Under the pieces are notes generated by a model. It worked only from the letters and a program-made list of their open reading frames with translations. It ran no database searches and was not told the DNA's origin. A DNA stretch of 64,000 nucleotides from contig CACEKE010000007.1 of the NCBI GenBank assembly GCA_902560075.1, positions 1 to 64,000 on the forward strand. The letters are read 5' to 3'. Shown piece by piece: positions 1 to 64,000 of the stretch. This stretch comes from an uncultured Pelagibacteraceae bacterium. Its GTDB lineage: Bacteria; Pseudomonadota; Alphaproteobacteria; Pelagibacterales; Pelagibacteraceae. A program made the translations under genes and the position numbers. Position 1 is the stretch's first letter. Every line of letters starts with the position of its first letter.

Positions 1-405
1 GGCATTGAATTGAAAAAATATGGATTTAATTATTTTGATGGTGCAGACATTTCTAAAGAATTACTAAATCAGGCTCCGGATAATTTATATAACAAACTTG
101 AGCAAATTGATTTAAATAAAAAAATTGATAAAGAAGACAATTTTTACGATGTTGTAATGTGTGTTGGTACATTTACATTTGCCCATGTAAAAGCTCACGC
201 TTTAGATGAATTTGTGCGTATTACCAAAAAAAATGGATTTATTTGTTTTACTATAAATGAGGCTATATATATTGATTATGGATTTAAAAGTAAGATTGAA
301 AGTTTAGTTGATAACAGCAAAATCAAAGAAATTGAATTTTTTAAATCAAATTATTTAGCAAGCAAAGATGTTAATGCTTGGTTAGGATTATACAAAGTTT
401 TATGA
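1..405 (+). CDS. SAM-dependent methyltransferase, C-terminal part (5' truncated by window edge)
   Basis: Frame is open from nt 1; 'DVVMCVGTFTFAHV...EFVRITKKNGFICFTINEAIY' resembles class I methyltransferase motifs. Confidence 0.6.
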   Translation, partial: GIELKKYGFNYFDGADISKELLNQAPDNLYNKLEQIDLNKKIDKEDNFYDVVMCVGTFTFAHVKAHALDEFVRITKKNGFICFTINEAIYIDYGFKSKIESLVDNSKIKEIEFFKSNYLASKDVNAWLGLYKVL

Positions 406-812
406 AAATAATATTAATAATGGGACTTCCTGGAGCTGGTAAAACTACTCTAGCTGATGAATTGGCTCCGTTGATTAATGCAAAAAGATTAAATGCGGAT
501 GAAGTTAGAAAAGCTGCTAATGATTGGGATTTTTCTGCAGAGGGAAGGAAAAGACAAGCAAAAAGAATGGCTGAATTTGCACTTAAACTTAAAAATGAAG
601 GTAATAATGTTATTGCTGATTTTATAGCCCCAACCCCTGCTGCAAGAGAATTATTTCCTGCAGATTATATAGTTTGGGTTGACACTATTAAAGCAGGTAG
701 ATTTGATGATACCAATAAAATGTTTGTTAAACCTAAAAAATATAATTTTCATGTAACTTCACAAAATGCTAAAATTTGGGCATCAAAAATATTAGACGAT
801 TTAAAAAAATAA
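402..812 (+). CDS. APS-kinase-like P-loop kinase
   Basis: Walker A GLPGAGKTT; ATG at 402 fits better than the tracked start at 378; overlaps the upstream stop. Confidence 0.65.
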   Translation: MKIILIMGLPGAGKTTLADELAPLINAKRLNADEVRKAANDWDFSAEGRKRQAKRMAEFALKLKNEGNNVIADFIAPTPAARELFPADYIVWVDTIKAGRFDDTNKMFVKPKKYNFHVTSQNAKIWASKILDDLKK

Positions 813-844
813 ATTGCTTTTTTATTTGAATGATTCTTTAATTA

Positions 845-3313
845 ATGTGTATGAGGTTTTCATCATTTTTTTTTGTTTTTATAATAATTAATTTCAAAGT
901 TATTGCAGGTATAACGGATTTAAATGATCCCATGAATGTTCATACTGGAAATGCTTCATTAACAATAAATCAAACTCCTGCTGGTTTGGTATTTAACAAT
1001 GATGGAACTAAAATGTTTACAACAGGTTCTGCTTCTACCGATGACGAAATTAACGAATGGGATTTAACAACAGCATTTGATGTTTCAACTGCAAGCCATG
1101 TTGATAGACTTTCAGTTGTAACTGGCGATCTTGAATGGGATAGCGAACCATTTGGATTAACTTTTAATGACGATGGAACTAAATTATTTCTTATGGGTGC
1201 GAAAGATGATGATCTTCATGAAATAACTCTTGGCACTGCATACGATCTATCAACTTATGATGATACAACAGTAGTTGTTTGGGATATTAGCAGTTTGGAT
1301 GTAAGAGCTTGTGGAATAACTTTCAATAATGATGGAACCAAACTATTTATTTCAGGATTTACAGACAGTACAATTATAGAAGTTCCATTAAGTACACCTT
1401 ATAGTATTGCAGAATCATCTAGAGGTACTCCAGAAGAATATAGCGTGTTCGCTAATGATCGGCTTCCACGAGATGTTGATTTTAATAGTGATGGGACGAA
1501 AATGTATATTATTAGTGGTCATGGTAAAGATTTAAGCGAATATACATTAAACACTGCTTTTGATTTAAGTGAAGGATTCACACACAAAGGAAGTTACGAT
1601 GTATCTTCAGAAGATAATGAACCATTTGCAATTGAATTTAGTAATGATGGTACAAAAATGTTTATGTTAGGCTATGGAACCAGCGATAGTGTTCATGAAT
1701 ATTCATTATCAACTGCTTTTGAAATAAATAATACAGCTCCAACACTTTCCTCTTCTTCACCATCAGACGGAGCATCAAGCGTTGGTGTAAACGATAATAT
1801 TGTTTTAACTTTTTCTGAAGTTGTAGACGCAGAAAGCGGTAATATTTTAATTAAAAAATCATCAGATGACTCAACAGTTGAAACAATCAGTGTTACAGGT
1901 ACAAAAGTTTCTGGATCAGGTTCTACAGAAATTACAATTAATCCCGGTAACACTTTAGACGGCGAAACAGGTTACTATGTAACAATTGCCTCGACAGCTT
2001 TTGATGATGTAGATAGCGCAGATTATCCAGGAATATCTAGTTCAACTGCGCTTAACTTTACGACAGAAACAATTGCCACAGAAGCCCCTGATCCTTTTGA
2101 AGATAAAACAGTTGTTGCATTAGTTGAAGCTCAAACAAAGATGCCAAAAAGAATTATACAAAATGTATCAATACCAATATTTAATCGATTACAGTGGTTG
2201 AGAAACTATAACGAAGATAGAGAATTATTTAGTCAGGGAATTAAATTTAAATTTTCCAATCCTAAAATTGCTTCAATTGCAAAAGTAGTTCCAGTAGCTC
2301 TTACCGATGATGAAGATGTCGAAGAAGAAGAAATTAATACAACCTGGTCTTTTTGGAGCGAAGGAAGTGTTAGCATAGGTAGGGTTGGAGATACGAATGC
2401 TTCACATTCAAAGGATATAAATACTAAAGGTATTACTATTGGGGTAGATAACAAAGTAAGCGATAGATATCTTTACGGATATACAATTAGATATACTAAA
2501 GACGACGTTGAGGTCGGAACTCCTGGAACCTCATTAGATACTGATGGTTACAGCCTTTCCACCTATGCAAGCCTAATGACGGGTGAAAATAAATTTATTG
2601 ACGGTATTTTTGGTTTTAGCAAACTTGATTTAAAAAATGTTAGAAAAAGTGGCAGTAATACCTTGAATGGAGACAGAGATGGAGCACAATTATATGGATC
2701 TATAAATTACTCTACTGTTTTAAATAGAAATAATTTAAATATTTCGCCAAATATCAGATTTGATTTTAGCCATACACGTCTAGAAGAATATTCAGAGACT
2801 GGAACCGACGCATTAGATTATGATGATCAAACAATTAAAAACGGTGCTTTATATTCCGGTATTAACTTAAACAATATATTTAAATTAAATAATATAAATT
2901 TTATACCTTCTACTGGTATTGAATTAGGATTAGATATTAGTCCTTCTTCAGATGTTTCTATAAAATATGTTTCTGATCCCAATACGACTTATACGAGATC
3001 AATTGATCAGCAAGAACCAAAAAGTGGTAAAGTAAAATTAGGCTTAGATGTAATTACTCAAACTGGATTTTCATTGACCACTTTATATGAAAGAAATCAA
3101 AGCGAGAACAGTCACAGTGATACATTTTACTTAGGAACAGCTTATATAAAATTAAGGGAAGTTCAGTATGCACTTTCTATTCAAGATAATGTTGCGTCTG
3201 CTAATTATGGTAAAAAATTAAATGGTTTCGATATTTTATTTGAAACAGATTATGATTTACTTAGTGAATATCCCGAGTATGAAGCTAACTTAAAAATTTC
3301 TAGTACATTTTAA
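845..3313 (+). CDS. Putative surface/autotransporter protein: beta-propeller-like repeats, Ig-like (SbsA-type) domain, C-terminal beta-barrel
   Basis: Signal-like N-terminus; five 'F(N/S)xDGTK(M/L)(F/Y)' repeats; 'PTLSSSSPSDGASSVGVNDNIVLTFSEVV' Ig-like; barrel-like end terminating in Phe (ISSTF). Confidence 0.6.
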   Translation: MCMRFSSFFFVFIIINFKVIAGITDLNDPMNVHTGNASLTINQTPAGLVFNNDGTKMFTTGSASTDDEINEWDLTTAFDVSTASHVDRLSVVTGDLEWDSEPFGLTFNDDGTKLFLMGAKDDDLHEITLGTAYDLSTYDDTTVVVWDISSLDVRACGITFNNDGTKLFISGFTDSTIIEVPLSTPYSIAESSRGTPEEYSVFANDRLPRDVDFNSDGTKMYIISGHGKDLSEYTLNTAFDLSEGFTHKGSYDVSSEDNEPFAIEFSNDGTKMFMLGYGTSDSVHEYSLSTAFEINNTAPTLSSSSPSDGASSVGVNDNIVLTFSEVVDAESGNILIKKSSDDSTVETISVTGTKVSGSGSTEITINPGNTLDGETGYYVTIASTAFDDVDSADYPGISSSTALNFTTETIATEAPDPFEDKTVVALVEAQTKMPKRIIQNVSIPIFNRLQWLRNYNEDRELFSQGIKFKFSNPKIASIAKVVPVALTDDEDVEEEEINTTWSFWSEGSVSIGRVGDTNASHSKDINTKGITIGVDNKVSDRYLYGYTIRYTKDDVEVGTPGTSLDTDGYSLSTYASLMTGENKFIDGIFGFSKLDLKNVRKSGSNTLNGDRDGAQLYGSINYSTVLNRNNLNISPNIRFDFSHTRLEEYSETGTDALDYDDQTIKNGALYSGINLNNIFKLNNINFIPSTGIELGLDISPSSDVSIKYVSDPNTTYTRSIDQQEPKSGKVKLGLDVITQTGFSLTTLYERNQSENSHSDTFYLGTAYIKLREVQYALSIQDNVASANYGKKLNGFDILFETDYDLLSEYPEYEANLKISSTF

Positions 3314-3369
3314 ATTAAATACTTTAAATTTCTATATTAAAGAATAAACTATAAATATCAGGAGTATAA

Positions 3370-3744
3370 ATGATTTACCAGTGGGATAATAAAAAACCAA
3401 CCGCACAAATGCTTGGAAGATGGCAACCATTTCATGATGGTCATTATGCTTTATTTGAGGAGATAGTCAAAAAAACTGGTCAAGTATGTATTCAAATAAG
3501 AGATGTCCAAGGAGTTGATGATAATCCATTTGATTTTGACACTGTTAAGAAGAATATTGAAGATAGATTAAATCCTAAATATGAGGGGAGATTTAAGATA
3601 ATGCTTGTGCCTAACATTACAAATATTTCTTATGGTAGAGGAGTTGGATATAAAATAGAGGAGGTAGTTCTTTCTGAGGAAATTCAAAAAATATCAGCAA
3701 CAAAAATAAGAGCTAAAATGCGTGAAGAGGGAGAATTGGAGTAA
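3370..3744 (+). CDS. Nucleotidyltransferase (cytidylyltransferase-like fold)
   Basis: GRWQPFHDGHYALFEEI (HxGH motif), ISATKIRAKMREEG (ISxTxIR-like motif). Confidence 0.7.
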   Translation: MIYQWDNKKPTAQMLGRWQPFHDGHYALFEEIVKKTGQVCIQIRDVQGVDDNPFDFDTVKKNIEDRLNPKYEGRFKIMLVPNITNISYGRGVGYKIEEVVLSEEIQKISATKIRAKMREEGELE

Positions 3745-3746
3745 AT

Positions 3747-4520
3747 ATGAATGTTATTTCAAAAGATCTTAGCTTTGGCATAAAATCCATAACACTAAAT
3801 GACCCTAAAACATATAACTCATTATCATTTAAAACATTAAATGAATTATCAAAACTCTTAAAAAAATTTGATGCTGATAGCAAAACAAGAGTAATAATTA
3901 TAAGTGGCAACGGAAAAGGTTTTAGTGCTGGACATAATTTAAAAGAAGTTAAAAGCCTAAAAACTAAATCTAAATATTTAAAATTATTTAATTTATGTTC
4001 TAAAGTAATGATACAAATTGTTGAGGGCAGGAAACCGGTAATAGCAAAAGTTCATGGTGCAGCTTTTGCTGCAGGCTGTCAATTAGCTGCAAGTTGTGAT
4101 CTAGCTTACAGTACTAATGATGCAATTTTTGCTACTCCTGGAGTAAATATAGGTCTTTTTTGTAGTACACCTATGGTAGCAGTAAGCAGAAAGATAAATC
4201 GAAAACAAATGATGAAGATGTTGTTAACCGGTGAGCCAATTAAAGCGAACTTTGCAAAACAAATTGGATTAATCAACGACCATTTCACAAAAAACAAATT
4301 AAACAAGGAGATATTAAATATTGCAAAAAAAATATCTTCCAAATCAAATTTAACAATAAAAATTGGTAAAAGAGCTTTTTACAAACAATTAGAGATGCCA
4401 TTAAATAAAGCTTATAAATACACAAGTGAAATGATGACACTAAATATGATGGCAATGGATGCAAAAGAGGGGATTTCAGCATTTTTAGAGAAAAGATCCC
4501 CAAAATGGAAACATAGATAA
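3747..4520 (+). CDS. Enoyl-CoA hydratase/isomerase family protein
   Basis: Crotonase-fold motifs: GNGKGFSAGHNLKE, AKVHGAAFAAGCQLAASCDLAY. Confidence 0.85.
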   Translation: MNVISKDLSFGIKSITLNDPKTYNSLSFKTLNELSKLLKKFDADSKTRVIIISGNGKGFSAGHNLKEVKSLKTKSKYLKLFNLCSKVMIQIVEGRKPVIAKVHGAAFAAGCQLAASCDLAYSTNDAIFATPGVNIGLFCSTPMVAVSRKINRKQMMKMLLTGEPIKANFAKQIGLINDHFTKNKLNKEILNIAKKISSKSNLTIKIGKRAFYKQLEMPLNKAYKYTSEMMTLNMMAMDAKEGISAFLEKRSPKWKHR

Positions 4521-4987
4521 TGGATGATCAAGAAATAAAAATTATCTTAGAGAATGCTAAAACGATCGCAATGATTGGTATTAGCTCAGAAAAAAAAAAA
4601 GAGGATCCAAAGAAAATAAAAAGAAAGCCAGCAAATGTTGTGATGAAATATATGCAAGATTTTGGATATAAAGTAATACCAATTAATCCTAATGCTGAGG
4701 GAGAAATAATAAATGGAGAACAAGTAGTTTCAGGCTTGGATAAAGTTAAGGAGAAAATTGATATTGTTGATGTTTTTAGACCGTCTGCTGAAGCACCAGG
4801 TATTGCTGAGCAAGCAGCTAAGATAGGGACAAAAGTCTTATGGTTACAATATGGAATTCACCACGAAAGCGCAGAGGAAATAGCAAATAAACAAAATATA
4901 AAATACATTTCAAATAGGTGTATTAAGCAGGAGTATCAAAAAATATTCCAAAAATCAAATCCAGTCTTTCCAGCATTAAAAAATTAA
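4520..4987 (+). CDS. CoA-binding (YccU-like) protein
   Basis: AMIGISSEK...YKVIPINPN...IDIVDVFRPSAEAPGIAEQA. Confidence 0.8.
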   Translation: MDDQEIKIILENAKTIAMIGISSEKKKEDPKKIKRKPANVVMKYMQDFGYKVIPINPNAEGEIINGEQVVSGLDKVKEKIDIVDVFRPSAEAPGIAEQAAKIGTKVLWLQYGIHHESAEEIANKQNIKYISNRCIKQEYQKIFQKSNPVFPALKN

Positions 4988-4992
4988 AATAA

Positions 4993-5964
4993 TTATCTTT
5001 GATATTCTACAAATTTTTTTAATGATTTATTTAAAAACTTTTCATAAACCATTTCCTTTTTTTGGTTATAATTTTCATTAAGAAATGATTTTTTCATCTT
5101 AAAATCAAACGAGGGTTCAAAAAAAAATGGGATAGACATTCTTTTTTTCTTATTCCAAATAACTCTATGATTTGTTGCCTTATACTTTCCTTTGCTTAAA
5201 AATTCCATTGCTCTTCCTGTATTTACTACAAGAGCTCTATTATTAAATGGAACGTTATACCATTTTTTGTTCTTTCTATTTTGAACTTGTAGTCCACCAG
5301 TTTTGTCTTGATATAATACAGTAAATATACCGCTATCAACATGTGTCTCACAACCTAATGCAACGCCATCCTGTTTAGAAATTTCAACTGGTTTATTTTG
5401 CTTGGGGTAAAAATTAAATCTCAAAGTACTCAAAGTCTTATACCTTGAAAATACTTCACTTGAAATGCAAGGGTTCTTGCCATAAAGTTTTATTATTCCT
5501 TTAAATAATAGTTCGCTTAAATTAAATATATTATCAAAGTAATCAGATAAAATTTTAATTGATTTTTTTTTAAAACATTTATTCAAATCAATAAATTCTA
5601 TATATTTATTTTTAACCTTCTTTGAATAAGTTTTAGTAACTTTAAGATCTCCAATATCTAAACCTTCTTTTCCATTAACATCATTTGGGAAATAACCTCT
5701 ATACAAATTGTTATTTTTTCGGTTCCATTTTTTTGGCGCTAACATGAGTTTTTTTTCGCTTTTTAAGTTAAAAAATAAATTCCCAACTTTCGTAATTTTC
5801 TTAATATCACTCTGCCTAATATTATGACCAACTATTTGGAAAAAGCCTACTTTAGTACACGCGTGCTCTATTTTTTGCAAAATTTTTTTAGATTTTTTTT
5901 TTTCCAATCCGTACTTTAAGATAAAGGAAATATCGATTGTAGGAATATAATTTTTTTTTATCAT
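4993..5964 (-). CDS. 2OG-Fe(II) oxygenase, isopenicillin N synthase-like
   Basis: 'HVDSGIFTVLYQD...ALVVNTGRAMEFLSKGKYKATNHRVI' (HxD...H). Confidence 0.75.
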   Translation of the reverse strand: MIKKNYIPTIDISFILKYGLEKKKSKKILQKIEHACTKVGFFQIVGHNIRQSDIKKITKVGNLFFNLKSEKKLMLAPKKWNRKNNNLYRGYFPNDVNGKEGLDIGDLKVTKTYSKKVKNKYIEFIDLNKCFKKKSIKILSDYFDNIFNLSELLFKGIIKLYGKNPCISSEVFSRYKTLSTLRFNFYPKQNKPVEISKQDGVALGCETHVDSGIFTVLYQDKTGGLQVQNRKNKKWYNVPFNNRALVVNTGRAMEFLSKGKYKATNHRVIWNKKKRMSIPFFFEPSFDFKMKKSFLNENYNQKKEMVYEKFLNKSLKKFVEYQR

Positions 5965-6923
5965 CTATTAACAGTTGGTGTGTCGGTTGCAATCATTTGA
6001 CCTTTTACTTTTTCTCTATAGTAAATATAAACACCGGCAGCTATAATAATTGCGGCACCAAAAAATGTTCTAGGTAGAGGAATTGTTTCAAATAAAATAT
6101 ATCCAGCAAGCATTGCCCAAATGATATATGAGTATTCAAACAAAGAAATGATAGAAGGTGATGCAATACTATAAGCTGAGAAAACGCATAAAAATGATAT
6201 AAAAGCAACTATACCCATTACAACAACATAAGGCCATGCCTCTAAAGGATTTGTAAACCACTCTCTGGTAATGAATTGGAAAGTTGGATCAGAGAAAGTA
6301 TTAAATTTTCCATCACCACTAACTAAAAAAATTATTATTCCTGCAGAAATAGCGAATACATACAACCAAGACATTTGAGTATAAATATCATCTTTGTCAG
6401 ATGTATATTTAGTTATAGTCATCGAAATAGCATAACAAATTGCGCAAGCTACTGGTGCCAATTTAAGAAAATTAAATTCCTCTAATGTTGGATTTAAAAC
6501 TATAATTACACCAATAAAACCTACAACGATCGCTGACCATCTTCTAATACCAATTTGCTCTTTTAGAAAGAATTTTGCAAACATAGACATAAAAAATGGG
6601 CAAGAGAAAAACAAAGCACTTGTCATTGCAAGTGTCATAAAGGTCAAAGAGATGTAAAAAAAACTAAAACCAAAAAAGAAACATACAACTCTTAAAAGTG
6701 TTAACAAAGGATAATGTGTTTTAAAAGAAACTTTACGCTTTGTTATTAACACTAAAGCTAAAAGTAGACTTGCTTGTATTATTGTTCTTATTAAGTACAG
6801 CTCAAATAATGCAATATCGTTATATATAAATTTTATTAAAGAATCTTGAATGGAAAAAAAAGCCATTCCAGTCATTATGTATAAAATACCTTTTGTATTT
6901 TGATCTTTAACCATTGGCGACAT
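5961..6923 (-). CDS. DMT/EamA family transporter
   Basis: Repeated hydrophobic helices, EamA-type sequence; overlaps neighbouring gene. Confidence 0.8.
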   Translation of the reverse strand: MSPMVKDQNTKGILYIMTGMAFFSIQDSLIKFIYNDIALFELYLIRTIIQASLLLALVLITKRKVSFKTHYPLLTLLRVVCFFFGFSFFYISLTFMTLAMTSALFFSCPFFMSMFAKFFLKEQIGIRRWSAIVVGFIGVIIVLNPTLEEFNFLKLAPVACAICYAISMTITKYTSDKDDIYTQMSWLYVFAISAGIIIFLVSGDGKFNTFSDPTFQFITREWFTNPLEAWPYVVVMGIVAFISFLCVFSAYSIASPSIISLFEYSYIIWAMLAGYILFETIPLPRTFFGAAIIIAAGVYIYYREKVKGQMIATDTPTVNR

Positions 6924-6949
6924 ATACCAAAGTTTTTTTGATCTTTATA

Positions 6950-8533
6950 TTAATTTAAAATGATGTCCGAAGCTTTTTCTGCCACCATGATTACTGGTGC
7001 ATTCAAATTTCCGCTAGTAATTTCAGGAAGGACTGATGCATCAGCAACTCTTATGCCTTTAAGTCCATGAATTTTCAGCTTCTGGTCTACAACCGCTGAT
7101 TTATCAATGCCCATTTTAAGTGTACATGAGGGATGATAAGCTGTCTCAGCTTTTGATCTTATATACTCGACAATAGTTTCATCAGATGTAGCATCCTCAC
7201 CAGGTCCTATTTCTTTTCCTGCATACTCCTTAAGAGAATTCTGTTTGAGTATATTTCTTGCAACTTTCACGCATTCAATTGTCTGCTTCATATCATCTTC
7301 ATGCTCTAAATAATTAAATTTAATAGTTGGAGCGTCGAAAATATCTGAACTTTTTAATTTTATATTTCCTCTACTTTTTGGATGATTTGGACTTGCATGT
7401 AATTGAAAACCGTGTCTATCAGGGTCAACTAAACCATGGTCAATTACAAATGCAGGAAAAAAATGAAATTGAATATTAGGATATTCCTGTTCTGGCGAGG
7501 ATTTACAAAAACCTCCTGCTTCTAAGAATGAATAAGAGCAAGGCCCATTTTTTGATAAGAACCATTGGATTCCAATTCTAACCATATTAATTTTATTAAC
7601 ATAAGAGTAAAGTGTTAAAGGTTTTTTACATTCTTGTTGTATATAAACCTCGAGGTGATCTTGAAGGTTAGCACCTACGCCCTCTAAATTATGAATAACA
7701 TCTATTCCATTTTCTCTTAAATGATCTCCTGGACCTATTCCAGATAGCATTAGTATTTGTGGAGAGTTAATTGCACCAGCGCTTAAAATAATTTCTTTAT
7801 TTGAGTAAATTTTTTCAACTTTTTTATTTTTGCTTAAAATTTCTACACCAATTGCTTTCTTTCCATCAAATAATATTCTTTTGACATATTTTTCAGTTAG
7901 AATTTTTAAATTATTTCTAGATTTAGCTGGTTTTAAATAATATTTAGAAACACTTGCTCTTTCACCTTTATGTATTGTTACGTCGTACATTCCAAAGCCT
8001 TCTTGATCTTTTCCGTTCATATCTGAATTTATTTTATATCCGGCTTCTCCAGCAGAATTTATAAATGCCTTGAAAAGAGGGTTTGAGTTTTTTGATTGGT
8101 TAACTGGTAAAATACCATCGCCACCTCTATATTCATTACCTCCTTCAGACCAAGTTTCAATTTTCTTAAAATAAGGTAAAACTTTTTCATAAGACCAGTC
8201 ATCTAGTCCCATTTTAGCCCATCTTGAGTAATCATTAGGATTTCCTCTAACATAAACCATCCCATTATGTGCGGAACAGCCACCAATCATTTTTCCTCGT
8301 GGACAAAAAATTTTTCTATTATTTAATTGAGGTTCAGGCTCAGAATAATATTTATAATTATACTTAGGATCATGCATTGCATAAAGTATTGCCAATGGCA
8401 TATTAACTTTCCAAATATCGCTATCTTTACCCGCTTCTATAAGAGCTACATTATTTTTTGAATTTTCACTTAGCCTGTTGGCTAATACACAACCAGCAGA
8501 TCCTCCACCGATTATTATATAATCAAAATTCAT
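6950..8533 (-). CDS. GMC oxidoreductase, choline dehydrogenase-like
   Basis: N-terminal IIGGGSAGCVLANRLSE, GKMIGGCSAHNGMVYVRGN, C-terminal AYHPSCTLKMG...GNLNAPVIMVAEKASD. Confidence 0.85.
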   Translation of the reverse strand: MNFDYIIIGGGSAGCVLANRLSENSKNNVALIEAGKDSDIWKVNMPLAILYAMHDPKYNYKYYSEPEPQLNNRKIFCPRGKMIGGCSAHNGMVYVRGNPNDYSRWAKMGLDDWSYEKVLPYFKKIETWSEGGNEYRGGDGILPVNQSKNSNPLFKAFINSAGEAGYKINSDMNGKDQEGFGMYDVTIHKGERASVSKYYLKPAKSRNNLKILTEKYVKRILFDGKKAIGVEILSKNKKVEKIYSNKEIILSAGAINSPQILMLSGIGPGDHLRENGIDVIHNLEGVGANLQDHLEVYIQQECKKPLTLYSYVNKINMVRIGIQWFLSKNGPCSYSFLEAGGFCKSSPEQEYPNIQFHFFPAFVIDHGLVDPDRHGFQLHASPNHPKSRGNIKLKSSDIFDAPTIKFNYLEHEDDMKQTIECVKVARNILKQNSLKEYAGKEIGPGEDATSDETIVEYIRSKAETAYHPSCTLKMGIDKSAVVDQKLKIHGLKGIRVADASVLPEITSGNLNAPVIMVAEKASDIILN

Positions 8534-8536
8534 AAT

Positions 8537-9364
8537 TTATTTTGGTTCATCGCCTTCAATAGCTATTCTATCCATAACTCTCTCATAGCCTAAGCCACGA
8601 CCAGGAAAAAAGTCACTTAATCCTTGATGTAAGAGTGATCTATTATCCCAAATAGCTACTGCGTTTTCTGTCCATTTAATCCTGCAGGTAAAATCTAATC
8701 TTTCTTGATGTTTAAAAATTTTTTTTAATATTTCATTACTCTCTCTTTCACTCAAATCTAATATTTTTTTGGTGTACATAGAATTAACAAACAAAATTTT
8801 ATTTCCAGTTTCTGGGTGAACTCTAACTATAGGGTGAATATTTGAATATTCTTCTAAATTCCCGTTTCCTTGCATCTCTTTGTAATTTTCAGTAAACGCG
8901 GCTGCGCCTAAGGAACTATGTACTGCCTTTTTTCCTTTAATTTTATTCTTAATATCGTAATCTAAAGTTTCGTATGCTAACTCCATGTTTGAAAACATTG
9001 TATCTCCACCTACAGGTGGGATTTTATGAGATCTTAATATTATAACTTTAGTTGGTTTTGGGTTGTAGCTTACATCTGTATGCCAACCTTCGCCCCATTG
9101 ATGTTTTTCATCCGGTGCTTTAATAATTCTTAAAATTTCTGGATAGTTTTTTCTAGCTTTGACATATACGTGTTTTTCAAGTGGTCCAAAGTGTTTCGCT
9201 AGTTCCATCTGCTCATCTGATGAAATATCCTGATCTCTAAAGAAAACTACTTTATGTTCTAGCATTAAAGAATTAATCTTTTCCCAATTTTCTTTTGAGG
9301 TATCTTTTAAGCTAATACCTTTAATTTCAGCACCTAGAGCGCCTGAAAGTAAATTAATTTCCAT
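8537..9364 (-). CDS. TauD/TfdA family dioxygenase
   Basis: VVFFRDQDIS, WHTDVSYNPKPTK, AVAIWDNRSLLHQG. Confidence 0.85.
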   Translation of the reverse strand: MEINLLSGALGAEIKGISLKDTSKENWEKINSLMLEHKVVFFRDQDISSDEQMELAKHFGPLEKHVYVKARKNYPEILRIIKAPDEKHQWGEGWHTDVSYNPKPTKVIILRSHKIPPVGGDTMFSNMELAYETLDYDIKNKIKGKKAVHSSLGAAAFTENYKEMQGNGNLEEYSNIHPIVRVHPETGNKILFVNSMYTKKILDLSERESNEILKKIFKHQERLDFTCRIKWTENAVAIWDNRSLLHQGLSDFFPGRGLGYERVMDRIAIEGDEPK

Positions 9365-9413
9365 TATCTAAGAATATATATTGCCTTTAAATTTGTCACT
9401 AAGAATTTTAAAA

Positions 9414-9884
9414 TTATTTTTTTAATTTTGATAAAAATTTTAAATTATCGATTTTAAAATTATCTTTATGCTTTGATATATAGTCATCCATTATTTGAAC
9501 TTTCTCTTTTTCAAATTCTGCTACTTTTCTTTCAGCTAAATCTACATATAGAGACAACGCCTCAATTGTTGATGCAACATATTTTTTCTCACTGTGCACC
9601 ATTTCAAGCTTATATAAAATCCTTTTTTTATCATGATCACAAAAAATTAAATTAACTTCAACCTCATCACCTTCTTGAACCTCTTGATTGTATGTAATAT
9701 GAGACTCAACAACCATAGTACTCTTCTTTGTATTTTTGGCTGACTCTTCACCCATTTTAAATAATGTCATTAATTCTTCTGATCCATATTGATCAAAAAT
9801 TAAAACATAATATGCTACATTCATATGGCCATTGTAATCGGTCCACTCTTTTTTAATTTTTTGTTTAGTTAAAAGTATACTCAT
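9414..9884 (-). CDS. 4HBT-family acyl-CoA thioesterase; candidate betainyl-CoA thioesterase
   Basis: DYNGHMNVAYYV hot-dog motif; substrate inferred from linkage to carnitine-dehydrogenase-like gene and BKACE. Confidence 0.7.
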   Translation of the reverse strand: MSILLTKQKIKKEWTDYNGHMNVAYYVLIFDQYGSEELMTLFKMGEESAKNTKKSTMVVESHITYNQEVQEGDEVEVNLIFCDHDKKRILYKLEMVHSEKKYVASTIEALSLYVDLAERKVAEFEKEKVQIMDDYISKHKDNFKIDNLKFLSKLKK

Positions 9885-10738
9885 TGATTAATTTTATCTG
9901 CTACTAATATTCTTCTTTTCATTTCTCTAAGTACAGGTTTTTCAATCAATTTACCGTCTATAACAACTAGTCCTGTATCAGAAGCATTAAATTGATCTAT
10001 AATTCTTTTAGCTTTTATTATTTCTTCTTTAGATGGTGTAAAAACTTCATTTAAAATATTAATTTGTTTAGGATGAATAGACCCTTTGCCAGTGAAGCCT
10101 AAATTTCTAACAAGTTCTGCCTCTTTTTTCATTCCATCCATATCTTCTAGATCTAAATAGGGAACATCTATAACATCAATTCCAACACTTGCTCCGGCAT
10201 GTACCAATTTAGATCTTGCATAAATAAGATTTTCATAACTATTTGGAACTCTTAGCTCTGCAGCCATATCAACTCCTCCAAAATACAACGCAACAATTCT
10301 TTTACTTGCATGAGCAATATCATATATATTTTCAAGAGCTTCATTTGTTTCCATTATAACATGAAGATCAGTGTCCATGTTACAGTCAGTTAATAAATCA
10401 TCAATGAAAGTTATCTCGTCTGGAGTTTTAACTTTTGGTAACATTAAAGCTTTGACATTTAATTTACTTGAAATAAAAGCCTCTAAATCTAAAAGGCCAG
10501 GTTTAGTCCTTTGACAATTAACTCTTACAACTAGTTCAACGTCGTTATTAATTTTCAAATTTTTTAATGCATTAATTGTATTTTTTCTCGCTTCATCCTT
10601 ATCTTTAATGGCAATTCCATCCTCTAATTCAATGCAAACCATATCTGCACCAGAAGCTAGTGCTTTTGGGAACATTTCTGGGTTCAGACCAGGTGTAAAA
10701 ATAAAGCTACGTCGTACTTTTATTTTATTTAAATCCAT
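9881..10738 (-). CDS. HpcH/HpaI aldolase / CitE-like lyase
   Basis: RRSFIFTPGLNPEMFPKALASGADMVCIELEDG, GFTGKGSIHPKQI. Confidence 0.8.
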   Translation of the reverse strand: MDLNKIKVRRSFIFTPGLNPEMFPKALASGADMVCIELEDGIAIKDKDEARKNTINALKNLKINNDVELVVRVNCQRTKPGLLDLEAFISSKLNVKALMLPKVKTPDEITFIDDLLTDCNMDTDLHVIMETNEALENIYDIAHASKRIVALYFGGVDMAAELRVPNSYENLIYARSKLVHAGASVGIDVIDVPYLDLEDMDGMKKEAELVRNLGFTGKGSIHPKQINILNEVFTPSKEEIIKAKRIIDQFNASDTGLVVIDGKLIEKPVLREMKRRILVADKINQ

Positions 10739-10796
10739 TTAGTTATTATATCCTATAATTTTAGATAATTTGATATTATACTTCTAACAAATTAAA

Positions 10797-11681
10797 ATGA
10801 ACAATAAAGTATTTATCTCATGCGCAGTAACAGGATCTGGTGACACTGCTAGCAAACATCCTGATTTACCAAAAACTCCAGAACAAATTGCAAAAGCTTC
10901 AATAGAGGCAGCAAAAGCTGGGGCAGCAATTGCACATATTCATGTAAGAGAGGAGGATGGAACTCCTAGTAGAAGATTAGAACTTTATAAAGAAGTTGTT
11001 GATAGAGTCAGATCTTCAGATACAGATGTAGTTCTTAATTTAACCACAGGGATGGGAGGGGACCTTGATATCGGAGAAAAAAATCCCTTAGAGTTTGGCC
11101 CATTAACTGACATGATCAATGTGATGGAAAGAATTTCAAATGCAGAACAATTTCTACCAGAGATATGCACATTAGATTGTGGAACCTTAAATTTTGGCGA
11201 TGGATCTGTTATTACAGTTAACACACCTAGAGATTTAAGAAAGGCTGCAAAAAAATTACAAGAAATAAAAGTAAAACCAGAAATCGAAGCGTTTGACCTT
11301 GGTAATATGTGGTTTGGAGCTCAGCTTTATCAAGAAGGTTTGTTAAGTGACCCACCAATGTTTCAAATGTGTTTAGGAATTCCATGGGGAGCACCTGCTA
11401 CTCCATTAGCTATGCAAGCAATGAAAGACATCATGCCTAAGGAGGCTGTATGGTCTGGTTTTGCAATTTCAAGAAATGAAATGCCTTATGTTGCACAAAC
11501 TGTTGTTATGGGAGGAAATCCAAGGGTTGGATTGGAAGATAATCTTTATATATCTAAAGGTAAGTTAGCCACAAACCCTCAATTAGTTGAGAAGGCTAGA
11601 CGAATAGTTGAAGATTTAGGCGTATCCATCATGACGCCACAGGAAACAAGAGAGAAATTAAAACTTGTAAAACACAAGTAA
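10797..11681 (+). CDS. BKACE/DUF849 3-keto acid cleavage enzyme; candidate dehydrocarnitine cleavage enzyme
   Basis: CAVTGSGDTASKHPDLPKTPEQIAKASIEAAKAGAAIAHIHVR; GNPRVGLEDNLY; linked to carnitine-dehydrogenase-like gene. Confidence 0.85.
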   Translation: MNNKVFISCAVTGSGDTASKHPDLPKTPEQIAKASIEAAKAGAAIAHIHVREEDGTPSRRLELYKEVVDRVRSSDTDVVLNLTTGMGGDLDIGEKNPLEFGPLTDMINVMERISNAEQFLPEICTLDCGTLNFGDGSVITVNTPRDLRKAAKKLQEIKVKPEIEAFDLGNMWFGAQLYQEGLLSDPPMFQMCLGIPWGAPATPLAMQAMKDIMPKEAVWSGFAISRNEMPYVAQTVVMGGNPRVGLEDNLYISKGKLATNPQLVEKARRIVEDLGVSIMTPQETREKLKLVKHK

Positions 11682-12625
11682 TGTCTAACATTAAAAATGT
11701 TGCCATAATAGGAACTGGAGTAATTGGAACTGGTTGGGTAATCAGGTGCTTGGCCCATGGTAAAAAAGTAAGAGCCTACGACTTTAATCTTAAACATAAA
11801 AAAAATTTAATTAAAGAAATCAAGAGGAGTTGGCCATTTGTAAAAAAAATGTTCAAAAAAAAAAAATTAAATTTACATAATCTGTCCTTTTACACAAATT
11901 TACATGACGCCCTTATAAAAGCAGAATTTATTTTTGAATGTGCTCCTGAAAATTATAATATAAAAACAAAACTTATGAAAAAGATTGGTTTATATTCTAA
12001 ACCAAACAGTATTATATCTTCTAGTTCTTCTGGCCTGCTTCCGTCCAAAATATACTCAAAGTGTAAACATCCTGAAAGAGGCTTGATAGGTCATCCATTC
12101 AATCCAGTATACTTATTACCAGGTGTTGAAATTGTGCCTGGAAAAAAAACGAAAAAATTATTTTTAATAAAAGCTAAAAAATTTTATGAGTCAATTTCAA
12201 TGAACCCAATCATGGTTAAGAAAGAATTACCAGGTTATTTAGCAGACAGACTTCAAGAAGCCTTATGGAGAGAGGGATTGCACATAATTAATGAAAATTA
12301 TGCAACTACAACGGAATTGGATAGAGCAATCGAAGATGGACCAGGGTTGAGATATTCACTTATGGGAACATTTTTAACTTTTCACCTTGCAGGTGGAAAT
12401 CAAGGAATGAAACATATGTTAAGACAATTTGGACCAGCATTAAAATTACCTTGGACTAAGTTAAAAGCTCCAAAACTTACAAAAAAGCTATCTGATAGAA
12501 TAATTAAAGGTACCCAGATTCAAGCTAGGGGTAAATCTGTGGCAAAATTAGCTGATATAAGAGATGATTATCTTATTAATCTACAAAATTTAAGAAACAA
12601 ATACTTAAAGAAAATTAGAAATTAA
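11681..12625 (+). CDS. 3-hydroxyacyl-CoA dehydrogenase family protein, L-carnitine dehydrogenase-like
   Basis: GTGVIGTGW NAD-binding motif; 'EDGPGLRYSLMGTFLTFHLAGGNQGMKHMLRQFGPALKLPWTKL' resembles carnitine dehydrogenases as recalled. Confidence 0.75.
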   Translation: MSNIKNVAIIGTGVIGTGWVIRCLAHGKKVRAYDFNLKHKKNLIKEIKRSWPFVKKMFKKKKLNLHNLSFYTNLHDALIKAEFIFECAPENYNIKTKLMKKIGLYSKPNSIISSSSSGLLPSKIYSKCKHPERGLIGHPFNPVYLLPGVEIVPGKKTKKLFLIKAKKFYESISMNPIMVKKELPGYLADRLQEALWREGLHIINENYATTTELDRAIEDGPGLRYSLMGTFLTFHLAGGNQGMKHMLRQFGPALKLPWTKLKAPKLTKKLSDRIIKGTQIQARGKSVAKLADIRDDYLINLQNLRNKYLKKIRN

Positions 12626-13032
12626 TGGAAAAAAAGTTTGTAAATAAAACAGGTGGATGTATTTGTGGCGCAGTTAAATTTAATGTTACTTTAGACGAGC
12701 TTCCAAGAGTTTTTAGTTGTCATTGTATAGACTGTAGAAAAAAAATAGGTGGTATAATGTCAATCATAGAACTTCGTAAAGATGCGATAGATATAAACAA
12801 ATCATTATTATCTACCTTTGAACATATAGGAGGTAGTGGAAATAAAATTACCAAGTATTTTTGTGGTAAATGTGCCGCCCCAGTATTAACGTATGTTGAA
12901 AGGTGGAATAAATTTTATCTCTATGCTGGATTGCTAGATGATATTAGTATTTTAAAAAAATCTAAAAATATTTATTATGAGGAGTCACATTTTCCTTTTA
13001 TGGAAATTTCAGAAAAAAATCTGAAAACTTAA
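12625..13032 (+). CDS. GFA-family (CENP-V/GFA domain, Zn-binding) protein
   Basis: GGCICGAVKF, CHCIDCRKK, FCGKCAAP. Confidence 0.8.
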   Translation: MEKKFVNKTGGCICGAVKFNVTLDELPRVFSCHCIDCRKKIGGIMSIIELRKDAIDINKSLLSTFEHIGGSGNKITKYFCGKCAAPVLTYVERWNKFYLYAGLLDDISILKKSKNIYYEESHFPFMEISEKNLKT

Positions 13033-13097
13033 ATACTGTGGCAACATGTACCAAAATTCTTCATTGATTGAGTAAAATAAAGTTCTATATAAGCATT

Positions 13098-13535
13098 ATG
13101 ATTTCACTATTAAAAACAACTCTAACAGTATTAATAACATTCTTTATTTCAACAACAGCATTTGCTGAGTCACATACGATTGAGATGTTAAATAAATCTG
13201 GTAATGAAATGATGGTTTATTCCAAGAAGATTGTAAAAGTAAACGTAGGAGATACGGTATCTTGGAAAGCTACTACCAAAGGACATAACGTAGAGTTTAT
13301 TAGAAATGGAACACCTGAAGGCGTAGGTAAATTTAAGTCAAAAATGAATGTTGATGTAGACTATAAATTTGAAGTTCCGGGAATTTACGCTTATTGGTGC
13401 ACACCTCATAAAGCTATGGGAATGATAGGTTTTGTTGTTGTTGGTGAAGATAAATCTAACTTAGATAAAATTAAAGCAATTAAATTTGTAGGTAAATCAA
13501 AAAAGATTGCTCCCGAATTAATCAGTCAGTTGTAA
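13098..13535 (+). CDS. Pseudoazurin/plastocyanin-like blue copper protein, secreted
   Basis: Signal peptide MISLLKTTLTVLITFFISTTAFA; GDTVSWKATTKGHNVEF; YWCTPHKAMGMIG. Start moved from TTG 13068 to ATG 13098. Confidence 0.85.
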   Translation: MISLLKTTLTVLITFFISTTAFAESHTIEMLNKSGNEMMVYSKKIVKVNVGDTVSWKATTKGHNVEFIRNGTPEGVGKFKSKMNVDVDYKFEVPGIYAYWCTPHKAMGMIGFVVVGEDKSNLDKIKAIKFVGKSKKIAPELISQL

Positions 13536-13536
13536 A

Positions 13537-14325
13537 TCAATCTAATCTTATTTCGTTTCCATTTACTCCTATAATCTGTCCAGAAATTCTTAAAGCATCT
13601 TCTGAAATTAAAAATGCACACATTTTTCCTATATCTTCTTCGTAAACCCAACTTTTTAAAGAGGACATAGATAAAAAGTCTTTTTCTACTTTTTTTTTAG
13701 ATAGTTTTAAAAATTTTGCTTTATCTCTTATCACTCTTACCATCCTATTACCTTTTATAGTTCCAGGACAAATTGCATTTACTCTTATTTTATATTTACC
13801 AAGCTCCATTGCTAAAGTCTTAGTAATGCCTATAACTGCCCATTTACTCGCAGCATATGGAGATCTTAAAGGGAAACCCAAAACTCCTGCGCCTGAGGAA
13901 ATATTTATTATTGAACCACCTCTATTTGTTTTTAAAAAAGGTATTGCACGTTTAGTAAAATAAAAATGACTTATAACATTAGTTTTTAAAGTTTTTTCCC
14001 AATCTTTTGAGGAAAGTTTTTCTAATGTTCCAGTTGGCCCAGCTATACCAACATTATTTATCAGACAATCAATTTTTTTAAATTTTGATTTAACTGATTT
14101 AAAAAAATTACTAACATCATTTTCATCAGAGGCATCAAAATTATATAAAAATAATTTTTTCTTATATTTAGAATTTTTTTTAAGTGTATTTATAAATTTA
14201 TTATTTATATCAGTTGCTAAAACTGTTGCACCCCTATCTAAACAAGTTTTTGTTATTGCAAGACCTATTCCAGATGCACCAGCAGAAATGACTATTTTTT
14301 TATTCTTTAATGAATTGTTTTGCAT
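13537..14325 (-). CDS. SDR family oxidoreductase
   Basis: SAGASGIGLAITK, NNVGIAG, YAASKWAVIG. Confidence 0.9.
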   Translation of the reverse strand: MQNNSLKNKKIVISAGASGIGLAITKTCLDRGATVLATDINNKFINTLKKNSKYKKKLFLYNFDASDENDVSNFFKSVKSKFKKIDCLINNVGIAGPTGTLEKLSSKDWEKTLKTNVISHFYFTKRAIPFLKTNRGGSIINISSGAGVLGFPLRSPYAASKWAVIGITKTLAMELGKYKIRVNAICPGTIKGNRMVRVIRDKAKFLKLSKKKVEKDFLSMSSLKSWVYEEDIGKMCAFLISEDALRISGQIIGVNGNEIRLD

Positions 14326-14327
14326 AC

Positions 14328-15353
14328 TTAAGACTTAGTGAGTGTCTTCTGTAATTCTTTATTCGTTATATACCCTGTAACATTACCAGATTTATCGACA
14401 ACCTCACAATTAGCATTTGTACAAACAACTTGGGGTAAAAATTCCTCTATAAATTGGTCTTCTTTTACTGTTACAAGATTATTTTTATCAATTCCATTTA
14501 CATTTTCTTTAGACTTCATAATAGTTTTTGCTTTAATTACCTTAGTTCTGTTTACATCTTTTACAAATGCTTTAACGTAATCATCTGCGGGATTCATTAT
14601 TATATCTACAGGAGTACCAACTTGAACTAATTTTCCATGGTTTAAAATTCCAATATGATCTCCTAGTCTTAAGGATTCATCTAAATCGTGTGTTATAAAA
14701 ACTATAGTTTTTTTTAATTCCGACTGAAGATCGATTAATTGTTTTTGCATATCACTCCTAATTAAAGGATCTAATGCTGAAAATGCTTCATCCATTAACA
14801 TTATGTCTGTATCATTTGCTAATGCTCTAGCCAAACCAACTCTTTGTTGCATTCCACCTGATAATTGTGCTGGAAATTGATTTTCGAACCCGCTTAAACC
14901 TACGGCTTCAATTTTTTCCATGGCTGTTTTTTTTCTTTCTGCCTCAGCCACCCCTTGCATTTCTAACCCATAACCAACATTGTCGATAACTGTTCTATGA
15001 GGAAATAACCCAAATCTTTGAAAAACCATACTCATTTTGTGTCTTCTAAATTCGATTAACTGCTGTTTGTTTAAACTCATTACATTAGTACCTTCAACTA
15101 TTATTTCTCCATCTGTTGGATCGATAAGTCTATTTAGATGTCTTATTAAAGTCGATTTTCCCGATCCAGATAAGCCCATACAAACAAATATTTCTCCCTC
15201 CTCAATTTTTAAAGTAACATTATCTAGCCCGACTGTATGTCCTGTTTTGTCAAGAATTTCCTCTTTAGATGCTCCATCCTTAACCATAGGGAGAATTGAC
15301 TTAGGATTACTGCCAAATATTTTATATACGTTATTTATTTCTATTTTGGACAT
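14328..15353 (-). CDS. proV: Glycine betaine/proline-type ABC transporter ATPase (paralog 1)
   Basis: GLSGSGKSTLIRHLNRLIDPTDG, LSGGMQQRVGLARALA; ProV-type N-terminus with 'IFGSNP'. Confidence 0.9.
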   Translation of the reverse strand: MSKIEINNVYKIFGSNPKSILPMVKDGASKEEILDKTGHTVGLDNVTLKIEEGEIFVCMGLSGSGKSTLIRHLNRLIDPTDGEIIVEGTNVMSLNKQQLIEFRRHKMSMVFQRFGLFPHRTVIDNVGYGLEMQGVAEAERKKTAMEKIEAVGLSGFENQFPAQLSGGMQQRVGLARALANDTDIMLMDEAFSALDPLIRSDMQKQLIDLQSELKKTIVFITHDLDESLRLGDHIGILNHGKLVQVGTPVDIIMNPADDYVKAFVKDVNRTKVIKAKTIMKSKENVNGIDKNNLVTVKEDQFIEEFLPQVVCTNANCEVVDKSGNVTGYITNKELQKTLTKS

Positions 15354-15420
15354 TTAAATGACTTTGTAACAGCTGATTTTGTATCTTGCAAATTTTCGTA
15401 TTTTAAATAATTATTGATTT

Positions 15421-16554
15421 ATGGCTGAAATAAAGAAGCTAGAAAAAAATAATACTTATTTAAAAGTTCTTTGGTCAGATGGAGAAGAAAGTAAGTTTAA
15501 TTATTTATGGCTTAGAGATAATTGCCCGACTGCTCATGATAAAGATTCAAATCATAGAATGTTTAATATACTTAATGTAAGTAAAGAAATTAATCCTAAA
15601 AATTACAATATTAATAAAGAGGGTAAACTGGAGATTGAGTGGAGCGAGGGCAATCATACAAGCTATTTTGACTTAAATTGGTTAAGAGAAAATTGTTACA
15701 CAATTAAAAATAAAAAAAAATATATTTCACCTTATAAATTGTGGGATAGTTCACTCAAAGATGAATTTAAATCTATATGTGTTGAACATGATGAAATAAT
15801 GAAAAGTGACAATGGATTGATTAAATGGCTTGAATTGTTACATCACACTGGTATTGCAATTGTTAAAAACGCACCAATTGAAGAAAAATCTGGATTTGCA
15901 GTTCTAAACAGAATTAGTCATACCAGAGAAACTTTTTTTAAAACGCCATTTGAGGTCATAAATATTCCAAAGCCTAATAACTCAGCATACACAGCTCATG
16001 CTTTGAGAAATCACATGGATTTACCCTGGTTTGAAAACCCACCTGGATATCAATTTTTACATTGTTTAATAAATTCTGCAGATGGAGGAGAATCTTCAGC
16101 GGTCGATGGGTTTGCTGTCGCAGAGTATTTAAAACATAATAATAGTGAGATCTTTAATACTTTAACCAATGTTTATTTAAAATTTAGGGATAAAGATTAT
16201 ACACAAGAAAATCATAGAGGTTTTCATGCGCCAGCTATAGGATTAACTAAAGATAACGATTATCATGATATAAGATTTAGCGTTGCTACAATGGATGCCT
16301 TAGACTGCCACCCAGATATTATGGACAAAGTTTACAAAGCTCATCATGAATTTGGAAATTTATTACATAGCGATAAGTTTCAAATTAATTTTAGAATGGA
16401 ACCAGGTGATATATTTTCCTTTAATAATAGAAGAGTCTTGCATGGTAGAACTGCATTTGACCCAAATTCAGGTCACAGACATTTACAAGGATATTATATG
16501 GATAGAGATGAGATTATTGGAAGATTAAATTATTTAAAAAAATCAAAATCATAA
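15421..16554 (+). CDS. Gamma-butyrobetaine dioxygenase-like 2OG oxygenase (DUF971-like N-domain + TauD domain)
   Basis: 'LKVLWSDGEESKFNYLWLRDNCPTA' N-domain plus 'AYTAHALRNHMDLPWFENPPGYQFLHC' and 'GDIFSFNNRRVLHGR'. Confidence 0.8.
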   Translation: MAEIKKLEKNNTYLKVLWSDGEESKFNYLWLRDNCPTAHDKDSNHRMFNILNVSKEINPKNYNINKEGKLEIEWSEGNHTSYFDLNWLRENCYTIKNKKKYISPYKLWDSSLKDEFKSICVEHDEIMKSDNGLIKWLELLHHTGIAIVKNAPIEEKSGFAVLNRISHTRETFFKTPFEVINIPKPNNSAYTAHALRNHMDLPWFENPPGYQFLHCLINSADGGESSAVDGFAVAEYLKHNNSEIFNTLTNVYLKFRDKDYTQENHRGFHAPAIGLTKDNDYHDIRFSVATMDALDCHPDIMDKVYKAHHEFGNLLHSDKFQINFRMEPGDIFSFNNRRVLHGRTAFDPNSGHRHLQGYYMDRDEIIGRLNYLKKSKS

Positions 16555-17187
16555 ATTTTCAAATATAAGATTAAAATTTTTATTATATTTTAAAAATTCT
16601 TTTTTTTCTTTAATGGTATAAAAATATTTATTTTTTTTAACATTTAGTATAGATTTATTACTTATAAAAAATTTATCTAAAATTAGGTACTCATAATTTT
16701 TTTTATATGATGCTTTTATAATATCTGAAATTTTAGAGCTCTTAGAGAATGAAAAACCGATTTTTACTTTTTTGTTAATTTTGCGAATTTTAAACAAATT
16801 TGAATGTATAAAAGATATAATTACACAATTCTTATAGTTTTTAATTTCATTTAATAATATTTTAATATTTCTCAAGTTTAATATTGGTTTAATCTCTATA
16901 AAAACTAAATATTTTTTTTTAGATAGCTTTAATACATCTTTCAATAATGGAACTGAAATTTTTGATTTTGTCTTATTTTTAATCTCATCGTAGTTAAGAT
17001 TTTTAACACTTTTGTTTATCTTAAATAATCTATTTAATGTAAAATCATGAAAACATATTATTTTGTTATCTTTGGTAAAATGAATGTCTGTTTCTATTCC
17101 GTGCTTTTTATTAAATGACTCCTTAAAAGACTTTAGACAATTTTCTTTGAGTTTTTTATTCGCTATTCCTCGGTGAATTATATTCAT
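16549..17187 (-). CDS. Glycerophosphodiester phosphodiesterase
   Basis: HRGIANKKLKENCLKSFKESFNKKHGIETDIHFTKDNKIICFHDFTLNRL. Confidence 0.8.
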   Translation of the reverse strand: MNIIHRGIANKKLKENCLKSFKESFNKKHGIETDIHFTKDNKIICFHDFTLNRLFKINKSVKNLNYDEIKNKTKSKISVPLLKDVLKLSKKKYLVFIEIKPILNLRNIKILLNEIKNYKNCVIISFIHSNLFKIRKINKKVKIGFSFSKSSKISDIIKASYKKNYEYLILDKFFISNKSILNVKKNKYFYTIKEKKEFLKYNKNFNLIFENL

Positions 17188-17195
17188 GCAAAAAA

Positions 17196-17221
17196 AAAGG
17201 GCCCTGTAAACAAGGCCCTTT
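17196..17221 (-). terminator. Intrinsic terminator after proX
   Basis: AAAGGGCC...GGCCCTTT 8-bp stem; minus-strand transcript continues into a U-run. Confidence 0.85.
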
Positions 17222-17243
17222 AATATTTTATAAAGTTATAAAA

Positions 17244-18248
17244 TTATGGAAGCCAACTTTTCCATTTATTTGGATTGTTTTTCTTCCACTCCGCTACAAC
17301 TTCTTTAAGATCTCTGTTCTTTTGCTTAACTTCAACTAACATTACTGCTTGATCAGCATTATCAAATTTCATTTTTGTGAAAAATTTAGCTGCATCAGCA
17401 TGTTCAGCTTTAGCAAATGTTGCTGGGTTACCGTAATTCATTGTGTAGTCTTTAGCCCAACCAGTTGCTGGCCATGCCGCAGTTCCACAATCTTTCCAGT
17501 TATTTGCTTCCGTAAACGAGTCACAAGTTTTGTGATCTGGAAGTTGAACACCTACCATTTCATATGCTCCAAAGAACCAATGTGGCTCCCAAAGATATAA
17601 TAAGAAAGGCTCTTTTCTTTCATATGCAGCAACTGCCTCTGCAATAGCAGCAGCTTCAGTTCCTAATTCATCTGCTTGAAAATCAATTCCTAAAAGATCT
17701 AATCTTTTTTGGTCATGACAATTCCAACCAGCAACAGGACAACCTATAAGTCTACCTCTATTACCAGTTTCGATTGTCGCAAACTCTTTTTTGTGTTTGT
17801 TTAAATCTTTCCATGTTTTGATGCCAAATTTGTCAGCAGCATATTTTGGAATATAGTAATCCGATAATCCAATTATACCACTAGTACCTAGAAGTTTAAC
17901 ACTTCCGTCACCTTCATACATGAATTTAGTATCTCCATCATATACAAGTGGACCTTTTAGCATCACAGTATCTGCTTCCGCATAACTTGGCCAGCTTTCA
18001 CAAGCAAAGTCAATTTCACCTGCTGCGATCGCTTCCCAAAGTCCAGTACCTGATGGGAATACAACTCTCTTAACTTTGTATCCTAATTCATCTTCAAGGA
18101 TACTTACAGCAACTTGACACGTAATTTCACCACCTGTCCAGTCAGCTACTGCTGCTGTCAATCTTTTTGCAGCATTTGCAGTACCAAAACTAGCAATTAC
18201 AAGTACGAAAGAAAGTATCACTGCTGATATTTTTTTAGATATTTGCAT
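17244..18248 (-). CDS. proX: Glycine betaine/quaternary amine ABC transporter substrate-binding protein
   Basis: Signal peptide; OpuAC-type 'AVADWTGGEITCQVAVSILEDELGYKVKRVVFPSG', 'LYLWEPHWFFGAYEMVGVQLPDH'. Confidence 0.9.
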   Translation of the reverse strand: MQISKKISAVILSFVLVIASFGTANAAKRLTAAVADWTGGEITCQVAVSILEDELGYKVKRVVFPSGTGLWEAIAAGEIDFACESWPSYAEADTVMLKGPLVYDGDTKFMYEGDGSVKLLGTSGIIGLSDYYIPKYAADKFGIKTWKDLNKHKKEFATIETGNRGRLIGCPVAGWNCHDQKRLDLLGIDFQADELGTEAAAIAEAVAAYERKEPFLLYLWEPHWFFGAYEMVGVQLPDHKTCDSFTEANNWKDCGTAAWPATGWAKDYTMNYGNPATFAKAEHADAAKFFTKMKFDNADQAVMLVEVKQKNRDLKEVVAEWKKNNPNKWKSWLP

Positions 18249-18361
18249 AATCTTCCCTTTATTAATTAATTAATTAATTTTTAAAAATCAATTTTAAAAC
18301 AAAACTAGACTTAAAGTAAAGTCAATATATGTAACACCTAATAGTCTTATATTTTAAGGGT

Positions 18362-20470
18362 TTATAGTCCTAAAGCTTCTCTTTGTTTCTTAGTCCAAGC
18401 TAGTGAAATACGGTCTATTATTATTGCAAGAAGAACTATACCTATACCAGCAGCCAAACCTCTTCCAGTATCTGATCTTGCAAGGCCATTAAATACCTCT
18501 AATCCTAAACCTTTGCCCCCAATTAATGGAGTAACGATCTGCATTGCAAAAGCCATAATAACAGTTTGATTAAATCCAATAACTAGACTTGGAACTGCAA
18601 GAGGAAACTTTACTTTATTTAATGTTTGTATAGTTGTGCCACCAAATGATCTAGAAACTTCGGAGAAAGTACCAGAAACTTGAGTTAAACCCAAAGAGGT
18701 TAATCTGATTATTGGTGGGATGGAATAAATTACTGTTGCTAAAACTGCTGAAACTATACCTCCTCCAAAAAACATAAGCACTGGAATTAAGTAGCAAAAA
18801 TAAGGAAGTGTTTGCATTGCGTCTAGCACAACATTTTGTATATCTTTAAATCTTGGATTATAGGATGCAATAATTCCAAGTGGGACACCTATCGCAAAAC
18901 ATAGCGCTACTGAAACTAAAACAGAAGACAAAGTGATCATGGATTGAGGCCAAATTCCACAAGCACCAATAAATAATAATAAAAGAGCAGTTATTACCGC
19001 AAATCTAATTCCAACAGTAAAATATCCAATAGCAACAAATATTGCAGTTGTATACCACCAAGGAATATGTGTTAGAAAAGTATCAAGAGGATTTAATAGA
19101 TTTAAATAAACAAATCCTCTTAAACCTTTTGTAAAAGCAATAAATCCAGGATTTACTGTTAATGACTTAACAGTATCTGCAATTGGCTGTCTTATTGATA
19201 ACTTCCATTCCTCTGGAAAAGTTCCAATGCTTATTATGTTTGTGTCTATAAAGCTAATTATAAAAAAAACAATAAAAGATGGTATTATATAAAATCTTTT
19301 ACTTACAAACTCTCCAATATCTCTACCAAATGGTTTACTAAATAAACTTGTCAAGAATTCCAAAAGATAAGAGATTAAATTTGTAATTTTTTTACAAACA
19401 AAATTAATTACAAAATGAGAATAACTTAAAGGTTTTTCCAAAATTCTAGCAATAGAGTATTTTTCCCAACTTTGAGGTAGTAAGTAAAATTTTTGAACAT
19501 CTGAAGGAAGTCTCTCAGGCTCCTTACTAAAAGACATGCTAAATCTATCAAACATAATAGCCATAAACAAAATACATAATCCACCTTCCATAGCCCAGCC
19601 TACATCAAGATTTCTGATCGCTAACCATACTTGGCCTCCAATTCCCTCTGCTCCAATGAAACAAGCCAATACAACTAAAGCTAACGCCATCATAATTACT
19701 TGATTAATACCCATCATTATACTTGGCAATGATAATGGTATTTTGATTTTAAAAAGAAGTTGAAGTTTGTTTGATCCAAAAGATGTTGCAGACTCAATTA
19801 TTTGATCTGAAACTTGTCTAATACCTGCATTGGTTAATCTAATTATTGGAGGCATAGCATATATCATAGTTGCTAAAATTGCAGGCGCTCCACCAATTCC
19901 AAAAAAGAATAATGCAGGAAATAAATATACAAAAGCAGGCATGACTTGCATTGTATCCAGAATTGGTTTCATAAAATTTTCAAACCTATCGCTTTGTGAG
20001 CATAAAACTCCTAACAAAACTCCAAAAAATACACACAGCGTCACTGAAAGACCCATTAGTGCTAATGTTTGCAGTGACTCGTCCCACATTCCAACACCTC
20101 CCCAGAAGTAAATAACAAATAATGAATAAAGACCTAGCCTCAAACCTCCAGCAATCAAACACGGTAAAAATAAAATCGATGCGATAAGTAACCATGGTGA
20201 CTCGATTAAAAAATCTTCAAGGAAATAATAACCAGATTTTATATAACCAGCGATAATCTTAGTGATCCATCTATAATTTTTTTTTAAATAATCTTCACCA
20301 TCATTTACCCAAGCTGTAAAAGTAAATTTATCTGTTACTTCTTTTGGGAATTTTGATGGTCCCTCACTCTGAGATGAAAGCCACAAAGCCCCTAAAAATA
20401 CAATTAATACAACTAAATATTTAATAACATTTTTTGACGTATTTGGTTTGCTAAGTATTTCTGCTGACAT
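18362..20470 (-). CDS. proW: Glycine betaine-type ABC transporter permease with two fused permease domains
   Basis: 702 aa with two copies of 'ILDTMQVMPAFVYLFP...MIYAMPPIIRLTNAGIRQV' / 'VLDAMQTLPYFCYLIP...VIYSIPPIIRLTSLGLTQV'. Confidence 0.9.
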   Translation of the reverse strand: MSAEILSKPNTSKNVIKYLVVLIVFLGALWLSSQSEGPSKFPKEVTDKFTFTAWVNDGEDYLKKNYRWITKIIAGYIKSGYYFLEDFLIESPWLLIASILFLPCLIAGGLRLGLYSLFVIYFWGGVGMWDESLQTLALMGLSVTLCVFFGVLLGVLCSQSDRFENFMKPILDTMQVMPAFVYLFPALFFFGIGGAPAILATMIYAMPPIIRLTNAGIRQVSDQIIESATSFGSNKLQLLFKIKIPLSLPSIMMGINQVIMMALALVVLACFIGAEGIGGQVWLAIRNLDVGWAMEGGLCILFMAIMFDRFSMSFSKEPERLPSDVQKFYLLPQSWEKYSIARILEKPLSYSHFVINFVCKKITNLISYLLEFLTSLFSKPFGRDIGEFVSKRFYIIPSFIVFFIISFIDTNIISIGTFPEEWKLSIRQPIADTVKSLTVNPGFIAFTKGLRGFVYLNLLNPLDTFLTHIPWWYTTAIFVAIGYFTVGIRFAVITALLLLFIGACGIWPQSMITLSSVLVSVALCFAIGVPLGIIASYNPRFKDIQNVVLDAMQTLPYFCYLIPVLMFFGGGIVSAVLATVIYSIPPIIRLTSLGLTQVSGTFSEVSRSFGGTTIQTLNKVKFPLAVPSLVIGFNQTVIMAFAMQIVTPLIGGKGLGLEVFNGLARSDTGRGLAAGIGIVLLAIIIDRISLAWTKKQREALGL

Positions 20471-20543
20471 ATTATATTAAATTAGAATATATTATTTTAC
20501 TTTTAAAGGAAAATATTGTCTATTTTCTTAATTAAAATTAAAC

Positions 20544-21590
20544 ATGGCAACTGAACAAAAAATTACTTGTTCCAATATATGGAAGCTGTTTGGACCAGAC
20601 GAAAAGCGGATTATCAAAAATTTAGATAAAAGTCTTTCAATCAAAGAAGTTCAAGAAAAAACTGGACATGTTGTTGCTGTAAAAGACGTAAGTTTTTCAA
20701 TTCAAAAAGGAGAAACGTTCGTAGTAATGGGCTTATCTGGAAGTGGTAAATCTACTTTAGTAAGATGCATATCTAGATTAATTGAACCTACTTCAGGTAC
20801 AGTAAAGATGGATGATATTGATGTTACAAAAATGAGTAACAGCCAGTTATTAGATTTAAGAAGAAATAAAATGAGCATGGTATTTCAGCACTTTGGTTTA
20901 TTTCCTCATAGAACGGTTCTTGAAAATATAGGATATGGTTTAGAAATAAGAGGAAGTAAAAAAGATATAAGAGTTGATAAATCTATGGAAGTTTTAAAAA
21001 TGGTTGGACTAGATGGATGGCAAAATAATTACCCTAGAGAACTATCTGGAGGAATGCAGCAAAGAGTTGGATTAGCAAGAGCACTTGCAGTTGATCCAGA
21101 GATATTAATTTTTGATGAACCTTTTTCCGCATTAGATCCTCTAATTAGAAGAGAGATGCAAGATGAGCTCTTAAAGATTCAAGAAAAATTACAAAGAACA
21201 ATGGTATTTATTACTCATGATTTTTTAGAAGCAATAAAGATGGGAGATCATATCGCTATAATGAAAGACGGAGAGGTTTCTCAAGTTGGAACACCTGAAG
21301 AGATAGTAGCAAATCCAAAAGATCAATATGTTAAAGATTTTTGTGAGGATGTACCTAAATATAAAGTTTTAAGTGCTGGAAAAGTAATGAGAACAGATTG
21401 TTGCGATGAAACAAAAAATTTATTTTCAAAAAAAACTGATTGTATAATGGATAATTTAAAAATTGAAACTTTGATCGATAAATTAGTAGACTCGGACAAA
21501 AGTTATCCAGTTGTATGTAATGAAACTGGTGATCTTCTAGGTGAAATAGATAGGTCCATTGTTATGAAATCAATGAAATCTAAGTCTTAA
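20544..21590 (+). CDS. proV: Glycine betaine-type ABC transporter ATPase (paralog 2)
   Basis: GLSGSGKSTLVRC, LSGGMQQRVGLARALA; C-terminal CBS-like extension. Confidence 0.9.
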   Translation: MATEQKITCSNIWKLFGPDEKRIIKNLDKSLSIKEVQEKTGHVVAVKDVSFSIQKGETFVVMGLSGSGKSTLVRCISRLIEPTSGTVKMDDIDVTKMSNSQLLDLRRNKMSMVFQHFGLFPHRTVLENIGYGLEIRGSKKDIRVDKSMEVLKMVGLDGWQNNYPRELSGGMQQRVGLARALAVDPEILIFDEPFSALDPLIRREMQDELLKIQEKLQRTMVFITHDFLEAIKMGDHIAIMKDGEVSQVGTPEEIVANPKDQYVKDFCEDVPKYKVLSAGKVMRTDCCDETKNLFSKKTDCIMDNLKIETLIDKLVDSDKSYPVVCNETGDLLGEIDRSIVMKSMKSKS

Positions 21591-21591
21591 C

Positions 21592-22524
21592 TTAATAAAA
21601 TTTTTTATTACCTTTAACCGGTTTATTTTTTTGAGCATCTCTCCAAATAATAATAAATCCTGCTGATACTATCAATAATACACCAGGAAATAACTGAGAC
21701 CATGGAGCTTCATTAAAAAATAACCACCCTAATAAAAATGATGAGGGAATACCAAAATATTCAAATGATGCTAACTTACTTACTGATATAAGTCTGTAAG
21801 CATAAACAAATAGAATTGCTGCTGATCCTCCAAGAATGCCTGTTAGCATCATAAGCATTAGGTCTCTTGTGCTATTTATATTAAAATCACTTGATAAAAT
21901 AATAAACAATATTAGAGCTCCAATTACATTAAACAGCAATGTATAAAATTGAATTTTTGAAGTTGAGTAACCTTTTGGAATAAACTTTAAAATTATAACT
22001 GAGAAAGCCCAGGCGACAGCAGTAAATATTGAAAATATCGAATAAAAATTGAAGATATCACTAGTTGGTTTTAGTATTAGGACAACACCAATAAAGCCGA
22101 CTATAATTGCAGACCATCTATAAATACCAACTTTATCATTTAAGAAAAAAATTGACAAAATCACTATAAAAAAAGGAGAGGAAAATGTTAAAGTCATAGC
22201 AGTTGCAAATTCAACATTAATAACTGAGATAAAAATAAATAAATTCATAGCGAGAAAACTTAATCCTCTTAAACAACTAAGAACTATAAATTTATTGCTA
22301 ACTTTTTTAAAAAGAGATGAGTACTCTTGAGTAAATAGTAGTAATATTAACAGTGGAATGATTGCAAAAAAATTTCTAAACACAGCTAATTTAAATACTG
22401 AATAATCATTACCAATAAGTCTTATAACAACAAGATATAGGTCAACGCACACAACCCCAAGTAACATTGTAAAGATTGCAAGAAATGTTTTTTTTAAATC
22501 TGTCTTTTCTGAAATAATTTTCAT
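21592..22524 (-). CDS. DMT/EamA family transporter
   Basis: Multiple TM helices, 'GIYRWSAIIVGFIGVVLILKP'. Confidence 0.8.
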   Translation of the reverse strand: MKIISEKTDLKKTFLAIFTMLLGVVCVDLYLVVIRLIGNDYSVFKLAVFRNFFAIIPLLILLLFTQEYSSLFKKVSNKFIVLSCLRGLSFLAMNLFIFISVINVEFATAMTLTFSSPFFIVILSIFFLNDKVGIYRWSAIIVGFIGVVLILKPTSDIFNFYSIFSIFTAVAWAFSVIILKFIPKGYSTSKIQFYTLLFNVIGALILFIILSSDFNINSTRDLMLMMLTGILGGSAAILFVYAYRLISVSKLASFEYFGIPSSFLLGWLFFNEAPWSQLFPGVLLIVSAGFIIIWRDAQKNKPVKGNKKFY

Positions 22525-22562
22525 GTATAATATAGTATTTTAGTATAGATTTTTAATTAAAT

Positions 22563-23756
22563 ATGCAAAATTTTAAATTAAACGAACAAGATTTATTGAG
22601 TAATCAAGATTGGACATTTCCCACATTCACAGCCTATGGGCCAGGAAGATTTAAAGAAATTGGAAAGTTTTGCAAAAATTTTAAAATTACTAATCCATTA
22701 ATTGTAATAGACAGTGGAAGTATAAAATTACCTTTTATAAATGACCTACAAAATTTACTTTCAGATGCAAAAATAAAATCTGAGATTTATTCAAATATAT
22801 CTCCTAATCCTAGAGATGATGAAATTGATGGTGGCTGCAAAGTTTTTAAAGAAGGTAATCACGACGCAATTATAGCAATAGGTGGAGGTAGTGCCATGGA
22901 TGGTGGTAAAGCAATTTCCTTAACAGTCAACAGCGGAATTCCACTATGGGACTTTGAGTTTTTAGACAAAGTACCAAGAGATCTCAAAGGCACAAATCCT
23001 TTTCCAAAACTTATTACAATACCAACAACTGCTGGAACTGGAGCAGAAACAGAGATTACTGCGATGGTTACAGATACAAAAAAAGGAATGAAATTTTGTT
23101 TGTGGCATCCCGAAGCTAGACCTTGTCTTGCTCTAGTTGACCCAGAACTAACTTTAAAATTACCAGCAAATTTAACTGCGTGGACAGGTATTGATGCGAT
23201 GATACATGCTATTGAAGGGTACAGTGTTCCATTATTTCATCCGTTATGTGATGGCTCTGCTTTAGAAAGTTTAAATTTAATTTCTAAGTCTTTATATATT
23301 GCAGTTGAGGAACCCGACAATCTGGTAGCTAGAGGAGGTATGATTGTTGGATCTTATTTAGGAGGAGTTGCATTTTTAAAAGGTCTTGGACTTGTTCATG
23401 CAATATCACATATGGTTGGAGCTGAATATAATACACATCACGGTTTAACAAATGCAATTATCCTTCCAGCAGTAATGGAATATAATTTACCTGGCTTGGA
23501 AGAAAAAGTTAAACGAATGTCGGAGGCAATGCAATTCACAGATCATTCGGTTGATGGTTTCAAAAATAATTTAAATCAAATGTTAGATAGATTAAAAATA
23601 CCAAATGGATTAAATGAAATTGGTGTACCTGAAGATTGTTATGAAAGGATAGCAAAAAAATCTATGTTAGATCAAGCTTATGGTCAAAATCCCAAGAAAG
23701 CTACACTAGACGAAGTTAAAGAATTAACTTTAAAGAGTATTAAAAAAGCTAGATAG
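22563..23756 (+). CDS. Iron-containing alcohol dehydrogenase
   Basis: AIGGGSAMDGGKAI, PTTAGTGAE, GLGLVHAISHMVGAEYNTHHGLTNAIILP. Confidence 0.9.
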   Translation: MQNFKLNEQDLLSNQDWTFPTFTAYGPGRFKEIGKFCKNFKITNPLIVIDSGSIKLPFINDLQNLLSDAKIKSEIYSNISPNPRDDEIDGGCKVFKEGNHDAIIAIGGGSAMDGGKAISLTVNSGIPLWDFEFLDKVPRDLKGTNPFPKLITIPTTAGTGAETEITAMVTDTKKGMKFCLWHPEARPCLALVDPELTLKLPANLTAWTGIDAMIHAIEGYSVPLFHPLCDGSALESLNLISKSLYIAVEEPDNLVARGGMIVGSYLGGVAFLKGLGLVHAISHMVGAEYNTHHGLTNAIILPAVMEYNLPGLEEKVKRMSEAMQFTDHSVDGFKNNLNQMLDRLKIPNGLNEIGVPEDCYERIAKKSMLDQAYGQNPKKATLDEVKELTLKSIKKAR

Positions 23757-23762
23757 CATTAA

Positions 23763-25163
23763 ATGCTAGAGACAAAAACAGTTTCAGAGATCATTAATCA
23801 TATAAAATCTAAAGATTTATCCATTAAAGAGGTAATTGAATATTATTTAAATAATATAGAAAAATTAAATCCTAAAATAAATTCAATAGTTTCAATTAAA
23901 AATAAAAATAAAATTATAGAAGAGGCAGAAAAAAAAAGTAATACAAAATTTTGCGGGCTTCCTATTGCAGTTAAAGATTTATCTGATGTCGTTGGATTTT
24001 ATACGACTTATGGATATCCAGGTACCAAAAATTACAGTCCAAGTAAAAATTCTTTATTTGTAGATAAGTTATTAGAAGCAGGCATAACAATAATTGGAAA
24101 AACCAATACAGCAGAACTTGGAGTAGGGGGGCAAACAATTAACAGATTATTCGGTCCTACTTCAAATGTTTACGATGTTACGAAATGTGCAGCCGGTTCT
24201 AGTGGTGGAGCAAGTACTGCTGTTGCATCAGGAATGTTACCTTTTGCCGATGGAACAGATCAAATGGGGTCTTGTAGAGCACCTGCAGCTTTTGCCAACA
24301 TATATGGATTTAGACCGACGACAGGACTAATAGCCTCTGATAGAACTTTTCAGGATCCAAAAATTCCAGTTTTAACTACTCCAGGATGTTTTGCAAAAAC
24401 ACCAGAAGATATGTCATTATTATTGGACTCAATTGTAGGGTCAAACAATAACGATCCACTTTCATTTGACTTAGATAGCCAATTTGAATTTAGCAATTTA
24501 ACAGATAAAGAATTCTCAAAAATTAAAATAGTTTTGTTAGAGGATGTAATTGAAAACTACCATTTTGAAAAAGGTATAATTGAAATGTGTAATAATAAAC
24601 TTAATAAACTTAAAGATCATTTGAAAGTTGAGTCTATCAACTCAAAATTAAAAACATCTGATATTTGGGATAGCTGGACATGTTTTCGAGCTAAAGGAAT
24701 TTTTAATGATACAAAAAATATGCAAATCCAAAATATCAATGATATGTCTGAACAAGCTATTTGGGAATATAATAAAGGATCTAAAATTAATGACGATGAT
24801 ATCAAAATTGCATTTGATAAAAAAAACAATTCTCTTATTCAGATAGAGGAAATATTCAAAAAATTTGACTTTATAATTCTTCCTTCATCACAAGTTTTTC
24901 CGTTTAATAAAAATATTCAATATCCAAAAAAAATAAATGAACAAGAGCTTGATACTTACCATAGATGGTTGGAGGTATTTATCATTTCAAGTTTGTTTGA
25001 TTTACCGACTTTGACAGTTCCAATTGGATTTAATGAAACTGGTAGCCCAATGGGTTTACAAATTATAGCTAAGAAGGGGGATGATATTAAACTTTTGTCC
25101 TTTGCAAAAACTTATGAGAAAATTTATAAATACTCTAATATAAAGGCCAAATTTAAATTATGA
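23763..25163 (+). CDS. Amidase family protein
   Basis: VKDLSDV, GKTNTAELGVGG, CAAGSSGGASTAVASGMLP. Confidence 0.9.
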   Translation: MLETKTVSEIINHIKSKDLSIKEVIEYYLNNIEKLNPKINSIVSIKNKNKIIEEAEKKSNTKFCGLPIAVKDLSDVVGFYTTYGYPGTKNYSPSKNSLFVDKLLEAGITIIGKTNTAELGVGGQTINRLFGPTSNVYDVTKCAAGSSGGASTAVASGMLPFADGTDQMGSCRAPAAFANIYGFRPTTGLIASDRTFQDPKIPVLTTPGCFAKTPEDMSLLLDSIVGSNNNDPLSFDLDSQFEFSNLTDKEFSKIKIVLLEDVIENYHFEKGIIEMCNNKLNKLKDHLKVESINSKLKTSDIWDSWTCFRAKGIFNDTKNMQIQNINDMSEQAIWEYNKGSKINDDDIKIAFDKKNNSLIQIEEIFKKFDFIILPSSQVFPFNKNIQYPKKINEQELDTYHRWLEVFIISSLFDLPTLTVPIGFNETGSPMGLQIIAKKGDDIKLLSFAKTYEKIYKYSNIKAKFKL

Positions 25164-26059
25164 AAAGACACAAACATCATTTTAAAATTGCATTAGCTTT
25201 AGCTGTATCAGCGGGAGCTTGGGGAATTTACTGGTTGCCTCAGAGATATTTAGAAGCTGGAGGTTTAACTGGTGGATGGGGAACAATAGCTCAAATGATA
25301 ATAGGTGTTCTTTTATTGCTGCCCATTGCAATATGGCGAGGTTTTAAAAAAAAAGATACAGGTTTTGAGCTCCCCGTTACAGGATTTCTAGTTGGTGGAG
25401 GCTTTATTTGTTACGCGCTTAGTTTTCTTTTAACAGATGTAATAAGAGCACTAATATTATTTTATATGACACCTATATGGACAACAATTTTCGAAATAAT
25501 GTTTTTAAAGAAAAAGCCAGGGTGGCAAAGAGCTGTAACGTTAACTTTAGCTCTAGCGGGCTTATGGATTGTATTTAGTAAAAATACTATTCTGCCCTTA
25601 CCAGAAAATGCTGGAGATTGGATTGCATTAATAGGAGGTGCTATGTTTGCCGGTGGAATGATAAGGCTTGAAATAGTTAAAACAGATGGTGTGTTTCCGA
25701 TTATTTTTTCATTCTTTTTCTATGGCGCTTTATTTAATATAGCTGCAGGATTTATTTTATCTGAATATTTAGGTCCAATGCCTAATTTGGATGCGTTTAT
25801 ATCAATGTCTTTTTTTCTAATTTGTCTTTCTATTTTTTATTTCATTCCAACTGGAATAGTGATCTTATGGGCTCCAAGTAAGTTGGGTGCAGGCTTATGT
25901 TCAATATTATTTTTAACCGAAATTGTTGTTGGAGTAGTGAGTTCTAGTCTTTTGACCGATGAACCATTCGGATGGAGAGAGGTCGTTGGAAGCTCAATGA
26001 TTATTTTAGGTGGTATTTTAGCAGTTGTTCTGTCTCCAAAAGACGATAAAGCTACTTAA
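25160..26059 (+). CDS. DMT/EamA family transporter
   Basis: Approximately 10 hydrophobic helices, EamA-like. Confidence 0.8.
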   Translation: MKRHKHHFKIALALAVSAGAWGIYWLPQRYLEAGGLTGGWGTIAQMIIGVLLLLPIAIWRGFKKKDTGFELPVTGFLVGGGFICYALSFLLTDVIRALILFYMTPIWTTIFEIMFLKKKPGWQRAVTLTLALAGLWIVFSKNTILPLPENAGDWIALIGGAMFAGGMIRLEIVKTDGVFPIIFSFFFYGALFNIAAGFILSEYLGPMPNLDAFISMSFFLICLSIFYFIPTGIVILWAPSKLGAGLCSILFLTEIVVGVVSSSLLTDEPFGWREVVGSSMIILGGILAVVLSPKDDKAT

Positions 26060-27213
26060 TATTTATCATTAACTATATCTATCAACATATTTATCATGTC
26101 TTTTTTATAACTTTCTTTAGTAGCTGATTTAGTTTCAAGGACTGAAAAAAAAGCAGCTACATTTCCTGTTTTAAGATTAATTGCTAAATACTGACCACCA
26201 TAACCAGAATGACCAATGACATTTCCTGAAGTCATAGTTGAATTAGAATAGTATAAATATTTATTTTTTGATAGCTCCATATATTTTGGACAAATATTTT
26301 TAATTGTTTGATTTAAAAACTTTGCAGACCCAATTTGTCTTTTTCCAACCCCCTTACCTTTTCTTGCAAATAAAAGTCCCATTCTTAAAAAATCTCTTGT
26401 AATTAAGCATCCTCCACCTGATAACCATGGCATTCCATATCTATCTGAGGCAATATAAAGACCATCTTCAAATCCCGCTGCCTCTACTGTTGATAAGACC
26501 CAATCTCTTAAAGGTATTCCGCTAATTTTTTCAATTATTAATCCAATAACATCTGTATTTGCAGATTTATAAAGTGCGTAATCAGAATTATTTTTTAAGC
26601 CTCTATTTTTAATATTTTTTATAGTATTTAAATATTGTTCTTGGCTGAGTTTAATCTGTCCTGATTTCGGTAGTCTCCAACCACCAACAGGCTCATGCAT
26701 AAATGAAGATGAATAAGCTTTGGTGTAGTCTTCTGTATATGCGTTTACAACATTCATGTTTAAAATATCTTGAACTTTTGCGTTTGCATATCCACTACCT
26801 ATTTTAGGAAGATAGTATGAAACATTTTTGTTTAAATTAATTTTCTTATTCTTTAAAAGCTCACCTACAAATAAATTTGCAAACATTTTAGTAATCGACA
26901 TTATTGTTTGAGGTTGGCTATAAGAAAAATCTTTTGCGTATTTTTCAAACAAGATACTTTGACCATTTCCGACAATCAAAGAACAGAAAGATTTACTCTT
27001 TGTTAATCTTTTAACAAGGGGTTTTACTCCGATTTTTTTTTTGTAATTTTTTTTAAGTTTTAAAACCAAGTCTGACCTCAAAAAAAGCCCATATCTATTT
27101 ATTTTGTGAAGGTTTCTATAACCAAATCTTCTTGTTTTAGGAAGATTCCATAAAGCTTTATTATCTTTGATTGTAGCTAGCTCAGGATTTTTATATGATA
27201 TTATTTTAGCCAA
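26056..27213 (-). CDS. Beta-lactamase-family serine hydrolase
   Basis: SITK (SxxK), HSGYGGQ motif. Confidence 0.75.
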   Translation of the reverse strand: MAKIISYKNPELATIKDNKALWNLPKTRRFGYRNLHKINRYGLFLRSDLVLKLKKNYKKKIGVKPLVKRLTKSKSFCSLIVGNGQSILFEKYAKDFSYSQPQTIMSITKMFANLFVGELLKNKKINLNKNVSYYLPKIGSGYANAKVQDILNMNVVNAYTEDYTKAYSSSFMHEPVGGWRLPKSGQIKLSQEQYLNTIKNIKNRGLKNNSDYALYKSANTDVIGLIIEKISGIPLRDWVLSTVEAAGFEDGLYIASDRYGMPWLSGGGCLITRDFLRMGLLFARKGKGVGKRQIGSAKFLNQTIKNICPKYMELSKNKYLYYSNSTMTSGNVIGHSGYGGQYLAINLKTGNVAAFFSVLETKSATKESYKKDMINMLIDIVNDKY

Positions 27214-27661
27214 ACTTTAAAGACTTATTTTTTTCATACTTTTGATGGTAGCCTTCAGCCTTACAATAATTTTTTTCTTTTGAAACTTTTGTTGAAACTT
27301 TTCCATCTAGTTTTTTATTCATTTCGTCTAATACTTTTTCAGCAATCTTTTTTTCCTCATCATTTGCATAAAAAATTTCTGATCTATATTGAATCCCAAC
27401 ATATGTGCCCTGGCGATTAACTTGTGTGGAGTCGTGAAGTTCAAAAAATAATCTAACCATATCCTCATACGATTTTATTTTTTCATCATATTGAACTTTT
27501 ACTACTTCTATATGACCAGTATCACCACCACATACAGCTTTATAGGTTACATTTGGTTCATCCCCGCCACAATATCCACATTCAGTAGACACTATTCCAT
27601 CAATACCTTCGTATTTTTTTTCGTCCCAAAAACAACCTATTCCACCAATGAATGTTTTCAT
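27206..27661 (-). CDS. msrA: Peptide-methionine (S)-S-oxide reductase
   Basis: GIGCFWDEKKY...GYCGG, VVKVQYDEK, FFELHD. Confidence 0.9.
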   Translation of the reverse strand: MKTFIGGIGCFWDEKKYEGIDGIVSTECGYCGGDEPNVTYKAVCGGDTGHIEVVKVQYDEKIKSYEDMVRLFFELHDSTQVNRQGTYVGIQYRSEIFYANDEEKKIAEKVLDEMNKKLDGKVSTKVSKEKNYCKAEGYHQKYEKNKSLKFG

Positions 27662-27675
27662 AAGTTTATAATATA

Positions 27676-28587
27676 TTAATTTTTTAGAATTGATATTGCT
27701 TTTATTTCTTCAACTCCAATACCACAGCATCCGCCAATTATCTGAGCCCCGTTATTTTTCCAACTTTTGGCTTTATCTAAATAATCTTTTGGTTGAATGT
27801 TATCTATAAATTTCCACTCAGGTTTTTCAAAATAACCTCGGTTTGGATATGCACCAATTATCTGATTATAATTATCTTTTAATATTTTTATAGCCTCATC
27901 TGTAACACTCATATTTGAATGTGCTACTAAGATTGGTCCTGTGTGAATTTTTTTAAATTTATACAATGACTCTTTAAAATTTTCATAAATTTGTGGTTTA
28001 TCGTTTTTTACGTCATCATCATATCCAAGATAAATTTCCTTATTTTTGTCGAATACGCACGATATAGAGAGCCAAATAGGTAAATTTATATTCTTAGAAC
28101 ATTTCAAAAGAGCTTCGACGATTTCTGATTGAGATGACATTGCCTCTAATATTATTAAATCAACGCCTGAATTAGATAAAATTTTTAAATGCTCATTAAA
28201 ACTGGGTAACATGTTTTCTATTCCATCTTTTAAAAAATAACCGTAAGTAGATACTGATCCTGCAACAGCAATATTCTTCCCTCTAGCTGCATCTTTTGCA
28301 ATTTTAACACTTTTTAAATTACATTCCTCAATTAGGTTTTTATAACCATATTTTTTCATAGATATAGGTGTAGAGGCATATGTATTTGTAGTAATCACAT
28401 CAGCACCTGCATTGATATAATTTTTGTGAACTTTTAATAATTCATTTGGGCTATCTATAGAACACCTCCCACACCATAAACCTTTATCCATTTTTGCACC
28501 GAGTTTTTGAAGTTCTCCCCCAATACCTCCATCTAAAATTATCGTCTTACCTTGACTTAATTTTTCTTCTATAAATGAATATGTCAT
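27676..28587 (-). CDS. Homocysteine S-methyltransferase family protein; candidate betaine-homocysteine methyltransferase
   Basis: ILDGGIGGELQKLGA, NTYASTP, C-terminal IIGGCCGIG Zn-binding motif. Confidence 0.85.
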   Translation of the reverse strand: MTYSFIEEKLSQGKTIILDGGIGGELQKLGAKMDKGLWCGRCSIDSPNELLKVHKNYINAGADVITTNTYASTPISMKKYGYKNLIEECNLKSVKIAKDAARGKNIAVAGSVSTYGYFLKDGIENMLPSFNEHLKILSNSGVDLIILEAMSSQSEIVEALLKCSKNINLPIWLSISCVFDKNKEIYLGYDDDVKNDKPQIYENFKESLYKFKKIHTGPILVAHSNMSVTDEAIKILKDNYNQIIGAYPNRGYFEKPEWKFIDNIQPKDYLDKAKSWKNNGAQIIGGCCGIGVEEIKAISILKN

Positions 28588-28592
28588 TTAAA

Positions 28593-28976
28593 CTATTTGT
28601 TATTTGTAAATGCACAGATTTTGTTTCCGTCTAAATCGCGAATATATGAATAGTAAACACCAGAACCCTCGGGTCTTTCACCACCACTTCCTTCACTAGT
28701 ACCACCTACTTTTAAAGCAATCTCGTGAAATTTATCTACTATTTCTCTTGATGAAACTAAAAAAGAAACTTGTGTTCCATTTCCAAATGTTGCGGTTTTT
28801 TTATTTGCAGGTTTAGTTACATAAAATTCAATACTACCATCACCATTATTTTGTGTGTAGCCTGCACAAACATCATCAGTATCTTTTCTAGTTAAATTTA
28901 TAATTTTTAGAACTTCATCATAAAAAATAATTGCCTTATCAAGATTGTTAGTTCCAACCATAACATAACCAATCAT
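28593..28976 (-). CDS. VOC/glyoxalase family protein
   Basis: VMVGTNNLDKAIIFYDEVL, YYSYIRDLDGNKICAF. Confidence 0.85.
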   Translation of the reverse strand: MIGYVMVGTNNLDKAIIFYDEVLKIINLTRKDTDDVCAGYTQNNGDGSIEFYVTKPANKKTATFGNGTQVSFLVSSREIVDKFHEIALKVGGTSEGSGGERPEGSGVYYSYIRDLDGNKICAFTNNK

Positions 28977-28977
28977 T

Positions 28978-30411
28978 TCAATTTTTCCACTCGGTGATTG
29001 TTTTAACTTCTAAATATTCATGAAGGCCCCATGTTCCTCCCTCACGTCCGTTTCCAGATTGTCTATATCCCCCGAAAGGTGTCCCTGAGTCTGCGGGTTT
29101 ATGATTTACATAAACAATTCCTGATCTTAATTTCTTTGAGACTCTTTTAGCTTTTTCCTTGTCTTCTGTTTGTAGATAATTTCCAAGCCCATATTCAGTA
29201 TCATTTGTTATTTTGATAGCTTCCTCTTCATTTTCGAAAGGTATTATAGACAAAACTGGACCAAATATTTCCTCTTTTGCTATTCTCATGTCATTATTTA
29301 CGTCAGTAAATACAGTTGGTTTTATAAAGTAGCCTTTTTTAAAGTTTTCAGGTTTGTCTGGTCCTCCTGCAACTAAAGTTGCACCCTCATCTATTCCACT
29401 TTTAATAAGACTTTGAATTTTATCAAACTGGGTTTTAGATATTACAGGACCAATATGTTCACCAGTTTTTGATGCTAAATCTACTTTAATTTTATTTGCT
29501 TCATCTGCAGCTTCCTCGACTGCTCTCTTGTAAATGGATTTTTCAACTAACATTCTTGTTGGTGCGTCACAAGATTGTCCCGAATTACTCATGACATTTC
29601 TAATTCCATCTCTAACCGCATCTGGATAGGAGTCTGCGAAAACAATATTTCCACCTTTGCCACCCAACTCTAAACAAACTCTTTTAATAGTATCAGCTGC
29701 ATTTTTAGTTATTAATTTTCCTGCTCTGGTAGAACCTGTAAAGGAAACCATATCAACATCAGGATGCCCTGATAAGTCTGTTCCAACTCCTGGACCATCT
29801 CCATTTACTAAATTAAAAACACCAGCAGGAAAACCTGCCTCATGTATCATTTCTGCAAATAACATTCCTGAAAGTGGAGCAATTTCTGAAGGCTTTAATA
29901 TCATAGTGCATCCTGTTGCAAATGCGGGTATCACCTTTAGTGCAATTTGATTAATAGGCCAGTTCCAAGGAGTTATTAAACCACATACTCCAATCGGTTC
30001 ATAAACAATGTGATTAACGGAACCATTATCAAATCCAGGTTCAAAGTTAAAATCTTTTAATCTTTTAATAAAATCCTCTATGTGACCTGCACCAGATGAA
30101 GTTTGATTTGCAGAGCACCAATCTTTAGGACAACCTAATTCAGTTGTAATTGCATCCGTCATATCATCCCATCTTGCTTTGTATATCTTTAGAAGTTTTT
30201 CTAATAATAGTAACCTTTCTTCTTTAGAAGTTTCTTTCCATGTTTCAAAGGCATTTCTTGCAGCCTTAATAGCAGAATTTGTATCATCTGAACTTCCTAA
30301 GTTTATAACAGCACACACCTCCTCAGTAGAGGGATTGATAACTTCAAAATTATTCGGATTTTTTGGATCTACCCATTCACCATTTATATAAAACTTTTTT
30401 TTATCTAACAT
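28978..30411 (-). CDS. Aldehyde dehydrogenase family protein
   Basis: PWNWPINQIALKVIPA, FTGSTRAGKLI, LELGGKGGNIV, NSGQSCDAPTRM. Confidence 0.95.
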   Translation of the reverse strand: MLDKKKFYINGEWVDPKNPNNFEVINPSTEEVCAVINLGSSDDTNSAIKAARNAFETWKETSKEERLLLLEKLLKIYKARWDDMTDAITTELGCPKDWCSANQTSSGAGHIEDFIKRLKDFNFEPGFDNGSVNHIVYEPIGVCGLITPWNWPINQIALKVIPAFATGCTMILKPSEIAPLSGMLFAEMIHEAGFPAGVFNLVNGDGPGVGTDLSGHPDVDMVSFTGSTRAGKLITKNAADTIKRVCLELGGKGGNIVFADSYPDAVRDGIRNVMSNSGQSCDAPTRMLVEKSIYKRAVEEAADEANKIKVDLASKTGEHIGPVISKTQFDKIQSLIKSGIDEGATLVAGGPDKPENFKKGYFIKPTVFTDVNNDMRIAKEEIFGPVLSIIPFENEEEAIKITNDTEYGLGNYLQTEDKEKAKRVSKKLRSGIVYVNHKPADSGTPFGGYRQSGNGREGGTWGLHEYLEVKTITEWKN

Positions 30412-30431
30412 AAATTATTGTAGCATAATTG

Positions 30432-31373
30432 TTAAATTTCATAACCTTTTTTTTGAATTTCAAAATCTTTTAACTCTTTTGGAAAACCTGGTGCTCGAAA
30501 TTTTAATTTATACTTATCCTCTAATCTTTTAACGACCATTGACGACCAAGCTCTGGATCCATATTGTTTTTGAGCTTTATTAAAAATGTTTAGAACAAAT
30601 GGTGATATTTCTAATGGTGTTTTTAGTTTTTTAGATAAATCATTAAATAATTTCATATCTTTTTTAACCAAATCCATTGTAAAATTAATATTATAAGACC
30701 CATTTAATATTACCTGACTTTCTGTTTCATGAACAAAGGAATTTCCGGATGAGGCGGCTATTCCTTTATAAACTTTATTTAAGTTTAATTTAGATTTTTT
30801 CGCTACAGTCCATGCTTCACCAAGTGCAGCTAGATGAACAGATGCTAGATAATTTGTTATAACTTTTAAAATTGATGCTGTACCTAATTCTCCAGTATAT
30901 AAAATTTTTCTGCCCATGCATTTTAAAACAGGCAAAACTTTTTTAAAAATTTTTTTGTCACCACCCGCAAAAATTGAAATATTTCCAGTTGCTGCTCTAT
31001 GGCAACCACCACTGACTGGTACATCAAGTGCATGAGAACCTTTTTTCTTGACCATAATTCCTATTCTTTTTACCTCTGATTGATCAGTTGTACTCATTTC
31101 AAGCCAAATTTTATTTTTTGACAAACCTTCAAGAACTCCATTTTTAGCAGTCATAACTTTAGAACATGCTTTAGGTGATGGAAGACAGGTAATAACTATG
31201 TCACTATTTTCTGCTAGTTCTTTTGGAGAGCTGGCAATAACTGCTCCTTTCTTCTTAAATTTTTTTGACAATTTGGCATCTAAATCTCTTACAATTACTT
31301 TATATCTACTCTTAATTAAGTTATTTGCTAGTTTTCCACCAACATTACCTAAGCCAATAAATCCTATTTTCAT
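30432..31373 (-). CDS. 3-hydroxyisobutyrate dehydrogenase-family NAD(P) oxidoreductase
   Basis: IGFIGLGNVGGKLANNL, DVPVSGG, KVITNYLASVHLAALGEA. Confidence 0.85.
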   Translation of the reverse strand: MKIGFIGLGNVGGKLANNLIKSRYKVIVRDLDAKLSKKFKKKGAVIASSPKELAENSDIVITCLPSPKACSKVMTAKNGVLEGLSKNKIWLEMSTTDQSEVKRIGIMVKKKGSHALDVPVSGGCHRAATGNISIFAGGDKKIFKKVLPVLKCMGRKILYTGELGTASILKVITNYLASVHLAALGEAWTVAKKSKLNLNKVYKGIAASSGNSFVHETESQVILNGSYNINFTMDLVKKDMKLFNDLSKKLKTPLEISPFVLNIFNKAQKQYGSRAWSSMVVKRLEDKYKLKFRAPGFPKELKDFEIQKKGYEI

Positions 31374-31426
31374 TTTTGTCTCATTCGTTAAAAATTATAA
31401 TTTAATAATATATTTAAAAAAATAAA

Positions 31427-31891
31427 ATGCATTTAAAAAGATTAACTTTAATTCTTATTATAATGTTTTATAGCTTGCCAGCTTTTGGCGAGATAATAAA
31501 ACCAAATAATGGGATAGAACCAATTCAAGTTGTAAAAATTCAATTAAGAGGGTTGATGAACAACGATGAACCTAATAAAGACAGTGGAATAGAACAAACA
31601 TGGGAATTTGCCCACCCAAACAATCAAAGATACACTGGGCCATTAGATAAATTCAAGTCGATGCTTAAGGGTGCATCATACTCAATGCTTTTAAATCACA
31701 AAGAGCATAAAGTAGATCAAATTTATTTAACAAAAGAAGTCGCAATGTATGAGGTAACTATAATGGATGAAGAAAAAAAATATTATAAATTTCAGTGGAA
31801 AGTTGAAAAATATAAATCGTCTGGACCTTTAAAAGATTGCTGGTTAACCACTTCAGTTTCTCAACCTTTAAACATGGGTTCATCAATATAA
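31427..31891 (+). CDS. DUF4864-like secreted protein
   Basis: Signal peptide; 'VVKIQLRGLMNN...GIEQTWEFAHPNNQRYTGPL'. Confidence 0.55.
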   Translation: MHLKRLTLILIIMFYSLPAFGEIIKPNNGIEPIQVVKIQLRGLMNNDEPNKDSGIEQTWEFAHPNNQRYTGPLDKFKSMLKGASYSMLLNHKEHKVDQIYLTKEVAMYEVTIMDEEKKYYKFQWKVEKYKSSGPLKDCWLTTSVSQPLNMGSSI

Positions 31892-32097
31892 TGGATAAGT
31901 GGCCTTTTTATAAAAAACTTCCTGTCTTGATGGCTATTCTATGTATACCACCAATTGGAGCAACCCAAATTGGATGGTATTTCTTTGGAAAGGTTATTGG
32001 ACTTAACTGCGGCATGGTAGCTGGAGCTATCAGTGTAAGCGTTGCAGCTTATTTGTTATACATTAGAGGTTGGAGAGATTCTGACGACGAACAATAG
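31891..32097 (+). CDS. Small membrane protein, unknown function
   Basis: 68 aa from ATG 31891 (tracked start 31837 overlaps upstream ORF); two TM segments. Confidence 0.55.
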   Translation: MDKWPFYKKLPVLMAILCIPPIGATQIGWYFFGKVIGLNCGMVAGAISVSVAAYLLYIRGWRDSDDEQ

Positions 32098-32140
32098 ATT
32101 TTTGTTTCGTAAAATATTAAAATTTAGTAGAAATCATTAA

Positions 32141-34573
32141 ATGAAAAATAAAGCAAAAGTTGTGGTAGTTGGTGGAGGTGTTGTAGGTGTAAGTGCACTG
32201 TATCACCTAGCAAAAAAAGGCTGGTCAGATGTTGTTTTGGTAGAAAGAAAAGAATTAACTTCGGGATCTACTTGGCATGCTGCTGGTTTACTCCCTTTGT
32301 TTAATATGAGTTACTCTGTTGGACAATTACATAAATATGCAGTGAATTTATACAAAACACTAGAAGAAGAGACAGGAAAAAATGTTGGTTTTAGTGTTGT
32401 TTCAAATATTAGATTAGCAAGCAATAAAGATAGAATGGACGAGTATTATCAATATGCAGGAGTTGCCCAAACTATTGGAGTAAAAGTAAATTTTTTAAAA
32501 CCTGAACAGGTAAAAGAAATTTGGCCTTTGTGTCATACAGATGATTTAGTAGGTGCTATTCAGCATCCTGAAGATGGGTATATACAGCCTGCAGATTTAA
32601 CGCAAGCATTAGCAACAGGAGCTAGAAATAGAGGTGCAGAAATTTATAGAAATACTTCGGTAGTTGGAATTAAACAAACTAAGACTGGTTGGGTAGTTGA
32701 AACTGACAAAGGGTCAATTGAGTGTGAACACATAATTTCATGTTCAGGTAATTTTGCAAGACAAACTGGAAAAATGGTTGGATTAGATATTCCAGTTATC
32801 CCTGTCGAACATCAGTATATTGTAACAGAACCACATCCAGAAATTCAAAAAAGAAAAAAAGATGGTTTGCCAGAAATGGGAGTTTTAAGAGATAGCGATA
32901 GTAGATGGTATATGAGAGAGGAAGCAGGTGGATTAATTTTAGGACCATACGAAGACGGTGCTCCAGCATGTTATGTTGATGGTCCATCAAAAGACTCTGA
33001 ATATGAACTTTTCCAAGAGGATTTAGAGAGACTTGCTCCGCATATAGAAGGCGCAATTCATCGTGTTCCAGCTTTTGGTGAAGTTGGAGTAAAAAAAGTT
33101 TACAACGGGGCTATTTGTTATACACCAGATGGTAATCCGATTGTTGGTCCTGCTTGGGGCTTGAAAAATTTTTGGATCAATGAAGGTCACAGTTTTGGAA
33201 TAACTGCAGCAGGTGGCGCAGGTTGGCAGCTTGCTGAATGGATAGTCGATGGAGAACCAACAATCGACATGTTAGGTGTTGAACCAAGAAGATATGGTGA
33301 TTATTGTTCAAAATCTTATCTAAAAGCTAAAAATGAAGAAGCTTACAGTCACGTTTTCATTACTCATTTTCCTGACGAAGAAAGACCAGCAGCTAGACCG
33401 TTAAGAACGGCCCCATGTTACGATCGTATGAAAAAACTAGGAGCGGTTTTTGGACAAAAATTTGGATGGGAAAGACCAAATTTTTTCGCAACTGATGGAA
33501 TGGAACAAAAAGATGATTGGTCCTTTAGAAGATCAAAATGGTTTAACGCAATTGAAAAGGAATGCAAAAATGTAAGAGAGAATGTTGGTTTGTTGGATAT
33601 GACTGCTTTTGCAAAGTGCAGAATTAAAGGTCCAAAGGCTGAGGAATTCTTAGATAATCTTGTAGCAAATAAACTACCAAAGAAAGTTGGAAGAATTAAT
33701 TTATGTCATGCACTAAATACTAAAGGTGGTGTTCATTCAGAATTTACAATAATGAGAGAGTCAGAAAATAGTTTTTATCTAGTTTCAGCTGGTGCTTTTC
33801 AAAGATTAGATCATGATTGGATATTAAAATGGATGCCAAAAGATGGGTCTGTTCAATTTGAAAATCTAACTAATAGTACAGGTGTGTTGGTAGTTTCAGG
33901 TCCTAAAGCTAGAGAATTAATGACAAGGGTTTCTAAGGATGATTTTTCAAATGAAAATTTTAAATGGTTAAGTGCAAAAAATGTTGACGTAGGTTATGCA
34001 CCAGTTAATGCTATGAGGGTAAACTTTGTTGGTGAGCTAGGATGGGAACTTCATCATCCAATTGAGTATCAAAACCATATATTCGATAAATTAATGGAGG
34101 CGGGACAAGATTTAGGTATTAAGCCCTTTGGTATAAGGGCAATGAATAGTTTAAGAGTTGAAAAGTCATATAAATTGGTTGGTACTGAACTTTCCATTGA
34201 ATACTCACCGTATGAAAGTGGTTTAGATAGGTTTGTTCATCCTAATAAAGGAAGTTTCATAGGACTTGAGGCATTAAATAAATGGAGAGAAAAAGGTTTT
34301 GATAACAAGCTAGTAACTTTAGAGGTGCATAATATAGAAGATGCTGATGTATTAGGAAACAATCCAATATATGAAAACGGAAGTGTTATTGGAAGAGCAA
34401 CAGGTGGTGATTATGGTTTTAGACTTGGAAAATCAATTGCATTAGGAATGGTTAAGCCTGATTTAGCTAACGTTGGACAAAAATTAAAAGTAGAAATTTT
34501 AGGAAAAAAACATGAGGCTACTATTTTAGATGAAAGCCCTTATGACCCTGAAAATAAATTGTTAAGAGCATAA
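32141..34573 (+). CDS. Dimethylglycine/sarcosine dehydrogenase-like FAD protein with GcvT domain
   Basis: [46 protein letters not shown]; GcvT-type C-terminal half. Confidence 0.85.
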
Positions 34574-35322
34574 TGAAAATATTAGTAGCAGTAAAAAGAG
34601 TTATTGATTACAACGTCCAAATAAGAGTTAAAGAAGACAATAGTGGTATCGTAACTGATAATGTTAAAATGTCTACAAATCCACCAGACGATAATGCGAT
34701 TGAAGAAGCAGTAAAAATAAAAGAGGCTGGTAAAGCTACAGAAATAGTTGCTATCACAATAGGGGATGATAAAGCACAGGAAACAGTTCGAAAAGCATTA
34801 GCGGTTGGAGCTGATAGAGGAATTCATGTTAAAGCTGATGGGATTATTGAACCATTAGCTGTATCAAAAATTTTAAAAGCAGTTGTAGAGAAAGAAAACC
34901 CTGACTTAGTATTCATGGGAAAACAAGCAATCGATGACGATTGTAACCAAACTGGGCAAATGTTGGCTGCATTATTAAATTGGCCACAAGCAACTTTCGC
35001 ATCAAAAATTGATGTGAAAGATAAAAGTTTAGAAGTAACAAGAGAAGTAGACGAGGGTCTAGAAACAATAGAGGTAAATATTCCAGCTATTGTAACCTGT
35101 GATTTAAGATTAAATGAACCCAGGTACGCTTCATTACCAAACATAATGAAAGCTAAAAAAAAACCATTAGATCAAATGAGTGCTACGGATTTAGGAGTTG
35201 ATACCAAACCAAGAATCGAGCAAATTAAGGTTGAGGAACCACCAAAAAGAAAAGCAGGAATTAAAGTTGCTAATGTTGCAGAATTGGTCAATAAATTAAA
35301 AAATGAGGCAAAAGTAATCTAA
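34573..35322 (+). CDS. etfB: Electron transfer flavoprotein beta subunit
   Basis: [41 protein letters not shown]. Confidence 0.95.
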
Positions 35323-36275
35323 TGTCAGTATTATTAATCGCAGAGCACAATAACAAAGAGTTAAAACCATTTACTCTTAATGTAATAAATGCTGCAACAC
35401 AAATTGATCAAGATACACATGTATTGTTAATTGGTCATAATGCAGACTCTGTTGCTAAATCAATATCAGAGGTATCAGGTGTAAAAAAAGTCATTCATGT
35501 AGACAGCCCAATTTACGAAAATTACGTTGCAGAAAATTATGTGCCAGTAATTTTAAAAAATGCAGAAAATTATTCACATATAGTCAGTGCTGCTAACACC
35601 TTTGGAAAAAATTTAATGCCTAGAGTTGCAGCAAATTTAGACACTTCTCAAGTAAGTGACATAATAAAAGTATTATCAGCTGATACTTTTCTAAGACCAA
35701 TTTATGCAGGTAATGCATTTGCTACGGTTAAAACAAATGACCCAAAAAAATGTATAACAGTAAGACCTACATCTTTTGATCCCGCACCTTCTACCGGAGG
35801 CTCTGCAGAAATTGTTAAAGGTGATCCAGGCGAAGAATATTCATTAACTAAATTTGTAAAAAAAGAGGAAATTAAATCTGATAGACCCGAACTTGGCACA
35901 GCTAGAATAGTGATATCAGGAGGGAGAGGTCTGCAAAGTGGTGAAAATTTTAAACTAATTACTGCTGTTGCTGATAAATTAAACGCAGCAATTGGTGCAT
36001 CTAGAGCAGCGGTTGATGCAGGATATATTACTAACGACCATCAAGTTGGACAGACAGGCAAAGTTGTTGTTCCTGATTTATATATCGCAGTTGGTATTTC
36101 AGGTGCAATTCAACACCTAGCAGGAATGAAAGAGAGTAAAGTAATTGTCGCAATTAATAAAGATGGTGAAGCACCTATTTTTAGCGTTGCAGATTACGGT
36201 TTAGAAGCTGATCTTTTTGAGGCGCTACCTCAATTCTTAGAAGAGTTGAACAAATTAAACACTATACAAAAATAG
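35322..36275 (+). CDS. etfA: Electron transfer flavoprotein alpha subunit
   Basis: SGGRGLQSGENF, GQTGKVVVPDLYIAVGISGAIQHLAGM. Confidence 0.95.
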   Translation: MSVLLIAEHNNKELKPFTLNVINAATQIDQDTHVLLIGHNADSVAKSISEVSGVKKVIHVDSPIYENYVAENYVPVILKNAENYSHIVSAANTFGKNLMPRVAANLDTSQVSDIIKVLSADTFLRPIYAGNAFATVKTNDPKKCITVRPTSFDPAPSTGGSAEIVKGDPGEEYSLTKFVKKEEIKSDRPELGTARIVISGGRGLQSGENFKLITAVADKLNAAIGASRAAVDAGYITNDHQVGQTGKVVVPDLYIAVGISGAIQHLAGMKESKVIVAINKDGEAPIFSVADYGLEADLFEALPQFLEELNKLNTIQK

Positions 36276-36296
36276 TAAATACTGTAAAAAAATCAT

Positions 36297-37916
36297 ATGT
36301 CCAGAGAAGTAATGGAATATGATGTTGTAATTGTTGGAGGTGGACCATCAGGTCTTTCAGCTGCAATTAAATTAAAACAACTTAATCCAGAAACCAATGT
36401 ATGTGTTTTAGAAAAAGCATCTGAGATTGGTGCACATATTTTATCCGGAAATGTATTTGAAACAAAAGCATTAGATGAGTTATTTCCAAATTGGAAAGAA
36501 TTAAATACGCCCGTTAAAACTAAAGTTACAAAAGAAAAATTTTTATTTTTAGGAAAAACCAAATCATTTAGTTGGCCAACATGGTTGTTACCTAAAGTTC
36601 AAAAAAACCATAACAATTACATAATTAGTTTAGCTAATATGTGTAGATGGTTGGCAGAGCAAGCAGAAGCTCTTGGTGTTGAAATTTTTCCAGGTTTTCC
36701 TGCTAATGAAATTATTTATAATGATGATGGATCTGTGAAAGGTGTTGCTACCCAAGATATGGGTATTGATAAAGAGGGCAATAAAAAAGATAGTTTCGAG
36801 TCTGGTATTGAGCTTCATGCCAAAGTTACAGTGTTTGCAGAAGGTTGCAGGGGCCATCTTGGAAAACAATTAATAAAACAATTTGAATTAAATAAAGGAA
36901 AAGATCCACAACAATATGGAATTGGTCTTAAAGAGATTTGGGAAGTTAATGAAAACCAACATGAAGAAGGTCTTGTAATGCACACTGCGGGATGGCCGTT
37001 AGATAATAAAACATATGGTGGAAGCTTTATGTATCATGCAGAAAATAAACAAATTTTTTTAGGATATGTTATTGGTTTAGATTATAAAAATCCTCATTTA
37101 TCTCCTTTCGATGAGTTTCAGAGATTTAAAACACACCCATCAATTAAAAAATATATAGAAGGCGGAAAAAGAATTTCATATGGAGCTAGGGCTTTAATAG
37201 AAGGAGGTCTGCAAAGTCTTCCACAAATGTTTATGCCAGGAGCATTATTAATTGGATGCGATGCTGGAACACTAAATATGCCTAAGATTAAAGGCTCCCA
37301 TACAGCAATGAAAAGTGGAATGATAGCAGCAGAGACTATTATAGAGCATTTAAAAAATAAAAAACCTTTATCTATTTATGAGGAAAAATTTAAAAAATCC
37401 TGGGTATACGAAGAATTATTTGCTGCAAGAAATGTTAAACCAAGTTTTAGTTGGGGACTGATTTTAGGAATTATTTTTACGGGTATAGACCAAATATTAT
37501 TTAGAGGTAAACTTCCTTTCACTTTGAGTCATAAACATGCTGATCATGAGGCTTTAATGCCAGCAGATAAAATGCCTAAAATTGATTACCCTAAGCCTGA
37601 TAATGTTTTAACTTTTGATAAGACAAGTTCTGTTTACTTGACAGGCACCAATCACACAGATAATCAACCTGTTCATTTACACTTAAAAAACCCAGAATTA
37701 CCAATAAGTTTTAATGTAGCTAAATATGATGAGCCAGCTCAAAGATACTGTCCAGCGGGTGTTTACGAGGTTCAAAAAGAAAATGACGTGTTAAAATTTG
37801 TAATCAACTCACAAAATTGCATACACTGTAAAACTTGTGATATTAAAGAGCCTTCTCAAAACATCAATTGGGTCACTCCAGAGGGTGGGGGCGGTCCTAG
37901 ATATGGCAATATGTAA
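36297..37916 (+). CDS. Electron transfer flavoprotein-ubiquinone oxidoreductase
   Basis: VIVGGGPSGLSAAIKLKQ; C-terminal ferredoxin-like NSQNCIHCKTCDIKEPSQNINWVTPEGGGGPRY. Confidence 0.95.
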   Translation: MSREVMEYDVVIVGGGPSGLSAAIKLKQLNPETNVCVLEKASEIGAHILSGNVFETKALDELFPNWKELNTPVKTKVTKEKFLFLGKTKSFSWPTWLLPKVQKNHNNYIISLANMCRWLAEQAEALGVEIFPGFPANEIIYNDDGSVKGVATQDMGIDKEGNKKDSFESGIELHAKVTVFAEGCRGHLGKQLIKQFELNKGKDPQQYGIGLKEIWEVNENQHEEGLVMHTAGWPLDNKTYGGSFMYHAENKQIFLGYVIGLDYKNPHLSPFDEFQRFKTHPSIKKYIEGGKRISYGARALIEGGLQSLPQMFMPGALLIGCDAGTLNMPKIKGSHTAMKSGMIAAETIIEHLKNKKPLSIYEEKFKKSWVYEELFAARNVKPSFSWGLILGIIFTGIDQILFRGKLPFTLSHKHADHEALMPADKMPKIDYPKPDNVLTFDKTSSVYLTGTNHTDNQPVHLHLKNPELPISFNVAKYDEPAQRYCPAGVYEVQKENDVLKFVINSQNCIHCKTCDIKEPSQNINWVTPEGGGGPRYGNM

Positions 37917-38288
37917 TTAAGAAAGATCTTTCGCAAATCTTTTTAAAGTCTCTATTGGAATAATTTTCAAAGTATTTACGTGAGTTCTTTTTAGGAATAT
38001 TGGACAACCTTTTCCTGCCTCAACAGCTCTAGCAAACCAACTTGCACAGACACACCATTTATCACCATTTTTTAAACCTGGAAATCCATGATTTGGGTGT
38101 GGAGTAATTAAATCGTTGCCAGCATTTTTACACCACTCAAGAAACTCATCATTTACCTGCACACAAACTGTATGTAATCCCTTATCATTTTCATCTGTGT
38201 TGCAACATCCGTCCCTAAACCAACCAGTAAGAGGCGTATTAGAACATAGTTCCAAATCTTCACCAAGTACATTTTTTTGTTTACTCAT
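37917..38288 (-). CDS. DUF2237 family protein
   Basis: NVLGEDLELCSNTPLTGWFRDGCCNTDENDKGLHTVCVQV...GDKWCVCASWF. Confidence 0.8.
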   Translation of the reverse strand: MSKQKNVLGEDLELCSNTPLTGWFRDGCCNTDENDKGLHTVCVQVNDEFLEWCKNAGNDLITPHPNHGFPGLKNGDKWCVCASWFARAVEAGKGCPIFLKRTHVNTLKIIPIETLKRFAKDLS

Positions 38289-38919
38289 AAACGTTATAAA
38301 TACTTTGATCTATTTTTGCGTTAAAAGAAATAGATCTTCTCTCCTCTAAAGATTTTTTAAAAGGAAAAACACTATGCATTAAATAATTTGGAAAAAAATA
38401 AAAATCACCTACAACTGGTTTAATATTAAGAGTTGAATGATTTAAAAACATTCTTGAACCATGAATTAATTGTAAGTTTCCACCCCTATATTCTTTATTT
38501 CTTTTTTTTTGAACGTGTAAACCTAAATCCTTTGGAACTTTTAAGAATCCAGCACCTGCAATATGTCCCCCATGCCAGTGGGTTGGATTATATTCATTCT
38601 TAAATTGTCTTACCACCCATGAATTCATAACATTAATTTTTTTAACTTTTTTATTTGTTTCAATTTCAAGCCACCGTTTGACCGACGATTTAATAAAATT
38701 TTCCCAACCAGTTACTTTCATTATTTTTTTTTCAAGCCTAAATTCTTGACTTACATCTCCAACGAGATTTTCTCCGTAGTCAAGTTTATTAGATTTTGTT
38801 TTACTTTTAACTACATCATCTATGTATTTATTAAGTTTATTTACAATTGATATAGGAATTCTAACTTTTAAAACAGATGGACCAAATCTTTTTATAATTT
38901 TAAAATTTTTTTTTTTCAT
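38281..38919 (-). CDS. Putative 2OG-Fe(II) oxygenase
   Basis: THWHGGHIAGAGFLKVP...GDFYFFPNYLMHSVFPF...RRSISFN. Confidence 0.6.
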   Translation of the reverse strand: MKKKNFKIIKRFGPSVLKVRIPISIVNKLNKYIDDVVKSKTKSNKLDYGENLVGDVSQEFRLEKKIMKVTGWENFIKSSVKRWLEIETNKKVKKINVMNSWVVRQFKNEYNPTHWHGGHIAGAGFLKVPKDLGLHVQKKRNKEYRGGNLQLIHGSRMFLNHSTLNIKPVVGDFYFFPNYLMHSVFPFKKSLEERRSISFNAKIDQSIYNVYE

Positions 38920-38927
38920 GAATTATT

Positions 38928-39395
38928 TTAAATTTTAGTAGGATTTGGTTGTCCCTTATATACTTCTTCAGGATCAAATTTCTTCTCTTTTTCCTCGAAG
39001 TTCATCTCGACATTGCGTCCGTTTTCTATTTTGCCAAGTGGAATTGATCTGTAAAAGCAGGATCTATACCCTACGTGACAGCTAGATCCTTTGCCAATAT
39101 CTACACTCATCCAAACCGTATCTTGATCGTCATCTACTCTAAGTTCCTTTACTATTTGAACAAAACCACTTGTTTTACCTTTGTGCCAAATTTCCTTTCT
39201 TGATCTGCTCCAATAGTGAGCCTCTTTAGTCTCAATAGTTAACTTTAGTGCTTCCATATTCATGTAGCCATGCATTAATACCTCTTTAGTATTTGCGCAA
39301 GTTGTCACAACTGGTATCAAACCATCATTGTCAAATTTTGGTGAAAGTAGGTTACCTTCCTCTATTTCAGCTACATTTTCTCTTTTTTTAAACAT
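38928..39395 (-). CDS. hisI: Phosphoribosyl-AMP cyclohydrolase
   Basis: AHYWSRSRKEIWHKGKTSG, DDDQDTVWMSVDIGKGSSCHVGYRSCFYR. Confidence 0.9.
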   Translation of the reverse strand: MFKKRENVAEIEEGNLLSPKFDNDGLIPVVTTCANTKEVLMHGYMNMEALKLTIETKEAHYWSRSRKEIWHKGKTSGFVQIVKELRVDDDQDTVWMSVDIGKGSSCHVGYRSCFYRSIPLGKIENGRNVEMNFEEKEKKFDPEEVYKGQPNPTKI

Positions 39396-39466
39396 ACATT
39401 ATTTTATTAGCATATTTCGGAATATATTAAATATTTTAAAAATAAAGATTTATATATATAACGTTT

Positions 39467-40078
39467 TTGATGAAATCTGAAAAAAACAAAATTGTAAGTT
39501 TTAAAGAAAATTCTAAAATTTCCGATCATGAAGCAGAAGAAGCTTTTAAGACAATACTTAGATGGATTGGTGAAGATCCATCAAGAGAAGGTTTAATAGA
39601 AACTCCAAAAAGAGTATCCAAGGCTTTTAAAGAATATTTCAAAGGATACAATGAAGATCCTCACAAAATTTTAGATAAAACTTTTGGCGATGTTGAAGGT
39701 TACGATGACATGGTTGTTCAAAAAAACATATCTGTACAAAGTCATTGTGAGCACCACATGGCACCTATAATTGGAATTGCACATGTGGCGTATATTCCAA
39801 ATCAAAGAGTTGTTGGTTTAAGTAAACTTGCAAGAGTTGTGGAGGTTTTTTCTAAAAGACTTCAGACACAAGAGAGACTTACAATGCAAATAGCTACAAC
39901 TTTAATGGATACATTAGACGCGAAAGGAGTAGCAGTAACTATAGACTCAACTCATCAGTGCATGACAATGCGTGGAATAAAAAAAGAGCAAGCGACTACT
40001 GTTACAAACTATTACTTAGGACAATTCAAAGAAGATTTAAGCTATCAAAATAGATATTTGCGATTTATCAGTAAATAA
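39467..40078 (+). CDS. folE: GTP cyclohydrolase I
   Basis: VQSHCEHHMAPIIGIAHVAYIPNQRVVGLSKLAR, STHQCMTMRGI. Confidence 0.95.
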   Translation: MMKSEKNKIVSFKENSKISDHEAEEAFKTILRWIGEDPSREGLIETPKRVSKAFKEYFKGYNEDPHKILDKTFGDVEGYDDMVVQKNISVQSHCEHHMAPIIGIAHVAYIPNQRVVGLSKLARVVEVFSKRLQTQERLTMQIATTLMDTLDAKGVAVTIDSTHQCMTMRGIKKEQATTVTNYYLGQFKEDLSYQNRYLRFISK

Positions 40079-40097
40079 TATTAAATATTCATTATAA

Positions 40098-41099
40098 ATG
40101 TCTGAAAAATTCAAAGCTATAGTTATAGATAATCAAAATGATAATTTTTCAAGAAAAGTAGATGAACTTGATAAAAGTTTTTTAGGCAATGAAGATGTCC
40201 TTGTAAAAGTTGAATATTCAGATCTAAATTTTAAAGATGCAATGATTTTAAAAAATGGGGGCAAGCTTGTTAAAGAGTATCCTAGAATACCTGGTATTGA
40301 TTTTTCTGGAATCGTTGTTGAGTCAAAAAATGAGGAATTTAAAGAAGGAGATAAAGTTATCTTAACCGGATGTAGAGTGGGAGAGCTATTTCATGGAGGT
40401 TATTCACAGTTTGCAAGAGTAAAAAAGGATTTTTTAATAAAATGTCCCAACGGTTTAAGTACCAAGCAGGCAATGGTGCTTGGTACAGCAGGGTTGACAG
40501 CTTTGTTGTGCGCCTTTTCAGTAAAAGCTAGAGAAGAACTTCTTTTACAAAGTAAAGTTAATGACGTGCTTGTAACCGGGTCAACAGGTGGAGTTGGTAT
40601 GGTAGCAGTAATGGTTTTATCAAAAATGGGCATCAATGTAACAGCATTAACTGGGAAACCCGAGAAAGAAAATTATTTAAAAGAATTAGGCGCAAAAAAC
40701 GTTATAAATCGTAAAGAATTTGAAGGCGAACCCAAATTGTTAGACAAAGGAACATGGGATGGAGTAGTTGATACAGTTGGGGGAAATATTTTATCAAATG
40801 CTATATCTCAAACAAAACCAAAAGGTATTGTTGCCCTATGTGGAAATGCTAGTAGCAATAAACTTAATACAAATGTTTTACCCTTTATATTAAGAGCAGT
40901 TAAACTTTGGGGTGTAGATTCTGTGAATATCAGCAAAAAAAGAAAAGAATTTGTATGGGGTGAATTTCCAAGTTTAATTAATTTTGAAATTTTAGAAAAG
41001 TCTATAAAAGAGATTGGTCTTAATGAACTTCTTGATACATTTCCAAGCATGCTAGAAGGTAAGCTATCAAGCAAAATATTAGTAAATGTAAACAAATAA
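40098..41099 (+). CDS. acuI: YhdH/AcuI-like quinone oxidoreductase; candidate acrylyl-CoA reductase
   Basis: YSDLNFKDAMIL, RIPGIDFSGIVVES, VTGSTGGVGMVAVMVL. Confidence 0.8.
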   Translation: MSEKFKAIVIDNQNDNFSRKVDELDKSFLGNEDVLVKVEYSDLNFKDAMILKNGGKLVKEYPRIPGIDFSGIVVESKNEEFKEGDKVILTGCRVGELFHGGYSQFARVKKDFLIKCPNGLSTKQAMVLGTAGLTALLCAFSVKAREELLLQSKVNDVLVTGSTGGVGMVAVMVLSKMGINVTALTGKPEKENYLKELGAKNVINRKEFEGEPKLLDKGTWDGVVDTVGGNILSNAISQTKPKGIVALCGNASSNKLNTNVLPFILRAVKLWGVDSVNISKKRKEFVWGEFPSLINFEILEKSIKEIGLNELLDTFPSMLEGKLSSKILVNVNK

Positions 41100-41989
41100 T
41101 GGATTGGGATAAATTAAAAATTTTTCATGCAGTCGCTGAGGCCGGAAGCTTTACTAGCGCAACGGTAATCTTAAATCTTAGCCAATCTGCGATTAGCCGT
41201 CAAATTCAATCTTTAGAGGAAGATTTAAAAGTAAAGCTTTTTGAAAGACATGCAAGAGGATTAACCCTTACAGAAAATGGTGAATATGTCTACAAAACTG
41301 CACACGAGGTGATTAGTAAACTCAAAGAAGTTGAAACGACATTAAGCGATAAAAAAGATAAACCAAGTGGTAAAATAGTAGTGACTACAGTCATGAGCTT
41401 TGGAACGACGTGGTTAACACCAAGAATACAAGAATTTATGGATTTAAATCCAGAAATTGAGGTTGAGTTAGTCTTTGACAATAAAGAGTTAGATTTAAGT
41501 ACTAGACAGGCTGATATTGGGATTTTTATGAGAAGACCAAAACAACTAAACTATATACAAAAAAAACTTATTGATCTTAACTATCATATCTATGGATCTC
41601 CAAAATATCTTGAAAAACACGGATATCCAAAAACTATAAATGATTTAAATAAGCATAAATTTATATCTTTTGGAAAAGGAGCACCTTCTCCAGTATATAA
41701 CCCTGATTGGGCTTTAAAACTTGGAATGAAAGATAATAAAAAAAGAAAAACATGCATGAGAGTTAATAGCGTTTATGGATTATTATTAGCGGTACAAAGC
41801 GGAGTAGGGCTAGCAGCTCTCCCAGATTACATTACTGTAAAACAACCTAACATTGTAAAGGTGCTACCAAACGTTGAGGGACCTATTACCGAAGCACATT
41901 TTGTGTACCCTGCATCTTTAAAAAATGTTGCAAGGATCACATCCTTTAGAAATTTCTTATTCAGTAAAATTCAAGAGTGGGAATTTTAG
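41099..41989 (+). CDS. LysR family transcriptional regulator
   Basis: MDWDKLKIFHAVAEAGSFTSATVILNLSQSAISRQIQSLE. Confidence 0.95.
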   Translation: MDWDKLKIFHAVAEAGSFTSATVILNLSQSAISRQIQSLEEDLKVKLFERHARGLTLTENGEYVYKTAHEVISKLKEVETTLSDKKDKPSGKIVVTTVMSFGTTWLTPRIQEFMDLNPEIEVELVFDNKELDLSTRQADIGIFMRRPKQLNYIQKKLIDLNYHIYGSPKYLEKHGYPKTINDLNKHKFISFGKGAPSPVYNPDWALKLGMKDNKKRKTCMRVNSVYGLLLAVQSGVGLAALPDYITVKQPNIVKVLPNVEGPITEAHFVYPASLKNVARITSFRNFLFSKIQEWEF

Positions 41990-42031
41990 TCAAAAAAACC
42001 ATTTAATAGTGATCTTCTTGCTGCTACAATA

Positions 42032-42046
42032 TGATAATAATTATCA
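42032..42046. promoter_or_regulatory. Fur-box-like operator
   Basis: TGATAATAATTATCA, perfect 7-1-7 inverted repeat, upstream of the Fe(III) ABC operon. Confidence 0.75.
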
Positions 42047-42119
42047 TTTGCATTGAGAATAATAATCAATTACAAGGGCCTCAACTAAAGATTCATTTAA
42101 TAAAAAAAGGAGAGAATAA

Positions 42120-43148
42120 ATGAGATTATTAAGTTTAATATCAATTATATTTTCATTATTGCTAGGTCCAGCACTTGCTGATGGTCACGGTGTTGTCAAT
42201 GTTTATAGTGCAAGGCACTATGATAGTGATGTTCAACTGTATGAAAAGTTTACCGCAAAAACTGGAATAAAAGTAAATGTTGTTTCTGGGAAATCAGGAG
42301 CATTGGAAAAAAGGATAATCGAGGAAGGTGGAGGAACTGCAGATCTTTATATTACCGCTGATGCAGGAAGATGTGGAGCTTTCAAAGCCAAAGGAATGTT
42401 ACAAGCTGGATTATCTTCTGATGTTATTAAATCAGCAGTTCCAAAAAACTTTAGAACATCAAGTTGGGTAGGAATAGCTAAAAGAGCTAGAATAGTTTAT
42501 TTTGCACCTGAGAGAGTAACTGGAGCTGAATTAGCAGGTTTAACTTATGAAAGTTTAGCTGATCCAAAATGGAAAGGTAGATTAGTAATCAGAAAATCAA
42601 ATAACATCTATAACCAATCATTAGTTGCTTCATTAATTAAAAATAATGGAAAAAAAGCAACGACAGCATGGGCAGAAGGTGTTGTATCAAATATGGCAAG
42701 AACTCCAAAAGGTAATGACAGAGCACAAATTATGGCAGTTGCTGCAGGTGAGGCAGATATTGCAGTAGCAAATACATACTATTTAGCTTTAATGTTATCT
42801 GGCAAAAAAGGAGCAGAGCAACAAGAAGCAGCCAAAAAAGTTAAACCGTTTTTTCCTAATCAAGATGGGAGAGGAACACACATGAACATCAGTTGTGCAG
42901 GTTTAGTTAAAGGTGCTCCAAATAAATCAGAAGCAATTGCATTAGTGGAATTCTTACTTAGCAAAGAAGCTCAAGAGCATATTGTAAATAACACTTTTGA
43001 GTACCCAATGATTGCAGGTGTTTCACCACATGAATTAGTTGTGAATATGGGTCTTGATTTTAAACAAGATCTAACAACTAAAGTTGTTAATTATGGAAAA
43101 AATCAAGCAGCAGCTGTTGCAGCAATGACTGGAGCTGGTTGGAAATAA
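42120..43148 (+). CDS. fbpA: Fe(III) ABC transporter substrate-binding protein
   Basis: Signal peptide; GVVNVYSARHYDSDVQLYEKFTAKTGIKVNVVSGKSGAL. Confidence 0.9.
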   Translation: MRLLSLISIIFSLLLGPALADGHGVVNVYSARHYDSDVQLYEKFTAKTGIKVNVVSGKSGALEKRIIEEGGGTADLYITADAGRCGAFKAKGMLQAGLSSDVIKSAVPKNFRTSSWVGIAKRARIVYFAPERVTGAELAGLTYESLADPKWKGRLVIRKSNNIYNQSLVASLIKNNGKKATTAWAEGVVSNMARTPKGNDRAQIMAVAAGEADIAVANTYYLALMLSGKKGAEQQEAAKKVKPFFPNQDGRGTHMNISCAGLVKGAPNKSEAIALVEFLLSKEAQEHIVNNTFEYPMIAGVSPHELVVNMGLDFKQDLTTKVVNYGKNQAAAVAAMTGAGWK

Positions 43149-43149
43149 T

Positions 43150-43323
43150 ATGACAACTAATAATAAAAAATTTATTCAAGAAGTTGATTTAAATAAATCT
43201 TCAAAGGCATGTCCTACATGTGCTTCTGAGTGTGAAAAAATCAATAATAGAATAAATGGGAGAGAATTATCTGATTTAGAGACTAAAGAAGTTCCGCAAA
43301 TTTTTAAAGTCTTTAATATATAA
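43150..43323 (+). CDS. 57-aa protein with CPTCxxxC motif (not in ORF track)
   Basis: ATG 1 nt after the fbpA stop: MTTNNKKFIQEVDLNKSSKACPTCASECEKINNRINGRELSDLETKEVPQIFKVFNI*. Confidence 0.6.
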   Translation: MTTNNKKFIQEVDLNKSSKACPTCASECEKINNRINGRELSDLETKEVPQIFKVFNI

Positions 43324-43328
43324 TTCAT

Positions 43329-43376
43329 CTTTTTGGTGTCCATGACAGGGTCTCCTTTGTTGTGGACACATCAAAG
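43329..43376 (+). other. Inter-cistronic RNA hairpin in the iron-uptake operon
   Basis: GTGTCCA (43336-43342) / TGGACAC (43363-43369), extendable beyond a 2-nt bulge; no strong U-run follows. Confidence 0.55.
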
Positions 43377-43399
43377 TTTTCATGGTTTAAAAATAAATA

Positions 43400-45022
43400 A
43401 TGAAAACCTTTAATATTTGGTACATCAGCAGTTTTTTAATTTCACTTTTTGTAATTATTCCAGTCGTAACAGTTTTTTTAAGTTACTTTGAAAATACCAG
43501 TGATTACTCTGAACTTTTAAAAAATACGTTTTTATTTGAATACATATCCAACTCATTAATTTTGCTTTTAGGCGTATTGATAATGACTTTAATAATAGGT
43601 GTTACAACAGCCTACCTAGTATCATTTTATAGTTTCCCTTTTTCAAATTTTTTTAAATGGGCATTGATATTAGGCTTTGCTGTACCACCATATATCTATG
43701 CTTATTCTCTAACTGCTTTTTTCGAAAATTATGGAACAGCTTACTCTATATTAAAATCTTTATTTGGTGACGGTAATTATAACAAACATATACCTAAATT
43801 TGACGGAATATTAGGTGCAATTTTATCAATTTCATTTTCGATTTACGCATATGTTTATATTTTAACTAGAGCTTCTTTTTATTATCAATCGAACAATCTG
43901 ATAGAACTTGGAAAAAATTTAGGTTTTTCCAAATTAAAATCATTGTTTAAAATTATAATTCCATCTGCAAGACCTGCAATAGTTGCCGGACTGTCATTAG
44001 TGGCCATGGAAACTTTGTCAGACTTTGGTGCTGTTGACTTTTTTAGTATAAACACTCTGACCACAGCAATTTATAATTCTTGGTTATCATTTGATGATTT
44101 GGCATTTTCAAATCAGTTATCATTTTATTTGTTAATTTTTATATTTGGATTATTTAGTATTGAAAAATTCTCAAGACGTAGTGCAAAGTACCACTCTCCA
44201 TTACAGGGTGGTTTTAAAACAAGAAAAAAAATTGAATTATATGGATTAAATTCTTTTTTTGCATTTTTGTTATGTTTTATTATTTTCTTTTTAAGTTTTA
44301 TATTTCCTATTTCTCAAATGTTATATTGGACTATTATTTATCCTAAAAATTTTTTTGATTTAAACATTTACGATCTAATATTAAATACACTTTTGCTCGT
44401 TTCTTTATCTTCAATCATTTTAATTATTTTTTCATTTATTTCTAACTATGGAAACAGGGTGAGCAAAAGTAAAATCTTAAATTTTTTAACAACCATATCT
44501 ATATCGGGATATGCTTTACCTGGCATCATATTGGCAGTTGCATACATTACATTTGTTGCTTGGTTCGATAATACAATAATAAATTTCTTTGAAATCCAAT
44601 CTATAAAAAAAATTTTTATTGGATCTATTTTAGGTTTAGTATTAGCTTACTTTGTTAGGTTTTATTCTTTATCCTGCAATGGTATTAAATCTAGTTATGA
44701 AAAAATTAATAAAACATTGGATGAAACTGCATATCTAGCAGGTTACTCAAAATTAAAAACTTTTTTAAATATACATATTCCATATTTAAAAAGTTCAATT
44801 TTTTTTGTGATTATTTTAATTTCTTTAGAAATAATAAGAGAATTACCTATCACTTTAATTTTAAGACCATTTAATTTTGAAACATTTGCTACAACAGCAT
44901 ATATATACGCGTCCCAGGATCTACTTGAAGCAGCAGCTGTTCCTTCTTTGTTTTTGGTATTAATCGCTTCTCTATTTATTTTTTTAATTTCAAGATATAT
45001 TCTTAAAGAGGAAAATGAATAA
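43400..45022 (+). CDS. fbpB: Fe(III) ABC transporter permease
   Basis: Two permease domains, 'IIIPSARPAIVAGLSLVAMETLSDFGAVDFF'. Confidence 0.9.
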   Translation: MKTFNIWYISSFLISLFVIIPVVTVFLSYFENTSDYSELLKNTFLFEYISNSLILLLGVLIMTLIIGVTTAYLVSFYSFPFSNFFKWALILGFAVPPYIYAYSLTAFFENYGTAYSILKSLFGDGNYNKHIPKFDGILGAILSISFSIYAYVYILTRASFYYQSNNLIELGKNLGFSKLKSLFKIIIPSARPAIVAGLSLVAMETLSDFGAVDFFSINTLTTAIYNSWLSFDDLAFSNQLSFYLLIFIFGLFSIEKFSRRSAKYHSPLQGGFKTRKKIELYGLNSFFAFLLCFIIFFLSFIFPISQMLYWTIIYPKNFFDLNIYDLILNTLLLVSLSSIILIIFSFISNYGNRVSKSKILNFLTTISISGYALPGIILAVAYITFVAWFDNTIINFFEIQSIKKIFIGSILGLVLAYFVRFYSLSCNGIKSSYEKINKTLDETAYLAGYSKLKTFLNIHIPYLKSSIFFVIILISLEIIRELPITLILRPFNFETFATTAYIYASQDLLEAAAVPSLFLVLIASLFIFLISRYILKEENE

Positions 45023-46076
45023 AAATTTTTTTGAAATTAAAAATGTAGATTTTCAAGTAGGAGGTAAAACAAAAGTTAAAAATCTTTCTTTACATATTGA
45101 AAAAAAAGGAGAAATAATTTGTTTATTAGGCCCTTCTGGCATTGGAAAAACCACAATATTGAGATCTATTGCTGGATTAGAGAAAATAAGCAATGGGTCA
45201 ATCTCTTTAAAATCTAAAGTACTCTCCTCTAAAAATGATTATGTAGAGCCTGAAAATCGAAATATAGCTCTTTCTTTTCAAGAAAACGCTTTGTTTCCTC
45301 ATTATACAATAAAAAAGAACATATATTTTGGCGCAGATAGAAATAAAGGAAATGGAGTAAGGAAAATTGATCCCAGAAAAATTATTAAAATTTTAAATAT
45401 TGAAAAAATATTAAATAAATATCCACATCAGATAAGTGCTGGAGAAGCTCAAAGAGTCTCACTTACGAGGGCACTCATATCTAACCCTGATTTACTTTTG
45501 TTGGATGAGCCTTTGTCTAATATAGATGAAAATTTCAAAGAAGAAATTCAGGTTAAATTAAAGCAAATTTTAAAAGACCATAAAATTACAACTATTATAG
45601 TTACGCATGACTCTTACGAGGCCTTTTATTTAGGCGATAAATGTGGAATTATATTAGAAAAAAAACTTAAACAATTCGATGAACCTTATAATGTTTATCA
45701 TTATCCAAGCTCTATAAATGTTGTTAATTTTTTAAATAGAGGAGTGTTAGTCCCCGCAAAAGTGACCGGTCAATATACTCTCCAAAACGATGATCTTGGC
45801 TTAATAAAGGGAAATTTTGTTAACGAACATAAAGTAGGTACAAAAGTAAAGCTTCTTTTACAACCTGAAGACTTAGAGCACGATGATAAAAGTAATTTAC
45901 AATTAGATGTGGTAGATAAAAAGTTTAAAGGTACAAACTTTATTTATACTTTAAAGACAAAAAGTAATAAAAATATCTCGGTTTTTGTCCATTCTCACCA
46001 CGTCCATCAGCACCAAATAAATGACAAGTTTGGAATTAAAAATCCTATACATATAAAACATTTAGTTTGTTTTTAA
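45015..46076 (+). CDS. fbpC: Fe(III) ABC transporter ATPase
   Basis: LLGPSGIGKTTILRSIAGLE, ISAGEAQRVSLTRALISNPDLLLLDEPLSNID. Confidence 0.9.
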   Translation: MNKNFFEIKNVDFQVGGKTKVKNLSLHIEKKGEIICLLGPSGIGKTTILRSIAGLEKISNGSISLKSKVLSSKNDYVEPENRNIALSFQENALFPHYTIKKNIYFGADRNKGNGVRKIDPRKIIKILNIEKILNKYPHQISAGEAQRVSLTRALISNPDLLLLDEPLSNIDENFKEEIQVKLKQILKDHKITTIIVTHDSYEAFYLGDKCGIILEKKLKQFDEPYNVYHYPSSINVVNFLNRGVLVPAKVTGQYTLQNDDLGLIKGNFVNEHKVGTKVKLLLQPEDLEHDDKSNLQLDVVDKKFKGTNFIYTLKTKSNKNISVFVHSHHVHQHQINDKFGIKNPIHIKHLVCF

Positions 46077-46137
46077 ATATTGAAATTTTTAATATAAAAT
46101 TACTTATAATTTTTTATATTTTGGTTATAATAATTTA

Positions 46138-46198
46138 TGGGGTGTCGAAAGACTGAGATTAAACCCATGGAACCTGTCCGGTAATTCAGAAAGGGAAT
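46138..46198 (+). ncRNA. TPP riboswitch (THI element)
   Basis: GGGGTGTCGAAAGACTGAGATTAAACCCATGGAACCTGTCCGGTAATTCAGAAAGGGAA: conserved CTGAGA and ACCC..GAACCTG; ends at the start codon of a transporter. Confidence 0.85.
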
Positions 46199-47626
46199 AT
46201 GGAGAAACAAATTTATTTAAGTCAATCAATTACAATATCATTAGTTTTAGGTTTATCATTTTTATTTATAATTTTTGGAATTTATTATTCTAAGAAGCAT
46301 CAAGGAATTAATAATTATTTGTTGGCTAATAGATCAGTTGGAATTTTTTCTTTAACTGCAAGTTTAGTTTCTTCAGCACTTGGTACCTGGATATTGTTTG
46401 GCCCAGCTTCCGCAGCTACATGGGGTGGAGTAGGGGCAGTTATTGGATACTCACTTGGAACTGCGTTTCCGCTTTTTGCGTTAATTTTTTTATCCAAAAA
46501 GTTTAGAAAATTTTATCCAAATTGCAGAACACTAATTGAGGTTATTAGACTTAAGTATGGAAAAAATCTTTATAAATTAATTTTGTTATTATCTGTATTT
46601 TACATGACAATTTTTTTAATCGCAGAGGTTACAGCAGTTGCAATGTTATTAAATTATATTTCTGGTACCAAACTTTGGATTACTGCATTAATTATTATAT
46701 CAAGCTCCTTAATATATACACTTTATGGAGGACTAAGAGCTTCAATATTTACAGATAATATACAATTTATTATTTTACTGATTTTAATTATTTTAGCCTT
46801 TTCATATTTAATTTCATTTAATCAAGATCAATTTAGCTTTAATTATATAAATAAGAATAACCCATCGTTATTAAGTATAAACTACATTCCAAATTTCACA
46901 GCTGGTATAACTTTTTTTATAGCTGTAGCAGCTACAAATCTTTTTCATCAAGGTAATTGGCAGAGGGTTTATGCTGCACAAAATGACAAGGTTTTAAAAA
47001 ACAGTTTAATATTTTCATCTTTAATTATTATTCCTATTGTTTTCTTGATGGGTTACTCAGGGTTAGTTGCAATATCAACAAATAGCAATGTTGTTCCTGA
47101 TTTGGCATTTTTTGAATTGTTATTAAAAGATCAATTTTTTACTATTTCTATAATTGTAATATTTTTATCTATATCCTTAACTGTGAGTAGTATTGATACA
47201 ATTATAAATGCAATTTCAAGTTTAATAATTGTTGACGGTGTAAAAATTATAAAATTTAATAACAGTTTATTAATTTCAAAACAAATAATTATAATTATAT
47301 GTTTATTTGCATTTTTAGTTGCATCTCAAGGTATAAGTATATTGTACTTATTTTTAATTGCTGACTTATTATGCTGTGCGGGTGTAATGACGGTTTTTTA
47401 TGGTTTCTATAACAGAAATTTTTCTGAAAAAAGTGCTTATTTATCTATAATATTTGGCTTAACAATTGGATTATTACTATTTCCTAGTCAAGATTTTTCA
47501 AAATCAATACTAGTTGGATTTTTAATCCCATCTAGTTACTTTCCTGAATTTATATCGAATTCTTTATTATTTCTGTCATTTTTAACCGCAACATTTGCCC
47601 CTGTAATAACTTGGAAAACAAAGTAA
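46199..47626 (+). CDS. thiV: Sodium:solute symporter, ThiV-like thiamine-precursor transporter
   Basis: SSS-family sequence (LLANRSVGIFSLTASLVSSALGTWILFGPASA) directly downstream of a TPP riboswitch. Confidence 0.8.
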   Translation: MEKQIYLSQSITISLVLGLSFLFIIFGIYYSKKHQGINNYLLANRSVGIFSLTASLVSSALGTWILFGPASAATWGGVGAVIGYSLGTAFPLFALIFLSKKFRKFYPNCRTLIEVIRLKYGKNLYKLILLLSVFYMTIFLIAEVTAVAMLLNYISGTKLWITALIIISSSLIYTLYGGLRASIFTDNIQFIILLILIILAFSYLISFNQDQFSFNYINKNNPSLLSINYIPNFTAGITFFIAVAATNLFHQGNWQRVYAAQNDKVLKNSLIFSSLIIIPIVFLMGYSGLVAISTNSNVVPDLAFFELLLKDQFFTISIIVIFLSISLTVSSIDTIINAISSLIIVDGVKIIKFNNSLLISKQIIIIICLFAFLVASQGISILYLFLIADLLCCAGVMTVFYGFYNRNFSEKSAYLSIIFGLTIGLLLFPSQDFSKSILVGFLIPSSYFPEFISNSLLFLSFLTATFAPVITWKTK

Positions 47627-47644
47627 AATGTTTATTATAAGTTT

Positions 47645-48766
47645 ATGTTTAGTTATATAATCCCATTTTTAGTTTTATTATCAATCATAGTCTTTATTCA
47701 TGAATATGGACACTACTACTTTGCAAAAAGATATGGTGTTGGAGTTACAGCTTTTTCAATAGGTTTTGGAAAAGAATTATTTGGATGGACTGATAAATCT
47801 GGAACAAGATGGAAGTTCTCTTTAATACCTCTAGGTGGGTATGTAAAATTCTTTGGTGATCATAATATCTTTAGTGATTACAATCGCGAGGAATTAAGAA
47901 AAAAATATAGCGTGGAGGATCAAAAAAAATTATTCGCATTTAAACCCTTATATCAAAGAAATTTAATTTTATTCGGTGGTCCATTAGCAAATTTTATTTT
48001 GGCTTTTATAATATTTGTTTGTATATTTATGTTTGTGGGAAAAGATTTTACAACGCCCTCAATTGCTGAAGTTCAAAAGGATAGCCCAGCTGAAATCTAC
48101 GGACTAAAAAAAAATGATATAATAGTCGAAATAAATGATGAAAAAGTAAACAGTATATTAGATGTTTCTAAATTCATTATGCTTTCAAATACTGAATTTA
48201 TTAAATTTACAGTTCTAAGAAACGATATTGAATTTAAAACAAAAGTAAAACCAAATGAAATAGACACTAAGGATGAATTTGGAAATCCAATCAAAAAAAG
48301 AATAGTTGGAATTCAATTAACACCTTACAATGACAATATTGATCATGTTAAACTTGGACCGGCTAAGGCAACATATTTTGCTATAAAAGAAATTTATTTT
48401 ATCAGTGTAAAATCTTTACAATATATGTGGGGGTTAATTCAAAAAATTTGGGGCAAGGGATATGGAGATATTAATCAATTAGGCGGACCAATTAAAATTG
48501 CACAAATCTCTGGCAAAGTTGCTGAATTTGGTTTTTTACCTTTCATAATGACTATGGCTTACATTTCTATAAGTCTTGGTTTGGTTAATTTATTTCCAAT
48601 TCCCTTATTGGATGGAGGACATATAACTCTTAATACAATTGAAGCAATTAGGGGAAAGGAGTATAATAGAAAAACTATTGAAATCTCTTTTCGAATCGGA
48701 ATAGCAATCCTCGGTACTTTAATACTTTTCACAACAATTAACGATTTAAAGGGTCTATTTAGTTAA
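47645..48766 (+). CDS. rseP: RseP-family site-2 zinc metalloprotease
   Basis: VFIHEYGHYYFAKRYGV (HExxH), PDZ region, NLFPIPLLDGGHI. Confidence 0.9.
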   Translation: MFSYIIPFLVLLSIIVFIHEYGHYYFAKRYGVGVTAFSIGFGKELFGWTDKSGTRWKFSLIPLGGYVKFFGDHNIFSDYNREELRKKYSVEDQKKLFAFKPLYQRNLILFGGPLANFILAFIIFVCIFMFVGKDFTTPSIAEVQKDSPAEIYGLKKNDIIVEINDEKVNSILDVSKFIMLSNTEFIKFTVLRNDIEFKTKVKPNEIDTKDEFGNPIKKRIVGIQLTPYNDNIDHVKLGPAKATYFAIKEIYFISVKSLQYMWGLIQKIWGKGYGDINQLGGPIKIAQISGKVAEFGFLPFIMTMAYISISLGLVNLFPIPLLDGGHITLNTIEAIRGKEYNRKTIEISFRIGIAILGTLILFTTINDLKGLFS

Positions 48767-48789
48767 CCCTTGAAAATTAAGGTTTTTTT
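48765..48789 (+). terminator. Weak intrinsic terminator after rseP
   Basis: AACCCTT-GAAAATT-AAGGTT with bulge, followed by T-run. Confidence 0.45.
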
Positions 48790-48926
48790 GAAACTTAAAA
48801 AAACCAATAAATTCAACACTTTTTAGCTACCATATATTGTGTAAATAATCTTATAAAACACTAAAAAAAAGCTTGAATTATCAAGGATTTTGTTAAGTAT
48901 GAATTAACGTTTAAACTGGAGCTAAA

Positions 48927-49202
48927 ATGAACAAAAAACAATTAGTGGCTAAATTGGCTGGTTCTTTAAACCAAAGTAAAGCTGATGCTGAGCGTACTTT
49001 TGACACTATTACCAATACTATACTGGATGCATTAAAAAATGACGATTCAGTGAAAATCGCTGGTTTTGGTACTTATAAAGTAGCAAAAAGAAAAGCACGA
49101 ATTGGTAGAAATCCTAGAACTGGGGAGCAAATTCAAATAGCTGCTTCTCAAAAGGTAAAGTTTTTACCTGCAAAAGCACTTAAGGAAATCTTCAATAGAT
49201 AA
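48927..49202 (+). CDS. hup: HU-family DNA-binding protein
   Basis: MNKKQLVAKLAGSLNQSKADAERTFDTI...GFGTYKVAKRKARIGRNPRTGEQIQIAAS. Confidence 0.95.
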   Translation: MNKKQLVAKLAGSLNQSKADAERTFDTITNTILDALKNDDSVKIAGFGTYKVAKRKARIGRNPRTGEQIQIAASQKVKFLPAKALKEIFNR

Positions 49203-49212
49203 CCACATTTTA

Positions 49213-49244
49213 CAACCCTAATCAAATCTATGATTAGGGTTGTA
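49213..49244 (+). terminator. 13-bp stem hairpin after hup, likely terminator or 3'-end protector
   Basis: ACAACCCTAATCA-AATCTA-TGATTAGGGTTGT perfect inverted repeat; no long U-run. Confidence 0.65.
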
Positions 49245-49315
49245 CTATATGCAAATACTGCATAGCTATTTTTCGCTAAAAACATTTTTTTTTAATTTTC
49301 ATTAAAACTATAAGC

Positions 49316-49335
49316 ACCTCTTTAACTTAGGAGGT
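49316..49335 (+). promoter_or_regulatory. Shine-Dalgarno-sequestering hairpin before amt
   Basis: ACCTC...GAGGT pairs over AGGAGG, 4 nt upstream of ATG 49339. Confidence 0.45.
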
Positions 49336-49338
49336 TAA

Positions 49339-50634
49339 ATGAGGAAAATTTTAAAAAAATTTATCACACCTGCTGTGAGTTTTATCCTTTTAATGGGTAC
49401 GACAAGTGCGGGTATGGCAGAATCAACAGTTTCTGCTGAAGTTGGTTTTATATTTAATACATTCCTTTTCTTAATGTGCGGTTTTCTAGTCATGTTTATG
49501 GCGTGTGGATTCGCAATGTTAGAATCTGGAATGGTTACATCAAGAAGTGTTGCAGTAATATGTGCAAAAAATATTGGACTATTTTCTATAGCCGGAGTTA
49601 TGTTCTGGTTAGTTGGGTACAATCTCGCTTATGGAATTCCAGAGGGTGGTTATATCGGAAAATTTGTGCCATGGTCAGATGGAAGTAAATTAGACACAGG
49701 TTATGCTGATGGTTCAGACTGGTATTTCCAAATGGTATTTTGTGCAACAACGGTTTCAATTGTTTCAGGAACATTAGCTGAAAGAATTAAATTGTGGCCG
49801 TTCTTTTTATTCGCAGCGATATTATCAGGAATTATTTATCCAATTGTCATGGGATGGCAGTGGGGTGGTGGATGGTTAGCAAAAGCTGGTTTCTCAGATT
49901 TTGCTGGATCAACACTTGTTCACTCAACAGGCGGAGCTGCAGCATTAGCTGGGGCAATTCTACTTGGACCAAGACTTGGAAGATTTACAAAATCTGGTGC
50001 AGGTCCTATTAAACCATTTGCAGCTTCATCTATACCGCTTGTAACAGTTGGTGTATTTATCTTATGGCTAGGTTGGTTTGGTTTTAATGGTGGATCACAA
50101 TTAGCAATGGGATCATTTGATGATGCTGTTGCAGTATCAAAAATTTTCATCAATACAAATTTAGCTGCGTGTGGTGGTGTTTTAGCTGCTGCTGCGGTTA
50201 CAAGACTTTCGGGCAAAACCGACGTTATTCAAATGTTGAATGGCGCAATAGGAGGTTTAGTTGCAATTACCGCTGAACCTTTAATGCCTTCTCCAATTGC
50301 CGCTATATTAATCGGTGGTGTAGGTGGTGTTATTGTAGTTTATGGAACTAAACTTCTATTTGCAGCGAAAATTGATGATGTTGTAGGCGCTATTCCTGCT
50401 CACTTGTTTGCAGGTGTTTGGGGAACATTAGCTGTTCCAATAACAAACTCTGGAACAAATTTTGGTGCTCAACTTCTTGGAGTTGTTTCAATCAACGCAT
50501 TTGTTTTTGTGGTTGCGTTTATAGTTTGGTCTATAATGAAAGCAACTATGGGAATTAGATTGAGTAAAGAAGCTGAGTTGAAAGGTACAGACGTATCTGA
50601 AACTGGAGTAATAGCTTACGCAATAAGAGACTAA
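49339..50634 (+). CDS. amt: Ammonium transporter
   Basis: Signal peptide; MACGFAMLESGMVTSRS, DFAGSTLVHSTGGAAALAGA. Confidence 0.95.
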   Translation: MRKILKKFITPAVSFILLMGTTSAGMAESTVSAEVGFIFNTFLFLMCGFLVMFMACGFAMLESGMVTSRSVAVICAKNIGLFSIAGVMFWLVGYNLAYGIPEGGYIGKFVPWSDGSKLDTGYADGSDWYFQMVFCATTVSIVSGTLAERIKLWPFFLFAAILSGIIYPIVMGWQWGGGWLAKAGFSDFAGSTLVHSTGGAAALAGAILLGPRLGRFTKSGAGPIKPFAASSIPLVTVGVFILWLGWFGFNGGSQLAMGSFDDAVAVSKIFINTNLAACGGVLAAAAVTRLSGKTDVIQMLNGAIGGLVAITAEPLMPSPIAAILIGGVGGVIVVYGTKLLFAAKIDDVVGAIPAHLFAGVWGTLAVPITNSGTNFGAQLLGVVSINAFVFVVAFIVWSIMKATMGIRLSKEAELKGTDVSETGVIAYAIRD

Positions 50635-50654
50635 TAACTATTTTTCTCTCCCTC

Positions 50655-50684
50655 AAAGGCCCCTGTAATAAGGGGCCTTTTTTT
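50655..50684 (+). terminator. Intrinsic terminator after amt
   Basis: AAAGGCCCCT-GTAATA-AGGGGCCTTT followed by T-run. Confidence 0.95.
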
Positions 50685-51671
50685 TAATTTTCATCCCAAA
50701 TTTTTTTATAATTAACAAACGGAGATAAACCATAACTTGAATTAATATTTGCCATGTGAATAGAAAGGCTTTTTAATGGAGATATACAAATTTCTTTCTC
50801 ATACATTTGATTTAAGTACTTTTCAAATGGATCATGTCTATCTGAACAGTTTTTTTCAAAATTATTCCAATATTTATCTAATAATTCTTTAGTTGTGAAA
50901 AAGGTACATAATGTTTTGTTCACAGTTCTCCAGTGTCTATCGTTACCGATCAAAACGTTAGTTTTTTCATTATTCATATAAAGATAAGGATAATCTGATG
51001 GGCATAAAAATATATCTTTACCTATTTGAGACGAAACTCTCTCGAAAGTTTTAATACATTCTACTATTAAATTATTAAAATGAATATAGTCGTCCTCAAC
51101 AAAAAAAATTAGATCTTTCCCATTTTTTTTACCTAAGTTAAAAGATGTAAGCAAAGTTGATAAATTAGAATAAGTTTCTTTAGTTTTTTGTTCCTTTATA
51201 TTATTTCTATTAATTTGAACATCGTGATTCTTTATTTCATAATTTATTCCAGCTATATCACAAATTTTTTTAATTTTTTCTAAGTTTTGATCGTTTGAAT
51301 TATCATCTAGAATAATTAGTTTTATATCTAATGAACTTAAGTTTTGCTCTGCAAACTTTATACTTTTAATTAAAGAGTTTAGAGATTTTTCAACATATAT
51401 TATTTTATCTTTCTCAAAAATTCTTTTTTTATTTTGATCCCATATACCAATGTTACTATTTGTTCTAAATATAATTAGTAAAGACTCAATTTTTCTTTTA
51501 ACTTCAACTTCTCCTAAAGGAAGAACAATAGACTTTTTATTAAATTCACTTAAATTTTCATTTAGTTCTTTATTTAATGTTGGTGATACAAAATTATTTT
51601 GATCAATGATTTCAAATCCAAGTAATCTCGATATTTTAATAAATACTTTTTTTAGACTATTTTTTATCATA
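50684..51671 (-). CDS. Glycosyltransferase-like protein
   Basis: 'IIYVEKSLNSLIKSIKFAEQ...LIILDDNSNDQNLEKI...DLIFFVEDDYIHF' GT-A-like; ATG at 51671 avoids overlap with the rhodanese gene. Confidence 0.55.
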
Positions 51672-51697
51672 GAATTTAATATAATAATTATAGTAAT

Positions 51698-52084
51698 ATG
51701 AATGTTAAAACACCACAAATTCTAATTTCAGAAGCTACAAAGGAAATTAAAACAATCTCTGCTGGAGAAGCTCTTAAATTATCAGACGGAAATAAATGTA
51801 ATTTAATTGATTTAAGAGAAAAAGGTGAATTAGAAAACAGTGGATATATCGAAAATGCAACACATATTCCAAGAGGATTACTAGAGTTCTCATTAAACCC
51901 AAATAGCCCACTAGTTCAAAACAATGTAATTGATACAAACAAAGATATTGTTTTATTTTGTGCAGCAGGCGGTAGATCGGCATTAGCAGCCAAAACTCTA
52001 AAAGATATGGGCTTTCAAAACGTTTCGCATATTGACGGTGGTTTTACTGCAATGGAGCAAGAAGGTTTTAAAGTAAAAAAATAA
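51698..52084 (+). CDS. Rhodanese-like domain protein
   Basis: NLIDLREKGELENSGYIENATHIPRG, DIVLFCAAGGRSALAAKTL. Confidence 0.9.
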   Translation: MNVKTPQILISEATKEIKTISAGEALKLSDGNKCNLIDLREKGELENSGYIENATHIPRGLLEFSLNPNSPLVQNNVIDTNKDIVLFCAAGGRSALAAKTLKDMGFQNVSHIDGGFTAMEQEGFKVKK

Positions 52085-52085
52085 T

Positions 52086-52559
52086 CTAATCGAATAAGCT
52101 GATTTTTTTCGCAAATATCATTCTGATTAACCAATAAATAAATATTCCAATTGGACCTATAAAGTAAGTTATAACTAAAGGAAAAAAATTTATATATTTA
52201 GATATATTAAATTTCAGACTATCTTTAACAATCCAACATCCGCAAAAAAGATTTACTGCTAAAAAGTGTATCCAAAGCAACAACAAGAAACCATTTTCAG
52301 TAAAAAGCGTACTAAGATTTTCTAGACTTAGATACAATGAGAAATTACTACTAAAATCATACCCATTCATAAAGAACAAATATAATAGATATGAATAAAT
52401 CAAGGATAATAAGAAAAATGGAAACACAGACGTCACAAGGTAGCTGCAAGTTCTAGATTGTGGAAAAAAAATTAATGTTATCCAAAAAGGTAATACACCA
52501 AAGTTTAACCATAAATAAATCATTTCGATATTAAAAAAAGATGATATTTGTTCGATCAT
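52086..52559 (-). CDS. ABA4-like (DUF4281-like) membrane protein
   Basis: 4 TM helices; 'WLNFGVLPFWITLIFFPQS...FLAVNLFCGCWIVKDS...FIGPIGIFIYWLIR'. Confidence 0.6.
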   Translation of the reverse strand: MIEQISSFFNIEMIYLWLNFGVLPFWITLIFFPQSRTCSYLVTSVFPFFLLSLIYSYLLYLFFMNGYDFSSNFSLYLSLENLSTLFTENGFLLLLWIHFLAVNLFCGCWIVKDSLKFNISKYINFFPLVITYFIGPIGIFIYWLIRMIFAKKISLFD

Positions 52560-52587
52560 ATAAATTTATAATATAATACATCTTTCT

Positions 52588-53151
52588 ATGATTCCTAATA
52601 AAAATAAGAAAAAAACTTTAGAGGCAACTGTAGATGAAATGCGTAACTTTTCGTACACTTATATTGAGAAGTATTCTCCATCTAAACAGCAGTTAAAGAC
52701 CTATCTTCTTAAGAAATATTTAAAATTAAATTCTACAGGAATAAATAAAAATAATATTAAAGACTTAATTGAGGTGGTTTTAGAGGATTTAGAAAAAAAT
52801 AAGTTTTTAAATGATAAATTCTACTCTGACTCAAAAGCTAAAAACTTGATAAAAAGAGGTAGTTCAATAAATAAAATTAGAAACTATCTTCTTACAAAAG
52901 GTATAAATGAAAAATATGTTAATCAAAGCATCACTACAATTAAAGAAAATAACGAGGATCAAGATTTTTTTTCCGCAATAAAAATATGCAAAAAAAAACG
53001 GATTGGTCCAGCTCGAGATGAAAATAATAGACCACTGTTTTATAAGAAAGATATAGGTATTTTAGCTAGATCTGGTTTTGATTTTGATACATCAAAAAGA
53101 GTAATGGATATAGATAAAGATGAATATTTAAAAATTATTAATCTTCTTTAA
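52588..53151 (+). CDS. recX: RecX family regulatory protein
   Basis: RecX-like helical repeats 'SPSKQQLKTYLLKKYLK...RGSSINKIRNYLLTKGI...LARSGFDFDTSKRVM'. Confidence 0.65.
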   Translation: MIPNKNKKKTLEATVDEMRNFSYTYIEKYSPSKQQLKTYLLKKYLKLNSTGINKNNIKDLIEVVLEDLEKNKFLNDKFYSDSKAKNLIKRGSSINKIRNYLLTKGINEKYVNQSITTIKENNEDQDFFSAIKICKKKRIGPARDENNRPLFYKKDIGILARSGFDFDTSKRVMDIDKDEYLKIINLL

Positions 53152-53287
53152 TATTTTTTTTATTTTTTACTTCTAAATAATATTCAATTTTTCTTTTCAT
53201 ATAGTTTTTAACAAAAACAAATAATAGTAAACCAAATATGCTAACAGACACTATTATAATTAATATTATTCTGACAGTTTCATCCAT
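53138..53287 (-). CDS. 49-aa single-TM protein (not in ORF track)
   Basis: MDETVRIILIIIVSVSIFGLLLFVFVKNYMKRKIEYYLEVKNKKNIKED*. Confidence 0.45.
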   Translation of the reverse strand: MDETVRIILIIIVSVSIFGLLLFVFVKNYMKRKIEYYLEVKNKKNIKED

Positions 53288-53288
53288 A

Positions 53289-54065
53289 TTATAAATTAGC
53301 ACCTCTTCTCAAAATTAAACTTGGATTTATAAAATCTTTTTTTCCATAAGTAATTTGATTGTTCTCAAAGTCAGTTACTATGCCACCAGCGTTCTGCAAT
53401 ATAGCATGCCCCGCAGCTATATCCCATTCCGAGGCTCTAGGTTCAGAAATATAAATATCATACTCACTAGTCGCGATTACACAAAATTTTAAAGAACTTT
53501 TCATTTTATGATGTTCGGTTACTCCATATTTTTGATGAAGTTTCATTATTTCTGGCTTTAATTTATCTGAATAATGCACAGCCTTAATTTGATTTACTTT
53601 AGTTTTTTTTTTACAGTCCAATTTTACTTCGTTATTATTTATTATTTCAAAACTTTCACCTGATGCATAAGTATAAAACATCCTATTTTTTGCTGGGGCA
53701 TAAATTAAACCAATTGTTGGTAATTTATTTACTATTAAAGCTGCATTAATTGTAAATTCATCTTTGTTGTTAACATAATCATAAGTTCCATCTATGGGGT
53801 CTATTAACCAGAATGTTGTTAAATTATTATTTGTTTTATTTTTTGTGCTTTCCTCTGACACCAAGGGAATATTTGGTGTTGTCTTTATTAACTTGTCACT
53901 TAAAATTTTATTAACTTCAATATCACCATTTGTTACGGGTGTATTGTCCTCTTTATATTCTGTTATGAGACCTTCATTTCTCATTTCCACACTTTTTTTT
54001 CCTGCAAAAAGAAAAGTATCTATCAAACTGTAGCATATTTCTTTATAATCTTTTTTATTCATCAT
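53289..54065 (-). CDS. cysQ: Inositol-monophosphatase family, CysQ-like 3'(2'),5'-bisphosphate nucleotidase
   Basis: LVSEES, FWLIDPIDGTYDYVN, SEWDIAAGHAILQNAGG. Confidence 0.85.
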   Translation of the reverse strand: MMNKKDYKEICYSLIDTFLFAGKKSVEMRNEGLITEYKEDNTPVTNGDIEVNKILSDKLIKTTPNIPLVSEESTKNKTNNNLTTFWLIDPIDGTYDYVNNKDEFTINAALIVNKLPTIGLIYAPAKNRMFYTYASGESFEIINNNEVKLDCKKKTKVNQIKAVHYSDKLKPEIMKLHQKYGVTEHHKMKSSLKFCVIATSEYDIYISEPRASEWDIAAGHAILQNAGGIVTDFENNQITYGKKDFINPSLILRRGANL

Positions 54066-54228
54066 CTATCTTTTCAAGATTAATATTTTTTGCATTTATT
54101 ACAATTTTTCCTTTATTTTCAAAATTTACAGTAACTTTTTCTTTAACAATCGACTGCACTTGGCCTATACCCCAGTCCTTTTTTAGGGGGTTAACTACTC
54201 TGTCGCCTGGTTCAAAATCTAAAATCAT
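54055..54228 (-). CDS. DUF3553-like 57-aa protein (not in ORF track)
   Basis: MILDFEPGDRVVNPLKKDWGIGQVQSIVKEKVTVNFENKGKIVINAKNINLEKIDDE*. Confidence 0.75.
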   Translation of the reverse strand: MILDFEPGDRVVNPLKKDWGIGQVQSIVKEKVTVNFENKGKIVINAKNINLEKIDDE

Positions 54229-54270
54229 TTAATTTAATTTATAATAGAAATAAGTATAAATACCATAAAT

Positions 54271-55389
54271 ATGAAAAGACAATTAAACTCTTTAGGCATA
54301 GATAAAGACCCAAAAGAAACTACAGTAGTGGTTGCAATGTCTGGTGGTGTGGACTCATCTACAGTAGCAGCTTTGATGAAACAACAAGGCTATAAAGTCA
54401 TTGGTGTAACTTTAAAATTATATGATGATAGCAAAGAAATAGCTCAATCTAAAGTTTGCTGCTCAGGTCAGGATATTCTGGACGCTAAGAGGGTTGCGCA
54501 TAAATTAGATATTGAGCACAAGATTTTTTATTATCAAAGTAAATTTAGAGAGGGTGTAATAAACAATTTCGTAGATAGTTATTTAAAAGGTGAAACACCA
54601 ATTCCATGTGTGCAATGTAATAAAACAGTGAAATTTAACGATTTATTTCACGAGTCTAAAAATCTAAAAGCAGATGCACTCGTTACAGGACATTATGTAA
54701 AAAGTTTTACTAAAAACAATGTAACCGAAATGTATCGAGGAGTTGATGAAAACAGAGATCAAAGCTATTTTTTATTTAACACTACTAGAGAACAGCTCAA
54801 TTTTTTAAGATTTCCACTTGGAAACTTGCTTAAAAAAGAAACGAGAGAAATAGCGAAAAATTTAGATTTAAATGTAGCTGATAAACCAGATAGTCAAGAT
54901 ATATGCTTTGTGCCAAATGGAGATTATGTTTCAGTTATAGAAAAATTCAGACCTGACTCTTTTAAAAAAGGTAATATAAAAAATACCTCAGGAAAAGTTC
55001 TAGGAGTGCACGAAGGAATAGTTAATTTTACCATTGGACAAAGAAAAGGAATTAAAATTGCACATCATAAACCCTTATACGTTATAGATATCATTGCTGA
55101 TAAAAATGAAATTATAGTAGGAGCTAAAGACGAATTGTTAAAAAAAGAGATTTTGCTTAAAGATATAAACTTTTTAGTTAATAAAGAATTCTTTAATAAT
55201 GAAATTTTTGTAAAGGTTAGATCAACAGGTAAATTATTACGATCAAAATTAAATATAAATAATGGATCCACAAAATTAATTTTATTAGAGGATGAATATG
55301 GTATTTCACCTGGACAAGCATGCGTTTTTTACTCAAAAGATGAATTAGGCGACAAAGTTCTTGGTGGTGGTTGGATTACAAAAAATTAA
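54271..55389 (+). CDS. mnmA: tRNA-specific 2-thiouridylase
   Basis: [49 protein letters not shown]. Confidence 0.95.
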
Positions 55390-56072
55390 TTTTTTTTCCA
55401 CATAAAAAATGTCAATAAATAAAAACTTATAACTCCAACAAAATAATCCCACTCAAGTGCGTGTTTTAAATACTTATTACCCGGAACACTTATTATTGGT
55501 ATAGAGATTAAAGCTACAATAATTAATAAAGAAACTAGGAAAATTTTAAGTTTTAAAAAAATTTCATTTATATTTTCAGAAATTGAATATCTTATTTTGT
55601 ATAAACAAATTACAAGATATGTTTGAGCAATAATTTCAAAAACTATAAAAAATAAAATTACCACACGTCTAAAAAGTTTATATAAATCATATTCAAATTT
55701 AATTCCCAAAAAAATTGAGTGTATAACTAGAAGCACAGCAGAGCCTATACCAAAAAAAACAAACTTATTGATGTGGGTATTTTTTGGATCTTTAAATAAA
55801 ATTATTTTTTTATTATTTAACCAATATTTAATTAATAAAAATGAAGTTAAGAACATTGCTGGCTTAAATATCAAATATGTTGGAAAAACCCTTGCGGTAC
55901 GACTTATTGAAGCCTTTCCATCAATGTAAGGAATTGTATCATGCAATATGTGTTCTTGATTTGGAAATAAACCATGAAATTGTGTAATTAAAATTAAACA
56001 AGCATTTATTGCAAAGAAAGGTACAATAAAAATCCATAAACTCATGGATTTTACTTTTGAGATATTGTCCAT
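55386..56072 (-). CDS. Multi-TM membrane protein, possibly Frag1/DRAM-like
   Basis: ~6 TM; luminal-loop-like '[31 protein letters not shown]'. Confidence 0.45.
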
Positions 56073-56083
56073 TTTGAGATTTC

Positions 56084-56167
56084 TTATTTCTTTTTATTCT
56101 TTTTTCTCGCTCTTCTTTTTTTTGAGCCCATTTTTCTTCGGCCTCTATGTTTTTTTGGGTAACCCAT
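56084..56167 (-). CDS. 27-aa Lys/Arg-rich small protein (not in ORF track)
   Basis: GGAGATT-ATG; MGYPKKHRGRRKMGSKKRRARKKNKKK*. Confidence 0.5.
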   Translation of the reverse strand: MGYPKKHRGRRKMGSKKRRARKKNKKK

Positions 56168-56241
56168 AATCTCCTTATTTATAATTTTATTGACTTATTT
56201 GTGGGATATAGCATTGTCAAACTTACTTATCAAATTTATTT

Positions 56242-57417
56242 ATGGTTAAATCTGTCAAAACCTTTTTAAAACATACATACAAAGACTACATAACCCGTTC
56301 AGTTAACCCACCACTAGTAAGAACCTCAACTATGGTCTTTAAATCAATGTCTGATTTAAGAAAGGTTCAGAGGAAAAATTTAAAAAATCCTAGAGGAGGA
56401 CATTTTGAGTATGGAAGACAAGGGACTGCTACAACATTTGAACTTGAAAAAATTTTAACCAATTTAGAAGAGTCTTATCATACTTTTTTAACACCAACTG
56501 GTTTTGGATCTGTTTTTTTGTGTCTTTTTAGCATTCTAAGACCAAATGATGAAATTATAATCGCAGATCCAATATATAGCCCAACAAGATTATTAACAGA
56601 AAATTATTTAAAAGAGTTTGATATTAAAACTAAATTTTATGATCCAAACAATTTAGATACCATTAAAAAAAATTTTACAAAAAAAACTAAATTAATTTAT
56701 GTTGAGAACCCAGGAAGTAATACTTTTGAATTCCAAGATTTAGGTAAAATCATTTCTTTTGCAAAAAAACATAAAGTCTTAACAGCCATCGATAATACCT
56801 GGGCTACACCATATTTCTTAAAACCTATAAAAATTGGTTTTGATTTATCAATTGTATCTGCAACAAAATATTATTCAGGCCATTCTGACGTTATGGGCGG
56901 AAGTCTAGCGGTAAGTAAAAGAGTATTTAATAAAGTAATTAAAGCTCAGAATATGACTGGTCTAAGATTAAGTCCTGATGACGCTTATTTTATAATGCGG
57001 GGAATTAGGACATTAGATGTCAGATTAGATAGACATCAGGATAATGCAATTAAAATAGCAAAGTTTTTATCGAAAAAAAAGAATATAGAAGTTTTGTATC
57101 CTCACAAAAAAAATAGCAAAAATTATAATTATTGGAAAAAATATTATACAGGATCATCAGGACTAATGGGTCTGAAAATAAAAGTGCAAAATAAAAATTC
57201 AGTCGATAAATTTGTAAATTCACTTAAACTTTTTGGTCATGGTTATAGTTGGGGAGGATATGAAAGTTTAGCTTTGCACCAAGAAATAAAAGAACAAGGC
57301 AATAGGAAATATCTTAAATTAAAAAAAAATGAGTTTATTGTAAGATTACATATTGGATTAGAGGATGTAAAGGATCTAATTAATGACATCAAACAGTCAT
57401 TAAGATTTTTAAAATGA
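56242..57417 (+). CDS. metC: Cys/Met metabolism PLP enzyme, cystathionine beta-lyase-like
   Basis: YGRQGTATTFELEKILTNLE, AIDNTWATPYFLKPIKIGFDLSIVSATKYYSGHSDVMGG. Confidence 0.9.
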   Translation: MVKSVKTFLKHTYKDYITRSVNPPLVRTSTMVFKSMSDLRKVQRKNLKNPRGGHFEYGRQGTATTFELEKILTNLEESYHTFLTPTGFGSVFLCLFSILRPNDEIIIADPIYSPTRLLTENYLKEFDIKTKFYDPNNLDTIKKNFTKKTKLIYVENPGSNTFEFQDLGKIISFAKKHKVLTAIDNTWATPYFLKPIKIGFDLSIVSATKYYSGHSDVMGGSLAVSKRVFNKVIKAQNMTGLRLSPDDAYFIMRGIRTLDVRLDRHQDNAIKIAKFLSKKKNIEVLYPHKKNSKNYNYWKKYYTGSSGLMGLKIKVQNKNSVDKFVNSLKLFGHGYSWGGYESLALHQEIKEQGNRKYLKLKKNEFIVRLHIGLEDVKDLINDIKQSLRFLK

Positions 57418-58643
57418 ACACTGACAAATTTATAACTAATAAATTAGCCCTAACTACTTTGATAGCTGCCTGCCTAGTAGTTCTAATATCTTTGAGTGTT
57501 AGACAGGTATTTGGAATGTTTTTTATGGATTTTAATATTGATCTTGGAATTTCAAATACCGAATTTGGATTAGCCATTGGAATTCAAATGCTGGGATGGG
57601 GACTTTCAGGACCTATTTTTGGAGCTATCGCAGATAAATATGGTGGACATAAAGCAATAATGCTTGCGTTTATTTTCTATATTTTAGGAGTATATTTTTT
57701 ATATGCAGGTCCAAATACAGGCCTATATTTTCAAATAAGTTTAGGGGTATTAATTGGTATAGGTTGTGGAGGTACAGCAATAAGTATCCCCATGTCAATT
57801 GTTGGAAAACATTTCCCTCTTTCAAATAGAACTATAGCAATGAGTCTTGTAACAGCAACTGGATCATTTGGATATTTTATATCACCTTTATTCACTAATT
57901 ATTCTTTAGCTAATAATGGATGGGTTGATACACTATTTTACTTTATTGTATTTTTAAGTATTGGTTTTGTAATTGCTTATTTTGTTAGATCACCTAATGA
58001 AAATGGAAGTTCAGGAGATTCTAAAACAAATCAAAAACAAACTACCATTCAAGCTTTAAGTGAGGCTTTTAGTAATAAAAGTTATTTGTTGCTAATATCA
58101 GGCTTTTTTGTTTGTGGATTTCATATCACTTTAGTTGGTACTCATGTACCTAAATATGTGATTGATAGAGGACTTGGTGACTGGACAGCAGCCATGATAT
58201 TATCTTTAATCGGGTTATTTAATATTTTTGGATCATTATTAAGCGGTTACTTATCAGCTAAAATGAGTAAGAAAATTATTTTAAGTGTTATCTATTTTTT
58301 AAGGGGTATTTCAATTATTGCGTTTATTTTTCTACCTCCAAGCAACATTTCATCTATAATTTTTGGAGCGAGTTTTGGACTTTTATGGTTATCAACTGTA
58401 CCCGCAACAAGTGGAATTGTTGCGCATATATTTGGAACAAGGTATCTAGGACTACTTTATGGATTAGTTTTTTTAAGTCATCAAATTGGCTCTTTTTTTG
58501 GTGCATATCTTGGGGGATTGTTCTACGACATTTATGGTTCATATGACTATGCGTGGTATTTGGCAATTGCATTATCTGTATTTGCAGGTTTAATACACTT
58601 ACCAATAAAAGAGAAATCAGTTGAAAGATTACAAAAAGTATAA
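57414..58643 (+). CDS. MFS transporter
   Basis: 12-TM MFS-like sequence, GPIFGAIADKYGGHKAIM. Confidence 0.9.
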   Translation: MNTDKFITNKLALTTLIAACLVVLISLSVRQVFGMFFMDFNIDLGISNTEFGLAIGIQMLGWGLSGPIFGAIADKYGGHKAIMLAFIFYILGVYFLYAGPNTGLYFQISLGVLIGIGCGGTAISIPMSIVGKHFPLSNRTIAMSLVTATGSFGYFISPLFTNYSLANNGWVDTLFYFIVFLSIGFVIAYFVRSPNENGSSGDSKTNQKQTTIQALSEAFSNKSYLLLISGFFVCGFHITLVGTHVPKYVIDRGLGDWTAAMILSLIGLFNIFGSLLSGYLSAKMSKKIILSVIYFLRGISIIAFIFLPPSNISSIIFGASFGLLWLSTVPATSGIVAHIFGTRYLGLLYGLVFLSHQIGSFFGAYLGGLFYDIYGSYDYAWYLAIALSVFAGLIHLPIKEKSVERLQKV

Positions 58644-59835
58644 GTTTAAATTTAATCCCTATTTGGAGAGTCTTTATCAATCCGATGAACCTTTAATAAT
58701 CTATAAAGTAGAAAATGGTTATAACATTTACACTAATTTTTCAAAAAAAATTATTTTAACAAATAGAAATATAAATAAATTTTTTAAATCTTTTAATAAA
58801 AAAAAATACAATAAAGAAACAGATTTAATGATAGGTTTTTTTGGTTATGATTTATTATGTAACTTGATAGGTTTAAAAACTGTAAATCAAAAAAAAAGCA
58901 GTTTTTATAAAGGTATATTTTATAAACCAGAGACTATTATAAAGATAAGAGATAATATTAAAATATTATCTAAACTTAAGCATAAAAAATTAAAAATAAG
59001 TTTTCAAAAAACTCAAGTCTCAAGTCCTTTCAAAATGAATATAAAATTTCCTAAATATCAAAAAATTTTCGATTACTTTTCAAGAAAAATAAGACAAGGT
59101 GAAACTTATCAGATTAAAATTTGTACTAAATATAGGAATAAATCAAAAATAAACCCTATTAATTTTTTTTGGAAATTAATGAAGGTGAACTCTTCTCCTG
59201 AAGCATTTATGATAAGAGATAAGGATTATTCAATAGTTAGCTGTTCTCCCGAAACATTAATTAATAAAAAAGGCTCAAATATTTTTACTAAACCAATTGC
59301 AGGTACCCTAAAAAAAAATAATGGTTTAGATAAGAAAAAAGCTTTAAAATTTTTTAAAAATAACATCAAAGAGACTAAAGAACACAATATGATTGTAGAT
59401 ATGGAAAGAAGTGATTTATCTAAAATTTGTAAGCCAGGCACTGTAAAAATTTTTAAAAAGAAATTTGTTGAGGAGTATAAACATCTTTATCACTATGTTA
59501 CTTTAGTTAAAGGTCAACTAATTAATAAAATTGACTTAAAAGATATAATTAAATCAATGATGCCTGGCGGATCTGTTATAGGGTGTCCAAAAATTAGAAC
59601 TTTAGAGCTTTTAAATAATCAAGAAAATGAGGATAGAAATATTTATACAGGAAGCTTCGGTTTCATTAAGTATAATAAAGATATGAGATTTAATATTATT
59701 ATAAGGTCTATTTTAAATTATAAAAATTTTTCAGAGATATCAGCTGCATCAGGTGTGGTTTTAGACAGCACAGCTAAAAAAGAATTTAATGAAAATTATA
59801 TAAAGGCAAAATCTTTATTGGAATTATATAAATGA
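58621..59835 (+). CDS. pabB: Aminodeoxychorismate/anthranilate synthase component I
   Basis: SPEAFMIRDKDYSIVSCSPETLINKKGSNIFTKPIAGT, MMPGGSVIGCPKIRTLELL. Confidence 0.85.
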   Translation: MKDYKKYKFKFNPYLESLYQSDEPLIIYKVENGYNIYTNFSKKIILTNRNINKFFKSFNKKKYNKETDLMIGFFGYDLLCNLIGLKTVNQKKSSFYKGIFYKPETIIKIRDNIKILSKLKHKKLKISFQKTQVSSPFKMNIKFPKYQKIFDYFSRKIRQGETYQIKICTKYRNKSKINPINFFWKLMKVNSSPEAFMIRDKDYSIVSCSPETLINKKGSNIFTKPIAGTLKKNNGLDKKKALKFFKNNIKETKEHNMIVDMERSDLSKICKPGTVKIFKKKFVEEYKHLYHYVTLVKGQLINKIDLKDIIKSMMPGGSVIGCPKIRTLELLNNQENEDRNIYTGSFGFIKYNKDMRFNIIIRSILNYKNFSEISAASGVVLDSTAKKEFNENYIKAKSLLELYK

Positions 59836-60389
59836 TATATGTTATTGATCATCAAGACTCTTTTACATGGAATGTTGTTCATCAATTTAGGAAGTTTGAT
59901 AAAGTTTATTGTTCAAATTATTTTAACGTAGACTATAAAATATTAAATAGCTCTGATACAATAGTACTATCGCCTGGACCTGGCGCACCAAAAGATTACC
60001 CCCAAACATCTAAAATTTACAAAAATTTTAAAGGAAAGAAAAAAATAATTGGAATTTGTTTAGGTTATCAACAAATTCTTCACAATGAAAAAGGAAAAAT
60101 AATTCAGCAAAAAAATATATATCACGGTTATCAATCCAAAGTAAAAGTTACAAATAAAAGTAAAATATTTAAAAAAAATAAAACTTTTAAAGTTGGAAGG
60201 TATCACTCGTTAAAATTACGTGAACCGTTTAATTCAAATTCTTTAAGCATCACAATGAGATGTAGCAAAACAAATATACCGATGGCTATTGAGGATACAA
60301 AAAATAAAATTTATGGTTTTCAATTTCATCCTGAATCATTCCTAACTGAAAATGGCGACTTTATTATTAAAAAAATCTTATCTAACTAA
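59832..60389 (+). CDS. pabA: Aminodeoxychorismate/anthranilate synthase component II (glutamine amidotransferase)
   Basis: IDHQDSFTWNVVHQF, LSPGPGAPKDYP, IIGICLGYQQIL, FQFHPES. Confidence 0.9.
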   Translation: MIYVIDHQDSFTWNVVHQFRKFDKVYCSNYFNVDYKILNSSDTIVLSPGPGAPKDYPQTSKIYKNFKGKKKIIGICLGYQQILHNEKGKIIQQKNIYHGYQSKVKVTNKSKIFKKNKTFKVGRYHSLKLREPFNSNSLSITMRCSKTNIPMAIEDTKNKIYGFQFHPESFLTENGDFIIKKILSN

Positions 60390-61122
60390 TTCTTTAAAAG
60401 AAGTACCATTTAAAGATTTATGGGGTTCTCATGGTGTATTTACAACTATGCGAATAATTGGAAAGCCTTTTAAAATTATTTTTTTAAAAAATCACTTAAA
60501 CAATTTGATTAACTCTACAAAAGATTACAAAATTTTTAAAAAAAACTTAAAATCTAAATTAAATCAAATTTTAAAAATAAATTTAAAAAGAGGCAAAAAA
60601 TATAATCATTTATTAAGATTAGCCATTACTAATAATTTAATTTCAATATCTATAAGAAATAGAATTACCCCAAGTAAAAATTTTAAATTAAAACTATTAA
60701 AATATAAAAGGCTAGATCCTGAATACAAAAATCTTAAATACAAATTTATTTTAAAAAATATGCAAAATATTAATTTAAAATCCTCTGATTTGGCCTTAAC
60801 ATTTAATAACCAAATATACGAAACAGGAACAGCTAATCTAATTTTTGTAAAAAATAATAAATTATTTTCTCCAAAGAAAAATTTTTATAAAGGAATTACA
60901 CTTAAATTTTTTGACAATAAATTTAATATAAATTACTCAAATATCCATTTAAAGAATCTAAAAGATTTCAGTGAAATAATTTTAGTTGGTTCTGGTAAAG
61001 GTGTTATTTCAGTGACTAATATTCAAGGCATGATATGGAGAAGAAAAAGCCTAAAACACTATAAAATTCTTAAAAAATATTATGAAAAAGCTGTTACTAA
61101 GTGTCCAAGATATTACAGTTGA
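60352..61122 (+). CDS. pabC: Aminotransferase class IV, aminodeoxychorismate lyase-like
   Basis: WGSHGVFTTMRIIGK, 'IYETGTANLIFVKNNKLFSP'; follows pabBA. Confidence 0.75.
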   Translation: MATLLLKKSYLTNSLKEVPFKDLWGSHGVFTTMRIIGKPFKIIFLKNHLNNLINSTKDYKIFKKNLKSKLNQILKINLKRGKKYNHLLRLAITNNLISISIRNRITPSKNFKLKLLKYKRLDPEYKNLKYKFILKNMQNINLKSSDLALTFNNQIYETGTANLIFVKNNKLFSPKKNFYKGITLKFFDNKFNINYSNIHLKNLKDFSEIILVGSGKGVISVTNIQGMIWRRKSLKHYKILKKYYEKAVTKCPRYYS

Positions 61123-61181
61123 TCTATTAATTTAACTATATTACAAATTTAGAATTGTTTTAAATTGCGGAGATCATAAAA

Positions 61182-61982
61182 ATGTTTACTTCTAACCCTT
61201 TTTACATTCTTACTGAAAGCATTGCGCCAATATTCATGCAAACATTTGTTATTTTGATGATCGCATTGATTGTTGTTGGAACAGTAATGGATATGATTCA
61301 TAAAAAAAATGTAAAATATTTTTTTGAAAATGCAAAGAAGGCAAAAAAAAATGCAACTAAAGTTTTATCAACAGGTGATAGAATAAAAGTATTATCTAAA
61401 ACTATTGTAAGTGATATAGCAACCACATCTGAGCTTGGCGCAGGTAAAAGAAGAGCAGCTCATGTTATGGGAATGTATGGAACAATTTTATTTTGGGTTT
61501 CAACAGTTGTTATGGTTTTTATGTATACTAACCCATCATCAAATACACCTAACATCTGGCCAATACTTTGGCACGCAGGTGCTATACTCACAGTTATAGG
61601 TGGTTGTTGGTTCTGGTTTTTTTTAAGAGTAGATGTCTATTCAGAAGCTCAACCATGGTACAGAATAATTAAAGCTGATTTATTTGTTCTAGCTTTAATA
61701 GCTACATCTTTATTCGGTTTAATTTGGTCTTATTTACAAAATATGGATCTCGGATCTAGATGGGATGATAAAGTATTTTTAGTTTTTTATATAGTTGCAA
61801 ACTTGATTCTTTTTGGTGGAGTTTATTGGTCTAAATTTGCTCATATGTTTTATAAACCTGGAGCTGCAATACAAAAAAATCTTGCTGAAGCTGATGGATC
61901 AAGGGATAATTTACCGCCAGAAGCTGATGGTCCTGAGCAATTTGGCCTAGGTATAAAAAGAGAAGAGCCAAAACACTATTAA
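61182..61982 (+). CDS. aprM: Adenylylsulfate reductase-associated membrane protein (AprM-like)
   Basis: Multi-TM protein immediately upstream of aprB-aprA. Confidence 0.65.
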   Translation: MFTSNPFYILTESIAPIFMQTFVILMIALIVVGTVMDMIHKKNVKYFFENAKKAKKNATKVLSTGDRIKVLSKTIVSDIATTSELGAGKRRAAHVMGMYGTILFWVSTVVMVFMYTNPSSNTPNIWPILWHAGAILTVIGGCWFWFFLRVDVYSEAQPWYRIIKADLFVLALIATSLFGLIWSYLQNMDLGSRWDDKVFLVFYIVANLILFGGVYWSKFAHMFYKPGAAIQKNLAEADGSRDNLPPEADGPEQFGLGIKREEPKHY

Positions 61983-62012
61983 TATGTTATTAGAAAAGGA
62001 AAATTTATAAAT

Positions 62013-62483
62013 ATGTCAACTTTTGTATATATGACTCGATGTGATGGCTGTGGACATTGTGTAGATATTTGTCCTTCGGACATAATGCATATCGATGAGA
62101 ACATTAGAAGAGCAAAAAATATTGAGCCAAATTTTTGTTGGGAATGTTATTCATGCGTTAAAGCGTGTCCAAATCATGCTATAGATGTAAGAGGATACGC
62201 CGACTTTGCACCAATGGGTCATAGCGTTAGAGTTAGAAGGGAAGAAGAAAAAGGAAAAATTTCTTGGAGAATTAAATTTAGAAATGGAACAGAAAAAAAC
62301 TTTGTTTCACCTATCACAACTAAGCCATGGGGAAAACATATTCCAAAACTTGCTGAGGCTGATACGCCAAACCAAGGAGAGATGCAATCACAGATTCTTT
62401 ATAATGAACCTCACGGATTAAATACCGATAAAGATTTACCAACAATTAATAAAGACACCTTTAAAAAGGGAGTTTATTATTAA
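62013..62483 (+). CDS. aprB: Adenylylsulfate reductase beta subunit
   Basis: CDGCGHCVDICPSDIMHID, CWECYSCVKACPNHAIDVRGYADFAPMG. Confidence 0.9.
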   Translation: MSTFVYMTRCDGCGHCVDICPSDIMHIDENIRRAKNIEPNFCWECYSCVKACPNHAIDVRGYADFAPMGHSVRVRREEEKGKISWRIKFRNGTEKNFVSPITTKPWGKHIPKLAEADTPNQGEMQSQILYNEPHGLNTDKDLPTINKDTFKKGVYY

Positions 62484-64000
62484 TGGCAAAACACAAAACT
62501 TTTTTTGAAGATTGCGATATTTTAGTTGTTGGCGGAGGAATGGCCGGCACAGGTGCAACTTTTGAAGCTAGACACTGGGGAAGAGATTTAAAAATAGTTT
62601 GTGTAGAAAAAGCAAATATTGATAGAAGTGGTGCTGTGGCCCAAGGTTTGTATGCAATCAATTGCTACATGGGAATGCAGTGGAATGAAAATCAACCAGA
62701 GGATCATGTAAGATATGCACGAAATGATTTAATGGGTTTGGTTAGAGAAGATTTAGGTTACGATATGGCAAGACATGTGGACTCTACTGTACACATGTTT
62801 GATGAATGGGGTCTTCCAATGATGAAAAATAAAGAGGGAAGATACCAACGTGAAGGTAAATGGCAAATTATGATTCACGGAGAAAGTTATAAGCCTATAG
62901 TTGCAGAGGCTGCTAAAAAGTCAGCCGATAAAGTTTACAATAGAATAATGATTACTCACTTACTAAAAGATGAAACTCAAGAAAATAGAATTGGCGGAGC
63001 AGTTGGATTTAATATGAGGACAGGTGATTATTATGTTTTCAGAGCTAAAGCTGTAATAGTTTGTGCTGGAGGAGCTTCACATATATTTAAACCAAGAGCA
63101 GTCGGTGAAGGAATGGGACGAACATGGTATGCGCCATGGAGTAATGGATCTGCATATGCATTACCTATTGCTGCAGGTGCAAAGATGACTCAAATGGAAA
63201 ATAGAATTGTTTTATGTAGATTCAAAGATGGATATGGTCCTGTTGGTGCATATTTTTTACATTTAAAAACCTATACTCAAAACGCTAACGGAGAGAATTA
63301 TGAGAAAAAATGGTATGACCACACAAAAAATTTAGTTGGGGAATATATTGACCATCATCCAACACCAACATGTTTAAGAAATCACGCATTCATTCAAGAA
63401 ATGGCTGCTGGCGGTGGACCTATTCATATGGTGACAAAAGAGGCATTTCAAGATCCGCATTTAGAAACTGTGGGATGGGAAAACTTCTTGGGTATGACCG
63501 TTGGTCAAGCTGTTGTTTGGGCTTCTCAAAATATAGACCCCAAATATACAAATCCAGAACTTACAACATCTGAACCCTATGTTATGGGGTCTCATGCAAC
63601 ATGCTCTGGAGCATGGGTAAGTGGTCCAGAGGATATTGCTCCTGATGAATATTTCTGGGGATATAATAGAATGACAACAGTTGATGGTTTATTCGGAGCA
63701 GGAGATACTGTGGGTGGTAGTGCACATAAATTTTCCTCGGGATCATTCACAGAGGGAAGGTTAGCAGCTAAAGCTGCAGTTAAATATATTCAAGATAAAA
63801 AAGCTAATGGTATTGATGTATCTGAAAAACAGTACAATAATCTAAAAGAGGTTATCTACAAACCATTAGAAAATTACACTGTAGGCAGAAATGAAATTAC
63901 AGGTGGAACTGTTTCCCCAAGCTATATATCCCCAATTCAAGGATTACAAAGGCTACAAAAAATTATGGATGAATATTGTGGTGGATTATCTAATAATTAT
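62483..64000 (+). CDS. aprA: Adenylylsulfate reductase alpha subunit, 3' truncated by window edge
   Basis: Overlapping ATG at 62483; MAKHKTFFEDCDILVVGGGMAGTGATFEARHWGRDLKIVCVEKANIDRSGAVAQGLYAINCYMG; open to the end, so absent from the ORF track. Confidence 0.95.
   Translation, partial: MAKHKTFFEDCDILVVGGGMAGTGATFEARHWGRDLKIVCVEKANIDRSGAVAQGLYAINCYMGMQWNENQPEDHVRYARNDLMGLVREDLGYDMARHVDSTVHMFDEWGLPMMKNKEGRYQREGKWQIMIHGESYKPIVAEAAKKSADKVYNRIMITHLLKDETQENRIGGAVGFNMRTGDYYVFRAKAVIVCAGGASHIFKPRAVGEGMGRTWYAPWSNGSAYALPIAAGAKMTQMENRIVLCRFKDGYGPVGAYFLHLKTYTQNANGENYEKKWYDHTKNLVGEYIDHHPTPTCLRNHAFIQEMAAGGGPIHMVTKEAFQDPHLETVGWENFLGMTVGQAVVWASQNIDPKYTNPELTTSEPYVMGSHATCSGAWVSGPEDIAPDEYFWGYNRMTTVDGLFGAGDTVGGSAHKFSSGSFTEGRLAAKAAVKYIQDKKANGIDVSEKQYNNLKEVIYKPLENYTVGRNEITGGTVSPSYISPIQGLQRLQKIMDEYCGGLSNNY

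Follow-up and report, generated by a model that had tools for sequence, protein, structure and literature searches.

The SAR11 bacteria are among the most abundant in the ocean, and iron limits much of the ocean. What, then, is the short open reading frame (ORF) that lies in one of their Fe(III) import operons, between the genes for the iron-binding protein and the permease? We analysed it in the window, a stretch of 64,000 nucleotides from an uncultured Pelagibacteraceae bacterium, where the operon comprises the following features.

42027..42073, no strand assigned: Fur-box-like palindromes upstream of fbpA, GATAATAATTATCATTTGC at 42033 (15/19 to the consensus) and a second at 42055 (14/19)
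42120..43148, + strand: fbpA/futA/sfuC-like Fe(III)-binding periplasmic protein, 342 aa (Pfam SBP families; PDB 2pt1)
43150..43323, + strand: small dithiol (CPTC) protein gene (translation, homologues, dN/dS, frame analysis)
43329..43376, + strand: strong RNA hairpin in the gap that separates the small gene from the permease gene; core stem 43336-43369 (mfe -22.3, z -4.3)
43400..45022, + strand: fused two-unit permease, 540 aa, sfuB-like (Pfam BPD_transp_1, two stretches)
45015..46076, + strand: ABC ATPase, 353 aa, sfuA-like (Pfam ABC_tran, 8.2e-29)

A small gene in the operon of an Fe(III) importer

Translation of 43150-43323 on the + strand yields a protein of 57 aa that ends at a TAA stop. 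The TAA stop of fbpA at 43148 is followed by one T and then by the ATG of the small gene at 43150, in exact agreement with the sequence-only reading, which had described an intact 57-aa ORF separated from fbpA by 1 nt and missing from the ORF track. The ORF appears in the window's list once the minimum is lowered to 40 aa, and its absence is probably due to its size, which is under the 60-aa listing minimum.

With adjacent genes for a substrate-binding protein (SBP) bearing a Tyr pair, a permease, and an ATPase, the host operon has the make-up of a FutA/FbpABC (SfuABC) type Fe(III) importer. At E 6.5e-88, the upstream SBP has its best PDB match in 2pt1 ('Iron transport protein'), and the ANTYY tyrosine motifs of the two proteins align; this match and the domains agree with the earlier placement of the small gene between the SBP and the permease of an Fe(III) transport operon. 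Upstream of fbpA, a GATAATCATT-type core is kept in relatives, mostly 25-95 nt 5' of the gene, and the best Fur-box match there averages 15.5/19, compared with 11.8 in shuffles; Fur control of the operon is thus probable from its upstream sequence. The window holds a further Fur-box-like sequence, GATAACGATTATCATGATA, at 16252-16270 (15/19). In Ca. P. ubique HTCC1062, the mRNAs of sfuC, sfuB, and sfuA increase 16-, 10-, and 5-fold under iron limitation, and sfuC is a proposed iron-stress marker of SAR11 (PMC2864753). By analogy, the small gene would rise with the sfu genes when iron is limiting.

Selection and reading frame

The frame translated here is the only one open in all 98 unique small-gene sequences (98/98); the best antisense frame is open in 43/98 and the other frames in none. 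Median dN/dS for the small gene is 0.37 (Nei-Gojobori, 619 unsaturated pairs with pS 0.15-0.55), a rough value since synonymous sites saturate fast, and the window copy compared with its nearest relatives (L031, L032, and L002) gives about 0.1 to 0.3. The family is clearly under purifying selection, and the 57-codon ORF is a real gene. The sequence-only reading had suggested dN/dS and conservation in SAR11 genomes as checks, and both came out on the side of a gene: the former as given above, the latter with profile matches in 250/397 SAR11-order genomes. The frameshifts in relatives that it had named as evidence to the contrary do not occur in the family as a whole.

A few genomes do carry frameshifted or broken copies (G035, G288, G104, and G159), which may reflect decay or sequencing error and would suit a chance ORF or a decaying remnant with no function. 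That reading is scarcely credible: purifying selection, the single open frame, and the invariant residues together rule out a chance ORF, and refute a remnant, for the family. An antisense ORF of 55 aa (43176-43343, - strand) overlaps the small gene and is probably a chance frame, because no antisense frame stays open in more than 43 of the 98 relatives.

Distribution, position, and loss

At E 0.1, a search with the single sequence matched 229/397 Pelagibacteraceae genomes, the weakest matches possibly being due to chance, and the profile (A1) search behind the 250/397 count, at E 0.01, found its homologues essentially all in Pelagibacteraceae. All well-matched loci that we examined have the homologue in the slot flanked by fbpA and the permease gene, and its start is at most 25 nt past the stop codon of fbpA in 113 of 114. 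Among 289 Alphaproteobacteria sampled across the class, 134 of which have the permease, the profile matched two genomes only, both Pelagibacteraceae. Likewise, in the 28 loci examined from outside the SAR11 order, wherever fbpA is directly upstream of the permease gene the gap lacks the small gene. The second SAR11 family gave weak matches (L096, in a 233-aa frame, and L097, with a stop inside), which were rejected because they lie outside an fbpA context; also rejected was a 13-residue match in Actinomycetes (L036) whose neighbours include no fbpA or permease relative. We found no viral relatives of the small protein.

Twenty genomes of genus g1 have no match. Ten of these also lack a permease match at 1e-60 and ten retain the importer; eight of the latter have no trace of the small gene, and the other two, G180 and G314, seem to have decayed remnants of it. 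On a quickly built permease tree, with broken and divergent copies scored as absent, presence or absence changes at least nine times, which is most simply explained by an ancestral small gene that was lost repeatedly. Since several lineages have kept the importer but not the small gene, the latter is dispensable for transport.

The model strain appears to be one of the losers. In genome G026 the permease gene lies at 1179258-1180865 (- strand) and fbpA begins near 1181980, and in HTCC1062 the intergenic region 1181972-1182071 adjoins sfuC (PMC2704228); from these matching coordinates we infer that G026 is HTCC1062. Its fbpA-permease gap is 78 nt and lacks the small gene. A conserved extra component of most lineages would thus have been missed by the iron experiments, which used this strain.

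An invariant cysteine pair with a single proline

The sequence-only reading had seen a Cys triad and suggested a metal or Fe-S site and, from the position of the gene, an iron sensor, chaperone, or regulatory peptide. Both cysteines of the CxxC motif, C21 and C24, are invariant in 98/98 unique sequences (L054 and L077 are from the same genome, and any sequence they share is counted once), so conservation holds for the pair. It does not hold for the third position, C28, which is Cys in 68, Ala in 28, and Val in 2. The third Cys is present in most g1 members and replaced in genera g3 and g4, and a three-Cys site is not supported because this replacement occurs while the CxxC pair is never lost. 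Exactly one Pro lies inside the CxxC in 97/98 sequences, 79 with CxPC and 18 with CPxC, and its position switches at least five times on the permease tree, a count that recombination could inflate. Outside the 98-sequence set, G075 and G027 carry a divergent form with CKTC, without Pro. The residue after the second Cys is never Gly in the 98 sequences, and N15, E27, K30, R38, E47, I51, and F55 are also near-invariant.

AlphaFold2 modelling on 61 sequences gave helices at 22-35 and 45-55 and no strand (mean pLDDT 75.5, pTM 0.44), with the Cys pair opening the first helix, where pLDDT is about 85. The small protein is thus predicted to be a two-helix hairpin, and its hydrophilic N-terminus with no obvious signal peptide predicts a cytosolic location. 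In this model the single-Pro CxPC/CPxC stands at a helix start, an arrangement that would be no less suited to a redox dithiol than to a metal site.

The sequence-only reading did not recognise the family, and the libraries gave the same answer: Pfam and NCBIfam searches of the protein and its family returned nothing convincing, the PDB sequence search no solved structure, and Foldseek of the model against the PDB no significant match. Eleven of 61 members weakly match the thioredoxin-like TIGR00412 (best 0.0041), which may reflect only the CxxC-helix motif. A match to an ISL3 transposase (E 0.022) was dismissed as chance, at 13.9 bits against a cut-off of 180. A literature search for such a small protein found no relevant paper.

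The main rival to a dithiol role is a metal-binding sensor or brake, in which the CxxC motifs of two subunits would together hold one Fe(II), Zn, or Fe-S cluster and the protein so loaded would bind the permease or ATPase and slow import, much as FeoC accompanies FeoB. The invariant pair, the constant operon position, and the addition of a third Cys in most g1 members would suit this, and we regard it as possible, at well below even odds. The third Cys is not conserved, however, and no FeoC profile is listed among the Pfam and NCBIfam matches of 61 members at E 0.1, nor do the members match Fe-S family profiles significantly. The Gly that follows the second Cys in zinc knuckles is missing, metal ligands need no Pro rule, and several lineages have lost the small gene yet keep the permease.

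The net charge of the family, with a median of +6, raises another alternative, a small basic regulator that acts on RNA in an iron-sparing response, like the small basic proteins that Fur regulates in Bacillus. Probable Fur control would agree with it, as would the post-transcriptional control proposed for iron-limited P. ubique (PMC2864753). We consider such a regulator unlikely: the window protein has a net charge of only +1, the strongest constraint falls on the Cys pair, and no family of this kind is among the Pfam matches.

Neighbouring redox genes, FbpA cysteines, and the gap hairpin

In some loci a further gene separates the small gene from the permease gene. In six loci (L054, L059, L061, L077, L146, and L162), which represent five genomes since L054 and L077 share one, it encodes a peroxiredoxin (Pfam Redoxin, 2.5e-25 in L061), and one more locus has a remnant; this is an extra paralogue, with another copy elsewhere in the genomes tested. 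In six g4 loci (L050, L150, L153, L154, L157, and L160) it encodes a flavodoxin (Pfam, 6.1e-26 in L050). These insertions fit iron or oxidative stress and hint at a redox role of the small protein; they may also be iron-stress genes that merely share the operon's control.

The FbpA of the window (42120-43148) has Cys85 and Cys259, each position being Cys in about half of SAR11 FbpA proteins, and from their sequence a disulfide between the two is possible. We rejected the idea that the small protein serves these cysteines, as they do not track the presence of the small gene. More broadly, the small protein could be a dedicated folding or export helper for FbpA, encoded just upstream of it; the near-overlap of the two genes and the position of the small gene on the fbpA side of the hairpin would favour this. 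Such a helper is very unlikely, since about half of FbpA proteins lack Cys85 and Cys259, in the presence of the small gene and in its absence alike, and relatives retain FbpA without it.

In nearly all relatives, too, the gap that follows fbpA (or the small gene) and precedes the permease gene contains a strong hairpin (median z -3.8 over 77 unique gaps). Its stem sequence varies freely, and an Rfam search of 41800-43600 gave no match. It is present also in some loci without the small gene (L084-L086 and L088), and it may separate high expression of fbpA from low expression of the permease. Where the loop contains ACCC, a complementary GGGTA lies at the ribosome site or start codon of the permease gene in 13 of 17 loci (L038, L044, L048, L049, L068, L069, L084, L086, and L137-L141, which are related sequences and not independent), compared with 1 of 60 for other loops. 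Pairing of the loop with the permease start is possible from this complementarity.

A proposed role

The reading we favour, with a probability of roughly 45%, is that the small protein is a cytosolic dithiol accessory to the Fe(III) importer, induced by iron starvation and acting in redox or iron handling. Fur would probably release the operon in iron starvation and so induce the small gene along with the iron-binding protein, and its translation is probably coupled to that of fbpA, since its start codon sits at the fbpA end. One dithiol, CxPC or CPxC, at the helix start of the predicted two-helix hairpin would do the work. Most likely, its thiols would act on iron that has just been imported or on redox partners, either by reducing or accepting Fe or by cycling between dithiol and disulfide. 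More specifically, a thioredoxin-like dithiol on a non-thioredoxin two-helix scaffold might let this lineage-specific mini-protein reduce or accept, in the cytosol, the iron that an Fbp/Fut-type importer delivers, a version that we hold doubtful. We know of no dedicated component in Fbp/Fut-type importers for the cytosolic reduction or acceptance of delivered iron; if the small protein does handle imported iron, it would fill a gap in the cytosolic fate of ABC-imported Fe(III).

Comparison with known systems

Zinc ribbons and rubredoxins have two CxxC knuckles, usually CPxCG, whereas the small protein has one CxxC, never followed by Gly. The active sites of thioredoxin and glutaredoxin are CGPC and CPYC, and the small protein shares with them a CxxC that contains a single Pro and, by prediction, opens a helix; its 57 aa and two predicted helices differ from the thioredoxin fold, in which helices flank a beta sheet. 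The operon of the Feo Fe(II) transporter encodes FeoC, a small cytosolic protein with cysteines. The small protein, cytosolic by prediction, resembles it in size, in cysteines, and in genomic setting, yet the two have no sequence match, the small protein has two invariant Cys and no predicted winged helix, and the transporter types differ. The Fur-regulated small basic proteins of Bacillus (reference 24 of PMC2864753) are small and likely Fur-regulated, as here, but the small protein has no Pfam match to them, bears an invariant dithiol, and sits in a transporter operon. The host operon itself, with its Fe(III)-binding protein, fused permease, and ATPase, is shared with FutA/FbpABC (SfuABC) systems, whose operons examined outside Pelagibacteraceae have an fbpA-permease gap without the small gene. 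The small protein family, undescribed in the libraries searched, is thus a modification of a known kind of system.
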